Part shown: piece by piece, positions 1 to 64,000 of the stretch
Position numbering within the stretch: the stretch's first letter is position 1
Layout: the number at the start of each line of letters is the position of its first letter
Assembly (NCBI GenBank): GCA_023150935.1
Contig: JAKLJW010000015.1
Location: 1-64,000 of the forward strand
DNA from: Candidatus Binatia bacterium
GTDB lineage: Bacteria > Desulfobacterota > Binatia > HRBIN30
DNA length: 64,000 nt
Direction: 5' to 3'
The notes under the pieces: model-generated
Database searches by the model: none
Seen by the model: the letters and a program-made list of their open reading frames with translations, nothing else
Told to the model about the DNA's origin: nothing
Made by a program: the position numbers and the translations under genes

Positions 1-79
1 GAGACACCTGTACGATTCACGGGTGAGCGGTGGGGCAGAGGAACTGACGAGACGTCGACATGCGCGCCCCGCAACCGCG
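1..79. repeat. Direct repeat B, copy 1 (cut by window edge)
   Basis: This copy matches 2006-2090 and 5232-5312 almost base for base. Each full copy holds two occurrences of the 14-mer GGAACTGACGAGAC about 40 bp apart and ends in a stretch rich in GCGCGCCCCGC. Here the first 14-mer is truncated by the window start. The repeat lies just downstream of the first TA operon. No protein reading is convincing. Confidence 0.85.
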
Positions 80-137
80 GGGCTCGGAGACAGCCACGCT
101 GCCACCCGTCCAGGTGATGCTGCATATCGACGGGGAC

Positions 138-476
138 TCAGTAATCCCAGCGGAGATCGAGGGCACACGCCAGGGCGCGATCGAGCTCGACGAGCTTCGC
201 CGCCGGCAACATTCCGACGAAGTGTGTCAGCTTAGACTTGAACATCAGCGTGAGGAAATCACACCGAATCGCACTGGTCTTCGGCAAGCCGTCTTGCTCC
301 CCGAGAACCACTTCCGTCGTCAGCCCGAGCACCTCGCTGTACGCCGGGGCGCAGATGACGGTCGACACATCATCGTTGCGCGCAATGAAGCTGCGCGACA
401 CCACGACATAGAACCCCGGCTTGTCGCCGCGCTCCGCCACGCGCTCGCGCGTGCGATAGATCTCGCCGCGGTTCAT
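138..476 (-). CDS. PemK/MazF-family toxin
   Basis: The 112-residue product has the PemK/MazF layout: an N-terminal MNRGEIYR strand, a PGFYVVVSRS strand that corresponds to the usual RPvlVvs segment, and a C-terminal helix around LVELDRALACAL. Family members are ribosome-independent endoribonucleases that cleave mRNA. The ATG overlaps the stop of the upstream RHH gene by four bases (ATGA), so the pair should be translationally coupled, antitoxin first. The family call is firm; RNA specificity cannot be read from sequence. Confidence 0.85.
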   Translation of the reverse strand: MNRGEIYRTRERVAERGDKPGFYVVVSRSFIARNDDVSTVICAPAYSEVLGLTTEVVLGEQDGLPKTSAIRCDFLTLMFKSKLTHFVGMLPAAKLVELDRALACALDLRWDY

Positions 477-709
477 GAACCCGCTTGCTCGGCGATCAAC
501 GCCCGCGCCTGCCGCGACAGGCGCTGCCGATGCTTGCGCACCACCTCGCGCTCACGCTCCTCTGCCAGCCGGCGCAGCTCGTCCGCCGCAAACGCCCGTA
601 CGGCAACCCGGACCACCGCCGACCGAGTCCGCAGGAGACTCGATCCGGCAACGAGTCGATCCACGGTTTCGAGGGTCGATTCGTCTATGCTGATCGCAAT
701 AGTTTTCAT
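473..709 (-). CDS. Ribbon-helix-helix antitoxin
   Basis: The product is 78 residues. It starts with a beta strand (MKTIAISIDE) followed by two helices, the CopG/MetJ-type DNA-binding fold, and ends in a charged helix (residues about 45-75) that would bind the toxin. The open frame continues upstream for another 188 codons, but this ATG starts the recognisable domain and the longer reading runs through repeat sequence. It pairs with the PemK-like toxin by a 4-base overlap. Such antitoxins usually repress their own promoter, here in the region just above 709. Confidence 0.8.
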   Translation of the reverse strand: MKTIAISIDESTLETVDRLVAGSSLLRTRSAVVRVAVRAFAADELRRLAEEREREVVRKHRQRLSRQARALIAEQAGS

Positions 710-776
710 ATCGGCGATACTATTATGATTGGATGCGTTCGCAAGTCCTTCCACGAGCCGCAGGCGATCGGGACAG

Positions 777-866
777 GGAACTGACGAGACACCCACATGC
801 GCGCCCCGCAACCGCGCACGCGGATTGGCAATCGGCAAGCGGGCGCGCCGACGGCGGCGTGACACG
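777..866. repeat. Direct repeat B, variant copy 2
   Basis: This copy has only one GGAACTGACGAGAC 14-mer and then jumps directly to the ACATGCGCGCCCCGC end. It continues into a tail with TTGGCAATCGGCA that is shared with the copy at 5232 (to about 5360). It looks like the full repeat with its central 40 bp deleted. Confidence 0.75.
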
Positions 867-943
867 GCGGTTATCCGAGTGCTCTTCGCAGCACGCGGGA
901 CTCCCGACCTCGACGTGTTCGACGTGACCACGGCGTTGCCCAC

Positions 944-1199
944 GTTCACGCGGGTCGCACCACGACAACCCGCGGTAATCCCTGGCATTCGCTCACCGGA
1001 GCGGGTCGATTTCGCGTCCATGGCTTCGTTTTCGACGGCAAAACCGGCGCCATACGCTCCCGCGTCCTCGCGCTGGACAGCCGAGTTCTCGATCGCGTCG
1101 ATCGCGCGAAGATGTCCGCGGCTTCCCACCTCGCGCTGCCTACGGGTGACGAGCTCGCGACCTCCCGCCGCCAGGCTCTCGGTGCCGTGCGCCGGCCGC
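944..1199. repeat. Direct repeat A, copy 1
   Basis: A 256-bp segment is repeated at 2796-3050 with only about four mismatches, and its first 130 bp recur at 5101-5231. Long open frames cross it on both strands, but none resembles a known protein and they end differently in each copy, so I treat it as a noncoding or degenerate mobile repeat. The stretch 710-1269 otherwise holds no gene I can support. Confidence 0.85.
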
Positions 1200-1269
1200 T
1201 GCCGCTCGACCGACACCACCGTGTCCTCACGCACGCAGTGTCGTGGCCCCAACGCCGATCTCGCCGCCC

Positions 1270-1680
1270 TCACTCGCGCCGCCAGTTCTCGATCACAAGG
1301 CGCGGCACCCGGGCGAACTCCCGTTCGTTGTCAGTTACAAGCACCGATCCGAGAGCGCGGGCATGAGCGGCGATCAGCAGATCGTTGGGTCCGATGGGCG
1401 TTCCGGCGCGTTCGAGGTACGCACGGATGTCGGCGTAGTGCTTGTCGATGGGCGCCTCGATCGGCAGCTGCGGAATCTCTCGAAGGAGGACATCGAGCCG
1501 CCTCGCCAGGCGCTTCGAACCGCTCTTTACGGCACCGAAGCGGACTTCGCAGGCCACCACGACGCTCACCGCGACGTGCTCGGCGCCCACCTCGGCCAGA
1601 TGCCGGGCAACCGCGCCCTGAGGATCGCGCGCCAGGTCGGAAACGATGTTGGTGTCGAGGAGATAGCGCGGGGCCGCCAT
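1270..1680 (-). CDS. vapC: VapC-type PIN-domain ribonuclease toxin
   Basis: This is a 136-residue PIN domain with the acidic metal-binding residues in the expected places: D9 in LLDTN, E45 in ACEVRFG, D100 in GPNDLLIAAHA and D117 in VTDNE. VapC toxins are Mg2+-dependent RNases, often acting on tRNA or rRNA. Its ATG overlaps the TAA of the upstream vapB by one base. A broken near-copy of the same gene lies at 3050-3405, so the module was duplicated locally. Confidence 0.9.
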   Translation of the reverse strand: MAAPRYLLDTNIVSDLARDPQGAVARHLAEVGAEHVAVSVVVACEVRFGAVKSGSKRLARRLDVLLREIPQLPIEAPIDKHYADIRAYLERAGTPIGPNDLLIAAHARALGSVLVTDNEREFARVPRLVIENWRRE

Positions 1681-1937
1681 TAGGACTCTACATCCTCGAG
1701 CGGCAAGAGACCTTCATCGACGTCAGGGAACGGATCGGGAATCGGCTTCCAGCGGGCGAGCACCTCGACGAGCCGGCTGCGCTGGACGATTGGCTCGAGG
1801 ACGACTCGCTTCCCTTCCTTGTAGATCCGCACCCGGTCGCCGGGCATTTCGAGCTCGCGAGGAATGCGGACGGCCTGGTTCCGGCCGTTACGAAACAGCC
1901 GGGCCTGACGATCAGGAGCTTTTGCCGTCGAAGGCAT
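1680..1937 (-). CDS. vapB: VapB-type antitoxin (AbrB/MazE fold)
   Basis: The 85-residue protein has the VapB signature in its N-terminal half: LFRNGRNQAVRIPRELE followed by VRIYKEGKRVVLEP. This is a swapped-hairpin AbrB-like DNA-binding domain. The C-terminal tail (about 55-85, RWKPIPDPFPDVDEG) is the usual toxin-binding arm. It is transcribed with vapC, antitoxin first, and is likely autoregulated by the complex binding upstream of 1937. Confidence 0.9.
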   Translation of the reverse strand: MPSTAKAPDRQARLFRNGRNQAVRIPRELEMPGDRVRIYKEGKRVVLEPIVQRSRLVEVLARWKPIPDPFPDVDEGLLPLEDVES

Positions 1938-2005
1938 AGGCCAAGCCTATGCTGCACCGCTGCGACGATCAAGTTCTCCTGCCGTTCCGGGCAGGAGCTT
2001 TGGAA

Positions 2006-2090
2006 GGAACTGACGAGACACCTGTACGATTCACGGGTGAGCGGTGGGGCAGAGGAACTGACGAGACGTCGACATGCGCGCCCCGCAACC
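2006..2090. repeat. Direct repeat B, copy 3 (full)
   Basis: This is the best complete copy: two GGAACTGACGAGAC 14-mers at 2006 and 2054, with the central ACGGGTGAGCGGTGGGGC segment between them. It sits between the vapBC promoter side and an IS66 transposase remnant, and the repeat abuts the transposase homology with only a few bases between. Confidence 0.85.
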
Positions 2091-2097
2091 GGCGCCC

Positions 2098-2190
2098 GAA
2101 TCGGCGACATGTTCATGAGCCTGATCCACACCGCCGAGCTGAACGGCGCCAATCCCTTCGAGTACCTGGTCGCGCTGATGCGGCCGGTGT
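2098..2190 (+). pseudogene. IS66-family transposase, C-terminal remnant
   Basis: In one plus frame this stretch reads IGDMFMSLIHTAELNGANP followed by FEYLVAL, which is the conserved near-C-terminal segment of IS66 TnpC transposases. Only about 31 codons of homology remain. It begins right after repeat B and stops where the antitoxin gene of the next TA pair ends. It is a relic and cannot be functional. Confidence 0.65.
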
Positions 2191-2433
2191 TCACACGTCG
2201 TCGAGCGACGTCCAGCCCTTGTTCTCGGCGCGCCGCAGGGCACGGTCGTAGGTCTGCCAGAAGCGCTTGTTCTGGGAGATCGCCACGATCTCGAGGTCGG
2301 TGTCTTCCGTCACCGGCATCAGGACGGCGCAGGGCCGACCGTTCTTCGTGATCACCACCGACCCCTCCTCCGCGAGGGCACCGACGATCTTGCTGAGATT
2401 GGCCTTCACCTCGCGAATGCTCTCGATCTTCAT
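2191..2433 (-). CDS. Phd/YefM-family antitoxin
   Basis: The 80-residue protein has the Phd/YefM pattern: MKIESIREVKANLSKIV, then SVVITKNGRPCAVLMPV, then an acidic helical tail. The frame is open further upstream, but this ATG begins the domain and overlaps the toxin's TGA by four bases. It is unusual in being the second gene: the toxin is translated first. Phd proteins bind operator DNA and neutralise RelE/Doc-type toxins. Confidence 0.85.
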   Translation of the reverse strand: MKIESIREVKANLSKIVGALAEEGSVVITKNGRPCAVLMPVTEDTDLEIVAISQNKRFWQTYDRALRRAENKGWTSLDDV

Positions 2434-2729
2434 AAGATGAACCTCTTGCCGTCGATGATCAGAAAACTGCCGCTCTTCCGGCCGACCAGGACCACCTGCA
2501 CGGTCTCGTCGACGACCCGATAGAAGACACGCCAATCCCGAATGCGCAGCTCGTAGTCTGCAACCCGAGAAGGGCGCCGCAAACGGAAGCGGTTCCGCGT
2601 CTCCTGCGTGGCATCCGATTCGCCGAGTTGCTCACGCATCTGGTCCTGCACGAGACGGCGATCGGATGCGCGGAGCGCCCGCAACTGACGTACGGCATCC
2701 GGGGAGAGCGCCACTCGCCGCTTGACCAC
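2430..2729 (-). CDS. RelE/ParE-superfamily toxin
   Basis: The 99-residue product has the RelE fold pattern: a VALSPDAVRQLRAL helix, a basic central region, then YELRIRDWRVFYRVVDETVQVVLVGRK, the core strands with the arginines used for RNA binding. It is likely a ribosome-dependent mRNA interferase or ParE-like poison. It lies upstream of its antitoxin, with an ATGA overlap. Confidence 0.85.
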   Translation of the reverse strand: MVKRRVALSPDAVRQLRALRASDRRLVQDQMREQLGESDATQETRNRFRLRRPSRVADYELRIRDWRVFYRVVDETVQVVLVGRKSGSFLIIDGKRFIL

Positions 2730-2795
2730 ACTCCGCTACGTAGTCTCAATTGAGACTACACGCAAGCAAGCCCTCGCGGCGACCGGCGCGACTGA

Positions 2796-3050
2796 GTTCA
2801 CGCGGGTCGCACCACGACAACCCGCGGTAATCCCTGGCATTCGGTCACCGGAGCGGGTCGATTTCGCGTCCATGGCTTCGTTTTCGACGGCAAAACCGGC
2901 GCCATACGCTCCCGCGTCCTCGCGCTGGACAGCCGAGTTCTCGATCGCGTCGATCGCGCGAAGATGTCCGCGGCGTCCCACCTCGCGCTGCATACGGGTG
3001 ACGAGCTCGCGACCTCCCGCCGGCAGGCTCTCGGTGCCGTGCGCCGGCCG
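2796..3050. repeat. Direct repeat A, copy 2
   Basis: This copy is 98 percent or more identical to copy 1 at 944-1199 by eye. At its right end it is fused directly to vapC-homologous DNA (CCTCGATCGGCAGC), so it has replaced the rest of a duplicated vapC gene. Confidence 0.85.
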
Positions 3051-3405
3051 CCTCGATCGGCAGCTGCGGAATCTCTCGCAGGAGTGCCCATGACCTGGCG
3101 GTCGTCTCAAGACGATGAAAACGCGGTCCCCTCTGCGGGGTCGGGGTCGGAATCGCTATCGGGATCGGGGCATTCGAATCGATACCGATTCCGATACCGA
3201 TGCCGACCCCGATGGCTGCCCGCCGTTGCGCCTGGTCGGGCGTTTCCGGACCCCACCCACCGCCGGCCACCGCTCCCCCCAATTTCCGAAGGAGTACATC
3301 GAAGCCGCCTCGCCAGGCGCTTCGAACCGCTCTTTGTGGCACCGAAGCGGACCTCGCAGGCCACCACGACGCTCACCGCGACGAGCTCGGCGCGCACCTG
3401 CCGGT
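3050..3405 (-). pseudogene. vapC remnant, interrupted
   Basis: Two blocks match the intact vapC: 3050-3084 corresponds to 1454-1488 and 3286-3405 to about 1481-1600. The second block still reads VAVSVVVACEVRFGA on the minus strand, including the PIN glutamate. Between the blocks lies a 200-bp insertion flanked by CGCAGGAG and CGAAGGAG. The ends with D9 and D117 are lost, so the gene is dead. Confidence 0.8.
3085..3285. mobile_element. Small palindromic insertion in vapC remnant (MITE/REP-like)
   Basis: This DNA is absent from the intact vapC and sits between two copies of CGMAGGAG, as a target duplication would. At its centre is an imperfect palindrome built from GGTATC/GGAATC hexamers: arms 3143-3168 and 3185-3210, 23 of 26 positions paired, with a 16-base loop. 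No coding capacity is apparent. A nonautonomous element is an inference. Confidence 0.5.
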
Positions 3406-3406
3406 C

Positions 3407-3697
3407 TCACGCCGCTCGCGTTCGCTCGACGCTCAGCTTGAGGCCGAGTGCGCGAAGCAGTTCCATGACGGTCTCGATCTTCGGGTTCCCCCGGCGCGAC
3501 AGCGTGCGGTAGAGACTCTCACGGCTCACCCGGGCAGCGCGCGCCAGAGTGGCCATCCCGCCCTTCGCCATCGCCACATTGCGCAACGCCTCCAACAAGA
3601 CGGCCGGCTTGCCATCCTCCAGAGCGGCGTTGAGATAGGCGACGATGTCCTTCTGCGTCTTCAGATAGTCCGAACCCTTGTATGCGGTTGCCTTCAT
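3407..3697 (-). CDS. HigA-like antitoxin (addiction-module antidote, HTH)
   Basis: The 96-residue protein has an N-terminal recognition helix region and an XRE-type helix-turn-helix: GGMATLARAARVSRESLYR, then GNPKIETVMELLRALGLKLSV. This matches the probable addiction-module antidote family paired with Gp49-like toxins. The ATG overlaps the toxin stop by four bases, so the toxin is first in the operon. The frame extends upstream into the toxin, but this ATG is the domain start. Confidence 0.88.
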   Translation of the reverse strand: MKATAYKGSDYLKTQKDIVAYLNAALEDGKPAVLLEALRNVAMAKGGMATLARAARVSRESLYRTLSRRGNPKIETVMELLRALGLKLSVERTRAA

Positions 3698-4032
3698 GCT
3701 TGCCTCCGATACTCTCGCCAATACGACCGGGCTCGCGTGATGTCGCGGCCCTGAGTGGATTTCTCTCCCGCACAAAGAAGCACGACGACGGTCATTTTCT
3801 CCCTTGCGAAGTAGACGCGATATCCCTTGCCTTCCCGAATCCGCAGCTCGAACACCCCCGCACCGACCGCTTTCCAATCGCCCGGAAGTCCCACCCGCAG
3901 GCGATCGAGTTGAACGAGGACCCGGGCCTTCGCACGCACATCCTTCAGCGTCGCCATCCAGCGATCGAACGGAACGACACCATCGTCGCGACGATACTTC
4001 CGGATTTCGACCACCAGCCGACCGTAGCCCAT
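3694..4032 (-). CDS. HigB/Gp49-like RelE-superfamily toxin
   Basis: The 112-residue protein contains FDRWMATLKDVRAKARVLVQ, GDWKAVGAGVFELRI and GKGYRVYFAREKMTVVVLLC, the core of the phage-derived Gp49-like/HigB addiction killer family. These are mRNA interferases. Toxin-first order and coupling to a HigA-like antidote fit that type. Its start is immediately followed upstream by the gap 4033-4424. Confidence 0.88.
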   Translation of the reverse strand: MGYGRLVVEIRKYRRDDGVVPFDRWMATLKDVRAKARVLVQLDRLRVGLPGDWKAVGAGVFELRIREGKGYRVYFAREKMTVVVLLCAGEKSTQGRDITRARSYWREYRRQA

Positions 4033-4424
4033 AGGCTACGGCGGCGCAACGCGAGGCTCTAGGTGCCGGGGGCAAGAAGATAGCCTTCATGCGCGGCGCG
4101 CCTGCGCGACATTGCGCCGGCGGAGGGAGGGACAGAAGACGCTCGATGGCATCTTAGAGTGTCAGGGGACGATGGTACTCTTGGCACGGCACGCGAGGGG
4201 GGATTCAGTGACGCGGGGATTACTGGCACGAATCAGCCGCGAGCCTTGACAATACCTGTCGGTCACGTCTGGTCACGCGAGGGGGGCATGCTCGTGAAAG
4301 ATTCTGCCGTCAGGGCCCCTTGCTCGTGAAAACCAACCCTGCCGACCCGCGCCGCAGCCGAGCAGGTGCCGCGTGTCGCAAGCCCCGCGTTGCGTCCGGC
4401 GCGGTCGTCAGGCATTACACAGGT
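4033..4424. other. Intergenic region with REP-like hairpin
   Basis: No gene is supported. The region holds an inverted pair GTGTCA (4159-4164) and TGGCAC (4182-4187) around GGGGACGATGGTAC, like REP sequences tied to REP-associated transposases. Two copies of CACGCGAGGGGGG lie near 4190 and 4273. A TTGACA at 4246 could serve as a -35 box, but no convincing -10 follows it. Confidence 0.4.
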
Positions 4425-4673
4425 ATGAAATCTAATGCAAAATCGAGCATCACCCTGCCACCGGCCGAGGTCGATTTGGTGCAGTCGTTGAAAGCGCGTC
4501 TGAAGCTGAAGAGCAACGTCGAGGTCGTGCGCCGAGGGCTTCGCCTGCTGCAGGAAACCACCGAACGTCGGGCGCTTCGCGACGCCTACCGTGCGGCATC
4601 TCGCGCCACGCGTCGATCGCTGGCTCGTGAGATCGACGAGCTCGATCATCTCTCCGGCGAGGGGCTCGATTGA
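4425..4673 (+). CDS. Ribbon-helix-helix antitoxin
   Basis: The 82-residue protein reads MKSNAKSSITLPPAEVDLVQ, then LKLKSNVEVVRRGLRLLQE: a short beta strand plus two helices, typical of ParD/CopG-like RHH DNA-binding antitoxins. An acidic C-terminus (REIDELDHL) would bind the toxin. The frame is open 35 codons upstream, but this ATG starts the domain. It is the only plus-strand TA pair in the island. Confidence 0.8.
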   Translation: MKSNAKSSITLPPAEVDLVQSLKARLKLKSNVEVVRRGLRLLQETTERRALRDAYRAASRATRRSLAREIDELDHLSGEGLD

Positions 4674-5017
4674 AAGCGCCGATACGCCAAGGAGGCTTGT
4701 ATCTGGCTGACCTGAATCCGCGCCAGGGCACCGAGCCGGGCAAGGCAAGGCCGGTCCTGGTAGTTCAGAACGATCTGCTCAACGACACCGACCACCCATC
4801 GACCTGGGTCCTTCCCTGCACGACTCGACTCACGGGGGAGAACCTTCTGCGGGTGCCGCTGCCGCGTGGCATCGCCGGCAACACAGCGGACTGCGAGGTC
4901 ATGATCGACCAAAGTCGTTCGATCGACAATCGCCGCTTTCGGAAGGCACTCGGCCGATTGCCTCGACCGCTATTGGACGAGGTGAAGGTCAAACTGAAAC
5001 TGCTCGCCGACCTGTAG
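4670..5017 (+). CDS. PemK/MazF-family toxin
   Basis: The 115-residue protein has the classical MazF pattern: IRQGGLYLADLNPRQGTEPG, then KARPVLVVQNDLLN, then WVLPCTTRLTG, and a C-terminal RLPRPLLDEVKVKLKLL helix. It should be an mRNA-cleaving endoribonuclease. The start is a TTG that overlaps the TGA of the antitoxin gene (TTGA), so its translation depends on the antitoxin's. Confidence 0.92.
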   Translation: MKAPIRQGGLYLADLNPRQGTEPGKARPVLVVQNDLLNDTDHPSTWVLPCTTRLTGENLLRVPLPRGIAGNTADCEVMIDQSRSIDNRRFRKALGRLPRPLLDEVKVKLKLLADL

Positions 5018-5100
5018 TCGTGCCGTTCGGCCTCGCGCCTTGTCGGCGCCACCCTGGAGAAGGTTTTAGCCAATCGCTTCCGCTGAACCGCTTGGCGCGG

Positions 5101-5231
5101 TTTACGCGGGTCGGACCACGACAACCCGCGGTAATCCCTGGCATTCGGTCACCGGAGCGGGCCGATTTCGCGTCCATGGCTTCGTTTTCGACGGCAAAAC
5201 CGGCGCGCTACGCGCCCGCGTCCTCGCGCTG
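5101..5231. repeat. Direct repeat A, truncated copy 3
   Basis: About the first 130 bp of repeat A (compare 945-1075) are present with a few changes. The copy then switches within one base into repeat B at 5232. This junction shows that A and B recombine as units. The stretch 5018-5536 contains nothing else I can support as a gene. Confidence 0.8.
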
Positions 5232-5312
5232 GGAACTGACGAGACACCTGTACGATTCACGGGTGAGCGGTGGGGCGGAGGAACTGACGAGACGTCGACA
5301 TGCGCGCCCCGC
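5232..5312. repeat. Direct repeat B, copy 4
   Basis: This is a full copy with both 14-mers at 5232 and 5280, and one G for A change in the centre. A tail with TTGGCAATCGGCA (about 5329-5345) is shared with the variant copy near 830. It marks the right edge of the TA island. Confidence 0.85.
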
Positions 5313-5536
5313 GCCGTGCACGCGCGTTGGCAATCGGCAGCCGGGCGCGGCGGCGGTCTGATACAGCGCTCCTACGACCCGTCGTCACGCCGACCACTTC
5401 TAACGTTTCTTTCAGGGGCCGTATCGAGGGGCGGCGGCAGATTCACGAATAGCCCGGGTCAGCCCCGGGTTGACCTCGCAACCCGGGGCCAAGTTCCGCT
5501 ACACCTTTGGCGTACGACGCAACCGTGGAGGACTGC

Positions 5537-6328
5537 ATGACCGATCTCAGAGGCAAGACCGCGCTGGTCACCGGCGCGTCGAGCGGTTTGGGCGTGGACT
5601 TCGCCACCATCCTCGCCGAGCGTGGCTGCCATCTCGTCCTCGTGGCGCGACGCGAGGACCGTCTGCGCGCGCTGGCGAACGATCTGGCGCAACGCCATGG
5701 GGTGCAGGCGCAGGCGATCGCCATGGACCTCGCGGTGCCGGGTGCGGCGCAGGCGCTCTACGACCGCCTCGCGGCGCAGAAGGTCGCCATCGACGTGCTC
5801 ATCAACAACGCCGGCTTCGGCGTTCACGGGGCGTTTCTGGAGATCCCGTGGGAACGCGAGGACGAGATGTTACGGCTCGACATTGTCAGTCTCGTACACC
5901 TCACCAAGCTCTTCGTGCGCGACATGGTGGCGCGCAATTTAGGGTACGTCTTGCAGATCGCGTCGATCGGCGCTTATCAGCCGACGCCTACCTACGCCAG
6001 TTACTCGGCCGCGAAGGCGTTCGTACTGAGCTTCGGGGAGGCGCTCGGCTACGAGTTGCGCCACACCAACGTGAAGGTATCCGTCCTTTCCCCGGGCGTT
6101 ACCGCCACCGAGTTCCTCGCAGTCGCCGGCCAGCGGCACAGCCTCTTCCAGCGCCTGTCGATGATGCAAAGCCGGCCGGTGGCGGAGATCGGTATCGACG
6201 CCATGCTGCGCGGCCGTCCGAGCAAAGTCGCAGGCGCGATGAATGCTCTCGCCGCCTGGAGCCTGCGCTTCGTGCCCCGTCGCTTGCAGGCCGCGATGGC
6301 GAACTTCGCGATGGTTGCCGGCGCGTAG
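5537..6328 (+). CDS. Short-chain dehydrogenase/reductase
   Basis: This is a 263-residue classical SDR. It has the NAD(P)-binding TGASSGLG near the N-terminus, NNAG in the middle, and a catalytic serine (QIAS) and YSAAK motif. The basic VARRED after the second strand suggests NADP preference. I chose ATG 5537 because GGAGGA lies 4 bases upstream and the Rossmann strand starts there; an in-frame ATG 30 bases earlier is less likely. The substrate is not predictable. Confidence 0.9.
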   Translation: MTDLRGKTALVTGASSGLGVDFATILAERGCHLVLVARREDRLRALANDLAQRHGVQAQAIAMDLAVPGAAQALYDRLAAQKVAIDVLINNAGFGVHGAFLEIPWEREDEMLRLDIVSLVHLTKLFVRDMVARNLGYVLQIASIGAYQPTPTYASYSAAKAFVLSFGEALGYELRHTNVKVSVLSPGVTATEFLAVAGQRHSLFQRLSMMQSRPVAEIGIDAMLRGRPSKVAGAMNALAAWSLRFVPRRLQAAMANFAMVAGA

Positions 6329-6410
6329 AGGGCTCGGTCGACCTCGGGCGCTAATTCGGCTTGCGACTTCCAGCCCGCTGTTGCAGTGTGGCGGGCGAAG
6401 GGGGTTGCCC

Positions 6411-9400
6411 ATGCACGCACGAATCCTCCGCTGTCTCGTTCTGCTCGCGCTCGTCGCCGCCACCGCGGCGCGGGCGCAGCCGGCGTTCGTCGCCTTCGAA
6501 AGCGGGCCGGTGCGCCCGTTGGCGCTGTCGGCGGACCGTACTCGTCTGTACGCGGTCAATACGCCCGACGGGCGGCTCGAGATATTCGACGTCGGGCGCG
6601 GCGGCATCGCGCGCCGAGCCTCGATCGCCGTCGGTCTCGAGCCGGTTGCCCTCGCCGTTCGCGGTCAGGGGGAGGTCTGGGTGGTCAACCACCTCTCCGA
6701 CAGTGTGAGCATAGTCGACACTATCGCCGTGCCGCCGCGTGTTGTCCGTACGCTCCTGGTCGGCGACGAGCCGCGCGACATCGTTTTTGCGGGGCCCGAT
6801 CGCGCTTTCGTTACCACGGCGCACCGCGGTCAGCATCGCACCGATCCGTCGCTGACGAACGTGCCCGGCGCTGGCGATCCGAAACTCACCACGCCGGGTG
6901 TCGGCCGTGCCGACGTCTGGGTCTTCGATGCGCGCGATCCCGGCCCCGGCCTCGGCGGTACGCCCCTGCGCATTGTCGAGCTCTTCGGGGACACACCCCG
7001 CGCCCTTGCGGTCAGTACCGACGGCAACACCGTCTACGCCGCCGTCTTGCACTCGGGCAACCTGACCACCACCCTCTCGGAGGGGGTCGTGTGCGACGGC
7101 TTCGCCCCCGAGAAGCCGTGTTTGGTCGGCGGCGTCACCTATCCGGGCGGCAATCCGGGACCGGCGAAGAATCACGAGGGCCGCAATGCTCCGGAAGTCG
7201 GTCTCATCGTCAAACTCAATCGCGATTCGGGGCACTGGGAGGACGAACTCGGCCGCAACTGGGACAATGCCGTTCGTTTCAATCTGCCCGACAAGGACGT
7301 GTTCGCGATCGACGCCAACACGTTACAGCCGGGGAGCACGTTCGCCGGTGTCGGGACGACGCTGTTCAACATGGTCGTGAACCCGGTCAGCGGGAAGGTG
7401 TACGTGTCCAACACGGAGTCGCGCAACGAGGTGCGGTTCGAAGGACCGGGCGTATTCGGGGGCAGCACGGTGCAGGGACACCTTGCCGAGGCGCGCATCA
7501 CGGTTCTCGCCGACGGCGTTGCCACCGCACATCACCTCAACCCGCACATCGATTATTCCGTTCGACCCGCGCCGGCGGGGGTCGGGGAGAAGAGCCTGGC
7601 CACGCCGCTCGATATGGCCGTGTCGGGCGACGGTCGGACCCTGTACGTTGCCGCCTTCGGTTCGGGCAAGGTCGGCGTGCTGGACACCGAGAAGCTGGAA
7701 ACCGGGGCCCTGGACCCGGCGGTGGACAGCGCGGGGTACATCGCACTGAGCGGGGGCGGCCCCAGCGGGCTGGCGCTCGACGAGACGCGTCGCCGTCTTT
7801 ACGTCTTGACGCGGTTCGACAACGCCATTGCGGTCGTCGATCTCGATGCGCGGACTGAAGTCGACAAGGTCGCCCTGCACAACCCGGAGCCGGCGGCTGT
7901 GGTCGGCGGTCGGCGCTTCCTTTATGACGCGCTGGAGACCTCGAGTAACGGCGAAGCGTCGTGTTCGAGCTGTCACATCTTCGGCGACATGGATCACCTC
8001 GCCTGGGACCTCGGCGATCCGGACAGCAACGTCGCATTCAATCCGATCCCCATCCGCCTCGAGAACGGGGCCGGGGTGTCGTCCTCGCCCATCAACGGCA
8101 CCGGCAACACCAAGCACTTCCATCCCATGAAGGGACCCATGACCACGCAGACCTTGCGTGGCATGGTGAACTCGGGGGCGATGCACTGGCGCGGGGACCG
8201 ATCGAACGGCTTCTTCGGCCGCGACGCGTTCGACTCCGATCTGTCGTTCCGCAACTTCGTGGTCGCCTTCGACGGCCTCGTCGGCCGGGCGGAGAAGCTA
8301 TCCGAGACCGACATGCAGGCGTTTAGCGACTTCGCGCTGTCGCTGGCGCTGCCGCCGAATCCGGTGCGTGCCCTCGACAATTCGCTGACCCCGGCGCAGG
8401 CGGCGGGCCGCGCATACTTCCTTGGCGAGGACGGACCGGACAGCGGCGGTGGGCACCGCGCCGACGGCGTCCCTTTCCTCGCCGACATGGGTTTCACCTG
8501 CAACGGATGTCACGTCCTCGATCCGGCGCAGGGTTTCTTCGGTACCGACGGGCGGGCCAGCTTCGAGAACGAGACGCAAATCGTGAAGATCGCGCACTTG
8601 CGCAATCTCTATCAGAAGGTCGGCATGTTCGGCATGCCGGACATCGACTTCATCGATGCCGGCGGCAACGGGCCGCAGGGCGATCAGATCCGCGGCTTCG
8701 GCTTCCTGCACGACGGCAGCATAGATACGGTGTTCCGCTTCCTGCGCGCCTCGGTGTTCCGCTCGGCGTTCGAGGGCATGGTCGGGTTTTTCAACGGCGA
8801 TCCGCAGCGGCGCGACGTCGAGCAGTACATGCTCGCCTTCGACACCGATCTCGCACCCGTGGTCGGGCAACAGGTCACTCTCGACAGCGGTAATGCCGCC
8901 GTGGTCGGTCCCCGCATCGACCTGCTCCTGGCGCGGGCCGCGGCGCCGTTCACTTCGAAGATTCTCGGACCCAACGCGACCGAGTGCGATCTTGTCGCTC
9001 GGGCCGTGGTCGGCGGGGGCGAGGTGGGATACGTGCGCCGGGCTGGCGGCCTATTCGAGCCGGACGATGGCAGTGCCGGACTCGACGACGCGGCCTTGCG
9101 CGCTCTGGCGTCGGCGCCAGGCGGGCGGGTGACGTATACCTGCGTACCGCCGGGCTCGGGCGAACGCGTCGGGGTCAACCGCGACGGCGACGCCCGGTTC
9201 GACGGCCTCGACAATTGCCCGGAGATCGCCAACGACGCTCAGGAGGATGCCGACGGTGACGCTGTAGGAGACGCCTGCGACAACTGCCCGGCGGTCGCTA
9301 ATGCCGGGCAGGGCGACCGCGACGCGGATGGCGTGGGGGACGCCTGCGACGATCCCATCGGCGACTGCAACGGGGACGGATCGGTGACCGTCGACGACAT

Positions 9401-9530
9401 CGTCATCGGGGTCGACATTGCGCTCGGCAATACCACGGTAGAGACTTGCCCGGCATTCGATCCGGACGGCGACGGAACGGTCGACGTCAGCGCCCTGGTC
9501 GCGGCGGTGAACGCGGCCCTGGGGCTATAG
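6411..9530 (+). CDS. Secreted beta-propeller / di-haem cytochrome / dockerin-like protein
   Basis: The 1039-residue product starts with a signal peptide (LVLLALVAATAARA). It is followed by a YVTN-type beta-propeller (about 25-500) with repeats such as LFGDTPRALAVSTDGNTVYA. Then come two c-type haem sites, CSSCH at 518 and CNGCH at 697, in a MauG/cytochrome c peroxidase-like region. The tail has thrombospondin type 3 calcium repeats (DADGDAVGDACDNCP) and a dockerin-like EF-hand pair (CNGDGSVTVDDIV). It is exported, possibly surface-bound. A role in periplasmic or extracellular redox chemistry is inference. The upstream in-frame ATG at 6243 lies inside the SDR gene and is unlikely. Confidence 0.85.
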   Translation: MHARILRCLVLLALVAATAARAQPAFVAFESGPVRPLALSADRTRLYAVNTPDGRLEIFDVGRGGIARRASIAVGLEPVALAVRGQGEVWVVNHLSDSVSIVDTIAVPPRVVRTLLVGDEPRDIVFAGPDRAFVTTAHRGQHRTDPSLTNVPGAGDPKLTTPGVGRADVWVFDARDPGPGLGGTPLRIVELFGDTPRALAVSTDGNTVYAAVLHSGNLTTTLSEGVVCDGFAPEKPCLVGGVTYPGGNPGPAKNHEGRNAPEVGLIVKLNRDSGHWEDELGRNWDNAVRFNLPDKDVFAIDANTLQPGSTFAGVGTTLFNMVVNPVSGKVYVSNTESRNEVRFEGPGVFGGSTVQGHLAEARITVLADGVATAHHLNPHIDYSVRPAPAGVGEKSLATPLDMAVSGDGRTLYVAAFGSGKVGVLDTEKLETGALDPAVDSAGYIALSGGGPSGLALDETRRRLYVLTRFDNAIAVVDLDARTEVDKVALHNPEPAAVVGGRRFLYDALETSSNGEASCSSCHIFGDMDHLAWDLGDPDSNVAFNPIPIRLENGAGVSSSPINGTGNTKHFHPMKGPMTTQTLRGMVNSGAMHWRGDRSNGFFGRDAFDSDLSFRNFVVAFDGLVGRAEKLSETDMQAFSDFALSLALPPNPVRALDNSLTPAQAAGRAYFLGEDGPDSGGGHRADGVPFLADMGFTCNGCHVLDPAQGFFGTDGRASFENETQIVKIAHLRNLYQKVGMFGMPDIDFIDAGGNGPQGDQIRGFGFLHDGSIDTVFRFLRASVFRSAFEGMVGFFNGDPQRRDVEQYMLAFDTDLAPVVGQQVTLDSGNAAVVGPRIDLLLARAAAPFTSKILGPNATECDLVARAVVGGGEVGYVRRAGGLFEPDDGSAGLDDAALRALASAPGGRVTYTCVPPGSGERVGVNRDGDARFDGLDNCPEIANDAQEDADGDAVGDACDNCPAVANAGQGDRDADGVGDACDDPIGDCNGDGSVTVDDIVIGVDIALGNTTVETCPAFDPDGDGTVDVSALVAAVNAALGL

Positions 9531-9676
9531 AGCCGGACCGGGGAGCCGAACGGAGGATGGGCCGGTCGAGAGTCGAACGTCGGAGTTCGAGGCGCGAAGG
9601 TCGGCGCTCGGCTTGACGCGATAGTTCCGGGTCCTAGAGTCCCAGCGCACCAACGCCGACGCAGGAGCACAGTTGC

Positions 9677-10750
9677 ATGCCCAGTATTCCGACACCGGAG
9701 ACGATCGACGCCGCCTGGTTGACCGAGCGGTTGCGCGAGGCGGGCCACGCGGGGGCCGCGGTACGCCAGTTCACGGCAACCCCCATCGGTACCGGCCAGA
9801 TGGCGAAGAGCGTGCGGTTCGAGTTGTCGCTGAACGGTGCCGCGGCGACGGTGCCGCGCAGCCTGGTTGGGAAGTTCCCGTCCGACGATCCGATGAGCCG
9901 CCAGACCGCGGTGCAGCTACGCAATTACATCAAAGAGGTGTCCTTCTATCGCGAGCTGCGCCCGCGGCTGACGATCTCGGTGCCGCGCTGCTACTTCGCG
10001 GCGATCGAGGGCGACGGTCCGGAGTTCGCCCTGCTGCTCGAGGATCTGGCGCCCCGGCAACAGGGTAATCAATTAGCGGGTTGCTCCGAGGCGGTGGCCA
10101 GTGCGGCAGTGCTCGAGTTGGTGGGCCTGCACGCGCCGACGTGGTGCGACCGTTCATTGCTCGGCATCGGGTGGCTGGGAGAGGCGACGGCGGAAACCGC
10201 CGAGATGGTCCGCGGCCTCTACCGTGCCACGCTGCCCGGTTTTCTCGATCGATTCGCGGGGCAACTGTCGTCGGACGAGGCGGCGATCATCTCCCGGGTC
10301 GGCGAGGGAACGGGGGCCCCGTTCCTGCCGCTGCGCGATCCTTTTTCGCTCATCCACGTCGACTACCGGCTCGACAACCTCCTGATCGACGAGGTCTCGA
10401 ACCCGCCGCGAGTTGCGGCCGTGGATTGGCAGACCATCACCATGGGCAGCCCGCTGTCGGATGTGGCGTACTTTCTCGGCGCGGGTATGCAGCCCGAAGC
10501 GCGACGCCGGGCGGAAGGCGATATCGTGCGCGAGTATTACGAGGCTCTATGCCGCGCCGGGGTTTCCGGTTACCCGTTCGAGCGTTGCTGGGAGGATTAC
10601 CGGCGCGGCACGTTTGCGGGGTTTGTCGTTACGGTGATCGCGACGGTGATGGTGCAGCAGACCGCGCGCGGGGACGAGATGTTCCTCGCCATGGCAAGAC
10701 GTCACAGCCGCCACGCACTGGACCTCGGCGCGGAGGAGTTCCTCGGCTGA
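9677..10750 (+). CDS. Aminoglycoside phosphotransferase/ecdysteroid-kinase-like protein
   Basis: This 357-residue protein has the APH/choline-kinase-like fold: a catalytic loop HVDYRLDNLL and a metal-binding DWQ (AAVDWQTITMGSP). Such proteins phosphorylate small hydroxylated molecules. Bacterial members of this subgroup are poorly characterised and often occur beside lipid or xenobiotic genes. It stands alone between a secreted protein gene and a convergent Uma2-like gene. The start has GGAG about 10 bases upstream. The substrate is unknown; antibiotic resistance should not be assumed. Confidence 0.8.
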   Translation: MPSIPTPETIDAAWLTERLREAGHAGAAVRQFTATPIGTGQMAKSVRFELSLNGAAATVPRSLVGKFPSDDPMSRQTAVQLRNYIKEVSFYRELRPRLTISVPRCYFAAIEGDGPEFALLLEDLAPRQQGNQLAGCSEAVASAAVLELVGLHAPTWCDRSLLGIGWLGEATAETAEMVRGLYRATLPGFLDRFAGQLSSDEAAIISRVGEGTGAPFLPLRDPFSLIHVDYRLDNLLIDEVSNPPRVAAVDWQTITMGSPLSDVAYFLGAGMQPEARRRAEGDIVREYYEALCRAGVSGYPFERCWEDYRRGTFAGFVVTVIATVMVQQTARGDEMFLAMARRHSRHALDLGAEEFLG

Positions 10751-10851
10751 CGGGTGGCGGCACCGCCTGGAACGGTAGTCGCGCCGGGCGTGCACTGCCC
10801 TTCCAGGGATATGGTTCGGAAGGGACCAGATCCCGGCGGACCGTAGTCTCT

Positions 10852-11433
10852 TCAGCCCACCAGCCACCAGCGCGCGAGTGCCAGCTCGATGGCATCGAAC
10901 GGCTCGGCGCGGACGACATCGCTACCCGCGTGCGTGCCGGCAACGATCCATTGCCGGCCGTCGAGTCGGTACACTTCAAGCGTCTTCGCCAGCGGGTCCA
11001 CCAGCCACAGGTGCCCCACCGACTCGCGCGCATAGATGCGCGTCTTGCGAACGCGGTCCATGGCCGCCGTTGCCGGCGAGACGACCTCGCACACCCAGTC
11101 GGGCGCCTGCGTGAAAGCGGCGACGTTCGGCAGGACGGGCATCCGCTCTCGCCGCCAGCCGGACAGGTCCGGGACGACCACATCCGGCCCGAGGTGGAGT
11201 TCCGGCTCGTCGAGGATCCACCACCCGCCGGGGTGCCCCGGTCCGTCGGCGTTGCGGTGAAACGGGCCACCCAGGTCAATGCCGATCGCCGAGCTGGCCA
11301 GCGCATGCGGCGACGACGGCCGTGGCGTGGCGTAAAGCTCGCCGTCGAGGATCTCCGCCACCATGGTGTCTGGAACCTCGCGCAGATCCGCGTACGTCGC
11401 GCGTCGCCGGGCCGTGTCCACGTGACCGACCAT
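10852..11433 (-). CDS. Uma2-family (DUF820) putative nuclease
   Basis: The 193-residue protein shows the Uma2 pattern: an N-terminal TYADLREVPD, a PDVVVPDLSGW strand, and CEVVSPATAAMDRVRKTRIYA followed by HLWLVDP. These contain the D, E and K of a PD-(D/E)xK nuclease-like core. The family is abundant in cyanobacteria and environmental bacteria, and its biological role is uncertain. No partner gene is evident. Confidence 0.85.
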   Translation of the reverse strand: MVGHVDTARRRATYADLREVPDTMVAEILDGELYATPRPSSPHALASSAIGIDLGGPFHRNADGPGHPGGWWILDEPELHLGPDVVVPDLSGWRRERMPVLPNVAAFTQAPDWVCEVVSPATAAMDRVRKTRIYARESVGHLWLVDPLAKTLEVYRLDGRQWIVAGTHAGSDVVRAEPFDAIELALARWWLVG

Positions 11434-11458
11434 AGCACGACCGCGCGGCCGAGAACCA

Positions 11459-12835
11459 TTAATACCGGGTCAGGTCCGCGCGGCCGATGGGCACCACCTC
11501 GAAGCCGATTTCGAACAGGCGCTGGTGATCGAGGACGTTGCGGCCGTCGAACAAGAAGGCCGGCTTCTGCATCTCCTTGTAGATGTGCGCGTAGTCGAGG
11601 TCGGTGTACTCCTGCCACTCGGTGCACACGGCGATCGCATGGGCGCCGGCCGCCGCCGCGTACGGATCGTCGGTGAACTCCACCCGGTCGAGGACGTCGC
11701 GCAGGTCGTGCCGTGCTTCCGGGAGCGCCTTCGGATCGGTAATCACCGGAATCGCCTGCTCGGCGAGCAGATCGCGGACCACGGTGAGGGCCGGTGTCTC
11801 GCGCGTGTCGCCGGTGTTGGCCTTGAACGCAAAACCGAACACCGCCACCCGCTTGCCGGCGATCGTGTTGAACATGTGACTCAACATGCGGCCCACGAAG
11901 CGGTGCTGCTGCCAGTCGTTCACCCGCACCACCGACTCCCAGTAGTCGGCGACCTCCGGCAGGCCGTAGTGGCGGCAGAGGTAGACCAGGTTGAGGATGT
12001 CCTTCTTGAAGCACGAGCCGCCGAAGCCGATCGATGCCTTCAAGAACTTTGGACCGATGCGGCTGTCCCGGCCAATGGCGAACGCGACCTCGTCGACGTT
12101 CGCGCCGGTGCGTTCGCATAACGCCGAAATCGTGTTGATGGAACTGATACGCTGCGCCAAAAATGCGTTGGCAGTGAGCTTGGACAGCTCGGACGACCAC
12201 ACGTTGGTCGTGATGATGCGCTCGCGCGGCACCCAGTTGGCGTAGATCTCGACGATCTGCTCCAGTGCCCGTTTACCCTCCGCCGTGTCGCGGCTGCCGA
12301 TGAGCACGCGGTCGGGATTTTCCAGATCCGCTATCGCCGTTCCCTCGGCGAGGAACTCCGGGTTCGACAGGACATCGAATCGAATGCCGCTGCGCTTCGA
12401 GTCGAGTATACGCTCCATCGCCTCGGCGGTACGGACGGGAAGCGTGCTCTTCTCGACGATAATTTTCGAGCGGTCGCTCGCTTCGAGGATGCGGCGCGCG
12501 GTCTTTTCGAGGTACTGCAAGTCCGACGCATACCCGGCGCCATGGCCGAACGTCTTGGTGGGAGTGTTGACGCTGACGAAGATGATGTCCGCCTCGCGGA
12601 TGCCGGCATCGACGTCGGCGCTGAAGAACAGGTTGCGCCCGCGGGCCCGCTTCACCACGGCGTCGAGGCCGGGTTCGTAAATCGGCAGGGTCGACGAGTT
12701 CCAGGCGTCGATACGGGCCTGGTTGATGTCGGCGACGGTCACTTTGTACTGCGGGCACTTGTCGGCGATCACCGACATGGTGGGACCGCCAACGTACCCG
12801 GCTCCGATGCACAGGATGTCCTTCGCGAAAGCCAT
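11459..12835 (-). CDS. ugd: UDP-glucose 6-dehydrogenase
   Basis: The 458-residue enzyme oxidises UDP-glucose to UDP-glucuronate, a precursor of capsule, lipopolysaccharide and other surface sugars. The NAD-binding GAGYVGGPT is at 11-19. The catalytic cysteine C275 lies in FGGSCFKKD, followed by a segment ([19 protein letters not shown]) very like animal UGDH, so this belongs to the eukaryote-like subgroup. A frame extension to 12928 lacks family similarity. A TATAGT box lies 8 bases before the ATG on the minus strand and no Shine-Dalgarno is visible, so the leader may be very short. Confidence 0.93.
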
Positions 12836-12988
12836 GGATGCCACTATATCAATCGCGGCCACGACAATTAAACGCGAGCGAACGAGAGAATTCGGGGGGC
12901 CGGTGGGCCGCCGCATCGCGTCGTGCACCCGTCGCCTCGCCCTGGCGCGGCCCGGGCGCTAAGAAGCAGGCAGCGAAAGGTGGCGCCG

Positions 12989-14599
<1,611 letters not shown>

Positions 14600-14647
14600 C
14601 GGGCACCGCCCGCGATGGCGGTTTGCGAGATCGCCTTCGCTATGACG

Positions 14648-14684
14648 CCGAGGCTCCCGCCTCGGGGTCAGATTTAATTTGACT
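14648..14684 (+). terminator. Hairpin downstream of fumarase
   Basis: CCGAGGC (14648-14654) pairs with GCCTCGG (14659-14665) around a 4-base loop. It is followed by the near-perfect palindrome GTCAGATTTAATTTGAC at 14668-14684. This may terminate the fumarase transcript. There is no strong U-tract, so termination is only a candidate function. Confidence 0.45.
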
Positions 14685-14758
14685 TCCGGGGGGGCGAGGG
14701 CGTAGCGGAAGAAGCTGGTGAAAAGGCAACTCACGCAGTCTCGGAGGGAGGATCGAAC

Positions 14759-15250
14759 ATGTATCGCAACTTAGTCGGACTGCTGGTCTGCGGGGTCGTG
14801 TTTGGTGCGGCGTGGGTCGCTGCGCCGTCGGTCTCGGCGTTGGAACGGGACCGGGCGTGCATCGACGATGCGGTGGCCGCCAAGAAGGACTGCAAGCTGC
14901 GCTGCAAGACCGATTTCCTGTTGGCGAAAGATGCCTGCTGGAACGTCGACCACGAGTGCGCGGACGCTTGCCGGGCCCAGCGCAGCCTGTGCTACGACGG
15001 TCCGCTGGCGACGTTGGAGGCATGCCTCGCCCAGGCCCACGCCGACCTGGAGGCCGCCAAGACGGCGTGCCGGACTCAGGAGCCGCCGCTCGACCCGGTG
15101 GCGCTCGATGCGTGCATAGATGCCGCTCAGGTGACGGCGTTCACGCGCCGAGACGAGTGCCGCGAAGCGCTCGATCGTGATGCGATCAAACGCTGCCGGA
15201 TGGATTTCCGCGCGTGCATAGGGCTCTGCCCGCCGCCGGCGGCTAACTGA
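14759..15250 (+). CDS. Secreted cysteine-rich helical protein, unknown function
   Basis: The 163-residue protein has a signal peptide (LVGLLVCGVVFGAAW, cleavage near SVSA) and a mature chain with 14 cysteines. Most are spaced 3 or more residues apart on predicted helices, for example DCKLRCKTD, ECADACRAQRSLC and RCRMDFRACIGLC. This pattern suggests disulfide-pinned helical hairpins or metal binding in the periplasm. I do not recognise a family. The stop and the following gene are unrelated. Confidence 0.7.
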   Translation: MYRNLVGLLVCGVVFGAAWVAAPSVSALERDRACIDDAVAAKKDCKLRCKTDFLLAKDACWNVDHECADACRAQRSLCYDGPLATLEACLAQAHADLEAAKTACRTQEPPLDPVALDACIDAAQVTAFTRRDECREALDRDAIKRCRMDFRACIGLCPPPAAN

Positions 15251-15383
15251 GCGTCCGGCCTCCAGGCCGAAGGCCCGGGAGCGCGGACGCGCGGTCAACC
15301 GGAAGGCGGAACCGCCTGACGGGGGCCGGCGCCTCCGCGCTGCCCGGGTATGCCGCAGCGGTGGAAACGCTCGGAAGTACCGG

Positions 15384-16841
15384 TCAGAACTCGTGGTGCA
15401 GAATCTCCATCGTGCGCCGGCACAACTCGCGCCCGTAGTCGGTCCACAATCCCTGTCCCCAGTAGCGGTAGCAGCTCGTCTGTGAGGTCAGGAGGTGGAA
15501 CAAGGCGTTGCGGAAGCGCGGCTCGCTGGTCGCGACGCCGGGTTTGAGTGCCTTTTCGAAGAAGAGAGCACTGGCCTCATCCATGGGACCGAGAACGTTC
15601 TCGTAGCCGCGTACCCACGAGAGGTTGTTGGTCCAGCTCCCGCCTTCGACGCTGAAGCGGCTGTCTTCCCGCTTTAGACTTTCGATCGCTTTGGCCAGCT
15701 TCTCGGGGCCGTCGCCGGGCTTGAAGCGCTCCCAGATCCGTTGCTGGAAGAGCGGTTGCACGGGCGGCAGATCCGCAGCCCGGATGCCGAGGCCGGCGAG
15801 GTGTTCGAGGTACTCGGTGACGTTGACGAGCGGCGTCGCGGAGCCGCTGGCCTCGCGGACCACCTCGAAGAACTTGGCGGGGAATTCGTTCATCATGACG
15901 CCGCCGTTCTCGCCGTCGGCGATCTGGCTGACCAGTGGCGGGACGCGGTGGCCGGCGAGTTCCCAACGATCGAGCCCTTTGGCTTCGTAGTAGGGTTGCA
16001 TCTGTGCCACCAGTTTCGTGTCGCTGCCCTGGGTCTTGATGATGGCAACGATACTGACCTCGTGGCCCGCCGAGTTGCGGCAGACCAGTCGGTGCGGCAG
16101 GTGCTTCTTTTCCGGCCCGCGTCCGGTTTCCGGCTGCTCGATCGTGTGCTCCTGAACGAGCACCCAGTCGTAGCCGCAGTCTTTCAGCGTCTTGACGAAC
16201 TCGTAAGCGACGTCCGGATGGTTGGGGAGTGCCATCTCGGACGGCGAAAAGCCGCGCAGCCGAGTCAGAGCGTCGGTACCGAAGATGGCGGCGAAGTGCT
16301 GTTGAAAGGCGCGCACGTGGAGGCGGAAGTCCTGGACGGGGGTCGACGGCGCGACGGCGTGGCCCCACGGCGCGCCCAACCATTCGACGCAGCGGCCGTA
16401 TTCCGGGTGTACCGTGATGGCCTGCAGCGCCTCGATGACGTCGTCACTGCCCATCTTGCGCAACCCGTGCAGCAGCGTGCCCGAGTATTCGAGCATCACC
16501 CGGGGTTGCTTGCCCTCGCCGGCGAGTTGCGGGATGAACTCGCCGATGCGCTTGTAGCACCACGCGAACACCGGGGCGTTGTGATTATCGCCGATGCCCT
16601 GATGCTCCATCATGTATTGGAGGTTGCTGACGATCGCCGCCGTGCGCAGGTCGTCGCCACCGGCGGGTATGAGGGGCTGATGCATGTGCAGCGCGATGGC
16701 GCAGGCGCTGCGTATATTCGGGAAGTCGATCGAGCTCGGGCTGAACGCCGTGGCCGGCCGGGAGCGGATCACGCCCTCGATTACGGCTTCTGCGCCGCAG
16801 ATATTAGGGACGTCGTCGATGTACTCGGGCAATTCTGGCAT
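15384..16841 (-). CDS. GH57-like glycoside hydrolase
   Basis: The 485-residue protein shows features of glycoside hydrolase family 57: ALHMHQPLIP near residue 65, GFSPSEMALP (the likely nucleophile-glutamate region) and QIADGENGGVMMNEFP (the likely acid). The family acts on alpha-glucans such as amylose, glycogen or pullulan. I chose the ATG at 16841 (MPELPEYID); 13 upstream codons look nonconserved. It lies 118 bp downstream of a second GH57-like gene on the same strand. The exact substrate is unknown. Confidence 0.75.
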   Translation of the reverse strand: MPELPEYIDDVPNICGAEAVIEGVIRSRPATAFSPSSIDFPNIRSACAIALHMHQPLIPAGGDDLRTAAIVSNLQYMMEHQGIGDNHNAPVFAWCYKRIGEFIPQLAGEGKQPRVMLEYSGTLLHGLRKMGSDDVIEALQAITVHPEYGRCVEWLGAPWGHAVAPSTPVQDFRLHVRAFQQHFAAIFGTDALTRLRGFSPSEMALPNHPDVAYEFVKTLKDCGYDWVLVQEHTIEQPETGRGPEKKHLPHRLVCRNSAGHEVSIVAIIKTQGSDTKLVAQMQPYYEAKGLDRWELAGHRVPPLVSQIADGENGGVMMNEFPAKFFEVVREASGSATPLVNVTEYLEHLAGLGIRAADLPPVQPLFQQRIWERFKPGDGPEKLAKAIESLKREDSRFSVEGGSWTNNLSWVRGYENVLGPMDEASALFFEKALKPGVATSEPRFRNALFHLLTSQTSCYRYWGQGLWTDYGRELCRRTMEILHHEF

Positions 16842-16959
16842 AGGGTCCTCGTTCGCTGGAAATCGTCCGTGAGGTCGCATCGCTGCGGAAGTTGGCGGGG
16901 GGCGCGCCCCGAGCTACCGGGCCATGACAAAGCCGGACCGCGCCCGGTGTGCGGGGCGC

Positions 16960-18150
16960 TCATCGCCGTTCCCCGACAGGCCGGGTGGCCTGCGCCAGGC
17001 TGGCTGCCGCCGCCTCGAGGTCATCATCGCAGCGCTCCACCCATGCCTCGCCCCAGAAGAAGTTGCAACTGGTCTCCGCTCGGAGCAGATGCCACAGGGC
17101 GTCCTCGACCGCGTGAGCCAGACCGGGATCGTGCCCGAATTCGCCGGCGATGCGGCGGCGGGCCGCATGGATGGCCGCGCTCAGGTCGGCGACCCGCTGC
17201 AATGCGTTGCGTTGAGCCGGGGAGCCGGTCCATTGGCGGAAGTCCCCTCCGTGGTGCCAGCCGGTGTTCCAGGCACCGGTGCGAACGCGAACCTCTCCCG
17301 TAGGGCCGTGGTCGCGGAGATAGTCGTGGATGAATACCGGGCGGATCGGGCTGTCGCGGTCCATGCGCTCGAGCAACTCGCGGTAGAAGACGCCCCAGAA
17401 GTTCCCCCTGGGGTTGGTGTTGCGGAACCAGCCGCCGTTGTCGCCGTCGGTGCAGGTGGTGACCAGGGGCACGAAGTCGCAGTGTTTCGTGCGCTCCCAT
17501 ACCTCGTGCAGAAACCAGCCGAAATCCATACCGGACTCCTGCGCGTCGGAGAGCTCACGGTCGCGGACGACGACGACGATCTCCTCGCCACCGTAACGCG
17601 CCACGTGCGGCCGGTAACGGATCTCGTCCCAGCGCATCGGGGTTACCGGGTCGATGTGCTCGCTGTCGACCAGAACGTAAGTGTACCCGAAGCGCTTGAG
17701 CAGCGGGATGATCTCCATGCAGAAGCCCATCTCCGGCGGCCAGAAGCCGTGGAAGTCCTCGCGCCAGAACAGGTGGCGGGCGATGCCGCGCCAGCGGGCA
17801 AGGTGTTCGGGTCGGTCCGCGGGTGGAATGAGCGGCAGGACCGGGTGGTAGTACGCGCCGCCGAGGATGTCGATGATGCGCCGGTTCTGGAGGTGCCAGA
17901 GTAAGCTGCCGCAGTCGACGGTTCCGTAGACGCGGGATTGGAAGGCCGGGTCGGTGAGGGTTTCGAGCAGAGTGCCGGAGATCGCCAGGTGGACGCGGCC
18001 GCGGTCTTCGTAGCCCCAGAGTGAGCGGGGTATGCGGTCGAGCGCCCACAGGATCTCCTTGGCCTCCCACTCGTTGGTGTTGAGCAGATGCTCGAGGTTG
18101 AACGGAGGCTGGTGGAGGTTCAGCACGAGGGCGTGGGCGAACACTTTCAC
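16960..18150 (-). CDS. GH57-like glycoside hydrolase
   Basis: The 396-residue protein begins LVLNLHQPP, contains GFWPPEMGF (putative nucleophile) and TTCTDGDNGGWF (putative acid), and has SCNFFWGEAW near its end. All are typical of the GH57/DUF1957-type domain. The start is a GTG with AGGAG 8 bases upstream; an ATG 71 codons earlier would add unrelated sequence that crosses the mobile element at 18213. It lies upstream of the other GH57-like gene and is probably co-transcribed. A role in storage-glucan metabolism is inference. Confidence 0.75.
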   Translation of the reverse strand: MKVFAHALVLNLHQPPFNLEHLLNTNEWEAKEILWALDRIPRSLWGYEDRGRVHLAISGTLLETLTDPAFQSRVYGTVDCGSLLWHLQNRRIIDILGGAYYHPVLPLIPPADRPEHLARWRGIARHLFWREDFHGFWPPEMGFCMEIIPLLKRFGYTYVLVDSEHIDPVTPMRWDEIRYRPHVARYGGEEIVVVVRDRELSDAQESGMDFGWFLHEVWERTKHCDFVPLVTTCTDGDNGGWFRNTNPRGNFWGVFYRELLERMDRDSPIRPVFIHDYLRDHGPTGEVRVRTGAWNTGWHHGGDFRQWTGSPAQRNALQRVADLSAAIHAARRRIAGEFGHDPGLAHAVEDALWHLLRAETSCNFFWGEAWVERCDDDLEAAAASLAQATRPVGERR

Positions 18151-18212
18151 CGTGGGCGCTCCTTTCCGCTCCGCAGGATAGACCGCATGGTACCGGTCTG
18201 GGTGGGGGCGGG

Positions 18213-18347
18213 CTAGGAGCCTGTCGGAGAAAGCGGCCCCTCGCCCTTCGACGGGCTCAGGGCGAGCGAAAAATGCTGTGAAATCAAGGCAGAGCCCGCT
18301 CGTGCTGAGCTTGTCGAAGCACCAGCGGGCCTCTCTCCGACAGGCTC

Positions 18348-18351
<4 letters not shown>
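18213..18351. mobile_element. MITE-like element with 18-bp terminal inverted repeats
   Basis: The ends are perfect inverted repeats: CTAGGAGCCTGTCGGAGA at 18213-18230 and its complement at 18334-18351. Inside are two further inverted arms, CCTTCGACGGGCTCAGGGCG (from 18245) and a matching TGAGCTTGTCGAAG (18306-18319). CTAG forms both extreme ends and could be target duplication. The element has no gene. Its right end supplies the TAG stop codon of the aminotransferase gene. Confidence 0.75.
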
Positions 18352-19682
<1,331 letters not shown>

Positions 19683-19804
19683 CGCACAGCCTCCACTGGT
19701 GGCGCCTAGCACGATTGCGCGCCGCTGTACCACCGGGCCGGCGCTACGGCCCGCCGCGATGGAGTCCCTTTCCCGTCGAGACGCAGCTTGTTAGGAACGA
19801 TGCC

Positions 19805-20953
19805 ATGCAAACCAACGTCACCCGGATGCTCGGAATCGACTTTCCAATCCTCGCCTTCACGCACTGCCGGGACGTGGTGGCGGCGGTCACCAATGCCGGC
19901 GGCATGGGCGTGCTCGGGGCAGTGGCGCACTCGCCGGAACAGCTCGACGTCGACCTGACGTGGATCCGCGAACAAACCAGGGGCCGACCGTTTGGCGTCG
20001 ACCTGCTCATCCCCAGCAAGTTCGTCGGTGCGGAGACTGGCGGCATCGAACCCGGTGGCCTCAAGCAGATGCTTCCTGCGGAGCACCGCGAGTGGATCGA
20101 GGAGCTGCTGCGGCGTTACGACGTGCCGTCGCTGCCTCCGCCCGGTCCGGACAGTCAACGCGGCCGGCGCGACATGGTGGGCCTGCGCGTCGACCCGAAG
20201 AGCATGGCGCCGCTCATCGAAGTTGCCTTCCGGCACCAGGTCTCGCTGATCGCCTCGGCCCTCGGCACCCCGCCGGAGTGGCTGATCGAACGCGCCCACG
20301 CCGCGGGGATACCGGTGGCGGCGCTCGCCGGCCGGATCGACCACGCCGTTCATCACAAGCAAGCGGGTGTGGACCTGATCATCGCTCAGGGCACCGAGGG
20401 CGGTGGGCACACCGGTCAAATCGCCACCATGGTGCTGGTGCCGCAGGTCGTCGACGCCGTCGCGCCGACGCCGGTGCTCGCGGCCGGCGGCATTGCCTCG
20501 GGCAGGCAGATGGCGGCCGCGCTCGCCCTTGGCGCCGAGGGCGTGTGGTGCGGCTCGGTGTGGTTGACCACGGTCGAGGCGGAAACCACGCCGGTCATCA
20601 AGGAGAAGTTCCTCGCCGCCACTTCGGCCGACACGCTGCGCTCGCGGTCGCTCACCGGCAAGCCGGCGCGCATGCTGCGCACGGCGTGGACCGACGCATG
20701 GGAGGCCCCCGGCGCACCCGACGCCTTGCCGATGCCGTTGCAGAGCATTCTGGTGCTCGACGCCCAGCGCCGCATCCATCGCGTTGCCCACAAGTCCGAC
20801 TCCGGCGCCCGCCAGCTCGCGACCTACTTCGTTGGTCAGGTCGTGGGGCAGATGAACACGATCAAGTCCTCCCGGGATGTCGTCCGTGAAATGATCGAGG
20901 AACTCGTGGATGCCATGGAGCGGATAAACGGCCTGGTGGCAGGCGGCGAGTGA
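19805..20953 (+). CDS. Nitronate monooxygenase family protein (FMN)
   Basis: The 382-residue TIM-barrel protein has LGIDFPILAF at the N-terminus and the FMN-binding segments AQGTEGGGHTG and VLAAGGIASGRQMAAALALGA. This is the 2-nitropropane dioxygenase/enoyl reductase II-like family, which oxidises alkyl nitronates or serves as an FMN oxidoreductase. A 26-residue insertion around residues 100-125 (PGPDSQRGRRDMVG) is longer than in short members. It is divergent from the aminotransferase, and the 122-bp gap may hold both promoters. Confidence 0.88.
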   Translation: MQTNVTRMLGIDFPILAFTHCRDVVAAVTNAGGMGVLGAVAHSPEQLDVDLTWIREQTRGRPFGVDLLIPSKFVGAETGGIEPGGLKQMLPAEHREWIEELLRRYDVPSLPPPGPDSQRGRRDMVGLRVDPKSMAPLIEVAFRHQVSLIASALGTPPEWLIERAHAAGIPVAALAGRIDHAVHHKQAGVDLIIAQGTEGGGHTGQIATMVLVPQVVDAVAPTPVLAAGGIASGRQMAAALALGAEGVWCGSVWLTTVEAETTPVIKEKFLAATSADTLRSRSLTGKPARMLRTAWTDAWEAPGAPDALPMPLQSILVLDAQRRIHRVAHKSDSGARQLATYFVGQVVGQMNTIKSSRDVVREMIEELVDAMERINGLVAGGE

Positions 20954-20978
20954 GCGCGAAAGGAAATTGGCCCCTTCC

Positions 20979-21007
20979 TTGGCGCGGGGCCTGGCTACGT
21001 CTATAGT
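20979..21007 (+). promoter_or_regulatory. Sigma-70-type promoter of the RRM gene
   Basis: TTGGCG at 20979-20984 and TATAGT at 21002-21007 are separated by exactly 17 bases. Transcription would start near 21014, giving a 50-base leader with AGGAG at 21055-21059. Confidence 0.6.
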
Positions 21008-21065
21008 GCGGGTGCAGCGGCGGGGAATTCCGCCGACGACCGGTTACTAACGAAAGGAGTGCACC

Positions 21066-21461
21066 ATTAATACACGAATCTTTGTGGGGAACCTGAACTT
21101 CGCGACCACCGAGAGCGCACTGCACGCTCTGTTCGCAGAAGTCGGGGAAGTGGCAGAGGTCTTTCTTCCGGCCGACCGGGAGACCGGCCGGCCGCGGGGC
21201 TTCGCCTTCGTAGAGTTCGCCGATTCGGCTTCGGCGGCACGAGCTGTGGAACGGTTCAGCGGCTACGAACTGGACGGGCGCACGCTGCGGGTAACGGAGG
21301 CGGAAGAGCGGCGACCGCGGCTGGGTGGGGGCGGCGGCGGCGGGGGCGGGGGCTGGGCTCCGGGCCCGGACCCGGGGCCACCGATGGGATTCGGCGGCCG
21401 CGACCGACCGAAACCCAAGGGTAGCCGGCGCGGTTTGCGGGCGCGCAAGCGCAGTCTCTGA
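21066..21461 (+). CDS. RRM-domain RNA-binding protein (apparent ATT start)
   Basis: The 131-residue protein has one RNA recognition motif: RNP2 is IFVGNLNF at residues 5-12 and RNP1 is RGFAFVEF. It is followed by a ten-glycine linker and a basic, proline- and arginine-rich tail. Small RRM proteins of this type bind single-stranded RNA in many bacteria. No ATG, GTG or TTG precedes the RNP2 strand in frame. ATT at 21066 is 6 bases after AGGAG, and the reading from it matches the family's usual N-terminus. Starting at GTG 21084 would delete half of the first strand. Confidence 0.88.
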   Translation: MNTRIFVGNLNFATTESALHALFAEVGEVAEVFLPADRETGRPRGFAFVEFADSASAARAVERFSGYELDGRTLRVTEAEERRPRLGGGGGGGGGGWAPGPDPGPPMGFGGRDRPKPKGSRRGLRARKRSL

Positions 21462-21484
21462 TCGCCGCTCCGATCCTGTCCACA

Positions 21485-21587
21485 GGAGCACGGAATCGGG
21501 AGCCGGGGACGAGCGCCGGAACGCCAAACGCGTTAGTACGACGAGGGCGTTTCCCGCTCCGTGCTCCCGAATCCGGGCGGTTTTTTT
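21485..21587 (+). terminator. Terminator between RRM gene and quinone oxidoreductase gene
   Basis: GGAGCACGGA (21485-21494) can pair with TCCGTGCTCC (21558-21567). A short CCCG/CGGG hairpin follows, ending in a seven-T tract at 21581-21587. It would stop plus-strand transcription before the convergent gene that ends at 21601. Confidence 0.65.
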
Positions 21588-21600
21588 GCCGCAGCGCCGG

Positions 21601-22602
21601 TCAAACTTCGAGCACGATCTTACCGATGTGCTGGGCGCCTTCCATGAGGCGGTGCCCCTCGGCGGCGTCCGCCAGGGGCAGGCGCTTGTAGATCAGCGGA
21701 CGGACCTTGTCGGAGGCGATCAAGGGCCATACCCGCGATTCCAGGGCGCGGGCAATCTCGCCCTTGCGCTCGACGGACTGAACGCGCAACGTCGACCCGG
21801 TCAGCGTCAGGCGCTTGAGCATCACGGGCATCAGGTCGATTTCGACTTTGCTGCCCTTGTTGAACGCGATATTCACGAGGCGACCGTCGCGGTTGAGGCA
21901 ACTGATGTTGCGCTGCACGTAGTCGCCCCCGACGATGTCGAGAATTACGTCGACCCCCTTGCCGCCGGTGCATTCCTTGATCGCCGCCACGAAGTCCTCG
22001 GTGAGGAAGTCGACAGCGCGAAACGCCCCTAATGCAGTGACGCGCCCGCAGTGTTCGGGGCCAGCCGCCGTGGCGAACACTCGGTGGCCAAGGGCGGCGG
22101 CGATCTGAACTGCCGTGGTTCCGATGCCACCCGCGCCGCCATGCACCAGCAACGTCTCGCCGGGCGCCAGACCGGCTCGATCCCAGATGTTGCTCCATAC
22201 GGTGAAGCAGGTTTCGGGCAACGCCGCTGCCTCGGTCATCTCGAGGCCGTCCGGAACGGGCAGGCATTGCAGAGCCGGGGCGACGCAGTACTCCGCATAG
22301 CCGCCGCCGGTGGTCAACGCGCAACAGACATCGCCGGTACGCCACCGATCGACCGCTGCGCCGGCCGCCACAATGGTGCCGGCGATCTCGAGTCCAGGTA
22401 GGTCACTGGCGCCCGGCGGGGCCGGATACATCCCCTTGCGCTGGTAGATGTCCGGCCCGTTGATGCCCGCCGCGGCGACGCGAATCAGCACTTCTCCCTG
22501 GCCCGGCACCGGTGTGGGCCGCATCGCCGGCACCAGGACCTCGGGGCCCCCGGGCCTTGAGATCTCCACACACCGCATCGTCGGCGGAACGGTTTCAGTC
22601 AT
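21601..22602 (-). CDS. Zinc-independent quinone oxidoreductase (MDR family)
   Basis: This is a 333-residue medium-chain dehydrogenase/reductase of the PIG3/quinone oxidoreductase type. It has a GroES-like N-domain (VRVAAAGINGPDIYQRKG) and an NADPH-binding GGAGGIGTTAVQIA. It lacks the catalytic-zinc cysteine and histidine set. It likely reduces quinones or enals. It is last in a minus-strand run after a radical SAM gene and a MOSC-RidA gene, 42 bp from its upstream neighbour. Confidence 0.9.
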   Translation of the reverse strand: MTETVPPTMRCVEISRPGGPEVLVPAMRPTPVPGQGEVLIRVAAAGINGPDIYQRKGMYPAPPGASDLPGLEIAGTIVAAGAAVDRWRTGDVCCALTTGGGYAEYCVAPALQCLPVPDGLEMTEAAALPETCFTVWSNIWDRAGLAPGETLLVHGGAGGIGTTAVQIAAALGHRVFATAAGPEHCGRVTALGAFRAVDFLTEDFVAAIKECTGGKGVDVILDIVGGDYVQRNISCLNRDGRLVNIAFNKGSKVEIDLMPVMLKRLTLTGSTLRVQSVERKGEIARALESRVWPLIASDKVRPLIYKRLPLADAAEGHRLMEGAQHIGKIVLEV

Positions 22603-22644
22603 CGCCCGCTTCCCTTGAGCGAGAGGCGCAGACCGGGCAAGCCC

Positions 22645-23964
22645 TTAAGCTCCTCGCACCGCCACCGCTTTGATCTCGACGCGCATCTGCGGCATCGCCA
22701 GGCCCGTGACCCCGACGGCCGTCCATGCCGGCTGATGGTTCGGAAAGGCTTCGCGCAGGGCGTTGACGACGGGAGTCATCTGGCTCATGTCGAGATGGTA
22801 CGACGTGATTTCCACGACGTCGTCCAGCGAGGCGCCGGCTTCGGCGAGCACGCGAGCCATGTTGCGGAACGCCTGACGGGCCTGTTCGCCGACATCGTCG
22901 GAGATGCTGAAGCTCTCGTTGAAACCGGCCTGCCCGGATACGTAGATGGTGTTGCCGACCTGTACACCCTGGGAGAAGTGGAACTGGTCGCGCATGATTT
23001 CCGTTCCGGCGGGGACAAGCAAACGTCGATCGGCCATGGCGGCTCCTTTAGTTGCGACCGCAGCCGCGGTCTGGGTTGGGATTGGCGCGTGAACGGGCGG
23101 GCGGGCGACCCACTCCACGGTGTCGCCCGCCGCGACGGCGCCGGGTATGAGCACAGAGGCGTAAACGCCGAGGTTCTGATCGGCATGGCGGACGATGGCG
23201 CGCAGGAGGGCCGGGTCCTTGGGAAGGTCCGGCTGCGGCTGGATGGGCATGGCGCAGCGAAAAGCGGGTAGATGAACGGCGATTTCGGCCTTGCCGACAC
23301 GCAGTTTGCCCCCGCACCAGTCGAAATCGGCGAAGTCGGCGGTGTCGCCGTCGGGCTCGATCAGGAGGTTCGGCCGGAATCGGCGTACCGCGGCGTCGCT
23401 GCCCGGGCTGAGGCGGCGCAGTGCCGCCAGGGCGGTGGTGGTGACGAGGTGCAGCGGAAACGCATCGAAGTACGTACCCGGGGGCGAGACGAATTCCATC
23501 AACTCGCGCGGGAACTTCGCGAAGTTGGGCAACGGTTCGTTGTCGAGTCGTCCGAGCAAACGGCGGATCTCCTTGAAAAGGTCCGGGTCGTCCGGGCGAC
23601 CACGCCGGTAGTGGGCGAGGTCGTCGGCCGGGCGGAGTGGGCAGAGGGTTACCGGCCGGCCGATCAGTTGCGACAGGCGAACGGATATTTCCGCCGAGTC
23701 GCTGCGCAGGACGGTGCCGTCCGGCATGGTGATCGCGGCGGGCGGCGAGCCGCCGTCCGAGGGCTCTTCGAGGTATTGCGCGCGGCAGAGGAGCAGCGCC
23801 GGGAAGTTGCGCGCCCCGCGGATTTCCCCTGCCTGCTCGTCACGAAGTGCCCAGCCGCGGTCGCCGGGGATCCCGCGCGTGCCCAGGGCGGCGTGCGGGA
23901 GTTGTTCGCCGCCCATCGATTTCACCGGGTAGCGCCAGACTTCGCGCACCTTTCCGATCAGCAT
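22645..23964 (-). CDS. MOSC domain protein fused to RidA-like domain
   Basis: The 439-residue frame joins two families. Residues 1-300 are a YcbX/MOSC molybdenum-cofactor-sulfurase C-terminal protein (VWRYPVKSMGGEQL, GDRGWALRD, and RFRPNLLIE near 215). Residues 310-439 are a RidA/YjgF imine-deaminase-like domain (VGNTIYVSGQAGFN, LREAFPNHQPAWTAVGV). The junction contains AAAGGAG 6 bases before an in-frame ATG at 23037, so a separate 130-residue RidA protein could also be made. MOSC proteins bind the Moco-type pterin. The physiological link is unknown. Confidence 0.85.
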   Translation of the reverse strand: MLIGKVREVWRYPVKSMGGEQLPHAALGTRGIPGDRGWALRDEQAGEIRGARNFPALLLCRAQYLEEPSDGGSPPAAITMPDGTVLRSDSAEISVRLSQLIGRPVTLCPLRPADDLAHYRRGRPDDPDLFKEIRRLLGRLDNEPLPNFAKFPRELMEFVSPPGTYFDAFPLHLVTTTALAALRRLSPGSDAAVRRFRPNLLIEPDGDTADFADFDWCGGKLRVGKAEIAVHLPAFRCAMPIQPQPDLPKDPALLRAIVRHADQNLGVYASVLIPGAVAAGDTVEWVARPPVHAPIPTQTAAAVATKGAAMADRRLLVPAGTEIMRDQFHFSQGVQVGNTIYVSGQAGFNESFSISDDVGEQARQAFRNMARVLAEAGASLDDVVEITSYHLDMSQMTPVVNALREAFPNHQPAWTAVGVTGLAMPQMRVEIKAVAVRGA

Positions 23965-24000
23965 TCACCCTCCCGTACGCGCGTGGGCGTTGCCCGCCGG

Positions 24001-25677
24001 CTATGCCGCTTGCTTGACGATCGTCGGCGCGGCGCCCGGACGGTAGTACGTCCAGCGGGTCGGCGGTTCGGCAACTCCAGCCGGCGGCGTGGGATGCTCC
24101 GCGAACGCGCGGATGCGCTCGGCAAACGTCTCTCCGAGCGCGACCAGGTTCGGGTCCGGCTCGCCAAGCGCGGCTTTCCACCGGGCCTGCACCTCGCGGG
24201 CCCGCTCGGCGACCCGCGCGGAGGGGGCGTTGGCGAGGACTGCGACCAGGGCCGGGTATTGAGCGGTCGCGGTTTCGCGCAGCAGCGCACCGCGCGTCCG
24301 TAACGCGGGATCGCGGTGGTTGTGCAGCCTCAAGTAGCCGCGCAGAGCCGTGTCGACCGCTTTGAGCGCCGACGGTCCCGTTTCCAGGTAGAGCCGCCGG
24401 TGCGCAGCGTCGATCGCTTCCTCTAGCTGCTGCCACGTCATGTGCAGCGGCTGCGCTACGGGATTGGCTTGGAAGCCACCGGCGACGGTCCAACCGAACG
24501 TTGTCGACAAACGCTGCTGCTTCTTCATGCGTTCGTACAGGCGGGTGCCGGCACACGGTACCAGGGGGGTTACCTGGGCGATCGTCGGCGCCAGGCGGAC
24601 GAAGGCGTCGACGTCTTGCGGCATGTTCTCGGGCGTATGGAAGTCGAAGCCGAGAATCAGCGACCCGACCACCGTGATGCCGACCTCGCGCAGGCCGTCG
24701 AACAGCGCCTGCACGTCGCCGCCCTTGCGCTTACGCAGGTGGGCGTCGTGTTGCAGAACGTCATCGAGAGTCGACTCGACGCCGATCCACACCGTCGCGA
24801 GCCCATCGGCAGCGAGCTCCTCGGGATCCAGCTTGGAGAGCGTCCGGACGCTGCCGAAGGTGAAGTAGCCAAGGCGGCCGGCAGTCGCTTCGTCGCCGCG
24901 GATGCGCCGGCCGAGGGCGCGCGGATACTCGGGGTCCGTGAAAAGATCCTCGTCGAACAGCTCGAACATGCTGCGTCCCGCGCCGTCGTTGACGAAGTGA
25001 TGGCGCATGAAGGTGTAGGCTTCGTCGGGCGAAGCGACCTGGAACTTCTTGTACTTGAAGAACGCCGAGGTGTTGCAGAAGTCGCAGGCCGCCGGGCAGC
25101 CGAGCGAGGCCAGCACTGGCCGTCCGCCGACGACGCGCAACTGCGGTCCGAGGGCGGCCAGGTGCGATCCGGAGCGCGGCATCGTGTACTGGGTGATGGG
25201 CCGTTCCGCCGGCAGATCGCCAATCAGCCGGCGCATGAAGCGCACCCCCTCTTCGTGGCACAGATGATGGGCGCCGGTGCGGATAGTTTCGGCCACGGCA
25301 ACGTCCGCCGGCAGCGGGTCGAGCACTTGCGCGATCGCGTAGCCGCCGACGACGCGGATGGCGTCGGGCGCCAGAGCCTTCGCCCGCTCGATCATGTCCG
25401 CCGTCTGGCGCAGCGTGTTCCAGTTCACCTGGAACCCGACTACGTCGCAGCCTTTGCGCAGCTCGGCCTCGAACTCGGCCATCGTCGGGTGTTCGAGCAC
25501 GCAGCACTCGGCGTTGAGGTTCTCCGCCATCAGATAGAAAGCCCAGTAGTGGCCGTGCATCGTCATCGCGAACGGACCCTGCGACGGCGATAGTTGCCCG
25601 GTGAACGGATCGAGCGGATCCCACCCGTCTTCGGAAAGCGGGAACGGCTTGTATGGGCTCGCAAACAATACGCGCAT
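24001..25677 (-). CDS. Radical SAM protein with B12-binding domain
   Basis: The 558-residue protein has an N-terminal cobalamin-binding-like region (residues 1-170: VVGFQVNWNTLRQTADMI, then IRVVGGYA). A radical SAM core follows, whose cluster cysteines are in GCPAACDFC (CxxxCxxC). After it come GVESTLDDVLQHD and GSLILGFDFHTPEN. Such proteins catalyse methylations or rearrangements of unknown substrates. AAGGAGG lies 7 bases before the ATG. The open frame continues far upstream but is unrelated. It heads a three-gene operon facing a TetR gene. Confidence 0.88.
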   Translation of the reverse strand: MRVLFASPYKPFPLSEDGWDPLDPFTGQLSPSQGPFAMTMHGHYWAFYLMAENLNAECCVLEHPTMAEFEAELRKGCDVVGFQVNWNTLRQTADMIERAKALAPDAIRVVGGYAIAQVLDPLPADVAVAETIRTGAHHLCHEEGVRFMRRLIGDLPAERPITQYTMPRSGSHLAALGPQLRVVGGRPVLASLGCPAACDFCNTSAFFKYKKFQVASPDEAYTFMRHHFVNDGAGRSMFELFDEDLFTDPEYPRALGRRIRGDEATAGRLGYFTFGSVRTLSKLDPEELAADGLATVWIGVESTLDDVLQHDAHLRKRKGGDVQALFDGLREVGITVVGSLILGFDFHTPENMPQDVDAFVRLAPTIAQVTPLVPCAGTRLYERMKKQQRLSTTFGWTVAGGFQANPVAQPLHMTWQQLEEAIDAAHRRLYLETGPSALKAVDTALRGYLRLHNHRDPALRTRGALLRETATAQYPALVAVLANAPSARVAERAREVQARWKAALGEPDPNLVALGETFAERIRAFAEHPTPPAGVAEPPTRWTYYRPGAAPTIVKQAA

Positions 25678-25778
25678 GGCAGCCTCCTTGGAAATCGGCC
25701 TGGCGCGTCGGGCCGCGCCGCGCGATCGCCAGGCAGTTGTGGGAGTTCTCTTCCCGGCTAAGCCTCCGGAACCCGAAC

Positions 25779-25807
25779 TTGACAAAACGTACGTGTTTCC
25801 TTTATCC
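25779..25807. promoter_or_regulatory. Promoter with palindromic operator between radical SAM and tetR genes
   Basis: TTGACA (25779-25784) and TTATCC (25802-25807) are 17 bases apart, facing tetR. The spacer contains AAAACGTACGTGTTT, centred on ACGTACGT, a near-palindrome with one mismatch per arm. Its place between divergent genes suggests autoregulation by TetR and control of the operon. This is inference. Confidence 0.5.
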
Positions 25808-25854
25808 GACTCAAGGCGGAGCGAGCAAGAGAAAAAGGAGGCTTTCGAAAACGC

Positions 25855-26610
25855 GTGCGGCGCAAGTCGAATCGAGTTGCCGCCGGCAAGGCGGCGGCGG
25901 TGCGCGAGCGAGCCGGACGGCACCCAGTCCGTCTCTTGCCGCTCGATCCCGGTGCGCCGCCGCGCGGGCGTCCGGCCCAGCCGTCGAGCCCCGGCGAGCG
26001 TTCGGAGGCGTTGCGAGCGCGAGTCTTGTTGGCCGCCGCGGAGGCGTTTGCCGACAAGGGCTACTTCGCTGCAACCATCGAGGACGTGATTGCCCGCGCG
26101 GGCATGTCGCGGCGTACGCTCTACCAGATCTTTGCCAATCGTGAGGACGTTCTGGCCGCGCTTTACGAGGATGTCGAAGCCCGGATGCTGGCTGCGATCG
26201 AGGCGGGGGTGGCGGCGGCACCCGATCCGGCGAGCAAGGTGTTGGCGGGAATCGAAACCTGGTTGATGGCGCTGGCCAGCCACCCGGGGTTGGCGCGGGT
26301 TCTGATCGTCGATGCGCCTGCTGCCGGGCCGCGTCTGGCCCGCATCAGCGAGCGGGCGCACGCCGCGGTGGCGGACCTGATTGCCCGTCTGCTCGAGGTG
26401 GCGGTGGCGGAGGGTAGGGTGCAACGGCCGGATCCCCTCATCCCGCGGGCGCTGGTCGGTGCCGTTAACGAGGTGATTGCGCACCTCCTGCGCCGCGGCG
26501 AGCGTCTCTCGGACACCACGCCGATCGTGCTCGAGCTTTTCATCCGCCTTGTCGGCCCGCCGCTGGATGGCTCTGCGGTGCCGACGTTGCCACCTCGGCG
26601 TCGTGCATGA
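25855..26610 (+). CDS. TetR/AcrR-family transcriptional regulator
   Basis: The 251-residue protein has the TetR DNA-binding domain at about 54-100: LLAAAEAFADKGYFAATIED followed by VIARAGMSRRTLYQIFANREDVLAALYED. A basic, proline-rich 45-residue N-terminal extension precedes it. The start is a GTG with AGGAG about 14 bases upstream, which is far, so the start is uncertain and could be inside the extension. The ligand is unknown. It lies 177 bp from the radical SAM operon and is the likely repressor of it. Confidence 0.85.
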   Translation: MRRKSNRVAAGKAAAVRERAGRHPVRLLPLDPGAPPRGRPAQPSSPGERSEALRARVLLAAAEAFADKGYFAATIEDVIARAGMSRRTLYQIFANREDVLAALYEDVEARMLAAIEAGVAAAPDPASKVLAGIETWLMALASHPGLARVLIVDAPAAGPRLARISERAHAAVADLIARLLEVAVAEGRVQRPDPLIPRALVGAVNEVIAHLLRRGERLSDTTPIVLELFIRLVGPPLDGSAVPTLPPRRRA

Positions 26611-26681
26611 ACGCGGTCGAGCGCGCGACTGAAAGCCGCCGTTCGGGTTCGTAGCGGCCTCTGCGGGGGCGCGGAGGGGAC

Positions 26682-27881
26682 TCAGGGGCCCGGGGCAGCG
26701 AGGGCGGCGAGAGCCTGGCGGGGGCCCGGGGCGTGGCCGTCGAAAGTGGGCTGGAAGAGGCCCATGGCAGACCAACGAAACAGACGCACCGCCTCTTCCG
26801 GCGACCAATACACGGCGCCGGCGAAGCGTGGGTCCTCGAACACCCGCCGCCGCAGGTCGCGGACGAAGCCGGCCTGTCCGGCCTCCGTCAACGGATAGCC
26901 ATCGATCGCGCAGCGGTGGCAGCAGCAGAAATGCGTGCAGCAATAGCTGCTCAGGCGGCAGCAGTTCGTCGACGAGGCCTCCGCCGGGTAAGCGTACTCG
27001 GCGACGAAGACGGGCAGAGCCAGATCGGTGACGAGACGGCTGACGGTTGTGTCGAACTGTGCGGTACGGTCCGCCCCCCAGTCCGAGGGGTAATACGAAA
27101 GTCCGGCCAGTGAGACGGGTATGCCGTGGGCGCGCATCGTGGAGAAGAACGCCGCCGCCAGACGGGAGTCGTAGCCGCGCGATATGTGCAGAATGATCTC
27201 GAGGTCGTTGCGCCCGGTGGCGTCCTCGATGCCCGCGAGAGTAGCGCGCATCAGTTTGGCTGCATCCGGCCAGATGTTGCGCCGCAGGTAGTCGAGATCG
27301 TCGGAGATCTCGAAGGCGCCACAGAAGCCATAGTCGGTTTCGTTGCCGATTCCGTACGTGGATGTCCTGAGCCCGTCGGCGAGCAGGAGTCCAACGGCGT
27401 CGCGAGCCCAGGCGCGGGCCGCTGTGGCCCGGTCGTCCACGGACAGGTTTGCCCATGCGGCGGGGGCATCCTGACGATTGTCCGCTCCCCAACCCTGGCT
27501 CATGAACAGAGTTGGTATGACATACAGACCCGCCGTCTGGGCGCGTCGGGCGAGAGCACGCGCGTGGCGGTCGAGGGTGCCCGGCTCGAGGTTGCCGGGT
27601 TGGTCTTCCACCCACAGGCGCAAGCGGAAGACATCGGCGCCGTTTCGGCGCATTTCCTCGATCGGATCGACCCGCACGCCTCCGGTACTCCAGGTGCGCC
27701 CGCTTTCCTCGAAGGCCATGACGTAGTTGGCATCAATGCCCCACAGTTTCGCCGGCCGTGCCGGCTCCCGGTCGGGCGGCGATTCGGACGAGGATGAGCC
27801 GCAGCCAGCGGCGAGGACGGTCGCGAGGACCATAACAGCCGCGCGCACTGCGGGATGCGCCGTTGCCGTTCGCGTCGCCAT
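26682..27881 (-). CDS. GH53-like arabinogalactanase-type lipoprotein
   Basis: The 399-residue protein has a lipobox (LATVLAAGCG) and then a family 53 glycoside hydrolase domain: GIDANYVMAFEESGRTW, FRLRLWVEDQPGN, the acid/base region YGIGNETDYG, and VFVAEYAYP with the likely nucleophile. GH53 enzymes cut beta-1,4-galactans. An odd segment with eight cysteines and two histidines in 19 residues (26910-26964, NCCRLSSYCCTHFCCCHRC) interrupts the C-terminal part. It is convergent with tetR. ATG 27911 is an alternative start 10 codons earlier. Confidence 0.8.
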   Translation of the reverse strand: MATRTATAHPAVRAAVMVLATVLAAGCGSSSSESPPDREPARPAKLWGIDANYVMAFEESGRTWSTGGVRVDPIEEMRRNGADVFRLRLWVEDQPGNLEPGTLDRHARALARRAQTAGLYVIPTLFMSQGWGADNRQDAPAAWANLSVDDRATAARAWARDAVGLLLADGLRTSTYGIGNETDYGFCGAFEISDDLDYLRRNIWPDAAKLMRATLAGIEDATGRNDLEIILHISRGYDSRLAAAFFSTMRAHGIPVSLAGLSYYPSDWGADRTAQFDTTVSRLVTDLALPVFVAEYAYPAEASSTNCCRLSSYCCTHFCCCHRCAIDGYPLTEAGQAGFVRDLRRRVFEDPRFAGAVYWSPEEAVRLFRWSAMGLFQPTFDGHAPGPRQALAALAAPGP

Positions 27882-28147
27882 TACTCCACTTGCCGCGCGG
27901 TCTGCGGGCATCGTCCGAGGTTCGGGCGATGCGGGTTTTCTTGCCCTGCCGCGACTCTGCGACGAGTATCCATCTTCGCAACTCGATTGGCAACGGCAGT
28001 TTCCCGGCCTTCCGCGCGGGTGGCGAAGGCGACGGCTGGTAGCCAGGTCGGCGTGGTTGGATGTGCTCTGTGTGGTAGAAAGAGTTGCATGCGGCAAACG
28101 AGCAGGTGAGGGGACTAACCCCTTGCGGAAAGGGTAGGAGGGTCTCG

Positions 28148-29668
28148 ATGGGAGCGACGGGGAAGGCGATAAGGACGGCACGGGCGGCCGATCCGTGTGT
28201 GATGGCGATCTTCGGGGGGGCGGGCGACCTGACCAAGCGCAAGCTCGCACCTGCCCTTTACAACCTGGCGCATCACGGATTACTGGCGTCGCAGTTCGCC
28301 ATCGTCGGCGTAGCCATGGACGACTACGACGACGAATCGTTTCGCGCCCGGCTGACCGAGGCCGTGCAGAGTCACGGCGGGGTTTTTGAGCCCGATGAGT
28401 GGGCGCGCCTGCGGCGCAACTGCTTCTACGTGAGGGGGAAGTTCGACGACGCGGCGACCTACCAGAAGGTTGCGGAGCGCATCGCCGCCGCGGCCAAAGC
28501 CAGTGGAGCGCCCGGCAATGCGTTATATTACCTGGCGACGCCGCCGCAGTTCTTCGGCACGATTGCGACGCACCTCGGGACGGCCTCGCTGGTCAAGCCG
28601 GTGGGTGACGCCGGGGGTTGGTCGCGTCTGGTCGTCGAGAAGCCCTTCGGGCGCGATCTCGCCTCGGCGCAGGCGCTTAATCGCCAGTTGCTGGCGGCTT
28701 TCGACGAAACGCAGATCTTTCGCATCGACCACTACCTCGGCAAGGAGACGGTTCAGAACATTCTCATGTTCCGCTTCTTGAACGGTATCTTCGAACCTAT
28801 CTGGAACCGCCGTTACGTCGACCACGTGCAGATACTGGTGGCCGAGACCCTCGGCGTCGAGGGCCGCGGCGCTTACTACGACACCGCCGGGGCACTGCGC
28901 GACATCCTGCAGAACCATATGTTCCAGTTGCTCTGTCTGGTGGCCATGGAGCCTCCGGTTTCGTTCGAGGCCGAGGACGTGCGCAACGAGAAGGTGAAGG
29001 TGCTGCACGCGATCCGGCGTCTGAAGGACGAGGAGGTCTTGCAGCAGACGGTACGCGGGCAGTACGGGTCCGGGGCCATCGAGGGCCACGACGTGCCGGC
29101 GTACCGCGCCGAGCCGAGTGTCGATCCGACGTCGTCCATCGATACCTACGCGGCGATGAAGCTGTACGTCGAAAACTGGCGCTGGGCCGACGTGCCGTTT
29201 TATCTGCGCACCGGCAAGCGGCTGGCGAAGCACGACACGGAGATCGTCATTCAGTTTCGTCGTGCGCCGCTGACCCTGCTACCCGGCGAGTGCGGGCAGC
29301 AACCGAACCGCCTGGTCATTCACATTCAACCCGACGAACGCATCTCCCTGAGCTTTCAAGCCAAGGTGCCCGGTCCCGTGTTGCAACTGGCGCCGGTGGA
29401 GCTGCAGTTCTCTTATCGTGACCTCGGTGAAGACACGGGGGCCACGGGATACGAGACGCTCATCTACGACTGCATGATCGGCGACTCGACGCAGTTCCAT
29501 CGCGCCGACATGGTCGAGGAGGCCTGGAAAGTGGTGACGCCGGTGCTCGATGTGTGGCAGGCCTTGCAGCCGCGCGACTTCCCGAACTACCCCGCGGGCT
29601 CCTGGGGGCCGACCGCTGCCGACGCTCTGCTGGAGCGCGACGGCCGCCAGTGGGTGGTGGCCGTATAG
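28148..29668 (+). CDS. zwf: Glucose-6-phosphate 1-dehydrogenase
   Basis: The 506-residue enzyme starts the oxidative pentose phosphate pathway, converting glucose-6-phosphate to 6-phosphogluconolactone with NADP+. It has a Rossmann motif IFGGAGDLTKRKL, VVEKPFGRDL and the substrate-binding RIDHYLGKE with the catalytic histidine. The length fits the family. The frame starts 21 codons earlier, but ATG 28148 begins the conserved protein. It stands alone and is followed by a strong terminator hairpin. Confidence 0.95.
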   Translation: MGATGKAIRTARAADPCVMAIFGGAGDLTKRKLAPALYNLAHHGLLASQFAIVGVAMDDYDDESFRARLTEAVQSHGGVFEPDEWARLRRNCFYVRGKFDDAATYQKVAERIAAAAKASGAPGNALYYLATPPQFFGTIATHLGTASLVKPVGDAGGWSRLVVEKPFGRDLASAQALNRQLLAAFDETQIFRIDHYLGKETVQNILMFRFLNGIFEPIWNRRYVDHVQILVAETLGVEGRGAYYDTAGALRDILQNHMFQLLCLVAMEPPVSFEAEDVRNEKVKVLHAIRRLKDEEVLQQTVRGQYGSGAIEGHDVPAYRAEPSVDPTSSIDTYAAMKLYVENWRWADVPFYLRTGKRLAKHDTEIVIQFRRAPLTLLPGECGQQPNRLVIHIQPDERISLSFQAKVPGPVLQLAPVELQFSYRDLGEDTGATGYETLIYDCMIGDSTQFHRADMVEEAWKVVTPVLDVWQALQPRDFPNYPAGSWGPTAADALLERDGRQWVVAV

Positions 29669-29676
29669 CTCCGAGT

Positions 29677-29704
29677 CCGGGAGGACCCCGTCCTCCCGGC
29701 GTTT
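29677..29704 (+). terminator. Intrinsic terminator of zwf
   Basis: CCGGGAGGAC (29677-29686) and GTCCTCCCGG (29690-29699) form a perfect 10-bp stem with a 3-base loop, followed by CGTTT. It starts 8 bases after the zwf stop. Confidence 0.7.
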
Positions 29705-29750
29705 CTACGCGCTGTGACGGCGTGCTGCCGTCGCCCGTCGCTGCCTAGCG

Positions 29751-29845
29751 TTCGGTATCGGTATCCTCCCGCGATGTGCTCCGCGATCGAGCCCGGAGCG
29801 GGTGTGTGCCGCGATGCCGATTCCGATCGGGATCAGGTCGGGCGT
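29751..29845. repeat. GGTATC/GGAATC palindromic element
   Basis: CGGTATCGGTATCC near 29753 pairs in part with GATGCCGATTCCGATC near 29813 around a loop of about 48 bases. The same hexamer theme forms the palindrome at 3143-3210. It may be a second copy of a dispersed element. The rest of 29705-30172 shows no gene. Confidence 0.45.
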
Positions 29846-30172
29846 AGATCTGAGAGTTCACTCGCGGCGAGCAGGCAATCGCCAGTGGCGATGTGCGCCG
29901 CCCGGGGGCTCCGCGCTAGTGCTGGATTGGGGGGCTGGACCTGGCTCGCCGCGCGCATGCGAGGACGCACGCCATGTGTCACGGATAGTGAAGATGCGGC
30001 CGATTGGGCACGTGCGCGTCGGAGGTCTTGACAGTTCCAGAGCCTGCACTTGTCTTGTGGAATCGGCCGGTTGCGGACTCGGGCGACATGGCGCGTCGGA
30101 ACGGTTTACGCCCTCGGGGATGCCCTGCGGCGTCGCGGCTGTCGATCGGGCCACGGTGCGGCCGGCCTTCTC

Positions 30173-30188
30173 TGGCACGCATCGTGCT
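30173..30188 (+). promoter_or_regulatory. Sigma-54-type promoter upstream of PEP-CTERM gene
   Basis: TGGCACGCATCGTGCT matches the sigma-54 consensus. GG at 30174-30175 and GC at 30186-30187 have exactly the required spacing, with one mismatch in the TTGC box. The start of transcription would be near 30200, leaving a 145-base leader. In PEP-CTERM systems sigma-54 control by PrsK/PrsR is known. Confidence 0.6.
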
Positions 30189-30204
30189 GTAGCTCTGTTG
30201 TGGC

Positions 30205-30300
30205 GTCGTCTCTGAGCCGGAAACCCCGGTTATGGAGACACGATCGGTTGACCGGGGAAGGGCACGGCGGAAAAGCCGGGTTGCCGGGTCAGCCGGTGGG
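30205..30300 (+). other. Structured mRNA leader of PEP-CTERM gene
   Basis: Nested pairs can form: GACC 30250-30253 with GGTC 30287-30290, GGCA 30261-30264 with TGCC 30282-30285, and CGGC 30265-30268 with GCCG 30275-30278 around GGAAAA. An earlier CCGG-AAACC-CCGG hairpin lies near 30218. It could be regulatory. It does not match a riboswitch I can name. Confidence 0.35.
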
Positions 30301-30345
30301 GCGGTGAGGGGAGGCTGCAACACAAGGTTACGCGGAGGAGAAGCG

Positions 30346-31053
30346 ATGAAACGCATGGTGGCAAAGGTTGTTTTCCTGGGAATGCTGACGTTGTTGGCGA
30401 CGGCGCCTGAAGCTCGGGGGTTGAGTGTCACGATATCGCGAATCAACGGTTACTTCACGGGGAGCGGGGGGGAGTTCAACGTCAAGCCCATCTCGGGCGA
30501 CCCGTTAACTAGCGTGCTGAATTACTACCACGCGAACGCCGTGGTTAACGGAGGGTTCGAGTCGTTCTGTTTGGAGAAGAACGAATACATCGGTACCCCC
30601 GAGACGGTTAATTACGCGATCAGTGGCGCCGCCGTGAACGGTGGCGTCGGCGGCGGCAACCCGGATCCGGTTTCGGTCGGCGCGGCGTTCCTGTACATGG
30701 AGTTCGCCAAGGGTACGCTGCTCGGGTACAACTACACGCCCGGAGCCGGTCGCCAGTCGTCGGCGGGTTTGCTGCAGGATGCGATCTGGTGCCTCGAGGA
30801 CGAGCACGCCTGCGGGAGCAACGCCTTTATCACGCTGGCGACGACGCAGTTCGGGTCGCTCGCTGCGGCAAAGGCTAACAACGGCGGCCAGTACGCCGTG
30901 GGGGCGCTGAATACCACGCACCTCACCAATGGCAGTCTGCGGCAGGACATGTTGGTGCTGACCGAGGTGCCGGAACCTGCGACGCTGCTGCTTCTCGGCA
31001 GCGGGTTGGCGGGGTTGTCGGTACTGCGCCGAAAGATCGGCCAGCGCAGTTAG
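30346..31053 (+). CDS. PEP-CTERM sorting-signal surface protein
   Basis: The 235-residue protein has an N-terminal signal peptide (cleaved near APEARG) and a mature beta-rich domain with one conserved-looking FCLEKNEY segment. The classical sorting tail is VPEPATLLLLGSGLAGLSV then LRRK. EpsH/exosortase recognises the PEP motif, inserts the hydrophobic helix and removes it, so the protein probably ends up at the cell surface with exopolysaccharide. GGAGGAG is 6 bases before the ATG. The exosortase is not in this window. Confidence 0.92.
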   Translation: MKRMVAKVVFLGMLTLLATAPEARGLSVTISRINGYFTGSGGEFNVKPISGDPLTSVLNYYHANAVVNGGFESFCLEKNEYIGTPETVNYAISGAAVNGGVGGGNPDPVSVGAAFLYMEFAKGTLLGYNYTPGAGRQSSAGLLQDAIWCLEDEHACGSNAFITLATTQFGSLAAAKANNGGQYAVGALNTTHLTNGSLRQDMLVLTEVPEPATLLLLGSGLAGLSVLRRKIGQRS

Positions 31054-31080
31054 CGCCGTTAGCGGAGTCGTTTTCGGAGA

Positions 31081-31119
31081 AACGCGCCCGTGCCGCGCTC
31101 GTCGCGGCACGGGCGCGTT
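31081..31119 (+). terminator. Perfect hairpin downstream of PEP-CTERM gene
   Basis: AACGCGCCCGTGCCGCG (31081-31097) and its exact complement (31103-31119) form a 17-bp stem with a 5-base loop. It lies 28 bases after the stop. The U-tract is poor (GTTCGTTC), but the structure is very stable. Confidence 0.7.
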
Positions 31120-31380
31120 CGTTCTCGGGTGCGGATGCATCGCGATTCCCGCGTGGTGCGTGCCGGCACGCGCGACCAAGATCGCGTTCAGAGCCAGGGA
31201 CCCAGGGCTCGCTCGTGCCGCATCACCTCGGTTAGCTCGATGCCGGGTTGACCGCGCAAGTGGCCAGCTCCGACGGAACGTGCTGGGACGCGGAGTTTCC
31301 CAGCCCGCCTTCGAGGCTTACGAGCGAGGTGTTCAAGGACACCGGAGAAATAGGCGCGGGTCGACGCGATGCCCGATCGG

Positions 31381-31431
31381 CCGCCGGACGCCCGCCCCGA
31401 TCCGGTGGGAGTCGGGGTAGGCGTCCGGCGG
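31381..31431 (-). terminator. Hairpin downstream of the beta-helix gene
   Basis: CCGCCGGACGCC (31381-31392) pairs with GGCGTCCGGCGG (31420-31431), and an inner CCCCGA/TCGGGG stem adds to it. It is 29 bases past the minus-strand stop at 31461. The rest of 31120-31460 shows no gene. Confidence 0.6.
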
Positions 31432-31460
31432 GCCCGGCGCGTCCTGCCGGAGCATCTCCT

Positions 31461-34343
31461 TTACGGCACGTCGCGACAGGCCAGGATGCGAGCGCCGCGC
31501 GCCGCGCAACTGGCGATCGTGTCCTGCCGCTCTGTGTAGTTCGACACCGTCTGTACGCGAACCCGTAACGGGGTTTGACCGACTCCCGGCAACGAGAAGG
31601 TCAGCCCGTTGCCGACCGCGCGCACGCGGAAGAACAGCGGTACGCGTCGTTTCGAAAACCGCACATAGCTCTTGGTCGCGGCGTCCTTGCAGTGGATGCT
31701 GCCGCGCTTCACCGTGCACTGGGCGCCCGTGAACGGCAGCGTCGCTACCGTTCCAACGGTGCTTTCGACGACGAGAACGGCACCGTTGTTGTCGACGTCG
31801 TCAACGAACGTCGGACCGGTCGTGGCATCGAGTTCGGCGCGCAGGCGGATACGGTCGGTATTCGGCACCTGCCCCTGGTTCAACGACAGGTAGCCTACGC
31901 TCAGGCCGGCAATGCTGCAGAGACCGTCCTGACAGGCCCCGCTGGAACACGCCGAACCGTTGGGTAAGAGCGCGTACGGGCACGATCCGGCCGGCTCCAC
32001 GCAGGCGTCGCTGGTGCATTCGTTGCCATCGCCACAAACCACCGGCGTGCCCGGCACACACACGCCACCTCCGATATTGCACGTCTCGACCCCGTTGCAG
32101 CCGACTCCGTCGTCACAGTCCGAGTCCTGCGTGCATGCCACGCACGGTGACGGGGTGGTGCGGAACGGGGAGAAGTTCACGCTGCCCACCACCGAATCGC
32201 AGCCGGCGTTCCCGGGTCCGGCAACGCAGCCCCACCAATTGTCTTCGGCATCCAGGCTTCCGAGGCTGATGCTCGAGGCGTCGACGCCGATGGCGTTCCC
32301 GGTGATGGAGTTGTCCTCCACCGTGTTGAGGGCCGTGTCCGAGGCTACGCCGCTCTCCGTGAACGGGTTCGGTAGATCGTCCGGGTTGGCGATGACCTGG
32401 TCGTGGCCGGTAATCAGGTTGCACGACGCGGTGTTCCCGGTGGCATCCCCAGGCGAGCACAGGCTGAAATCCCCACCGGCGAAGACGATGCCGCTGTTGT
32501 TCTGCGCAACTGAGTTGCTCGTAATGACGTTGTTCTTTGCAGAGAAGATCAACACTCCGGCGCCCGTGCCGTTGTCCGGGTCGCCGATGTACCGGTGGCC
32601 GCTGATGACGTTCCCGCTGATGGTCACCGGACCCGCGCCGAATCCAACCTGGACGCCGTTCTGCGCAATCAGCGGCGTCGCGCCGGCGCCCGTCACGGTG
32701 GCGCCGGTAATGGACCCCGTCGCCAACCCGTCGGGTGTATCCGCACACCCGCAACCGTTGAACGTGACCCCGTTCTTCTGATACCCGCTCACGGCCACCC
32801 CGGCGATGTCGACGTCGGCCACGTCGGGTCCTTTCGCCTGGACGAGTATTCCCAACCCGCCCTGTACCCCATCGAGCGGATCGTTACGGATGTTCGTCAC
32901 CGAACCGCCGTTAATCGCTCCGGAGGCATTCCGATAATAGATGCCGACGAAGCGCGTTGGATTGAAGGCAGCGGCAAGCGAACCGTCGACGCTCAGATTG
33001 TTGAGGGTTACGCCTGTCGCCCCCGACACCAACACAATCGCGGTGCCATTGCCATTCGAGCATGGGCTCCCCTGCGTCGTGTCGGTTACTACCGTCGCCG
33101 GCCGCACGAGCGCCCCGGGCTGCGCATTCACCGTCGTGCCGCTCACCGTAATGCTCACCTGCTCCGCATAAGTCCCGGCCAGCACCTCAACCGTGGTGCT
33201 CGCCGGCAACAACGGCGACCCGGCGACTGCTTCGATGCTCAGCGCCACCGTCCCATCGGGTCCGTCCACGTACACGCCTCGGTCGAAGCCGTTCGCCGCA
33301 ACGAGACTGCCAACGGTCTGCCCGGTGGCCTGCGTGTACACGTGCCCCGTACCCAGCGGAGCGGTTGGAACGGTGCACGAGGCCACAAGCCCCGTGCTGA
33401 TGAACGAGTTGCCGCTCACCGTCGTGCTCGGGCCCCGGGCCCGGAAGCTGGTCGCCGACCGCGCCGTCGTCCCGGAGAACGTGTTTCCACTGATCGTCGC
33501 CCCACTGGCATCGATCGTCACCAGGGTGTTGCCCTGTTCCTGTCCGACGGCCGTACACCCGCCGACGCCAATCCCGCTGCTACTGCAGCCGCCGGCCGTA
33601 CCGCTTACGACGTTCCCGGTAAAGGTAATACCGGAATGCGATCCGCCCCCGGAACCACCGCTGATGACGACGAGCTGGCGGGGGACGTTTGCCAGCGTCC
33701 ATTGCGACCCGAAGCCGCATCCGGCGGGATTCGCTCCGGTGAACGTCTGGCCGCTGAACGTGTTTCCCGAAATGACGAAACTGGAGATCGTCGCCCCGTA
33801 CTCGGTCATTAACCCGGCATCGCCGGCCGCGACAATCTCGTTGTCGCTGACCACGGCACCGGCGTGATTCCCCTGGAAGTACACCGCCGCGCTTTCCAGG
33901 CCCGGACTCGGGTTGTCGATGCCGACGATCGTGAAGCCCTGTCCGATGTCCCCGATCTGCACCCCGTTCACGCCCGCAGTTATTCGTATTGTGCCAAGCG
34001 CGCCGTTCGTGATGCCGGTAATCGTTGTCAGCGCACGTCCGTTGCGCGACTTCAGCACGATCTGGCGGTCAATACCAACGTTCTCAACGTACGCACCGTC
34101 GTCCACAAGGACGGTGTCCCCACCGCCAGCCGCCGCCAGGGCCACGCCCGCACCGATAGTCGCGGCGCCCAGACCCGAAGTGCAGCTCCCGTCGATGCCG
34201 TCATTCGGCACGCACACCACCGCGGCCCTCGCCGGGACGGCCGTGCCCAACCAGCCGATCGCGATCGCCAGACCAACACACGCGGCTATCCGCGACCAGG
34301 TCGCCGGCTCGCCTGCCCGGACTACGCTCTTTCCCGTACGCAT
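31461..34343 (-). CDS. Secreted right-handed beta-helix repeat protein
   Basis: The 960-residue protein has a signal peptide (cleavage near AVPARA). It is followed by a long parallel beta-helix: many strands and turns such as VVSDNEIVAAGDAGL, VTISGNVISGHRYIGD and ITSNSVAQNNSGIVFAGG with frequent N and G. Near the C-terminus is a Cys-rich EGF-like or calcium-binding segment (CTQDSDCDDGVGCNGVETC). A domain ending GARILACRDVP closes the protein. This architecture occurs in extracellular polysaccharide-binding or adhesin-like proteins. GGAGG lies a few bases before the ATG. Function unknown. Confidence 0.85.
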   Translation of the reverse strand: MRTGKSVVRAGEPATWSRIAACVGLAIAIGWLGTAVPARAAVVCVPNDGIDGSCTSGLGAATIGAGVALAAAGGGDTVLVDDGAYVENVGIDRQIVLKSRNGRALTTITGITNGALGTIRITAGVNGVQIGDIGQGFTIVGIDNPSPGLESAAVYFQGNHAGAVVSDNEIVAAGDAGLMTEYGATISSFVISGNTFSGQTFTGANPAGCGFGSQWTLANVPRQLVVISGGSGGGSHSGITFTGNVVSGTAGGCSSSGIGVGGCTAVGQEQGNTLVTIDASGATISGNTFSGTTARSATSFRARGPSTTVSGNSFISTGLVASCTVPTAPLGTGHVYTQATGQTVGSLVAANGFDRGVYVDGPDGTVALSIEAVAGSPLLPASTTVEVLAGTYAEQVSITVSGTTVNAQPGALVRPATVVTDTTQGSPCSNGNGTAIVLVSGATGVTLNNLSVDGSLAAAFNPTRFVGIYYRNASGAINGGSVTNIRNDPLDGVQGGLGILVQAKGPDVADVDIAGVAVSGYQKNGVTFNGCGCADTPDGLATGSITGATVTGAGATPLIAQNGVQVGFGAGPVTISGNVISGHRYIGDPDNGTGAGVLIFSAKNNVITSNSVAQNNSGIVFAGGDFSLCSPGDATGNTASCNLITGHDQVIANPDDLPNPFTESGVASDTALNTVEDNSITGNAIGVDASSISLGSLDAEDNWWGCVAGPGNAGCDSVVGSVNFSPFRTTPSPCVACTQDSDCDDGVGCNGVETCNIGGGVCVPGTPVVCGDGNECTSDACVEPAGSCPYALLPNGSACSSGACQDGLCSIAGLSVGYLSLNQGQVPNTDRIRLRAELDATTGPTFVDDVDNNGAVLVVESTVGTVATLPFTGAQCTVKRGSIHCKDAATKSYVRFSKRRVPLFFRVRAVGNGLTFSLPGVGQTPLRVRVQTVSNYTERQDTIASCAARGARILACRDVP

Positions 34344-37194
<2,851 letters not shown>

Positions 37195-37397
37195 ACGTGC
37201 GTCCCGTGTCGGGGGCACGGCATGCCGCCCTCGGGGACGTCGTGCATTCTCCGGCGCTCGCGGTAGACCTGCCGCTGGCGGAGACATACCGGGAGGTGTT
37301 TCCCGCGTTCCAAGCGGCCGACCGGGCGAAGGTGCCGCGAATCGACCCCGGTCCCCGGCCGCGACCGTCACTGCCACCGATCGGTGGCGGGTCGGGT

Positions 37398-37887
37398 GTA
37401 AGCGTTTGGAGGCGTCGAGGGCCTCCTTCGAGGCTTCGGCGAGACGTTGCTGTTCCTCGTCATGGAAGAAGATGGCGGTCCGGTACTGATCGCCGGCATC
37501 GCAGAACTGGCGGTTGGGGGTAACGGGGTCGACGTTATGCCAGAAGACGTCGAGGAGTTTCTCGTAGGAGATCTTCTCGGGGTCGTAGACGATCTGGACA
37601 GCCTCGGCGTGGCCGGTGCCGCCGGCGGAGACTTCTTCGTAGGTCGGGTTAGACCGGGTGCCGCCGGCGTAGCCGGAGGTGGTGGAGACCACGCCGTCGA
37701 GTCCGTCGAAGGGTGCTTCCATGCACCAGAAGCAGCCGCCGGCGAACGTGGCGAGGCGAAGGTGCGGCGTGAGAGTCGGCGCGGCATAGGCGGAGTCGCG
37801 TATGAGCAGGACAGACAGCGCCACGCCAACGAGGAGACTCGCGGTCGGTAGGTAACGGTGCCGCAGCGGGACAATGGATCGGTACAT
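37398..37887 (-). pseudogene. msrA: Peptide methionine sulfoxide reductase MsrA, C-terminally truncated
   Basis: From ATG 37887 the protein reads a signal anchor (residues 14-35) and then a clear MsrA domain: FAGGCFWCMEAPF with the catalytic C52, SGYAGGTRSNPTYEEV, GHAEAVQIVYDP and the QYRTAIFF strand. Similarity ends at about residue 163 (37398). The normal MsrA C-terminus with the conserved YHQDY region is absent in all three frames. The frame continues as unrelated sequence into the antisense of katG (to 37078). It is probably not functional or has lost the last third. Confidence 0.75.
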
Positions 37888-38037
37888 GCCAGCCAGGATG
37901 CGGCACGGTCGCACAATGTTGCAGGCGACCTGCCGTTCGACCATTTGCTCACACCCGCTCGCGAGGGTCACCGAGACACCGACCAGAGAGGCAATCCGCA
38001 GTCTGCGCATCGGCCCACTGCGAGCCGGCCGCGAAGT

Positions 38038-38835
38038 TCAGTTGTGAGTCACTCTGGTGATCGTCCCGGTAACGTCCAACGTGAACGTTCCCGTGGCGCC
38101 GTGGAATACCAGGCCCTTTGCCATCGTCACGCCGCTGGCGTGAAAGCGCAGCGCCCCACCGCCGGCGTCCTCCAGAACCAGCGCGCCGCCGTTGGCTGCC
38201 CAGTTGTGGATGAAGTTCTGTGTCGGATCCAGGGTGACCTTCGTTTCCATATACGAGAGGCTCAGGAACGGTGGCACCGGCGATGCCACCGCGTATGCTC
38301 CCGCCTTGATGCGATCGGGTTGCCCGATGCCCTGCAACGCGATGGCGCGCGCCGGCTCGCCGGGGACTGCCGTACAGACGTTGCCGCTGATCACCCAAAT
38401 GTAGGTGTTACTCGACGGATCGATCTGGTCGACGGCAGTGACCTTCCCGAGGTCGAGCGTCGCCGTGTTGGCGTTCGTGTCGCGGGCATCGGCGAAGGCC
38501 ACGCGGAAGAAGCCGTCGGCGCAACTGCTGATCGGGCTCGGTTCGGGGGTTGCCGTCGGCGTCGGGGTCGGTACTGCCGGCTCGGCGCAACCGCTCAACG
38601 CGCTGTTGACGGCGCCGATGATCTCGTCGACCGTGACTTCACCGTCGTTGCTGGTATCGACCGACGGACACTGCCCGACGTCCGCCGCCCCGAGGCTGAT
38701 GTTCACGCTCAGAATCAGATCGTCGACGGTAACTTCCCCGTCGCCGCCGCAGTCTCCCTGGCAGGCCGCCGCTTCCTTAGTCGCACCGCCCACCAGCGCC
38801 AGAATCAGCGCCGCCGCAATGAAATGTCGGATCAT
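38038..38835 (-). CDS. Secreted protein with dockerin-like calcium repeats
   Basis: The 265-residue protein has a signal peptide. Two EF-hand-like repeats typical of dockerins follow immediately (QGDCGGDGEVTVDDLILSVN, then DTSNDGEVTVDEIIGAVNSA). A Pro-Thr linker (VPTPTPTATPEPSP) and a beta-rich C-terminal domain follow. The repeats resemble those at the end of the 6411 protein. Calcium binding is likely; cohesin pairing or surface anchoring is inference. The chosen ATG 38835 starts the signal peptide; an ATG 9 codons upstream is possible. Confidence 0.8.
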   Translation of the reverse strand: MIRHFIAAALILALVGGATKEAAACQGDCGGDGEVTVDDLILSVNISLGAADVGQCPSVDTSNDGEVTVDEIIGAVNSALSGCAEPAVPTPTPTATPEPSPISSCADGFFRVAFADARDTNANTATLDLGKVTAVDQIDPSSNTYIWVISGNVCTAVPGEPARAIALQGIGQPDRIKAGAYAVASPVPPFLSLSYMETKVTLDPTQNFIHNWAANGGALVLEDAGGGALRFHASGVTMAKGLVFHGATGTFTLDVTGTITRVTHN

Positions 38836-39503
38836 CCCGTTTCCTCTCCGAAAAATCAGCACCGTCCGGCCGGTTCGACCCGGGATAGGGGCAACGCGAC
38901 GGACCGCTGTTCATCCGGCTCAGCTAGCGTTACCGGACGTGTTTTGGAAGGACGAAGTTCCCGCGGGGTCGTCCCACCGGCGGGAGCAGTGCCCGCTTGG
39001 TGTGGACCTCGACGATAATCGCGATGACGGCGGCCGGCCGACCAGTGCGCCGGCTACTCGCCAGCCTCCTCCGCGGCCTCACCGGCCTTCTTCTTCGCCG
39101 CGCCGCCGGCGCTCGATGCCAACCCGGACCGATCCGCCGGGGTTGCTGTCGCGACTGGGTACAGTTCCCCCACAAGTTCGTGTGCAGTTCCACGGGCTGG
39201 CACTGCCCCCCTTAATCCCCCCGCAAGCGGGGGGAGGCCTTCAGGCTGCGCTCTGGCGGCGCTCCCTCCCGCTTGCACCTGGTACAAACGGGGCACAGGG
39301 GTGAGATGGCCGGGCCGCCGCGCCGAGAGGGAGTCCGCAGCCACAAGGCCAGGAAACCCGACAGGCGCTGAGGCTGCTGGCCGCCCGTCGCCGCGGGAAA
39401 TCGCCAGCGTCGCACTGACCCCGGTCGACCCTGTTTTCCCTCTGCCGTGCTTCCGGGTTGCTTCAGGGCACTTTCTGTCACGTCCCGACCTGCCGCGCCG
39501 AAA
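38836..39503. other. Intergenic region, no gene seen
   Basis: No protein is supported. A perfect hairpin CCCCCCGC-AA-GCGGGGGG lies at 39217-39234, possibly a REP-like sequence or terminator. Open frames on both strands are GC-biased shadows. Confidence 0.4.
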
Positions 39504-39583
39504 ACGCAGAAAGCCACGATTTGTCGGGGCTTTCCTTTAAGCTGGCGAGCGGATTCGAACCGCCGACCTGCTGCTTGCGAATC
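39504..39583. repeat. Left duplicate of tRNA-Thr 3' end plus terminator (attL-like)
   Basis: This stretch matches 40856-40935 at 72 of 80 positions. It covers the terminator hairpin and the 3' half of the tRNA-Thr gene up to the anticodon stem. This is the pattern left by a tyrosine integrase acting at a tRNA gene. It lies 1352 bp from the intact gene. Confidence 0.75.
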
Positions 39584-39594
39584 TCGCATGGGCC

Positions 39595-39930
39595 ATGTGG
39601 ACACCGTGTGATAGAGTGCGCTCCTTCGCGATGAGGGTACTTGTGGGCCGCCCGCGAGGTGGCGAAGACGATGCTGGCGCGCGGCTGTCGGAAATCCTGA
39701 CGCTCATGTGGGAGCACGTCGACTTCGAGGGGCGTGGTCTGAACCTGCCCGACTCGAAGAGCGGGGCGAAGACCATCCACCTGAACGCCCCGGCTCTCCA
39801 GATTCTCGCCGGCCTGCCGCGCGAGTCCGAGTGGGTACTGCCGGGCCGGTACGGGAAGAAGCCGTACGTGAACGTGAAGGACCCGTGGCAACGGTTACGC
39901 ACGGCCGCCGAGCTGCTCAGCTCCGCGTAA
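39595..39930 (+). pseudogene. Tyrosine recombinase (phage integrase) fragment
   Basis: The frame reads ARLSEILTLMWEHVDFEGRG, then LNLPDSKSGAKTIHLN and LPRESEWVLPG: the box I arginine and the beta-sheet lysine region of the integrase catalytic domain. It stops before the HxxR and the catalytic tyrosine, and the N-terminal domains are missing. It is a relic beside the left att-like repeat, as expected for an integrated island. Confidence 0.7.
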
Positions 39931-40044
39931 GCCCTCCCCCGTCGTCGGCAGCAGGCAGCGGGAGCGGGCCTGTTCTCCGGAGACCGATTGCGGCCGGCGG
40001 GGCCGCCGTGATAGGTTCCGAAATGTACGTTTGGGAGGGTTTCC

Positions 40045-40317
40045 ATGGCGGCACCGAACGATGAGACGATGACCACTGTGGAGGCCCGGGAACACTTCTC
40101 GGACCTCATCAACCGCGCCGCCTACGGGAAGGCGCGCGTGGTCCTCACGCGCCGCGGAAAGCCCCTGGTGGCGGTCGTGCCGGTGGAGGACGTGAACCTA
40201 CTCAACGCGCTCCTTCGGGAACTGGAGGACCGCCTCGACGTGGCGGCCGCACACGAGGCCCTAGAGGAACCCGGTACCGAACCATGGGAGGCCGTGAAGG
40301 CCCGCCTTGGCCTCTGA
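40045..40317 (+). CDS. Phd/YefM-family antitoxin
   Basis: The 90-residue protein has MTTVEAREHFSDLINRA, then RVVLTRRGKPLVAVVPVEDV, the Phd fold that folds on DNA and toxin. An acidic helical C-terminus follows. It overlaps the next gene by 11 bases. This TA pair sits inside the tRNA-flanked relic and could explain why the remnant persists, as addiction modules resist deletion. Confidence 0.85.
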   Translation: MAAPNDETMTTVEAREHFSDLINRAAYGKARVVLTRRGKPLVAVVPVEDVNLLNALLRELEDRLDVAAAHEALEEPGTEPWEAVKARLGL

Positions 40318-40600
40318 GCGCCGCCCGGTCCTCGGGCCACGGGTTTATCGTATCGAACTGAAGCCGGCCGCCGCCCGTGATTTGGCCGCCCTCGCCACGC
40401 GGGACCGTGTCCGCGTGAGCAAGCGGATTGACGCCCTGGCCGCAAACCCTCGGCCGCCCGGGGTGGAGAAGCTGAAGGGGGCGGAGAACCTCTGGCGGGT
40501 GCGCGTGGGGGACTATCGTATCGTCTACACGATTCAGGACAATGCTCTCCTGGTCCTCGTGGTTCGCGTGAGACACCGCCGCGATGCGTACCGGCAGTAG
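40307..40600 (+). CDS. RelE/ParE-family toxin
   Basis: The 97-residue protein reads YRIELKPAAARDLAALATRD, then LKGAENLWRVRVGDYRIVYT, typical of RelE mRNA interferases with the basic core strand. The start is a TTG within the end of the antitoxin gene, so the pair is translationally coupled with the antitoxin first. Confidence 0.9.
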   Translation: MASERRPVLGPRVYRIELKPAAARDLAALATRDRVRVSKRIDALAANPRPPGVEKLKGAENLWRVRVGDYRIVYTIQDNALLVLVVRVRHRRDAYRQ

Positions 40601-40855
40601 ACCCGGCCGCGCATGGACGAACCGGCCTGGTGATGACTGACAGGGGTCGAACAGGCCGCGGCTCCCCCGCGGCGCCCGCCGCCGGCCGCTCCGGCCGCTG
40701 CGCGACCTGAGCGACGCCGAGCTGATGGCCCGGCTCCGGCGCCTGCTTCTGGAAGAAGGCTCCGGCGTGCGCCGCTGACCCCACCCCGACCCGGCCGATT
40801 TCCGTTGCCGTGCCTCCAGGCGCCCGAATGGCCGTTGGCGACGCCTGCGCCAGAG

Positions 40856-40935
40856 ACGCAGAAAGCCCCGATTTCTCAGGGCTTTCTCTTAAGCTGGCGA
40901 GCGGATTCGAACCGCTGACCTGCTGATTACGAATC
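40856..40935. repeat. Right tRNA-Thr 3' end plus terminator (attR-like)
   Basis: This is the intact partner of the repeat at 39504-39583. GAAAGCCC and GGGCTTTC (40861-40886) form the terminator hairpin of the tRNA gene on the minus strand. Confidence 0.75.
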
Positions 40936-40964
40936 AGCTGCTCTACCGACTGAGCTACGCCAGC
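40892..40964 (-). tRNA. trnT-CGU: tRNA-Thr (anticodon CGT)
   Basis: The minus strand folds as a full cloverleaf. The acceptor stem GCTGGCG pairs with CGCCAGC and the D-arm is GCTC-AGTCGGTA-GAGC. The anticodon arm is GCTGA-TTCGTAA-TCAGC with anticodon CGT, and the T-arm is AGCGG-TTCGAAT-CCGCT. CCA is not encoded. A terminator follows, and the 3' half is duplicated at 39504-39583. Confidence 0.95.
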
Positions 40965-41806
40965 ATCCCTTGGCCGCGACCGCCGCTCTATAGCGAATGC
41001 GGATGGTGGAGGGAAGGGTTCTGCGGCCTGGCGGTGTAGTTTCCACGGACGGAGGGACGCTCTGTGAACCCGCTCGCGCTGCCGTTCCGACCGCTGCGAT
41101 GTGACCGCGGAGGGTTGACGGACCCATCCTCGTCCTTTAGCGTCAAGGGCCCGGTTGGGTCTGTTGTCGAGAAGGACGCGATGCTCCCTATGCCTGCGGC
41201 GTGCCGCAATATCCTGTCGAGCGTTGCCCTCGTCAGTCTGTCGGTGGCGGTCATCCAACCGGCCTTCCTCGCAACTCGCGCTCCACGGCAGAACCGAGCC
41301 GGCATCTCGCGCCGTGCTGGCGGCGACACTCGGCGTAACAGCGGCGCCCTGACGGGGACCGTGCGCTGGGCGGCCGGGGCCGCCGTCGCCGTCATTACCG
41401 GTGGGACCCCGGGCGCTGCGAGCGCCGGCGGTGCAGGGTTCCGCACGCCCCTCCTTTCCGGACCGCGATTCGCGCCCGAGTTTGCGGGCGCAGACCGCCT
41501 CCTTACCCACCCGCCCGAACTGTTTGCGATCGCACTGCCTGCCCGGCCCCAGGCGCAGGCGTTCAGACGCCCTCCTCCTGCCTGATCGTTCGCGGACCGC
41601 CAGCGTTTTTCGCTCCGCTCTCGTCTTGCGCATCGGCGATCGGTCGCCCGGGGGTAAACGTGTGCGAAGAAGACGCCGGTGTGCATACGTTCGCGCCCAC
41701 GCCGGCCCGCTCCGGAGGCGCCCTCGCCCGGTCGAGGGCGCGCCGTCGGGATAAACCGGCGCGGGTCAGGCCGACCTCAACCCGGTAAACAAGGAGCAGG
41801 TACATT
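40965..41806. other. Intergenic region with hairpin before cynT
   Basis: This 842-bp region holds no gene I trust. GCGCCCTCG (41718-41726) and CGAGGGCGC (41733-41741) form a hairpin in the putative leader of the carbonic anhydrase gene, which could be an attenuator. A 173-codon plus-strand frame at 41064 has no recognisable features. Confidence 0.45.
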
Positions 41807-42442
41807 ATGAAGAAGCTCATCGAAGGCGCCCTGCATTTTCAGAAAGCGATCTATCCGCGGTACCGCGACCTCTACCACGAACTTGCCCACGGTCAGTCGC
41901 CGCCTTGCCTGTTCATCACGTGCAGCGACTCGCGGATCGTGCCCGACCTGCTGGTTCAGACCGAGCCGGGCGAACTGTTCGTGTGCCGCAACGCGGGTAA
42001 CATCGTGCCGGCCCACGGCGAGCCCGCGGGCGGCGTTTCGGCAACGATCGAGTTCGCCGTCCTGGCACTCAACGTCAAGCACATCATCGTTTGCGGCCAC
42101 TCCGACTGCGGCGCGATGAAGGCGGTGCTGCACCCGGAGACGGTGGCGGCAATGCCGGCCGTGGCCCACTGGATCGCGTTTGCGGAACGCGCGCGTGCCG
42201 TGGCCCTGGCGACGGCCGGCGGTGCCGGCGAGGCGGAGCTGATCGACCGGGTAATCGAGGAGAATGTCGTCGCGCAACTCGACAACCTGCGCACCCATCC
42301 CTGCGTCGCCGGCAGGCTGAGAACCGGCGCCCTCGAATTGCACGGCTGGATCTACGACATCCGGACCGGCGGTTTCAGGGGATGGGATGGCGCCCGGCTG
42401 AGGTGGCGTCCGATCGAGGAACTCGCCGCCGCCTCCAACTGA
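41807..42442 (+). CDS. cynT: Beta-carbonic anhydrase
   Basis: The 211-residue zinc enzyme converts CO2 and water to bicarbonate and a proton. Zinc ligands C39 (in CSDSR), H98 and C101 (GHSDCGAM) are present, as are D41 and R43, so it looks catalytically intact. AAGGAG precedes the ATG. It is followed 39 bp later by a SulP transporter gene with a carbonic-anhydrase-like domain, suggesting a bicarbonate supply operon. Confidence 0.95.
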   Translation: MKKLIEGALHFQKAIYPRYRDLYHELAHGQSPPCLFITCSDSRIVPDLLVQTEPGELFVCRNAGNIVPAHGEPAGGVSATIEFAVLALNVKHIIVCGHSDCGAMKAVLHPETVAAMPAVAHWIAFAERARAVALATAGGAGEAELIDRVIEENVVAQLDNLRTHPCVAGRLRTGALELHGWIYDIRTGGFRGWDGARLRWRPIEELAAASN

Positions 42443-42481
42443 CGGACGCCAGACGGCACATACCGAAGAGAGGATCTCGCA

Positions 42482-44809
42482 ATGGCCTCCGCATCGACCC
42501 GCACCGCGCCGAGCGTCGGCACGCTCGGCGCCGACCTATCGGCCGGTATCGTCGTCTTCCTGGTGGCGGTACCCCTTTGTCTCGGCATCGCTCTGGCCTC
42601 CAACGCCCCGTTGTTCTCGGGCCTGGTCGCCGGAATCATCGGCGGACTACTCATTGGCCCGCTGAGCGGCTCCCACACCAGCGTCAGCGGCCCCGCCGCG
42701 GGACTGGCGGCCGTGGTCGCCGCACAGATCGCTACCCTGGGCTCTTTCGAAGCTTTTCTCTGCGCCGTCGTGGTTGCCGGCGTGTTTCAAATCCTGCTCG
42801 GGGTCGCCCGCGCCGGCTCCATCGCCGACTTCGTTCCCACCGGCGTCATCCGCGGTCTGCTCGCCGCTATCGGCGTAATCATCATCCTCAAGCAGGTGCC
42901 GCACCTGTTCGGGTACGACGCCGACCCCGTCGGCGAGATGTCCTTTCGCCAACCCGATCGGGAAACCACCTTCAGCGAACTGGCGAATCTCTTTCTGGGC
43001 TCGCGCCTCCACACCGGCGCGACCCTGATCGGCTTACTCTCGATCGGCATCATGCTGCTCTGGGAGCGCGTTCGTCCGTTGAGGAATTCGCTCGTACCCG
43101 GCCCCCTGGCGGCGGTTCTCCTGGCGGTCGGCGTGAGCGCCCTCTTTGCCGGCCTCGGGGGTGGATGGGCGATCGGAGCCGATCGCCTGGTCCAGGTTCC
43201 GGTTGCGGATAGCATGGCGGGTTTCGCCGGCTTCTTGAAACTTCCGGACTTCGCCGCGTTTGCCGATCCGGCGGTGTACGTCGCGGCGATCACGCTGGCC
43301 CTCGTGGCCTCCCTCGAGACCCTGCTGTGTCTCGAGGCGGTCGATAAGCTCGATCCGCAGAAACGCACCTCGCCTCCGAACCGCGAGCTGATTGCCCAGG
43401 GAATCGGCAACGTGACCGCCGGCCTGATCGGCGGGCTGCCGATGACCTCGGTGATCGTGCGCAGTTCCGCGAACGTGAATGCAGGCGCCAGGACGAAGCT
43501 GTCGGCGATTTTTCACGGCGCACTCATACTCCTCTGTGTCGCCTTCGTGCCGGCATGGCTCAACCTCATTCCGCTTTCCGCTCTGGCCGCGGTCCTGATC
43601 ATCACCGGGTACAAGCTGGCAAGCCCGAAGGTGTTCGGACAGATGTGGCAAGCCGGCTTCGATCAGTTCATGCCGTTCATCGTCACCGTGACGGCCATTC
43701 TGTTCACCGATCTGCTGATCGGCTCCCTGATCGGCCTGGGGTTCAGCTTCGTCTTCATCCTGCGCAGCAACCTGCGCCGCCCCCTGCGGCGCCGGGTCGA
43801 GAAGCACGTCTTTGGCGACGTCTTGCGGATCGAGCTCGCCAACCAGGTCAGCTTCCTTAACCGCGTGGCGCTGCGCAACGCCCTTGCCGAAACGGCCCCC
43901 GGCGGGCACGTCCTCATCGACGCACGCGGGACCGACTACATCGACGCCGACGTCGTATCGGTCATACGCGAGTTCGAGCAGGAAACCGCACCCGCGCGCG
44001 GCATCGAAGTGAGTCTCCTCGGCTTCAAGCCGCACTACGAGCAGGTCGAGGACCGGGTGCAGTACGTCGACTTCGTCACTCGCGACCTGCGGGAGAGCCT
44101 CACGCCGGACCACGTCGTGCAGTTCCTGCGCGACGGTAACGAACGCTTCCGCCGGGGCGAGATGCTCTCCCGCAACCTGGAGCATCTGCGTCAGGGCACC
44201 GCGAACGGAAGGCACCCCCTTGCCGTCGTCCTGAGCGGTTCGAGTTCGCGCACACCGGTCGAGATGATTTTCGACGTCGGCCCCGGGGACATCTTCTGCG
44301 TCCGCACCACGGGCAACGTGGCGGCTCCGACCACTCTCGGCAGCCTGGAATACGCCTGCCGGATCGCCGGCGCCAAGGCGATCGTGGTCCTCGGCCATAG
44401 CGACAACAAAGCGGTGCGCATGGCGGTGGAGGACTTCGTGCGAGGGAGCGGAACCGCCAGCGCCGACGACTGCGTGCACCTCGATCCGATCCTTCTCGAC
44501 ATTCAACAGTCGGTGGACCCGGCGTGGAGCGCGGATTGGACGAAGGTGTCGGCTGCAATTCAGCAGGCTCGCATCGACGAGGTATCGCGCCGGCACGCGC
44601 GGCGCACGATAAGGCGGCTCCTCGAACTCAGCCCCTGCCTCGGACGTTTACACCGTGAGGGGAGGATCAAGGCGGTGGGTGGCATCTACGACCTGTCCTC
44701 GGGCGCGGTGGAGTTCATCGACCCCGGCGAGAACCACGACAGCCGTGCCGTTGCGAGCCTGGAGCGCCGGTCGTCCGAAGCCGCGGCGGGCGGTTTTCCG
44801 GGGAACTGA
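42482..44809 (+). CDS. SulP-family transporter fused to degenerate carbonic anhydrase domain
   Basis: This 775-residue inner-membrane protein has an N-terminal SulP domain (about 15-420, many membrane helices; SGPAAGLAAVV, LETLLCLEAVDKL). A STAS-like region follows (about 430-530, GHVLIDARGTDYID). A C-terminal beta-carbonic-anhydrase fold (about 540-760) has GDIFCVRTTGNVAAPTTLGS. In that domain the metal motifs are changed: CSDSR is GSSSR at 586-590, and the second cysteine of HSDCG is N642. Bicarbonate transport is the known role of SulP-CA fusions; here the domain cannot bind zinc normally. It may be regulatory. Part of an operon with cynT. Confidence 0.9.
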   Translation: MASASTRTAPSVGTLGADLSAGIVVFLVAVPLCLGIALASNAPLFSGLVAGIIGGLLIGPLSGSHTSVSGPAAGLAAVVAAQIATLGSFEAFLCAVVVAGVFQILLGVARAGSIADFVPTGVIRGLLAAIGVIIILKQVPHLFGYDADPVGEMSFRQPDRETTFSELANLFLGSRLHTGATLIGLLSIGIMLLWERVRPLRNSLVPGPLAAVLLAVGVSALFAGLGGGWAIGADRLVQVPVADSMAGFAGFLKLPDFAAFADPAVYVAAITLALVASLETLLCLEAVDKLDPQKRTSPPNRELIAQGIGNVTAGLIGGLPMTSVIVRSSANVNAGARTKLSAIFHGALILLCVAFVPAWLNLIPLSALAAVLIITGYKLASPKVFGQMWQAGFDQFMPFIVTVTAILFTDLLIGSLIGLGFSFVFILRSNLRRPLRRRVEKHVFGDVLRIELANQVSFLNRVALRNALAETAPGGHVLIDARGTDYIDADVVSVIREFEQETAPARGIEVSLLGFKPHYEQVEDRVQYVDFVTRDLRESLTPDHVVQFLRDGNERFRRGEMLSRNLEHLRQGTANGRHPLAVVLSGSSSRTPVEMIFDVGPGDIFCVRTTGNVAAPTTLGSLEYACRIAGAKAIVVLGHSDNKAVRMAVEDFVRGSGTASADDCVHLDPILLDIQQSVDPAWSADWTKVSAAIQQARIDEVSRRHARRTIRRLLELSPCLGRLHREGRIKAVGGIYDLSSGAVEFIDPGENHDSRAVASLERRSSEAAAGGFPGN

Positions 44810-44972
44810 CGGGTTGGGCGCCCGAGCGGACTCCCGGCCGACGGTGCAGGCTACCTCGCTCCGGGCAGGAACCACGGAAGAATTTCTCCCACCCCTTAAA
44901 TCGTCAACCGAACCGTGATACGGGGACACGTCCGCTACGGGGGGCGTAAGGCGTATACGGAGGAGGAGACCG

Positions 44973-45281
44973 ATGAGGGGACTCGCACTGCTCGGATTGT
45001 TCAGCGTTGCCCTGGGCACCTTCACGCCGGTGCGCGCCGCGGAAGAGCCGCCGATCTATAAGAAGAAGTGCTTTCTCTGTCACAGCATCGGTGGCGTGGG
45101 CGGCAAGAAGCAAGACAAGGGTGGAAAACTCGATGGCGTCGCTACCAAGCGCGGCGAGGAGTGGATCCGCGCCTACCTGGAGAAACCCAAGTCGAAGATC
45201 CCCGACTCGAAGATGAAGAAGATCAACATGTCGCCGGAAGACGAGGAAGCGTTGATGAAGTTCTTGATGTCGCTGAAGTGA
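44973..45281 (+). CDS. Monohaem c-type cytochrome
   Basis: The 102-residue precursor has a signal peptide (cleavage near VRAAEE) and a small class I cytochrome c domain with CFLCH at 33-37 and a likely methionine axial ligand near KMKKINMS. It is periplasmic and could shuttle electrons. A very strong ribosome site (GGAGGAGGAG) precedes it. It heads the multihaem cluster but is separated from the decahaem gene by 66 bases containing a hairpin. Confidence 0.9.
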   Translation: MRGLALLGLFSVALGTFTPVRAAEEPPIYKKKCFLCHSIGGVGGKKQDKGGKLDGVATKRGEEWIRAYLEKPKSKIPDSKMKKINMSPEDEEALMKFLMSLK

Positions 45282-45288
45282 TGCGAAG

Positions 45289-45308
45289 TCCCGGCCTCTT
45301 GGCCGGGA
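45289..45308 (+). terminator. Hairpin between monohaem and decahaem genes
   Basis: TCCCGGCC (45289-45296) and GGCCGGGA (45301-45308) form an 8-bp stem with a TCTT loop followed by GATTGTTG. It may attenuate or process the transcript so that the small cytochrome is made in excess. Weak U-tract. Confidence 0.45.
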
Positions 45309-45347
45309 GATTGTTGCAGCGTTCCAACTTTGCGGAGGGCACGAGGA

Positions 45348-47540
45348 ATGGACGCGAAGCGACTCGGAACGGGAACAGGTCGCGTTTCGGCGACGATAGC
45401 CGCATTGCTCTGCGCGGCGGCGTGGGCCGGTTGTGGGGGTGACGACAATGGAGCCTCGCATCCGACGCCGATTTTCTCGGCTGCAACTCCCACCCCCACG
45501 GCCGTGCCGATCCCGTCTCCCGGTCCCGGCTTGGTTGCCGCTATCGACGATGCCACGCTGCAGGGCAGCACGGTTGTCGTCGCCTTCAGGCTGACGGACG
45601 AAGATGGGACGCCGATCGCGCCGGTGCTAACGAGCGGGCAGACGGACCAGCAGGCCCGCGTGCGTTTCACCGTGGCCCACCTGGTCGAGTACGGCGGCGG
45701 GGAACTCCCGAATCGCTTCTACAAGTACGTCAATGACGTGAACGATACGAACCCTGCGTATGACAGTCGCGGCACGCTCTCGACTCTCGACGCGGCCGCC
45801 GGCCTGTACAGGTTTACTTTCAGCGTGCCGCTGCCCGCCAGTTACGAGGCGACCCAGACCGTCAGCGTCGGCATGCAGGTCAATCGCAACTTCCAGGGCA
45901 CCGCCTACCGATTCAACGATGTCTTCGATTTCGTTCCCACCGGCGGCCCGCCGACGATCTGGGAAGACACCACCACGGCGCAGTGCAACCATTGTCACAA
46001 CCCGATGACCGCGCACGGCAGCCGCTACGAGGTGCGCCTCTGCAAGCTCTGTCACACCGAAGCCGCACAGGCCGCCCCCGACGAGCCGATCGACTTCCGA
46101 CTGATGATCCACAAGATCCACGCCGGCATCGACCTGCCCTCGGTGGTCGAAGGACCGCCGGGTTCGAAGTACGCCATCGGCGACGAGGTTTTCGCGGAGA
46201 AGCACGCCGACGGCACGATTACCGGCGTCGGTTTTCCGCGTACCCTCCTGAGCTGCGCCTCCTGTCATGCCGAGGGACCCACGGCCAGTTATTACAGAGA
46301 GAAGCCATCGGCGGCGGCCTGCGCGACCTGCCACGACGACGTCAACCCGTCCCTTGAACCGACCGACGCCGGCCCGCCCGGGACCAAACACTTCCAGGAC
46401 AAAGGCTATCCCGACGGCCAGTGCAACGCCTGCCACGCGGCCGAGCAGGGAACGGAGTTCGACATCACCGTTCCCGGCGCCCATGTAATCCCCGCGGCAT
46501 CGACGCAGCTCAAGGGCGTCAATTTCGAGATCGTCGACGTGACCGACCACCACGCCGGCGAGAAACCGACCATCGCCTTCAAGATCACGCGCGACGACGG
46601 TACGGCCTACACCGACCTCGGTGTCTTCAATCGGGTCGCCTTCGCTCTCGCGGGTCCGACCGCGGACTACGCCACCGTTCTGACCCCGACGGCGGTCGGC
46701 GGCGGGGCGTCGGGAACGCTGATCGGCCCGGATCAGGACGGAGTCTTCAACTATACTCCGGCGGCGCCGATTCCGGCCGACGCGTCAGGTACCTGGTCGA
46801 TTGGCGCCGAAGCGCGCACCCGAATCACCCTTGCTACACCGCCGGAGTCGTCGCCGAAGGTTGTCGAGGAGGCCGCCGGCAACCCGGTCGTCAGCTTCGT
46901 CGTGGACAACTCGGCGAAGGTTGACCGCCGGGTCGTCGTCGACGATCAGAAGTGCAGTGCCTGCCACGGCCGGTTCTCGGTCGACTTCTCGGTGCACGGC
47001 AACCTGCGCAACCAGATCGACTACTGCGTTCTCTGTCACAATGCGAACAGCTCCGACTTCGCCCGGCGCAAGAACGATCCCGACGCGGTCGCGGTGCAGT
47101 CGCCCGATGCCTCTATCGACTTCGATGTCCTGTTGCACAAGGTTCACCGCGGCGCCGATCTGGAGCAGCAGCCGTACATCGTGTACGGCTTCGGCCCGCC
47201 GCCGAAGAACTACACGGCGTTCGACTTCGGCCACATCCTCTTCCCGGGTGACCTGCGGGATTGCCGGACCTGTCACCTGCCCGGCACCTATCTGATACCC
47301 CCGTACCCGGGCGCTGCGCTGCCGACGAAGGAATCGCACGTGGAACAGGATGGCTCGACGGTTATCGAAGTGATCGACGGCTATACGGCACCGATTACCT
47401 CCGCGTGCCTGTCCTGCCACGACTCCGATAGCGCCGTCGCCCATGCCGCCACGAACACGGCCCCGGACGGCACGGAGGCGTGCATTGTCTGTCATCAGGA
47501 AGGGCGCACGGCAGCGGTCTCCACCGTGCACATACCGTAA
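45348..47540 (+). CDS. Decahaem OmcA/MtrC-type outer-surface cytochrome
   Basis: The 730-residue lipoprotein has a lipobox ending AAAWAGC (C29). The order is beta domain (60-200), five haem motifs (CNHCH 213, CKLCH 232, CASCH 303, CATCH 325, CNACH 359), beta domain (380-525), then five more (CSACH 536, CVLCH 560, CRTCH 639, CLSCH 687, CIVCH 712). This is the four-domain MtrC plan: two pentahaem blocks between split-barrel domains. Such proteins sit on the outside of the outer membrane and pass electrons to minerals, electrodes or partner cells. The ATG 45348 has GAGGA 1 to 5 bases upstream; an ATG 6 codons earlier is possible. Confidence 0.92.
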   Translation: MDAKRLGTGTGRVSATIAALLCAAAWAGCGGDDNGASHPTPIFSAATPTPTAVPIPSPGPGLVAAIDDATLQGSTVVVAFRLTDEDGTPIAPVLTSGQTDQQARVRFTVAHLVEYGGGELPNRFYKYVNDVNDTNPAYDSRGTLSTLDAAAGLYRFTFSVPLPASYEATQTVSVGMQVNRNFQGTAYRFNDVFDFVPTGGPPTIWEDTTTAQCNHCHNPMTAHGSRYEVRLCKLCHTEAAQAAPDEPIDFRLMIHKIHAGIDLPSVVEGPPGSKYAIGDEVFAEKHADGTITGVGFPRTLLSCASCHAEGPTASYYREKPSAAACATCHDDVNPSLEPTDAGPPGTKHFQDKGYPDGQCNACHAAEQGTEFDITVPGAHVIPAASTQLKGVNFEIVDVTDHHAGEKPTIAFKITRDDGTAYTDLGVFNRVAFALAGPTADYATVLTPTAVGGGASGTLIGPDQDGVFNYTPAAPIPADASGTWSIGAEARTRITLATPPESSPKVVEEAAGNPVVSFVVDNSAKVDRRVVVDDQKCSACHGRFSVDFSVHGNLRNQIDYCVLCHNANSSDFARRKNDPDAVAVQSPDASIDFDVLLHKVHRGADLEQQPYIVYGFGPPPKNYTAFDFGHILFPGDLRDCRTCHLPGTYLIPPYPGAALPTKESHVEQDGSTVIEVIDGYTAPITSACLSCHDSDSAVAHAATNTAPDGTEACIVCHQEGRTAAVSTVHIP

Positions 47541-47583
47541 GGAGCCCAGAGGCGGCACTCTCCCAGGGGCGAGGGACGTACAG

Positions 47584-48990
47584 GTGAGGCGGACGCCAGT
47601 CGCCGTGATGCTGTGGAGCGCGGTCGCTGCAATTTGCGCGGCGGACCGTGCCGTGGCTGCCGACATCGAAGCCCACACCAGGGTGGTCGGCCAGGTGCGT
47701 CCGAGCTACTACGATGGAGCCACCGAGGCGCCTTTCTGGTTTTACGGCGACCTCGGCATCAACCGCCTGCCGCACGGCATCAACGGCGAGGGTTACTTCA
47801 GCCTCGACGAGAACTTCGGGCCGAACACCGGCGGCGGGGACTTCTACACCGGTGTCGTCCGCATTCCCAACGCGGTGACGGGGCTGGACATGTCGTTAGG
47901 CCGGCAGTTCCTGTCCGAAGGGCCGCGTGGCAGCAACAACGCCGACGCCGGCCGGATCACCTACGACGCTTCCCACGCCGGAGTCCCGCTCGCCGTCACC
48001 GTTTTCGGCGGGCAGCCGACCTACTTCGAGCCAACCTACGGCTCGCCCAGCATCTCGCAGGACGAGCAAATGTTCGGGGGGCGGATCGTCGCCCGAGGAC
48101 TCACCGACACCTACGCCAATGTCGGCTATCTCCAGTACATCCGCCAGGGCAACATCCTGAGTCAGAACGTGCTGACCAACGTCGGCCACACGTTCCGCGG
48201 CCTGCCGGGCCAGCCCCTTACCTACGGCTACTTCTCGTACGATGCGGAGCACAACAACATCGACATGGTGCGCGGCGGCATGTCGATCTTCCTCCTGCCA
48301 CCGCGGCTGTACTACAACGTCGAATCGACCTACTACAATCCGTCGCTTACGGGTAAGCGCATCCCGGGCGACCCGAACCTGCGGGTCGATCCGCTGTTCG
48401 ACGTGTTCTCGGTCAGCGACGAATTTCAGGCCAAGAACAGCCTGCGCTACGTCTTTACCAGGGCGTTTTCGGTGTTCGCCAATCTCGGCTACCAGCGCTA
48501 TCAGAACACGCAGTACGACCGGACCCTGAAGACCGCCGCACACGGCGTCTACACCAACGGCTACCTGAGCGGCGCCGGGCTGCACTGGCTGCCCGGCGGC
48601 GACGGGCTCGAATCCGTGCGGCTGGAGTACTACGGCGCGAACGGCCGCGGCGGCAACCTCAATGGCGGACGCTTTTACTACGACAACTGGGTCTATGACC
48701 GCATCTATTTCCACGTCAAGGTGGACGTCGGTTACTACGAGAAGATCACCAACCAGTCGGGCACCGTCGTCGCAACGCTGTTGGGCCTGGGGTACGACCT
48801 GGCGCCCGGGCTCTACTGCGAAACCTACATGGAGGCTAACCACAGCCCGCGCTTCGATGCGGATATCCGCTTCGGGCTGAACCTCATCTACAACTGGGCA
48901 CACCGGTTCCAGCAACGTTCCGCGCCGGCCGCCGCTCGTGGCGGCGCCGGCACCGCGCCGGGGGCGCCCGGGACAACGGGGGGCGCGTGA
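47584..48990 (+). CDS. Outer-membrane beta-barrel protein of the cytochrome cluster
   Basis: The 468-residue protein has a signal peptide (ending near DRAVAADIE) and a long series of amphipathic strands rich in Y and G (YTGVVRIPNAVTGLDMSLG, FHVKVDVGYYEKITNQSG). It ends near NLIYNWAHRF, plus a Gly/Ala-rich tail. It has no cysteine haem motif. It is a barrel, likely 14-18 strands, and the probable porin partner of the decahaem protein, as MtrB is in Shewanella, though it lacks clear MtrB sequence similarity by eye. GTG start; a GTGA overlap with the next gene. Confidence 0.7.
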   Translation: MRRTPVAVMLWSAVAAICAADRAVAADIEAHTRVVGQVRPSYYDGATEAPFWFYGDLGINRLPHGINGEGYFSLDENFGPNTGGGDFYTGVVRIPNAVTGLDMSLGRQFLSEGPRGSNNADAGRITYDASHAGVPLAVTVFGGQPTYFEPTYGSPSISQDEQMFGGRIVARGLTDTYANVGYLQYIRQGNILSQNVLTNVGHTFRGLPGQPLTYGYFSYDAEHNNIDMVRGGMSIFLLPPRLYYNVESTYYNPSLTGKRIPGDPNLRVDPLFDVFSVSDEFQAKNSLRYVFTRAFSVFANLGYQRYQNTQYDRTLKTAAHGVYTNGYLSGAGLHWLPGGDGLESVRLEYYGANGRGGNLNGGRFYYDNWVYDRIYFHVKVDVGYYEKITNQSGTVVATLLGLGYDLAPGLYCETYMEANHSPRFDADIRFGLNLIYNWAHRFQQRSAPAAARGGAGTAPGAPGTTGGA

Positions 48991-49640
48991 ACCGCTGGGG
49001 CCGCACGCTGACCTTCGTCGTCGGATGCGCCGCCGTCCTGGCAGCCTGCCGGCAGTTCGTCCCCCTGCCGCAGAACAGCTTCCTGCGCCTGCGCCAGGAG
49101 CCGCGGCCGTCGATGAGCACAGCCGACGCGCGGCAGTACTTCGCCCACGACGGGCACGCCAGAGCGTTCCGCACCGCCGGCATCCAGTGCATCGACTGCC
49201 ACCGTTTCGACTTCACGATCGACACTGCCGATCCCAAGATCTACGAGCCGCTGTCGGCCCATGCCCTTTATCCCGGCAGTGCCACCTGCCACCCGTGCCA
49301 TACCGAGGGACCGGGCAAGATGGCCGCCGCGCCGCCGGCGTGCACCAATTGCCACACCAACATGGCGCCGCTCGAACCCGAGGATCACCAGATCGCGTGG
49401 CTCAAGGTTCACGGCACGCAGGCGCGCGCCAATCCGGTCCACTGCGAGAGTTGCCACCGGCAGTCGTACTGCATCGACTGCCATGAACGACGCGACACGA
49501 TCCAGACCGTGGCGCATGAACGTAACTTCTTCTTCGTCCACGGCATACAGGCGCGCACCGATCCGATGCAGTGCAGTGCCTGTCACCGCGAGGACTACTG
49601 CATCAATTGTCACCTCCTCGGCCGAAAGGCGCCGTCGTGA
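48987..49640 (+). CDS. Seven-haem c-type lipoprotein
   Basis: The 217-residue protein has a lipobox (AAVLAAC, C21) and seven CxxCH motifs: CIDCH, CHPCH, CTNCH, CESCH, CIDCH, CSACH and CINCH. It starts with a GTG overlapping the previous stop (GTGA). It likely sits in the periplasm on an outer- or inner-membrane anchor and relays electrons toward the barrel. The last four haems are in two closely spaced pairs. Confidence 0.88.
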   Translation: MNRWGRTLTFVVGCAAVLAACRQFVPLPQNSFLRLRQEPRPSMSTADARQYFAHDGHARAFRTAGIQCIDCHRFDFTIDTADPKIYEPLSAHALYPGSATCHPCHTEGPGKMAAAPPACTNCHTNMAPLEPEDHQIAWLKVHGTQARANPVHCESCHRQSYCIDCHERRDTIQTVAHERNFFFVHGIQARTDPMQCSACHREDYCINCHLLGRKAPS

Positions 49641-49954
49641 ACACCTACCGCTGGATTATCCTGCCGGCATGTCTGGCCGTCGCCGCTTGCGGCAGCGAGG
49701 GATCGAACGAGCCGGAAAATTACGGCAACCTGCTGGCCTCGCCCGCCGGGTTGATCGTCTTACAGGAAGAGCATCCCGACGGCTGGGGCCGGCCCGATTG
49801 CCTCGTGTGTCATAACGCCGGTTACATCCATACCGTGAACCGCACCGGGCTTCCGGATGCGCAGGTCGATCTGCCTGGCGTTCGGCAGCTGGTGCGGAGC
49901 CAGGGCCAGGCGAGCTGTCCGCAGTGCCACGGGGACAATGGGGTGCAGCAATGA
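49637..49954 (+). CDS. Two-haem c-type lipoprotein
   Basis: The 105-residue protein has a lipobox (LAVAACGSE, C18) and two haem motifs, CLVCH and CPQCH. The GTG overlaps the previous TGA, and its own stop overlaps the next ATG. I do not recognise a family. Its position in an unbroken run of cytochrome genes argues for a role as an electron-transfer link. Confidence 0.8.
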   Translation: MNTYRWIILPACLAVAACGSEGSNEPENYGNLLASPAGLIVLQEEHPDGWGRPDCLVCHNAGYIHTVNRTGLPDAQVDLPGVRQLVRSQGQASCPQCHGDNGVQQ

Positions 49955-50667
49955 TCGCCGGCGTCCTTGCCCTGCTGCTGGTGGCGCTCTCAATGGTGCT
50001 GCCGGTCCCCGGCTACGGCGCTGACGCCGGCGCAACGGAGGGCGCCAGGAAGGCCGGCGAGGCCGCGGGCGACAACGACGAGAATGCCGGCGGCGACCGG
50101 AACGGCGGCGATGGCGATGACTCCGAAGCCGGCGACGACGAGGCCAGGGGCGACGAGGACGAGGACGAGGGAGAAGAGAACCCGCACGTCATGGTGTTGC
50201 CGGACGGCACCAGGGATATGGACAAATGCGGTTACTGTCACACCGACGACAACAAGACGCTGGAGCGTTCGCCGGAGGAGACCTGCACGAATTGCCACGA
50301 CGTCGCTATCCACGGCGGCTCGCTGTCGCACTCCCAGGCGACACCGGAAGATGTGAAGGAGCGCCTCGCGTCGTCTCAGCCCGGCGGTAAACCATTCCCG
50401 CTGACCGAGAAGGGCGCCATTTACTGCGCAACCTGCCACCTCTCGCACGACGCCGACGGGCTGGTAGACGGGCACAAGTGGCTGCCCGGCGGGTGCGAGG
50501 AATCGACCATGCCGTTCTCGGTCGGCGTGCGTAAAGCTCTGGAGAAGTACCGTGACCGCATTGCCAGTCCGGAGGCGGCTCATTTCGTAAAGGAAGGCAC
50601 CCGGCTGTTGCGCCTGCCGGCGTGCGACGGTCAGTTGTGCGCCCATTGCCACGGGGATCTGCGATGA
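49951..50667 (+). CDS. Four-haem cytochrome with acidic region
   Basis: The 238-residue protein starts with a signal peptide. A strongly acidic, Gly- and Asp/Glu-rich stretch (about 45-80, with DEDEDEGEE) follows, then four haem motifs: CGYCH, CTNCH, CATCH and CAHCH. The acidic stretch could bind calcium or a basic cytochrome partner. ATGA overlap with both neighbours. Periplasmic or surface location is inferred. Confidence 0.82.
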   Translation: MIAGVLALLLVALSMVLPVPGYGADAGATEGARKAGEAAGDNDENAGGDRNGGDGDDSEAGDDEARGDEDEDEGEENPHVMVLPDGTRDMDKCGYCHTDDNKTLERSPEETCTNCHDVAIHGGSLSHSQATPEDVKERLASSQPGGKPFPLTEKGAIYCATCHLSHDADGLVDGHKWLPGGCEESTMPFSVGVRKALEKYRDRIASPEAAHFVKEGTRLLRLPACDGQLCAHCHGDLR

Positions 50668-51281
50668 GGACGCTCGCGGCATCTCGGATCTCGGCCGGCA
50701 TCGGATGCGCCGCCCTGCTGGCCGTCCTCGGCGCCTGCGGTGATCCCGGCGCACCGATCGAGGACGGGCAGACTCCGGCTGTCGACCCGATCGCGGTGTA
50801 CGGCGCTTGCGCCGAGTGCCACCATGACCTCGCCGCCGGCATGACGACCACCGGTGGCCACAGCAGTCCGGCAGTGAAGTGCACGCTCTGCCACGAGCAG
50901 CTCCTGGATGTCCCCGGACCCGGCCACGAGAGCGTACCGCGTTGCGCCACCTGTCATGCGAAGCAGGAAACGCACTTCGATCCTGCCGCCGGAACCCCCG
51001 GAGAATGCCTCGTCTGCCACACTCCGCATGGCAGCCCGAACTTGCTGCTCGTCAATCCGGCGATCGTCACACCGGAGGGCGGGGAGGCGCCGATTACGTT
51101 CGCCAACCTCAAGGGCAAGGCCGATGGCAGCTTCGCCAGCGCAACGGCCCCGGGCACGGGTGTCTGCGAGGTGTGCCACGCGGCCACACGTTTCTATAAC
51201 AGCGCCGGCACGGGCCAGCCGCACTTCACCTTTCCCTGTTACACATGTCATCCGCACGGCGCCGGCTTCAGCCCCGACTGA
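50664..51281 (+). CDS. Six-haem c-type lipoprotein
   Basis: The 205-residue protein has a lipobox (LLAVLGACG, C25) and six CxxCH motifs: CAECH, CTLCH, CATCH, CLVCH, CEVCH and CYTCH. The ATG overlaps the previous stop (ATGA). It ends 45 bp before the membrane cytochrome gene. Confidence 0.88.
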   Translation: MRTLAASRISAGIGCAALLAVLGACGDPGAPIEDGQTPAVDPIAVYGACAECHHDLAAGMTTTGGHSSPAVKCTLCHEQLLDVPGPGHESVPRCATCHAKQETHFDPAAGTPGECLVCHTPHGSPNLLLVNPAIVTPEGGEAPITFANLKGKADGSFASATAPGTGVCEVCHAATRFYNSAGTGQPHFTFPCYTCHPHGAGFSPD

Positions 51282-51326
51282 GGTTTGCGGCGGGGCGATG
51301 AGGTTCGCCGCAACGGAGAGACGTGA

Positions 51327-52826
51327 ATGATCAAACTCCCGCCGCTGGTACACAACTGGGTGACGTACGCCGGTGCGGCCATCGCCGGCATCGCGTTTGC
51401 CGCGATGGTTTTTCTGTTCGTGTTCGACATCGTCAGCGGCGGGCAGTCGCCCTACGCGGCGATTGTCACCTTCATGGTTCTCCCCGCGGCGCTGATGGGC
51501 GGTCTCTTGCTGGTCCCCGTCGGCATGGGACTGGAGTGGCGGCACTGGCGCCGCACCGGGCAGCGGTCGATTCAGAGATTTCCCGTGCTCGATCTGAACC
51601 AGCCCCGACAGCTCAACGCCGCGATCGTCTTTGTGATCGTAACGCTGTTGGTCGTCTGCGGTTCCGTCTTCGGCAGCTACCAGGCCTACGAGGCGACGGA
51701 GTCCGTAGGCTTCTGCGGCACCGTCTGCCACACGCCCATGGAGCCGGAGTACACCACGTACCAGAACTCGCCGCACGCGCGTGTGCGCTGCGTCGACTGT
51801 CACGTCGGGCCGGGGGCGGACTGGTTCGTGAAATCAAAACTGGACGGGCTTTATCAGGTGTACGCCGTCGCCTTTAACAAGTTTCCGCGCCCGATTCCCG
51901 GGACGATCGAGAGCCTGCGCCCGGCACAGGAGACGTGCGAGCAATGCCACTGGCCGGCCAAGTTCTTCGGCCAACAGATGATGCGGCGGGTCTACTATTT
52001 TCCCGACGAGAAAAACTCGCGTTGGGAACTCCGCCTGCTGCTCAAGACGGGCGGCAGCGAACCGTTCGGACAGCAGGGCCAGGGCATCCACTGGCACATG
52101 AACATCGAGGAACGCATCGAGTACATCGCCACCGACAAGAACCGCCAGAGCATCCCCTGGGTGCGTGCGACCAACAAGACCACCGGTGCGTCGGTGACCT
52201 ACATGTCGACCGAGGATCCGCTGACCGACGAACAAATCGCCGGCGCCGAGAAGCGGCAAATGGATTGCATCGACTGCCACAATCGGCCGAGTCACATACT
52301 CCTGGCGCCGCGCGAGGCCATCAACCGCGCGATCGAGCACGGCGACATGGACGCCGCGCTGCCGTTCCTCGTGAAGACCGGCACGCAACTACTGAAGGGC
52401 GATTATGCGACGGTCCCGGAGGCACTCGAAGCGATCGACACCGGTCTCGCCGGTTACTACGCCGACAACTACCCGGAGGTCGCCGTTTCGCGCGCAGAAG
52501 AGATCCGGCGCGCCGTCCGCGTCCTGCAACAGATCTACCGGGAGAACTTCTTCCCAACCATGAAGGCCCGCTGGGACGTCTACCCGACCAACACCGGACA
52601 CATGAACTTTCCCGGCTGTATGCGCTGCCACGATGGCAAACACGAAAGCGCGGACGGCGAGACGATCACCGACAAGTGCATCTCATGTCACGTCATCGTG
52701 TCGCAAGGGTTCGACGGCAGCCAGGAGTTCACGATGGAGCCCGACGGTCTCGAACTGGAACACCCGGAGGAAGTCCAGGAACTCCTCGAAGACAACACCT
52801 GCTACGACTGCCACTCCGAGGATTGA
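51327..52826 (+). CDS. NapC/NirT-like seven-haem membrane cytochrome
   Basis: The 499-residue protein has three membrane helices in the first 115 residues. It then has seven haem motifs: CGTVCH (CX3CH), CVDCH, CEQCH, CIDCH, CMRCH, CISCH and CYDCH. The GFCGTVCHTPMEPEYTTY and VRCVDCHVGPGADWF segments match NapC-like cytochromes that oxidise menaquinol. It would draw electrons from the quinone pool and feed the other cytochromes in the cluster. The C-terminal 350 residues exceed a normal NapC (about 200) and add four haems. Confidence 0.88.
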   Translation: MIKLPPLVHNWVTYAGAAIAGIAFAAMVFLFVFDIVSGGQSPYAAIVTFMVLPAALMGGLLLVPVGMGLEWRHWRRTGQRSIQRFPVLDLNQPRQLNAAIVFVIVTLLVVCGSVFGSYQAYEATESVGFCGTVCHTPMEPEYTTYQNSPHARVRCVDCHVGPGADWFVKSKLDGLYQVYAVAFNKFPRPIPGTIESLRPAQETCEQCHWPAKFFGQQMMRRVYYFPDEKNSRWELRLLLKTGGSEPFGQQGQGIHWHMNIEERIEYIATDKNRQSIPWVRATNKTTGASVTYMSTEDPLTDEQIAGAEKRQMDCIDCHNRPSHILLAPREAINRAIEHGDMDAALPFLVKTGTQLLKGDYATVPEALEAIDTGLAGYYADNYPEVAVSRAEEIRRAVRVLQQIYRENFFPTMKARWDVYPTNTGHMNFPGCMRCHDGKHESADGETITDKCISCHVIVSQGFDGSQEFTMEPDGLELEHPEEVQELLEDNTCYDCHSED

Positions 52827-52897
52827 GGCGGACAACGTTTGCGCAGCGGGCGCCCGGATCGTCCGCGGTCGGCTCCGGTCGCGGCGCGCGGCTCGTC

Positions 52898-53419
52898 TCA
52901 CGCCGACGAGCGACGTTCGCCCGCTTCGCGGCGGGGCACTTCGTTTTCGTCCGCCGCCACGAACGAGTGCACGACGAGAATCAGCATGCCGACCGTGATG
53001 AACGAGTCGGCGACGTTGAAGGTCGGCCAGTGGTAGCCGCGCCAGTAGACGTCGAGGAAGTCGGTTACCTGCCCGAATACGGCGCGGTCGATCATGTTGC
53101 CCGCCGCACCGCCGAGAACCGCCCCCAGCGCGAACAACAACACCCGCTGGCGGGGAGACACCCGGCGCACGAAGTGCAACAGCGCGGCAATCGCCACCAC
53201 CGCCACCAGCAGGAAGAAGGGTACGCGCCAGGCCTCGTCCGCCCCCGCGAACAGACTGAACGCACCGCCGGTGTTACGCACATGGGTGATGCTGAACAGA
53301 CCGTCGACCACCGGCACCGACTCGTACACGCCCAACTCGGTGCGGACGATCCACTTGGTCAGTTGATCGAAGACAACCACGAACGCCGCCACGGCGCCGA
53401 CGAAGCCGTATCGGCTCAT
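52898..53419 (-). CDS. lspA: Lipoprotein signal peptidase (signal peptidase II)
   Basis: The 173-residue membrane protein has four hydrophobic helices and both catalytic aspartates, in GGAAGNMIDR and FNVADSFI. It removes signal peptides from lipoproteins, including those in the adjacent cytochrome cluster. The ATG overlaps the ileS stop (ATGA). The frame extends 33 codons upstream, but that part is inside ileS. Convergent with the cytochrome cluster. Confidence 0.95.
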   Translation of the reverse strand: MSRYGFVGAVAAFVVVFDQLTKWIVRTELGVYESVPVVDGLFSITHVRNTGGAFSLFAGADEAWRVPFFLLVAVVAIAALLHFVRRVSPRQRVLLFALGAVLGGAAGNMIDRAVFGQVTDFLDVYWRGYHWPTFNVADSFITVGMLILVVHSFVAADENEVPRREAGERRSSA

Positions 53420-56235
53420 GCGGCCGTACCTGCGACTACCGGTAGGCACCTCCCGCACAGCCCCGGGTGAGCCGTGTCGGTGCCGACCGCCTCGCTGTAG
53501 TTCCAGCACCGTTCGCACTTGCCGCCGCGTGCGGCCTCCACTGCGACGCGCAACTCGGGCAGCAGGGGGCTTGCCGCCGCTTCGTCGAGGCCGCCGGCCA
53601 GATCGACCTGCGACACGATGAAAAACGCCGGCAGCTCCGCCGCGAGCCGGTGCAGGAGTGGGCGTAGCCCATCGGCGGCGTCGAGACGCAAGCGAGCGTC
53701 GAGCGAGTGCCCGATCGAGCCGGCCTTGCGCGCTTCTTCCAATGCCTTCGTGACCGCGCCGCGCACGGCAAGAAGCCGATCCCAGCGTGCCAACAGCGTC
53801 GGGTCGGCGGCACGGATCCGCGTCGGGAAGCCCGCAAGAAATACGCTTGCCGGCCGGTCGCCCCCGGGGAGCTTTTCCCAGATCTCCTCGGCCGTGAACG
53901 ACAGGATCGGCGCCATGAGCCGAACCAGTACGTCGAGGATCTCGCAGAGCGTCGTCTGCGCCGCCCGGCGCTCCTTACTCGCCGCGGCCGAGCAGTAAAG
54001 CCGGTCCTTGACGATGTCGAGGTACAACGCGCTCAGGTCGACGGCGCAGAAGTTGACGAGATGCTGTACCACGTGGTGGAAGGTGAATCCCTCGTAAGCG
54101 CGCCGGATGCGCTGGTCGAGGTCGGCCGTGCGCAGCAAGATCCAGCGATCCAGCTCCGGCAGCTCGTCGTAAGCCACCGCGTCGCGTCCGGGATCGAAGT
54201 CGTTCAGGTTGCCGATGAGGAACCGGCACGTGTTGCGGATCTTGCGATACGATTCCAGCAACGGCGTGATCAGGCCCTTCGAGAAGCTGGTGTCGGCCGT
54301 GTAGTCCACCGACGCAAAGAGCAGGCGGAGGATCTCCGCCCCGTGCGCCTTGATGACTTCCTCGGGGGAAACCACGTTGCCGAGCGACTTCGACATCTTC
54401 TTGGCCGACTCGTCGAGAATCAGTCCGTGCGTGAGGACCGCACGGTAGGGCGCCGTGCCGTGGGCCGCCACCGACGTGATCAACGATACCTGGAACCACC
54501 CGCGGTGCTGGTCGACCGCCTCCACGTACAGGTCCGCCGGCCAGGCCAGCTCCGGGCGGCGGCGCAGCACCGCTTCGTGAGAGCACCCGGCGTCGAACCA
54601 CACGTCGAGGATGTTGTTGTCCGGCTCGAAGTCGGCGCCGCCGCATCCGCAGCGATAACCCGCGGGCATGAGCGCCGTGGCCGGCAGCTCGTACCACACG
54701 TCCGAGCCGCGTTCGGCGAAGATCGCCTCGACGTGGCGGACGACATCGCCGTCGAACACGAAGGCGTTGCAGCCCCGGCAGCGAAAGGCGGGGATCGGCA
54801 CACCCCACGCGCGCTGGCGCGACAGGCACCAGTCCGGCCGCGTCTCCATCATGTGGTGAATCCGGTCGCGCCCCCAGGCGGGGACCCAGGTGGTGCCGTC
54901 GATCGCCGCCAGCGCCGTCGAGCGCAGACCGGCGTGATCGACGCGCAGGAACCACTGCTCGGTGGCGCGGAAGATCAGCGGGTTCTTGCAGCGCCAGCAG
55001 TGCGGGTAAGCGTGCTGCTGGCGCTGCACGTGCAACAGCGCCCCGCCGCGGCGCAATTCGTCGACGATATGCTCGTTCGCTTCGAAAACCAGCTCGCCGG
55101 CGTACGGTCCCGCCTCCGGCGTAAACCGGCCGACGGCGTCCACCGGCGTCAGCACGGGCAGCCCGTATTTCTGCCCGACGGCGAAGTCCTCGTAACCGTG
55201 GCCCGGCGCCGTGTGCACGCAGCCGGTGCCCATGTCCGCCGTGACGTGCGCTTCGAACACCAGGCGCGAGGCCCGATCGATGAACGGGTGGCGGAAGACG
55301 TCGCGGCCATCGAGGGGCGTGAGGTCGACCGGAATGCGGCGGCCGCGGTCGTGCAGCCCCGTGGCCGCGAGGAAAGCGTCCGCCAGGCGCGCGGCGACGA
55401 TGTAGTACGCGCCGTTGACCGGTATGGCCACGTAGTCGAGGTGGGGGTTGAGACATACGGCCAGGTTGGCCGGGAGGGTCCACGGTGTCGTCGTCCAGAT
55501 CGCCACGGCCAACTCGGCGTGGTGACGTCCCAACTCCTGGGCGTCGCCCGGGTGGACGGCGAGCGCCGCCGCGTCGTCCGCCGATCCGGCGAATCGGAAC
55601 TTCACGTAAATCGCCGGCGAGGTGTGCTCCGTGTACTCGACCTCCGCTTCGGCAAGAGCCGTGGCGCAGACCGAGCACCAGTGTACCGGGCGCAGGCCGC
55701 GATAGATGAAGCCGCGCTCGGCGAGCTCGCGGAACACGCCGACGATCGACGCTTCGTAAGCGGGCGTCATGGTCAGGTAAGGATGCTGCCAGTCGCCGAT
55801 CACCCCGAGCCGCTGGAATTCCTCGCGCTGCACGGCGAAGAACTTCTCCGCGTACTCGCGGCAGCGCCGGCGGATCTCGACCTGGCCGAGCTGGCGGGCC
55901 TTGCCGCCGAGTTGCTTGAGCACCTGGTGCTCGATCGGCATGCCGTGGCAGTCCCAGCCGGGCACGTACGGGGTTTCGTAGCCCGCCATCGCCTTCGACT
56001 TGACGACGATGTCCTTGACGATCTTGTTGAGCGCCGTACCGAGGTGAACGTGCCCATTGGCGTACGGTGGGCCGTCGTGCAGGACGTACCGCGGCTTGCC
56101 GGCGTTGACGCTCAGGATCTGCTCGTAGATGCCGATGGCCTTCCACCGGGCGACCACGTGCGGTTCGCGCTCGGGCAGATTGGCCTTCATCGGGAATGTC
56201 GTCTGCGGAAGGTTGAGCGTGCTCTTGTAGTCCAT
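53416..56235 (-). CDS. ileS: Isoleucyl-tRNA synthetase
   Basis: The 939-residue class I synthetase has the HIGH box as HVHLG at 62-66, the KMSKS loop (KMSKSLGN) and a C-terminal zinc-binding segment with CERCWNY and LCGRC. The editing domain is present. It charges tRNA-Ile and is essential. Synteny with lspA downstream is widespread in bacteria. The ATG at 56235 begins the conserved MDYKSTLNLPQT; upstream codons are not conserved. Confidence 0.96.
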   Translation of the reverse strand: MDYKSTLNLPQTTFPMKANLPEREPHVVARWKAIGIYEQILSVNAGKPRYVLHDGPPYANGHVHLGTALNKIVKDIVVKSKAMAGYETPYVPGWDCHGMPIEHQVLKQLGGKARQLGQVEIRRRCREYAEKFFAVQREEFQRLGVIGDWQHPYLTMTPAYEASIVGVFRELAERGFIYRGLRPVHWCSVCATALAEAEVEYTEHTSPAIYVKFRFAGSADDAAALAVHPGDAQELGRHHAELAVAIWTTTPWTLPANLAVCLNPHLDYVAIPVNGAYYIVAARLADAFLAATGLHDRGRRIPVDLTPLDGRDVFRHPFIDRASRLVFEAHVTADMGTGCVHTAPGHGYEDFAVGQKYGLPVLTPVDAVGRFTPEAGPYAGELVFEANEHIVDELRRGGALLHVQRQQHAYPHCWRCKNPLIFRATEQWFLRVDHAGLRSTALAAIDGTTWVPAWGRDRIHHMMETRPDWCLSRQRAWGVPIPAFRCRGCNAFVFDGDVVRHVEAIFAERGSDVWYELPATALMPAGYRCGCGGADFEPDNNILDVWFDAGCSHEAVLRRRPELAWPADLYVEAVDQHRGWFQVSLITSVAAHGTAPYRAVLTHGLILDESAKKMSKSLGNVVSPEEVIKAHGAEILRLLFASVDYTADTSFSKGLITPLLESYRKIRNTCRFLIGNLNDFDPGRDAVAYDELPELDRWILLRTADLDQRIRRAYEGFTFHHVVQHLVNFCAVDLSALYLDIVKDRLYCSAAASKERRAAQTTLCEILDVLVRLMAPILSFTAEEIWEKLPGGDRPASVFLAGFPTRIRAADPTLLARWDRLLAVRGAVTKALEEARKAGSIGHSLDARLRLDAADGLRPLLHRLAAELPAFFIVSQVDLAGGLDEAAASPLLPELRVAVEAARGGKCERCWNYSEAVGTDTAHPGLCGRCLPVVAGTAA

Positions 56236-56330
56236 GCGTTGTCCGGAGGGAGCGAGAGTCGATCCCATCCCATACCAGCGGGCATTTGGCGATTCAAATT
56301 GGGGTCTCGAACATCGGGTGCCGGCTTTTT

Positions 56331-56359
56331 TTGACAAGCTCGGCCGGCGCTGCTAGTGC
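56331..56359 (+). promoter_or_regulatory. Promoter of the kinase gene, possibly leaderless
   Basis: TTGACA (56331-56336) and TAGTGC (56354-56359) are 17 bases apart. Transcription would start about 7 bases after the -10 box, at or just before the GTG at 56367. No Shine-Dalgarno precedes that GTG. Leaderless translation is possible but unproven. Confidence 0.45.
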
Positions 56360-56366
56360 CGCCCGC

Positions 56367-57449
56367 GTGCCGCCGGAAGTGCCGCCCCTTTTCGACGCAC
56401 TGATCCGCGACCGCTTCGGCGGAACCGCTGCCGTCAGGGAAGTCGTGCCGCTCGCCGGCGACGCCTCGACTCGCCGCTACGCCCGGCTTTACCTCGCCGG
56501 TGCCGGCGTGCCGCCGACGGCGGTTGCCATGCTGCTGGCCGATCGCGGCATCGCCATGTCGTCCGACGAACTGGCGGTGTTCGAGGAAGCCCCGCGCGAG
56601 CTACCGTACCTGAACGTTCATCGCTTTCTCGCCCCGCTGGGCGTGCCCGTGCCCGAGGTCTACGCGGACGCCTCCGAGCAAGGCGTCGTCATCCTCGAAG
56701 ACATCGGCGACACGGCGCTGTGGGACGCCGTGCAGGGTCGGGACGACGACACCGTGCTCGCGCTGTACCGGCGGGCAATCGACGAGTTGCTGCGGCTCCA
56801 GATCGAAGGCACTACCCGGCGCGACCGGCGCTGTATCGCCTTCCAGCAGGCGTTTGACGAACGCCTCTTTCTCTGGGAACTCGAGCACTTCATCGAGTAC
56901 GGCATCGAGCGCCGCCTCGACCGGCCCCTGCCGGCGGAAGACGCCGCGTTGCTGCGCGCGCACTTCGCGATTATCGCCCGCCGCCTCGACGCCCAGCCGA
57001 GGTATCTGAACCATCGGGACTTCCATAGCTGGAACCTCTACCTGCACGGCGACCGTATCCGGGTGATCGACTTCCAGGACGCCTTGCTCGCCCCGGCCCC
57101 GTACGACCTGGCCACGTTGCTCGGCGACCGCGATACGCCGCTGATCGTGCGCCCCGATCTCGAAGCGGCTTTGCTGGACTACTACGCGCGCCGATGGATC
57201 GAACTGGCGGGGCGGGCGCCGGGAGGCGACGCCATCGAGGAGGTGTACGTCCTTTGTGCCCTGCAGAAGGCGCTCAAGGTGGTCGGTCGCTTCTACTATC
57301 TGGATATCGTCAAAGGGAAGAAGGGATACCTGCGCTACATCCCGTCCACGGTGCGCCAGATCGAGCGGCTGCTGCCTCGCTTCCCGCAGCACGTCGAGAT
57401 GGCGGCGGTGATCCGGCGGTACCTGCCGCGCGACCAATGCGCGCGATGA
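56367..57449 (+). CDS. amgK: AmgK-like sugar kinase (N-acetylmuramate/N-acetylglucosamine)
   Basis: The 360-residue APH-fold protein has the pattern of cell-wall recycling kinase AmgK: ILEDIGDTALWD, the catalytic RDFHSWNL, and VIDFQDALLAPAPYDLATLL with the metal aspartate. It would phosphorylate MurNAc at C1. The following MurU-like nucleotidyltransferase overlaps it, as in known amgK-murU pairs. The GTG start at 56367 is uncertain; a TTG at 56286 is an alternative. Confidence 0.85.
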   Translation: MPPEVPPLFDALIRDRFGGTAAVREVVPLAGDASTRRYARLYLAGAGVPPTAVAMLLADRGIAMSSDELAVFEEAPRELPYLNVHRFLAPLGVPVPEVYADASEQGVVILEDIGDTALWDAVQGRDDDTVLALYRRAIDELLRLQIEGTTRRDRRCIAFQQAFDERLFLWELEHFIEYGIERRLDRPLPAEDAALLRAHFAIIARRLDAQPRYLNHRDFHSWNLYLHGDRIRVIDFQDALLAPAPYDLATLLGDRDTPLIVRPDLEAALLDYYARRWIELAGRAPGGDAIEEVYVLCALQKALKVVGRFYYLDIVKGKKGYLRYIPSTVRQIERLLPRFPQHVEMAAVIRRYLPRDQCAR

Positions 57450-58183
57450 TTCTCGCGGCCGGGAAGGGTACCCGGCTGCGGCCCCTCACCGAGACCGTTC
57501 CAAAACCTCTGATCGAGGTGGCCGGACGCCCGATGATCGCCTTTGCGCTCGCTTGCGTGCGGGAGGCCGGCATCCGCGATGTGATAATAAACCTGCACCA
57601 TCTGGGCGGGCAGATCCGTGCCCGGCTCGGCGACGGCAGCGCATACGGGGTGCGGATCGCCTACACGGAAGAGGATCCCATCCTCGACACCGGCGGTGGC
57701 ATCGCCAACGCGCGCCCGTGGCTCGAGGGCGATGCGTTTGCCGTGCTGAACGCCGATACGGTCATCGACGTGGACCTGCGCGCGGTCGCCGACGCCCACG
57801 CGCGTCGCCGGGCGCTGGCGACAATGGTGTTGCGCGCCGACCCCGACGCCGCCCGTTACGGCGTCATCGAGATCGACGCCGACGACCGCATCCGGCGCTT
57901 TCTCGGCCACGCCGACCCGACCCTGACGGCGGCGGAAGCGCCGGGGTTGCGGGCCCTGATGTACCCCGGCGTGACGATCTTCGATCCTCGGATCTTCGCC
58001 TACCTCGGCCCCGGAATTTACAGCATCACGCGCGACGTCTTCCCGCGGTTGCTCGACGCCGGCGAGCCCTGTTTCGGCTACGTCTACCACGGGTACTGGC
58101 GCGTGCTGGACAACCCGGCAGATCTGGAAGCCGGTCGCGCCGAGATTGCCGGGCGGCTCGGCCGTCCGCCTCTCGGACGCTAA
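57437..58183 (+). CDS. murU: MurU-like nucleotidyltransferase
   Basis: The 248-residue protein has the sugar-1-phosphate nucleotidyltransferase signature MILAAGKGTRLRPLTETVPKP, LNADTVIDVDL and YWRVLDNP. In the AmgK-MurU pathway it makes UDP-MurNAc from MurNAc-1-phosphate, bypassing GlcNAc in peptidoglycan recycling. The ATG lies 13 bases inside the kinase gene, so the two are coupled. Alternative: a mannose-1-phosphate guanylyltransferase-like enzyme. Confidence 0.85.
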   Translation: MRAMILAAGKGTRLRPLTETVPKPLIEVAGRPMIAFALACVREAGIRDVIINLHHLGGQIRARLGDGSAYGVRIAYTEEDPILDTGGGIANARPWLEGDAFAVLNADTVIDVDLRAVADAHARRRALATMVLRADPDAARYGVIEIDADDRIRRFLGHADPTLTAAEAPGLRALMYPGVTIFDPRIFAYLGPGIYSITRDVFPRLLDAGEPCFGYVYHGYWRVLDNPADLEAGRAEIAGRLGRPPLGR

Positions 58184-58477
58184 GGGCGACGCAGCCGAAC
58201 TTTCGGAGTCGTGTGCCGAGACCTGAGAACGGCCGGCGTCGAGGTTCCGGAATCTGGAAAACCTCTTCGCCTTGGCTGCCCGAAATGACGTTCGGCTGCT
58301 GGCGTGAAGATTTGGCAGGAAATTTGTTTGAAATTCGTATTAGACTTCGTGTGCAGTGTCCACCGGCTCGGCGAGCCGATACGGGGCGGCGCAGAGTTGG
58401 GTGCGTCGGGGGTGGAGCGCTTGCGACGCGGGGCCTGTGGAGGACGGGGAGCAAATCAGACTGACGAGGTAAAGTGA

Positions 58478-59824
58478 ATGGGCATCACGATCGTGCAGAA
58501 GAGCGACCTGACCGTCCGCAAGCGCGATCCGAAAATCGCCCTGGTACTGGCCGGCGGCGCCATGACCGGGGGCAGTTTCAAGATCGGCGGGCTCAAGGCG
58601 CTCGACGATTTCCTCGTGAATCGGAAGACGACGGAATTTCACTGCTACGTCGGGTTGAGTGCCGGGGCGCTGCTGGCGGCCCCGCTGGCGTCGGGCATTA
58701 CCCCGGCGGAAATGCACAAGAGCCTCGAAGGGAAGTCGGATCAGTTCACTCGGTTCCGGGTCCTCGATTTCTACAATCCGAACTTCGGCGAATACCTCTC
58801 GCGCCCTCTGCAGTTCGCGGTCGATGCGATCTCGTTCCTGCCCGGGACGCTTGGCGACCTGCTGAAGCAGGTGCCGGGCCTTACCGGTCGGATTCAGGAG
58901 CCGCTGGCGCAGGCCTGGCGCCGGCCGTCGATGGCCGCGCTGCGAGAGGTCGTGGCGCCGATCGCCGAGGCGCTCGACCGACGCCGCAGCTTTCCGTCTC
59001 CGCTCGACTACCTGCCTTCGGGCATCTTCGACAACTCCAGCATCGGGCACTTCCTGCGTCAGAACTTCGAGCGCACCGGTTATCCGATCGATTTCCGCGA
59101 CCACTATCGTCTGGTGAAGCGCGAGCTTTATATCGGTGCGATGAATCTCGATACCGCCGAGCGGGTGATCTTCGGGCACGACGAAGACACCTCCGCGACG
59201 ATCCCGGAAGCCGTGCAGGCGTCAACCGCACTCCCCGGTTTCTACAAGCCGGCGCGAATCAACGGTATCGACTACGTCGACGGCGGCGTCCGGCGTACGG
59301 CTAACATCGACGTGGCGATCGAGCACGGTGCCGACCTGGTTATCTGTTACAACCCGTTCCGGCCGTTCTCGAACCGTGTCCGCCGGGTTCCGACGAAGAA
59401 CGGCGGCTACCGGTACGAAGGGGTGCCGATGGCGGAGCGCGGCGTCATAACGGTCATCAACCAGGTGTTCCGCACGCTGCTCCACTCGCGTCTGCAGTAC
59501 GGCCTGCGCCAATACCAGGACGACCCGACCTTCTACGGCGATATCGTCGTGATCGAGCCGAAGGAAACCGACCTTCACTTCTTCCAGACCAATCCGATCA
59601 ACTACTGGGAACGCATCCGTGCTGCACAGTACGGGTATCTCTCGGTCACCGAATCGATCGAGCAGAACTACGACCTCATCAAGCAGATCCTCGAAAGCTA
59701 CGGCGTTTCGATGACGCGCAAACAGGTGCGTGTCGGCGTCGAGCGCATTCGCGAAGCCTCGACGGAAGACGCCGAGGACGTGCTCTCGCGCGAGGTGCCG
59801 GCGCGGTCGCTGAGCGTGGCTTGA
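58478..59824 (+). CDS. Patatin-like phospholipase
   Basis: The 448-residue protein has the patatin Ser-Asp dyad: glycine-rich LVLAGGAMTGGSFKIGG, nucleophile GLSAG, and DGGVRR with the aspartate. Such enzymes hydrolyse phospholipids or acyl-glycerols. It lacks a signal peptide, so it is probably cytoplasmic or peripheral. No neighbouring lipid gene is present. The function in the cell is unknown. Confidence 0.9.
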   Translation: MGITIVQKSDLTVRKRDPKIALVLAGGAMTGGSFKIGGLKALDDFLVNRKTTEFHCYVGLSAGALLAAPLASGITPAEMHKSLEGKSDQFTRFRVLDFYNPNFGEYLSRPLQFAVDAISFLPGTLGDLLKQVPGLTGRIQEPLAQAWRRPSMAALREVVAPIAEALDRRRSFPSPLDYLPSGIFDNSSIGHFLRQNFERTGYPIDFRDHYRLVKRELYIGAMNLDTAERVIFGHDEDTSATIPEAVQASTALPGFYKPARINGIDYVDGGVRRTANIDVAIEHGADLVICYNPFRPFSNRVRRVPTKNGGYRYEGVPMAERGVITVINQVFRTLLHSRLQYGLRQYQDDPTFYGDIVVIEPKETDLHFFQTNPINYWERIRAAQYGYLSVTESIEQNYDLIKQILESYGVSMTRKQVRVGVERIREASTEDAEDVLSREVPARSLSVA

Positions 59825-59842
59825 GGGGCCGAGGCCTCGAGG

Positions 59843-61225
59843 TCAGTCCCCGGCTTCGGACGGGCGGGGGCGGCCGAGGAATTCGGCGAGGTCGGAAATT
59901 TCCGCGTGGGTATCCTGGGCGCGGCTGCTGCCCGGTGGCAGCAGAGGCTCGGCCTTTTCGAATTGCGTCAGGGCCTTGTCGAGGTCGCCACGCAGCTTGA
60001 ACGCCTTGCCGAGGTGATAAAACCCGTCGCCTTGCTGTCCGGCTCGACCTTGCAACATGCCGAGATCGTAGTGCGCGTCGCCGAGGGTCGGCGCCAGCTC
60101 GATGGCCCTCTCGAAGGCGCGCGCCGCGGCCTGGCCGTCGCCCAGCGCGTGCAGCGCCTTGCCGAGTTCGTACTGCGCCACGGCGTCGCCCGGGTCGGTT
60201 TCGGCGGCACGGGCCAGGTACTCGCGCGCTTTGGCGGGCTCGCGCAGTCGTAACCAGGCGCGGCCGACCTCGCGATCGGTGGCTGCGAAGCCCAGTTCAC
60301 GTGCGGCCTCGAACTGCGGCAAGGACGCGTCGACCATCCCGCTCTCCAGATAGGCGAGGCCGAGGAGGTAGCGAGCGCGCCCGTCCGCAGGCGCGGCGTC
60401 GACGCGCCGGCGGTACAGGTCCATGACGTCCTGGGCGGGTTGGGAGCGCACGCGCGTAAGGAGCTGAGCCCGCTCGAGTTGCAGGCTCGGCGGGCGGCGC
60501 GGCTTGCTGTCCCATTGCGGCGTGCGCAACGAGGCCTCCAGATTGCTCAGGCGCTTGTCGGTGATCGGATGCGACGCCAGGTACGGCGCCGATCGCGGTG
60601 CGTTGCGCTGCAAGTCCGACAGCCGCTTGAAGAAATCCAGCATGCCGCGCGGGTCGTATCCCGCTTCCCGCATGTAGCGCGCGCCGAGGTAGTCCGCTTC
60701 TTGTTCGAACTCGCGCCTGTACTTCAGCCGCGCCGTCGCATTGGCCGCCGCCGCGCCGGCGCCGAGCGCCGGTTCGACGACCGACAGCAGTACGCTCAGG
60801 AGCGTGGCGTAGTTCATGAGCTGGGACGCCTCTTCCTGGCGGGCCAGATGGTGGGCGTTGATGTGCGCGATTTCGTGGCCCAGCGCCCCCGCCAGCTCGT
60901 CGTCGTTGGCCACCTGCGTGAGGAGACCGCCGTGCACGTAAACGTAGCCGCCCGGTACCGCGAAGGCGTTAATGCGCGGATCGCGCACGACCTGGAACTG
61001 GTACACGAAGGACCGGTCCGGCAGCGCGGCCACGATGCGCTGGCCGATGCCGTTGACGTACTGCGTGACCTCGACGTCGTCGACGCTGGGCAGCCGGTCG
61101 CGCGCCTCGTAGGCGAACTTCCTTCCGAGCGCCTTCTCTTCCGAGGTCGACACCGCCTGCACGGGCGGGACGAGGGCCAGTGCCGCAATGAGGCCGGCCG
61201 CGACGGCTCGCATCGGGATAGTCAC
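59843..61225 (-). CDS. bepA: M48 metalloprotease with TPR repeats (BepA/YfgC-like)
   Basis: The 460-residue periplasmic protease has a signal peptide (MRAVAAGLIAALALVPPVQA). The zinc motif is HEIAHINAHH, the third ligand is in EQEADYLGARYM, and several TPR units lie in the last 200 residues (DGRARYLLGLAYLESGMVDA). The family maintains outer-membrane protein assembly. The start is a GTG overlapping the upstream TGA (GTGA at 61222-61225), which favours it over ATG 61213. Confidence 0.88.
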   Translation of the reverse strand: MTIPMRAVAAGLIAALALVPPVQAVSTSEEKALGRKFAYEARDRLPSVDDVEVTQYVNGIGQRIVAALPDRSFVYQFQVVRDPRINAFAVPGGYVYVHGGLLTQVANDDELAGALGHEIAHINAHHLARQEEASQLMNYATLLSVLLSVVEPALGAGAAAANATARLKYRREFEQEADYLGARYMREAGYDPRGMLDFFKRLSDLQRNAPRSAPYLASHPITDKRLSNLEASLRTPQWDSKPRRPPSLQLERAQLLTRVRSQPAQDVMDLYRRRVDAAPADGRARYLLGLAYLESGMVDASLPQFEAARELGFAATDREVGRAWLRLREPAKAREYLARAAETDPGDAVAQYELGKALHALGDGQAAARAFERAIELAPTLGDAHYDLGMLQGRAGQQGDGFYHLGKAFKLRGDLDKALTQFEKAEPLLPPGSSRAQDTHAEISDLAEFLGRPRPSEAGD

Positions 61226-61434
61226 GGCAGACGCACCGCGTATTCGAGGATCGCGCTCAGGTGCCGCACGCGGCGTGCGAAGACCGGGCGCAACTCGGGT
61301 CCGGCAGCATCGAAGGCGTCGAGATTGGCGCGCAGGTTGGCACTCAGGATGTCTACGCACTGCTCGACGCAGGCGCGCTCGGCATCCCGCCGCCGCGCCC
61401 GGACGATGTCTTGCATCGGAATCACGACCGCCAT
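61222..61434 (-). CDS. Small protein of unknown function
   Basis: The 70-residue protein (MAVVIPMQDIVRARRRDAER at the N-terminus) is charged and probably helical, with two cysteines in ACVEQC. It fits snugly between trmJ (3-base gap) and the protease gene (overlap). I do not recognise a family. The tight operon packing supports a real gene. Confidence 0.65.
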   Translation of the reverse strand: MAVVIPMQDIVRARRRDAERACVEQCVDILSANLRANLDAFDAAGPELRPVFARRVRHLSAILEYAVRLP

Positions 61435-61437
61435 CGC

Positions 61438-62211
61438 TTACCCCTCCGCGCCGATGCCCGCGGGTTCAGTTGCCCCGTCGCCGCGAAGTCGCCAACCGTC
61501 GCGGCCGAACCACTCTATCTGCCGTGCCAGACCGAGCAGGATGCGCACGTCGCGCTCGTCCAGACCGGCCCGGCCGAACATGCGTCGGAAGGCGAACATG
61601 ATGTGGTCGGGGTTATCCCGGTGCAGGAACCCGATCGACAGGAACGCGGCTCGCAGATGCGTCATTGCCTGTTCGACCCGATCGGCCGTCGCCAGTTCGG
61701 GCGGGCTTACTGCCTCCGCCCCGCCGTTGGCGGCGAGGAACAGTTCGTAGCAACACAGCATTACGGCTTGCGCGAGATTTAGCGAGGCGTACGCGGCGTC
61801 GGCCGGAATCGCGGTCAACTGGTGACAGACGGCGAGGTCGTCGTTGCTCAAGCCGTGGTCCTCCGGACCGAACACCAGTGCGACCCGGTTCCGCTCGGCC
61901 GCGGCGAGCCACCGCGGCGCCGCCCGGCGCGGCTCCTCCGCCCCGGCGCGGTACGGGCCGTCGCGGCGCGTGGTGCCGACGACCAGCCCGCAGTCCGCCA
62001 CGGCCTCGTGCAGCGTGGCGACGGTGCGCCGCCCGGCCAGTACGTCGGCGGCGTGAACGGCCATGGCCGCGGCGGGCAGCCGTCCGCCGAGACGCGGCGC
62101 CACGAGCACGAGCTCGGTCAGGCCCATGTTCTTCATGGCCCGCGCCGCGGCCCCGACGTTGGCCGCCCCTCGCGGCCGCACGAGCACCACCCGGATGTTG
62201 CGCAATGGCAT
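61438..62211 (-). CDS. trmJ: tRNA (cytidine/uridine-2'-O-)-methyltransferase, TrmJ-like
   Basis: The 257-residue SPOUT methyltransferase has RNIRVVLVRPRGAANVGAAA, then RAMKNMGLTELVLV, VALVFGPEDHGLSNDDL and ASLNLAQAVMLCCYEL, the knot motifs of the SpoU/TrmJ family. TrmJ modifies position 32 of several tRNAs. The ATG 62211 is placed before the conserved first strand; ATG 62262 is an upstream alternative. First gene of a three-gene minus-strand operon. Confidence 0.92.
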   Translation of the reverse strand: MPLRNIRVVLVRPRGAANVGAAARAMKNMGLTELVLVAPRLGGRLPAAAMAVHAADVLAGRRTVATLHEAVADCGLVVGTTRRDGPYRAGAEEPRRAAPRWLAAAERNRVALVFGPEDHGLSNDDLAVCHQLTAIPADAAYASLNLAQAVMLCCYELFLAANGGAEAVSPPELATADRVEQAMTHLRAAFLSIGFLHRDNPDHIMFAFRRMFGRAGLDERDVRILLGLARQIEWFGRDGWRLRGDGATEPAGIGAEG

Positions 62212-62289
62212 GCCGAACTCATCGTAACCGCAATGCAACCGAAGCGCGAGTCGAGCCTGCATGGTTCCAGGAGACCCCCGGGGCGTTGA

Positions 62290-63414
<1,125 letters not shown>

Positions 63415-63506
63415 GCGTGGTGGCCGGCGGCGGCGGGTTGCCCCGCGATCCTTGCGCCGGTCGGCGGCACGGTGATATCAGCGGCTAACGAGAAAGGGCA
63501 GGGCGC

Positions 63507-63980
63507 ATGTCCATTGAACGGATTCTGGTGCCAATCGACTTTTCCGACGACTCGCTGAACGCGCTGAGCTACGCGCGCGAGTTCGCGGCGGCATTCAACG
63601 CCGAGCTGCTGCTCCTGCACGTCATCGAGCCGATTTACTATGCCACGCCGGCCGACATGTACGTGACCAGCCCGAACATTTCGATGCTTCTCGACGAGCA
63701 ACGCTCGATTGCCGAGCAGCAACTCGAGCGGTTGTCCGCCGAGTTGAGCGCCCAGGGGCGAAAGCATCGCACTATATTGAAGACCGGCACCCCCGCGCAG
63801 GTGATCGTGGAGGCGGCCGAGGCCGCCGGCGCCAGCCTGATCGTCATGTCCACCCACGGGCGCAGCGGACTCGCGCATATCCTCCTGGGCAGCGTGGCCG
63901 AGAAGATCGTGCGCCACGCAGCCTGTCCGGTGCTCACGATCCGCCGCCTCGACGCAACCAAGGACAAGCCCGCCGGTTAG
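63507..63980 (+). CDS. Universal stress protein (UspA family)
   Basis: The 157-residue protein has ILVPIDFSDDSLNAL at the start and the ATP-binding signature STHGRSGLAHILLGSVAEKI, then VRHAACPVLTIR. It is a single-domain Usp, a stress- and dormancy-linked ATP-binding protein. The gene ends before the window edge and follows gap by 92 bases. Confidence 0.94.
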   Translation: MSIERILVPIDFSDDSLNALSYAREFAAAFNAELLLLHVIEPIYYATPADMYVTSPNISMLLDEQRSIAEQQLERLSAELSAQGRKHRTILKTGTPAQVIVEAAEAAGASLIVMSTHGRSGLAHILLGSVAEKIVRHAACPVLTIRRLDATKDKPAG

Positions 63981-64000
63981 GGCGCAGGCCGCCTGCCGGT

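Follow-up and report, generated by a model that had tools for sequence, protein, structure and literature searches.

Background

According to a review that also cites work on Streptococcus ICEs, IMEs and CIMEs, elements that have lost their integration and transfer genes but still carry attL and attR are known as CIMEs (cis-mobilizable elements); they are frequently arranged in tandem with others, one example lies at the 3' end of a tRNA-Lys gene, and tandem accretion is described there for integrative elements as well as for CIMEs (PMC5704250). In Shewanella, HipAB, a toxin–antitoxin (TA) pair on the tRNA-Trp island CGI48, has been reported to help maintain that island (PMC8978831), and a TA pair has likewise been reported to maintain the SXT element (PMC2654960).

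Here we describe a locus at a tRNA-Thr(CGT) gene in a 64-kb stretch of DNA, referred to below as the window. The locus is a decayed tRNA-integrated element of a known kind, CIME-like by its kept ends and its lost integrase. As in a CIME, the att ends are retained, functional integration and transfer genes are absent, and the element probably lies in tandem. What sets it apart is its size, since the remnant is just 1.35 kb with a TA pair as its sole intact genes; no sign of a conjugative ancestor was seen, its relatives looking like integrase–primase/AAA elements. A TA pair on an integrated element is also the trait shared with CGI48 and SXT; those are large and mobile, however, whereas the element in the window is almost the TA pair alone and is known from its sequence.

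A displaced 3' half of tRNA-Thr(CGT)

The only tRNA called by ARAGORN in the window is tRNA-Thr(CGT), and its 3' part is found a second time at a distance of 1352 nt. The repeat (39495-39583 and 40847-40935) is identical at 78 of 89 positions; in 15 shuffles of the region the top ungapped match to the 89-mer was 41 of 89. Over 39504-39583 only, 72 of 80 positions are identical, exactly as claimed in the sequence-only reading of this DNA. The following features are involved:

39504-39541, minus strand: displaced and weakened copy of the terminator (RNA fold -13.8 kcal/mol)
39540-39583, minus strand: displaced tRNA-Thr 3' half, from the anticodon loop to the 3' end, an attL-like junction (47-nt match to the tRNA, 93.6%, E=1.5e-15)
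40892-40964, minus strand: intact tRNA-Thr(CGT), the integration target (ARAGORN)

The displaced copy thus spans the terminator plus all of the tRNA from its anticodon loop onward, and its terminator folds less stably than the one behind the live tRNA (-20.6 kcal/mol). It cannot be a tRNA because the 5' half is absent; with a loop reading TTCGCAA it is the broken copy with a CGC anticodon that had been described. At least ten displaced 3' halves of tRNA-Thr or tRNA-Lys elsewhere in the class begin in the same anticodon loop, and the sequences preceding the displaced tRNA-Thr 3' halves in relatives are unrelated. Two further loops, the variant TTCGCAAGC of G085 and the similar TTCGAAAGC of G117, were rejected as chance matches outside tRNA sequence.

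Tyrosine integrases that target tRNA genes bring in an element that completes the tRNA with a 3' half and a terminator of its own, and the older 3' end is displaced to the far side. The layout of the locus fits such an integration into the 3' half of the tRNA: a direct repeat of the tRNA 3' part flanks the element, the tRNA is restored, as is typical of tRNA elements of tyrosine recombinases, and the 3' half of the live tRNA-Thr(CGT) presumably came from the element.

A probable older element on the left flank

The homology on the left does not end at the displaced copy, and one more feature lies outside the island as it was first delimited:

39328-39494, plus strand: probable remains of an older element, from its right, tRNA-proximal end (homology to the end of the C5 element)

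Over 253 nt, the stretch 39328-39576 shares 79% identity (E=1.3e-52) with the terminal part of an element beside tRNA-Lys(CTT) in the host genome (G000:C5 29763-30012). The match takes in the last codons of a cargo ORF of the C5 element, and the homologous stretch there lies on the element side of the intact tRNA-Lys(CTT). Because the flank matches the element side, the left copy is most likely the right end of an older tRNA-Thr element, and at the level of sequence the locus is probably a tandem accretion of two elements. The earlier view of the left copy as a broken duplicate needs amendment in that it is a displaced tRNA 3' half with an outer flank that is itself an element end. A search of the window to the left of 39504 gave no third tRNA 3' end, and the far end of the older tRNA-Thr element was not found either.

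Ends and integrase relic of the younger element

Both ends of the younger element, and part of what is left of its integrase gene, could be recognised by comparison with a 6.2-kb relative elsewhere in the host genome (the C2 element, L026 3957-10134), which has the same two ends:

39579-39651, plus strand: left end of the younger element (78% identity with the C2 left end, L026 3962-4034, across 73 nt, E=2.9e-10)
39649-39930, plus strand: integrase relic, consisting of a scrap of the arm domain (39649-39683) and, joined to it, a piece of the catalytic core (39673-39918)
40754-40891, plus strand: right end of the younger element (match to the C2 right end), with one GTGCCTCCA repeat (40810) and the terminator that now serves the tRNA

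Located directly inside the displaced 3' half, the relic is all that remains of the integrase gene at one end of the element. Its arm-domain scrap is 91% identical over 35 nt to the N-terminal part of the C2 integrase. The match to Pfam PF00589 is weak (E=2.2e-4, under the curated cut-off), but the relic clearly resembles residues 251-336 of a full-length, 428-aa integrase from genome G012 (about 55-56% amino acid identity over 86 residues, E=7.7e-22), so that the integrase fragment noticed earlier in the 1.35-kb stretch is well founded. Judged from the family, the relic cannot be an active recombinase because the region with the His-x-x-Arg, Gly-His and Tyr of the intact protein is missing. 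At the other side, 40754-40926 and the C2 right end (L026 9934-10124) share about 80% identity. Attachment-like ends of both kinds (attL and attR) are therefore kept, and the 1.35 kb between them holds no functional integration or transfer gene.

The C2 element itself is found not at a tRNA but at a lipoprotein gene, inserted into its 3' end between 11-nt repeats AAGGAGAATCT. Joining its flanks gives a gene ending in LQKENL, which the insertion turns into LQKENLAGAM. Its integrase is truncated, and its right end still bears a tRNA-Thr 3' half with terminator. The GTGCCTCCA repeat occurs there in four copies at the left end, spaced by 11 nt, and in two copies at the right end; these repeats are candidate arm sites for the integrase. 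HicB- and MazF-like ORFs, judged by eye, are also present on the C2 element. The second related element of the host genome is the one at tRNA-Lys(CTT) on C5, of which the far end was not found; downstream of this tRNA-Lys (L027 1-8050, G000:C5) a PIN-like ORF and DNA-methylase-like ORFs were seen.

The phd–relE operon

The sole intact gene pair of the decayed element is a TA operon, preceded by a possible operator:

40021-40032, plus strand: operator-like palindrome AAATGTACGTTT, 12 nt before phd and containing the single AAATGTACRTTT of the 64 kb
40045-40317, plus strand: intact antitoxin gene of the Phd/YefM type, 90 aa (PF02604, E=1e-10; TIGR01552, E=1.5e-11)
40307-40600, plus strand: intact toxin gene of the ParE/RelE superfamily, 97 aa, TTG start (PF05016, E=1.3e-15; PDB 2khe 'toxin-like protein', E=2.5e-11)

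Both ORFs are complete, in agreement with the intact Phd/RelE pair reported before, and overlap by 11 nt. With a Phd/YefM antitoxin directly upstream of a ParE/RelE toxin, the operon would be classed, by family and gene order, as a type II TA module of the Phd/YefM–RelE/ParE kind; PADLOC assigned the pair to no defence family. The core of the YefM operator is TGTACA, and TGTACA palindromes similar to AAATGTACGTTT are also present just upstream of phd in the homologues L069 and L086.

Two RelE paralogues elsewhere in the host genome are broken by stops, whereas the copy in the window is intact. Between the window genes and their homologues in G015, the differences fall mainly at third codon positions (29/22/63 and 19/15/52 by codon position). 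As read from these alignments, this bias shows long-term constraint on the phd–relE family with its ancestors included, the share of the window copy not being separable from theirs. The pair in G015 (L069, G015:C127) is the closest homologue of the window operon, with about 57% identity for each protein, and lies upstream of an adjoining, distant integrase.

Larger relatives and single-ended loci

A larger relative of the island, as the sequence-only reading had suggested should be sought, was found in G012 (G012:C5, L037 2349-9969). This apparently complete element of 7.5 kb is flanked by a perfect 52-nt repeat of a tRNA 3' end and has the same integrase family as the window element. As in the window, phd and relE lie behind the integrase (here 428 aa) on one strand; genes for AAA_25, Prim-Pol and Resolvase come next, and nothing recognisable as a conjugation gene was seen in the element. 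The two elements have tRNA 3'-end att sites in common, the one in G012 being at tRNA-Arg(ACG) and not at tRNA-Thr. Their TA proteins are only about 41-46% identical, so that an exchange of the TA module is possible. In G095 and in G078, a full-length integrase of this family lies just inside a displaced tRNA-Thr 3' end, another one beside a displaced tRNA-Thr end in G037 is cut by the contig end, and in G010 one adjoins a displaced tRNA-Lys end.

At nine of the 11 intact tRNA-Thr(CGT) loci examined in relatives (up to about 10 kb per side, less at contig ends) a second 3' end is absent; it is present in G008 and G023. The duplicated end is thus not general among the relatives, and in the window it is accompanied by integrase homology, which, together with the att-like ends and the larger relative with the order int–phd–relE, sustains the reading as a relic island at tRNA-Thr. 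The interval in G008 (G008:C14, L028 3915-10415) measures 6.5 kb and has a perfect 46-nt repeat at tRNA-Thr(CGT), with no integrase recognised.

Short tRNA-bounded remnants

The 148 genomes of the class were searched for 3' halves of tRNA-Thr(CGT) and tRNA-Lys(CTT), and intervals of less than 2 kb between two copies were collected. Five such intervals are known in the class, the window included, and in four of them a single, apparently complete TA pair is present, no two being of the same kind:

Window, 1.35 kb: Phd–RelE
G023, 1.09 kb: MazE–Doc
G093, 1.7 kb: Phd–VapC
G125, 1.0 kb: HicBA
G098, 1.6 kb: IS110 transposase, no TA pair
G353, outside the class, two intervals of 1.1 and 2.0 kb: no TA pair

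If the chance of a TA pair per remnant is assumed, roughly, to be 10-20%, the probability of at least four in five is 0.0005-0.007; with all seven short intervals counted it becomes 0.003-0.03 under the same rough assumption. A search with the tRNA-Lys pattern at the level of the phylum gave no further short intervals, and no report of tRNA-bounded remnants with only a TA pair was found in the open-licence literature.

The MazE–Doc end of the G023 interval recurs, with 95.8% identity over 896 nt, in G093, a genome of the same genus. There it forms the end of a 20-kb interval that also has large ATPase, methylase and helicase-like genes. Since the right ends differ, the comparison is compatible with shrinkage in G023 as well as with growth in G093. 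The locus in G093 (G093:C214 22362-44323, L149/L150) is a tandem at tRNA-Thr, with the 1.7-kb Phd–VapC unit followed by the 20-kb interval, which has MazE–Doc at one end and whose ATPase, methylase and helicase-like genes resemble a defence island.

That addiction modules choose which parts of an island survive has often been proposed, but has seldom been seen as a series. Taken alone, the locus in the window is an ordinary decayed element. Within the class, however, two tRNA genes show a gradation from apparently complete elements through a 20-kb island to 1-kb TA remnants with four kinds of TA pair, which makes TA-biased erosion testable by survey and experiment.

Proposed history of the locus and alternative explanations

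We propose that an element of 6-8 kb or more with a tyrosine integrase integrated into the 3' half of tRNA-Thr(CGT), where its own 3' half and terminator would have restored the tRNA and the older 3' end would have come to lie 1.35 kb away. The landing site would have adjoined the end of an element that had entered this tRNA before. Successive deletions may then have spared little besides the phd–relE operon, about 100 codons of the integrase gene and the two att ends. Loss of an active TA pair would expose the cell to the toxin (post-segregational killing), and deletions sparing phd–relE would therefore be tolerated. Integration, tandem accretion and erosion down to att ends, an integrase scrap and the TA operon very probably describe the history of the locus. 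This history leans on the repeat, the junctions, the integrase relic, the intact TA reading frames and the larger relatives, as read directly from the sequences; the order of events, like the working of the TA pair, is what we infer.

Whether addiction biased the deletions is, judging from the recurrence of TA pairs in the relatives, about an even call. The sequence-only reading had the island kept alive by its TA pair; with a TA pair in four of the five class remnants and two RelE paralogues interrupted by stops, such TA-biased erosion is plausible, albeit not demonstrated. The remnant might instead be neutral, the product of random deletions with the TA pair as the part not yet lost and no effect of addiction, an explanation that we regard as possible though somewhat doubtful. 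The sample of remnants is small, the IS110-only remnant and the two TA-less intervals of G353 do exist, and the host genome is rich in Phd (35 antitoxin matches in 5.3 Mb, or about 1% per 1.35 kb for Phd alone). Such neutrality is harder to reconcile with the low probability, at the assumed rate, of four different TA pairs in five class remnants, with the intact state of RelE in the window against its two interrupted paralogues, and with the third-position differences from the G015 homologue.

It is improbable that the unit is a non-autonomous cassette of att ends and a TA pair, moved by an integrase in trans, instead of a shrunken island. In G023, in the 1.7-kb unit of G093 and in G125 only a TA pair lies between tRNA 3' ends and no integrase was seen, and G023 and G093 have the TA end in common with different right ends, as a cassette might; but the unit in the window is marked by its integrase relic, with internal deletions, as a derivative of an autonomous element, and an identical cassette at two sites was not found. 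A local duplication of the tRNA, followed by decay and with unrelated genes in between, would explain why the copy takes in the terminator as well as tRNA sequence. It is nevertheless highly improbable, as the copy stops in the anticodon loop like the displaced copies in relatives, integrase homology starts just inside it, both ends match the ends of other elements, and no 5' tRNA half is present beside the left copy. Beyond the history of integration and erosion preferred here for this locus, one might speculate, with considerable reserve, that tRNA genes of the class gather minimal units of att ends and a single TA pair, either with TA-protected erosion as a general end point or as units moved in trans in the manner of integron cassettes.

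Genes flanking the locus

An empty site in related genomes had been called for as well, and a strict one was not found: the genes flanking the locus in the window (carbonic anhydrase, SulP, MsrA and KatG) are not located beside tRNA-Thr in genomes of the same family. In a scan of GTDB contigs with the SulP fusion, the nearest relative had 72-73% identity, and no tRNA-Thr was present in the loci examined. The SulP fusion (42482-44809) is a SulP-type transporter fused to a beta-carbonic-anhydrase-like domain in which the zinc-site motifs are altered (LSGSSSRTP and GHSDNKAV). It adjoins a gene for a separate carbonic anhydrase (41807-42442) with intact motifs.
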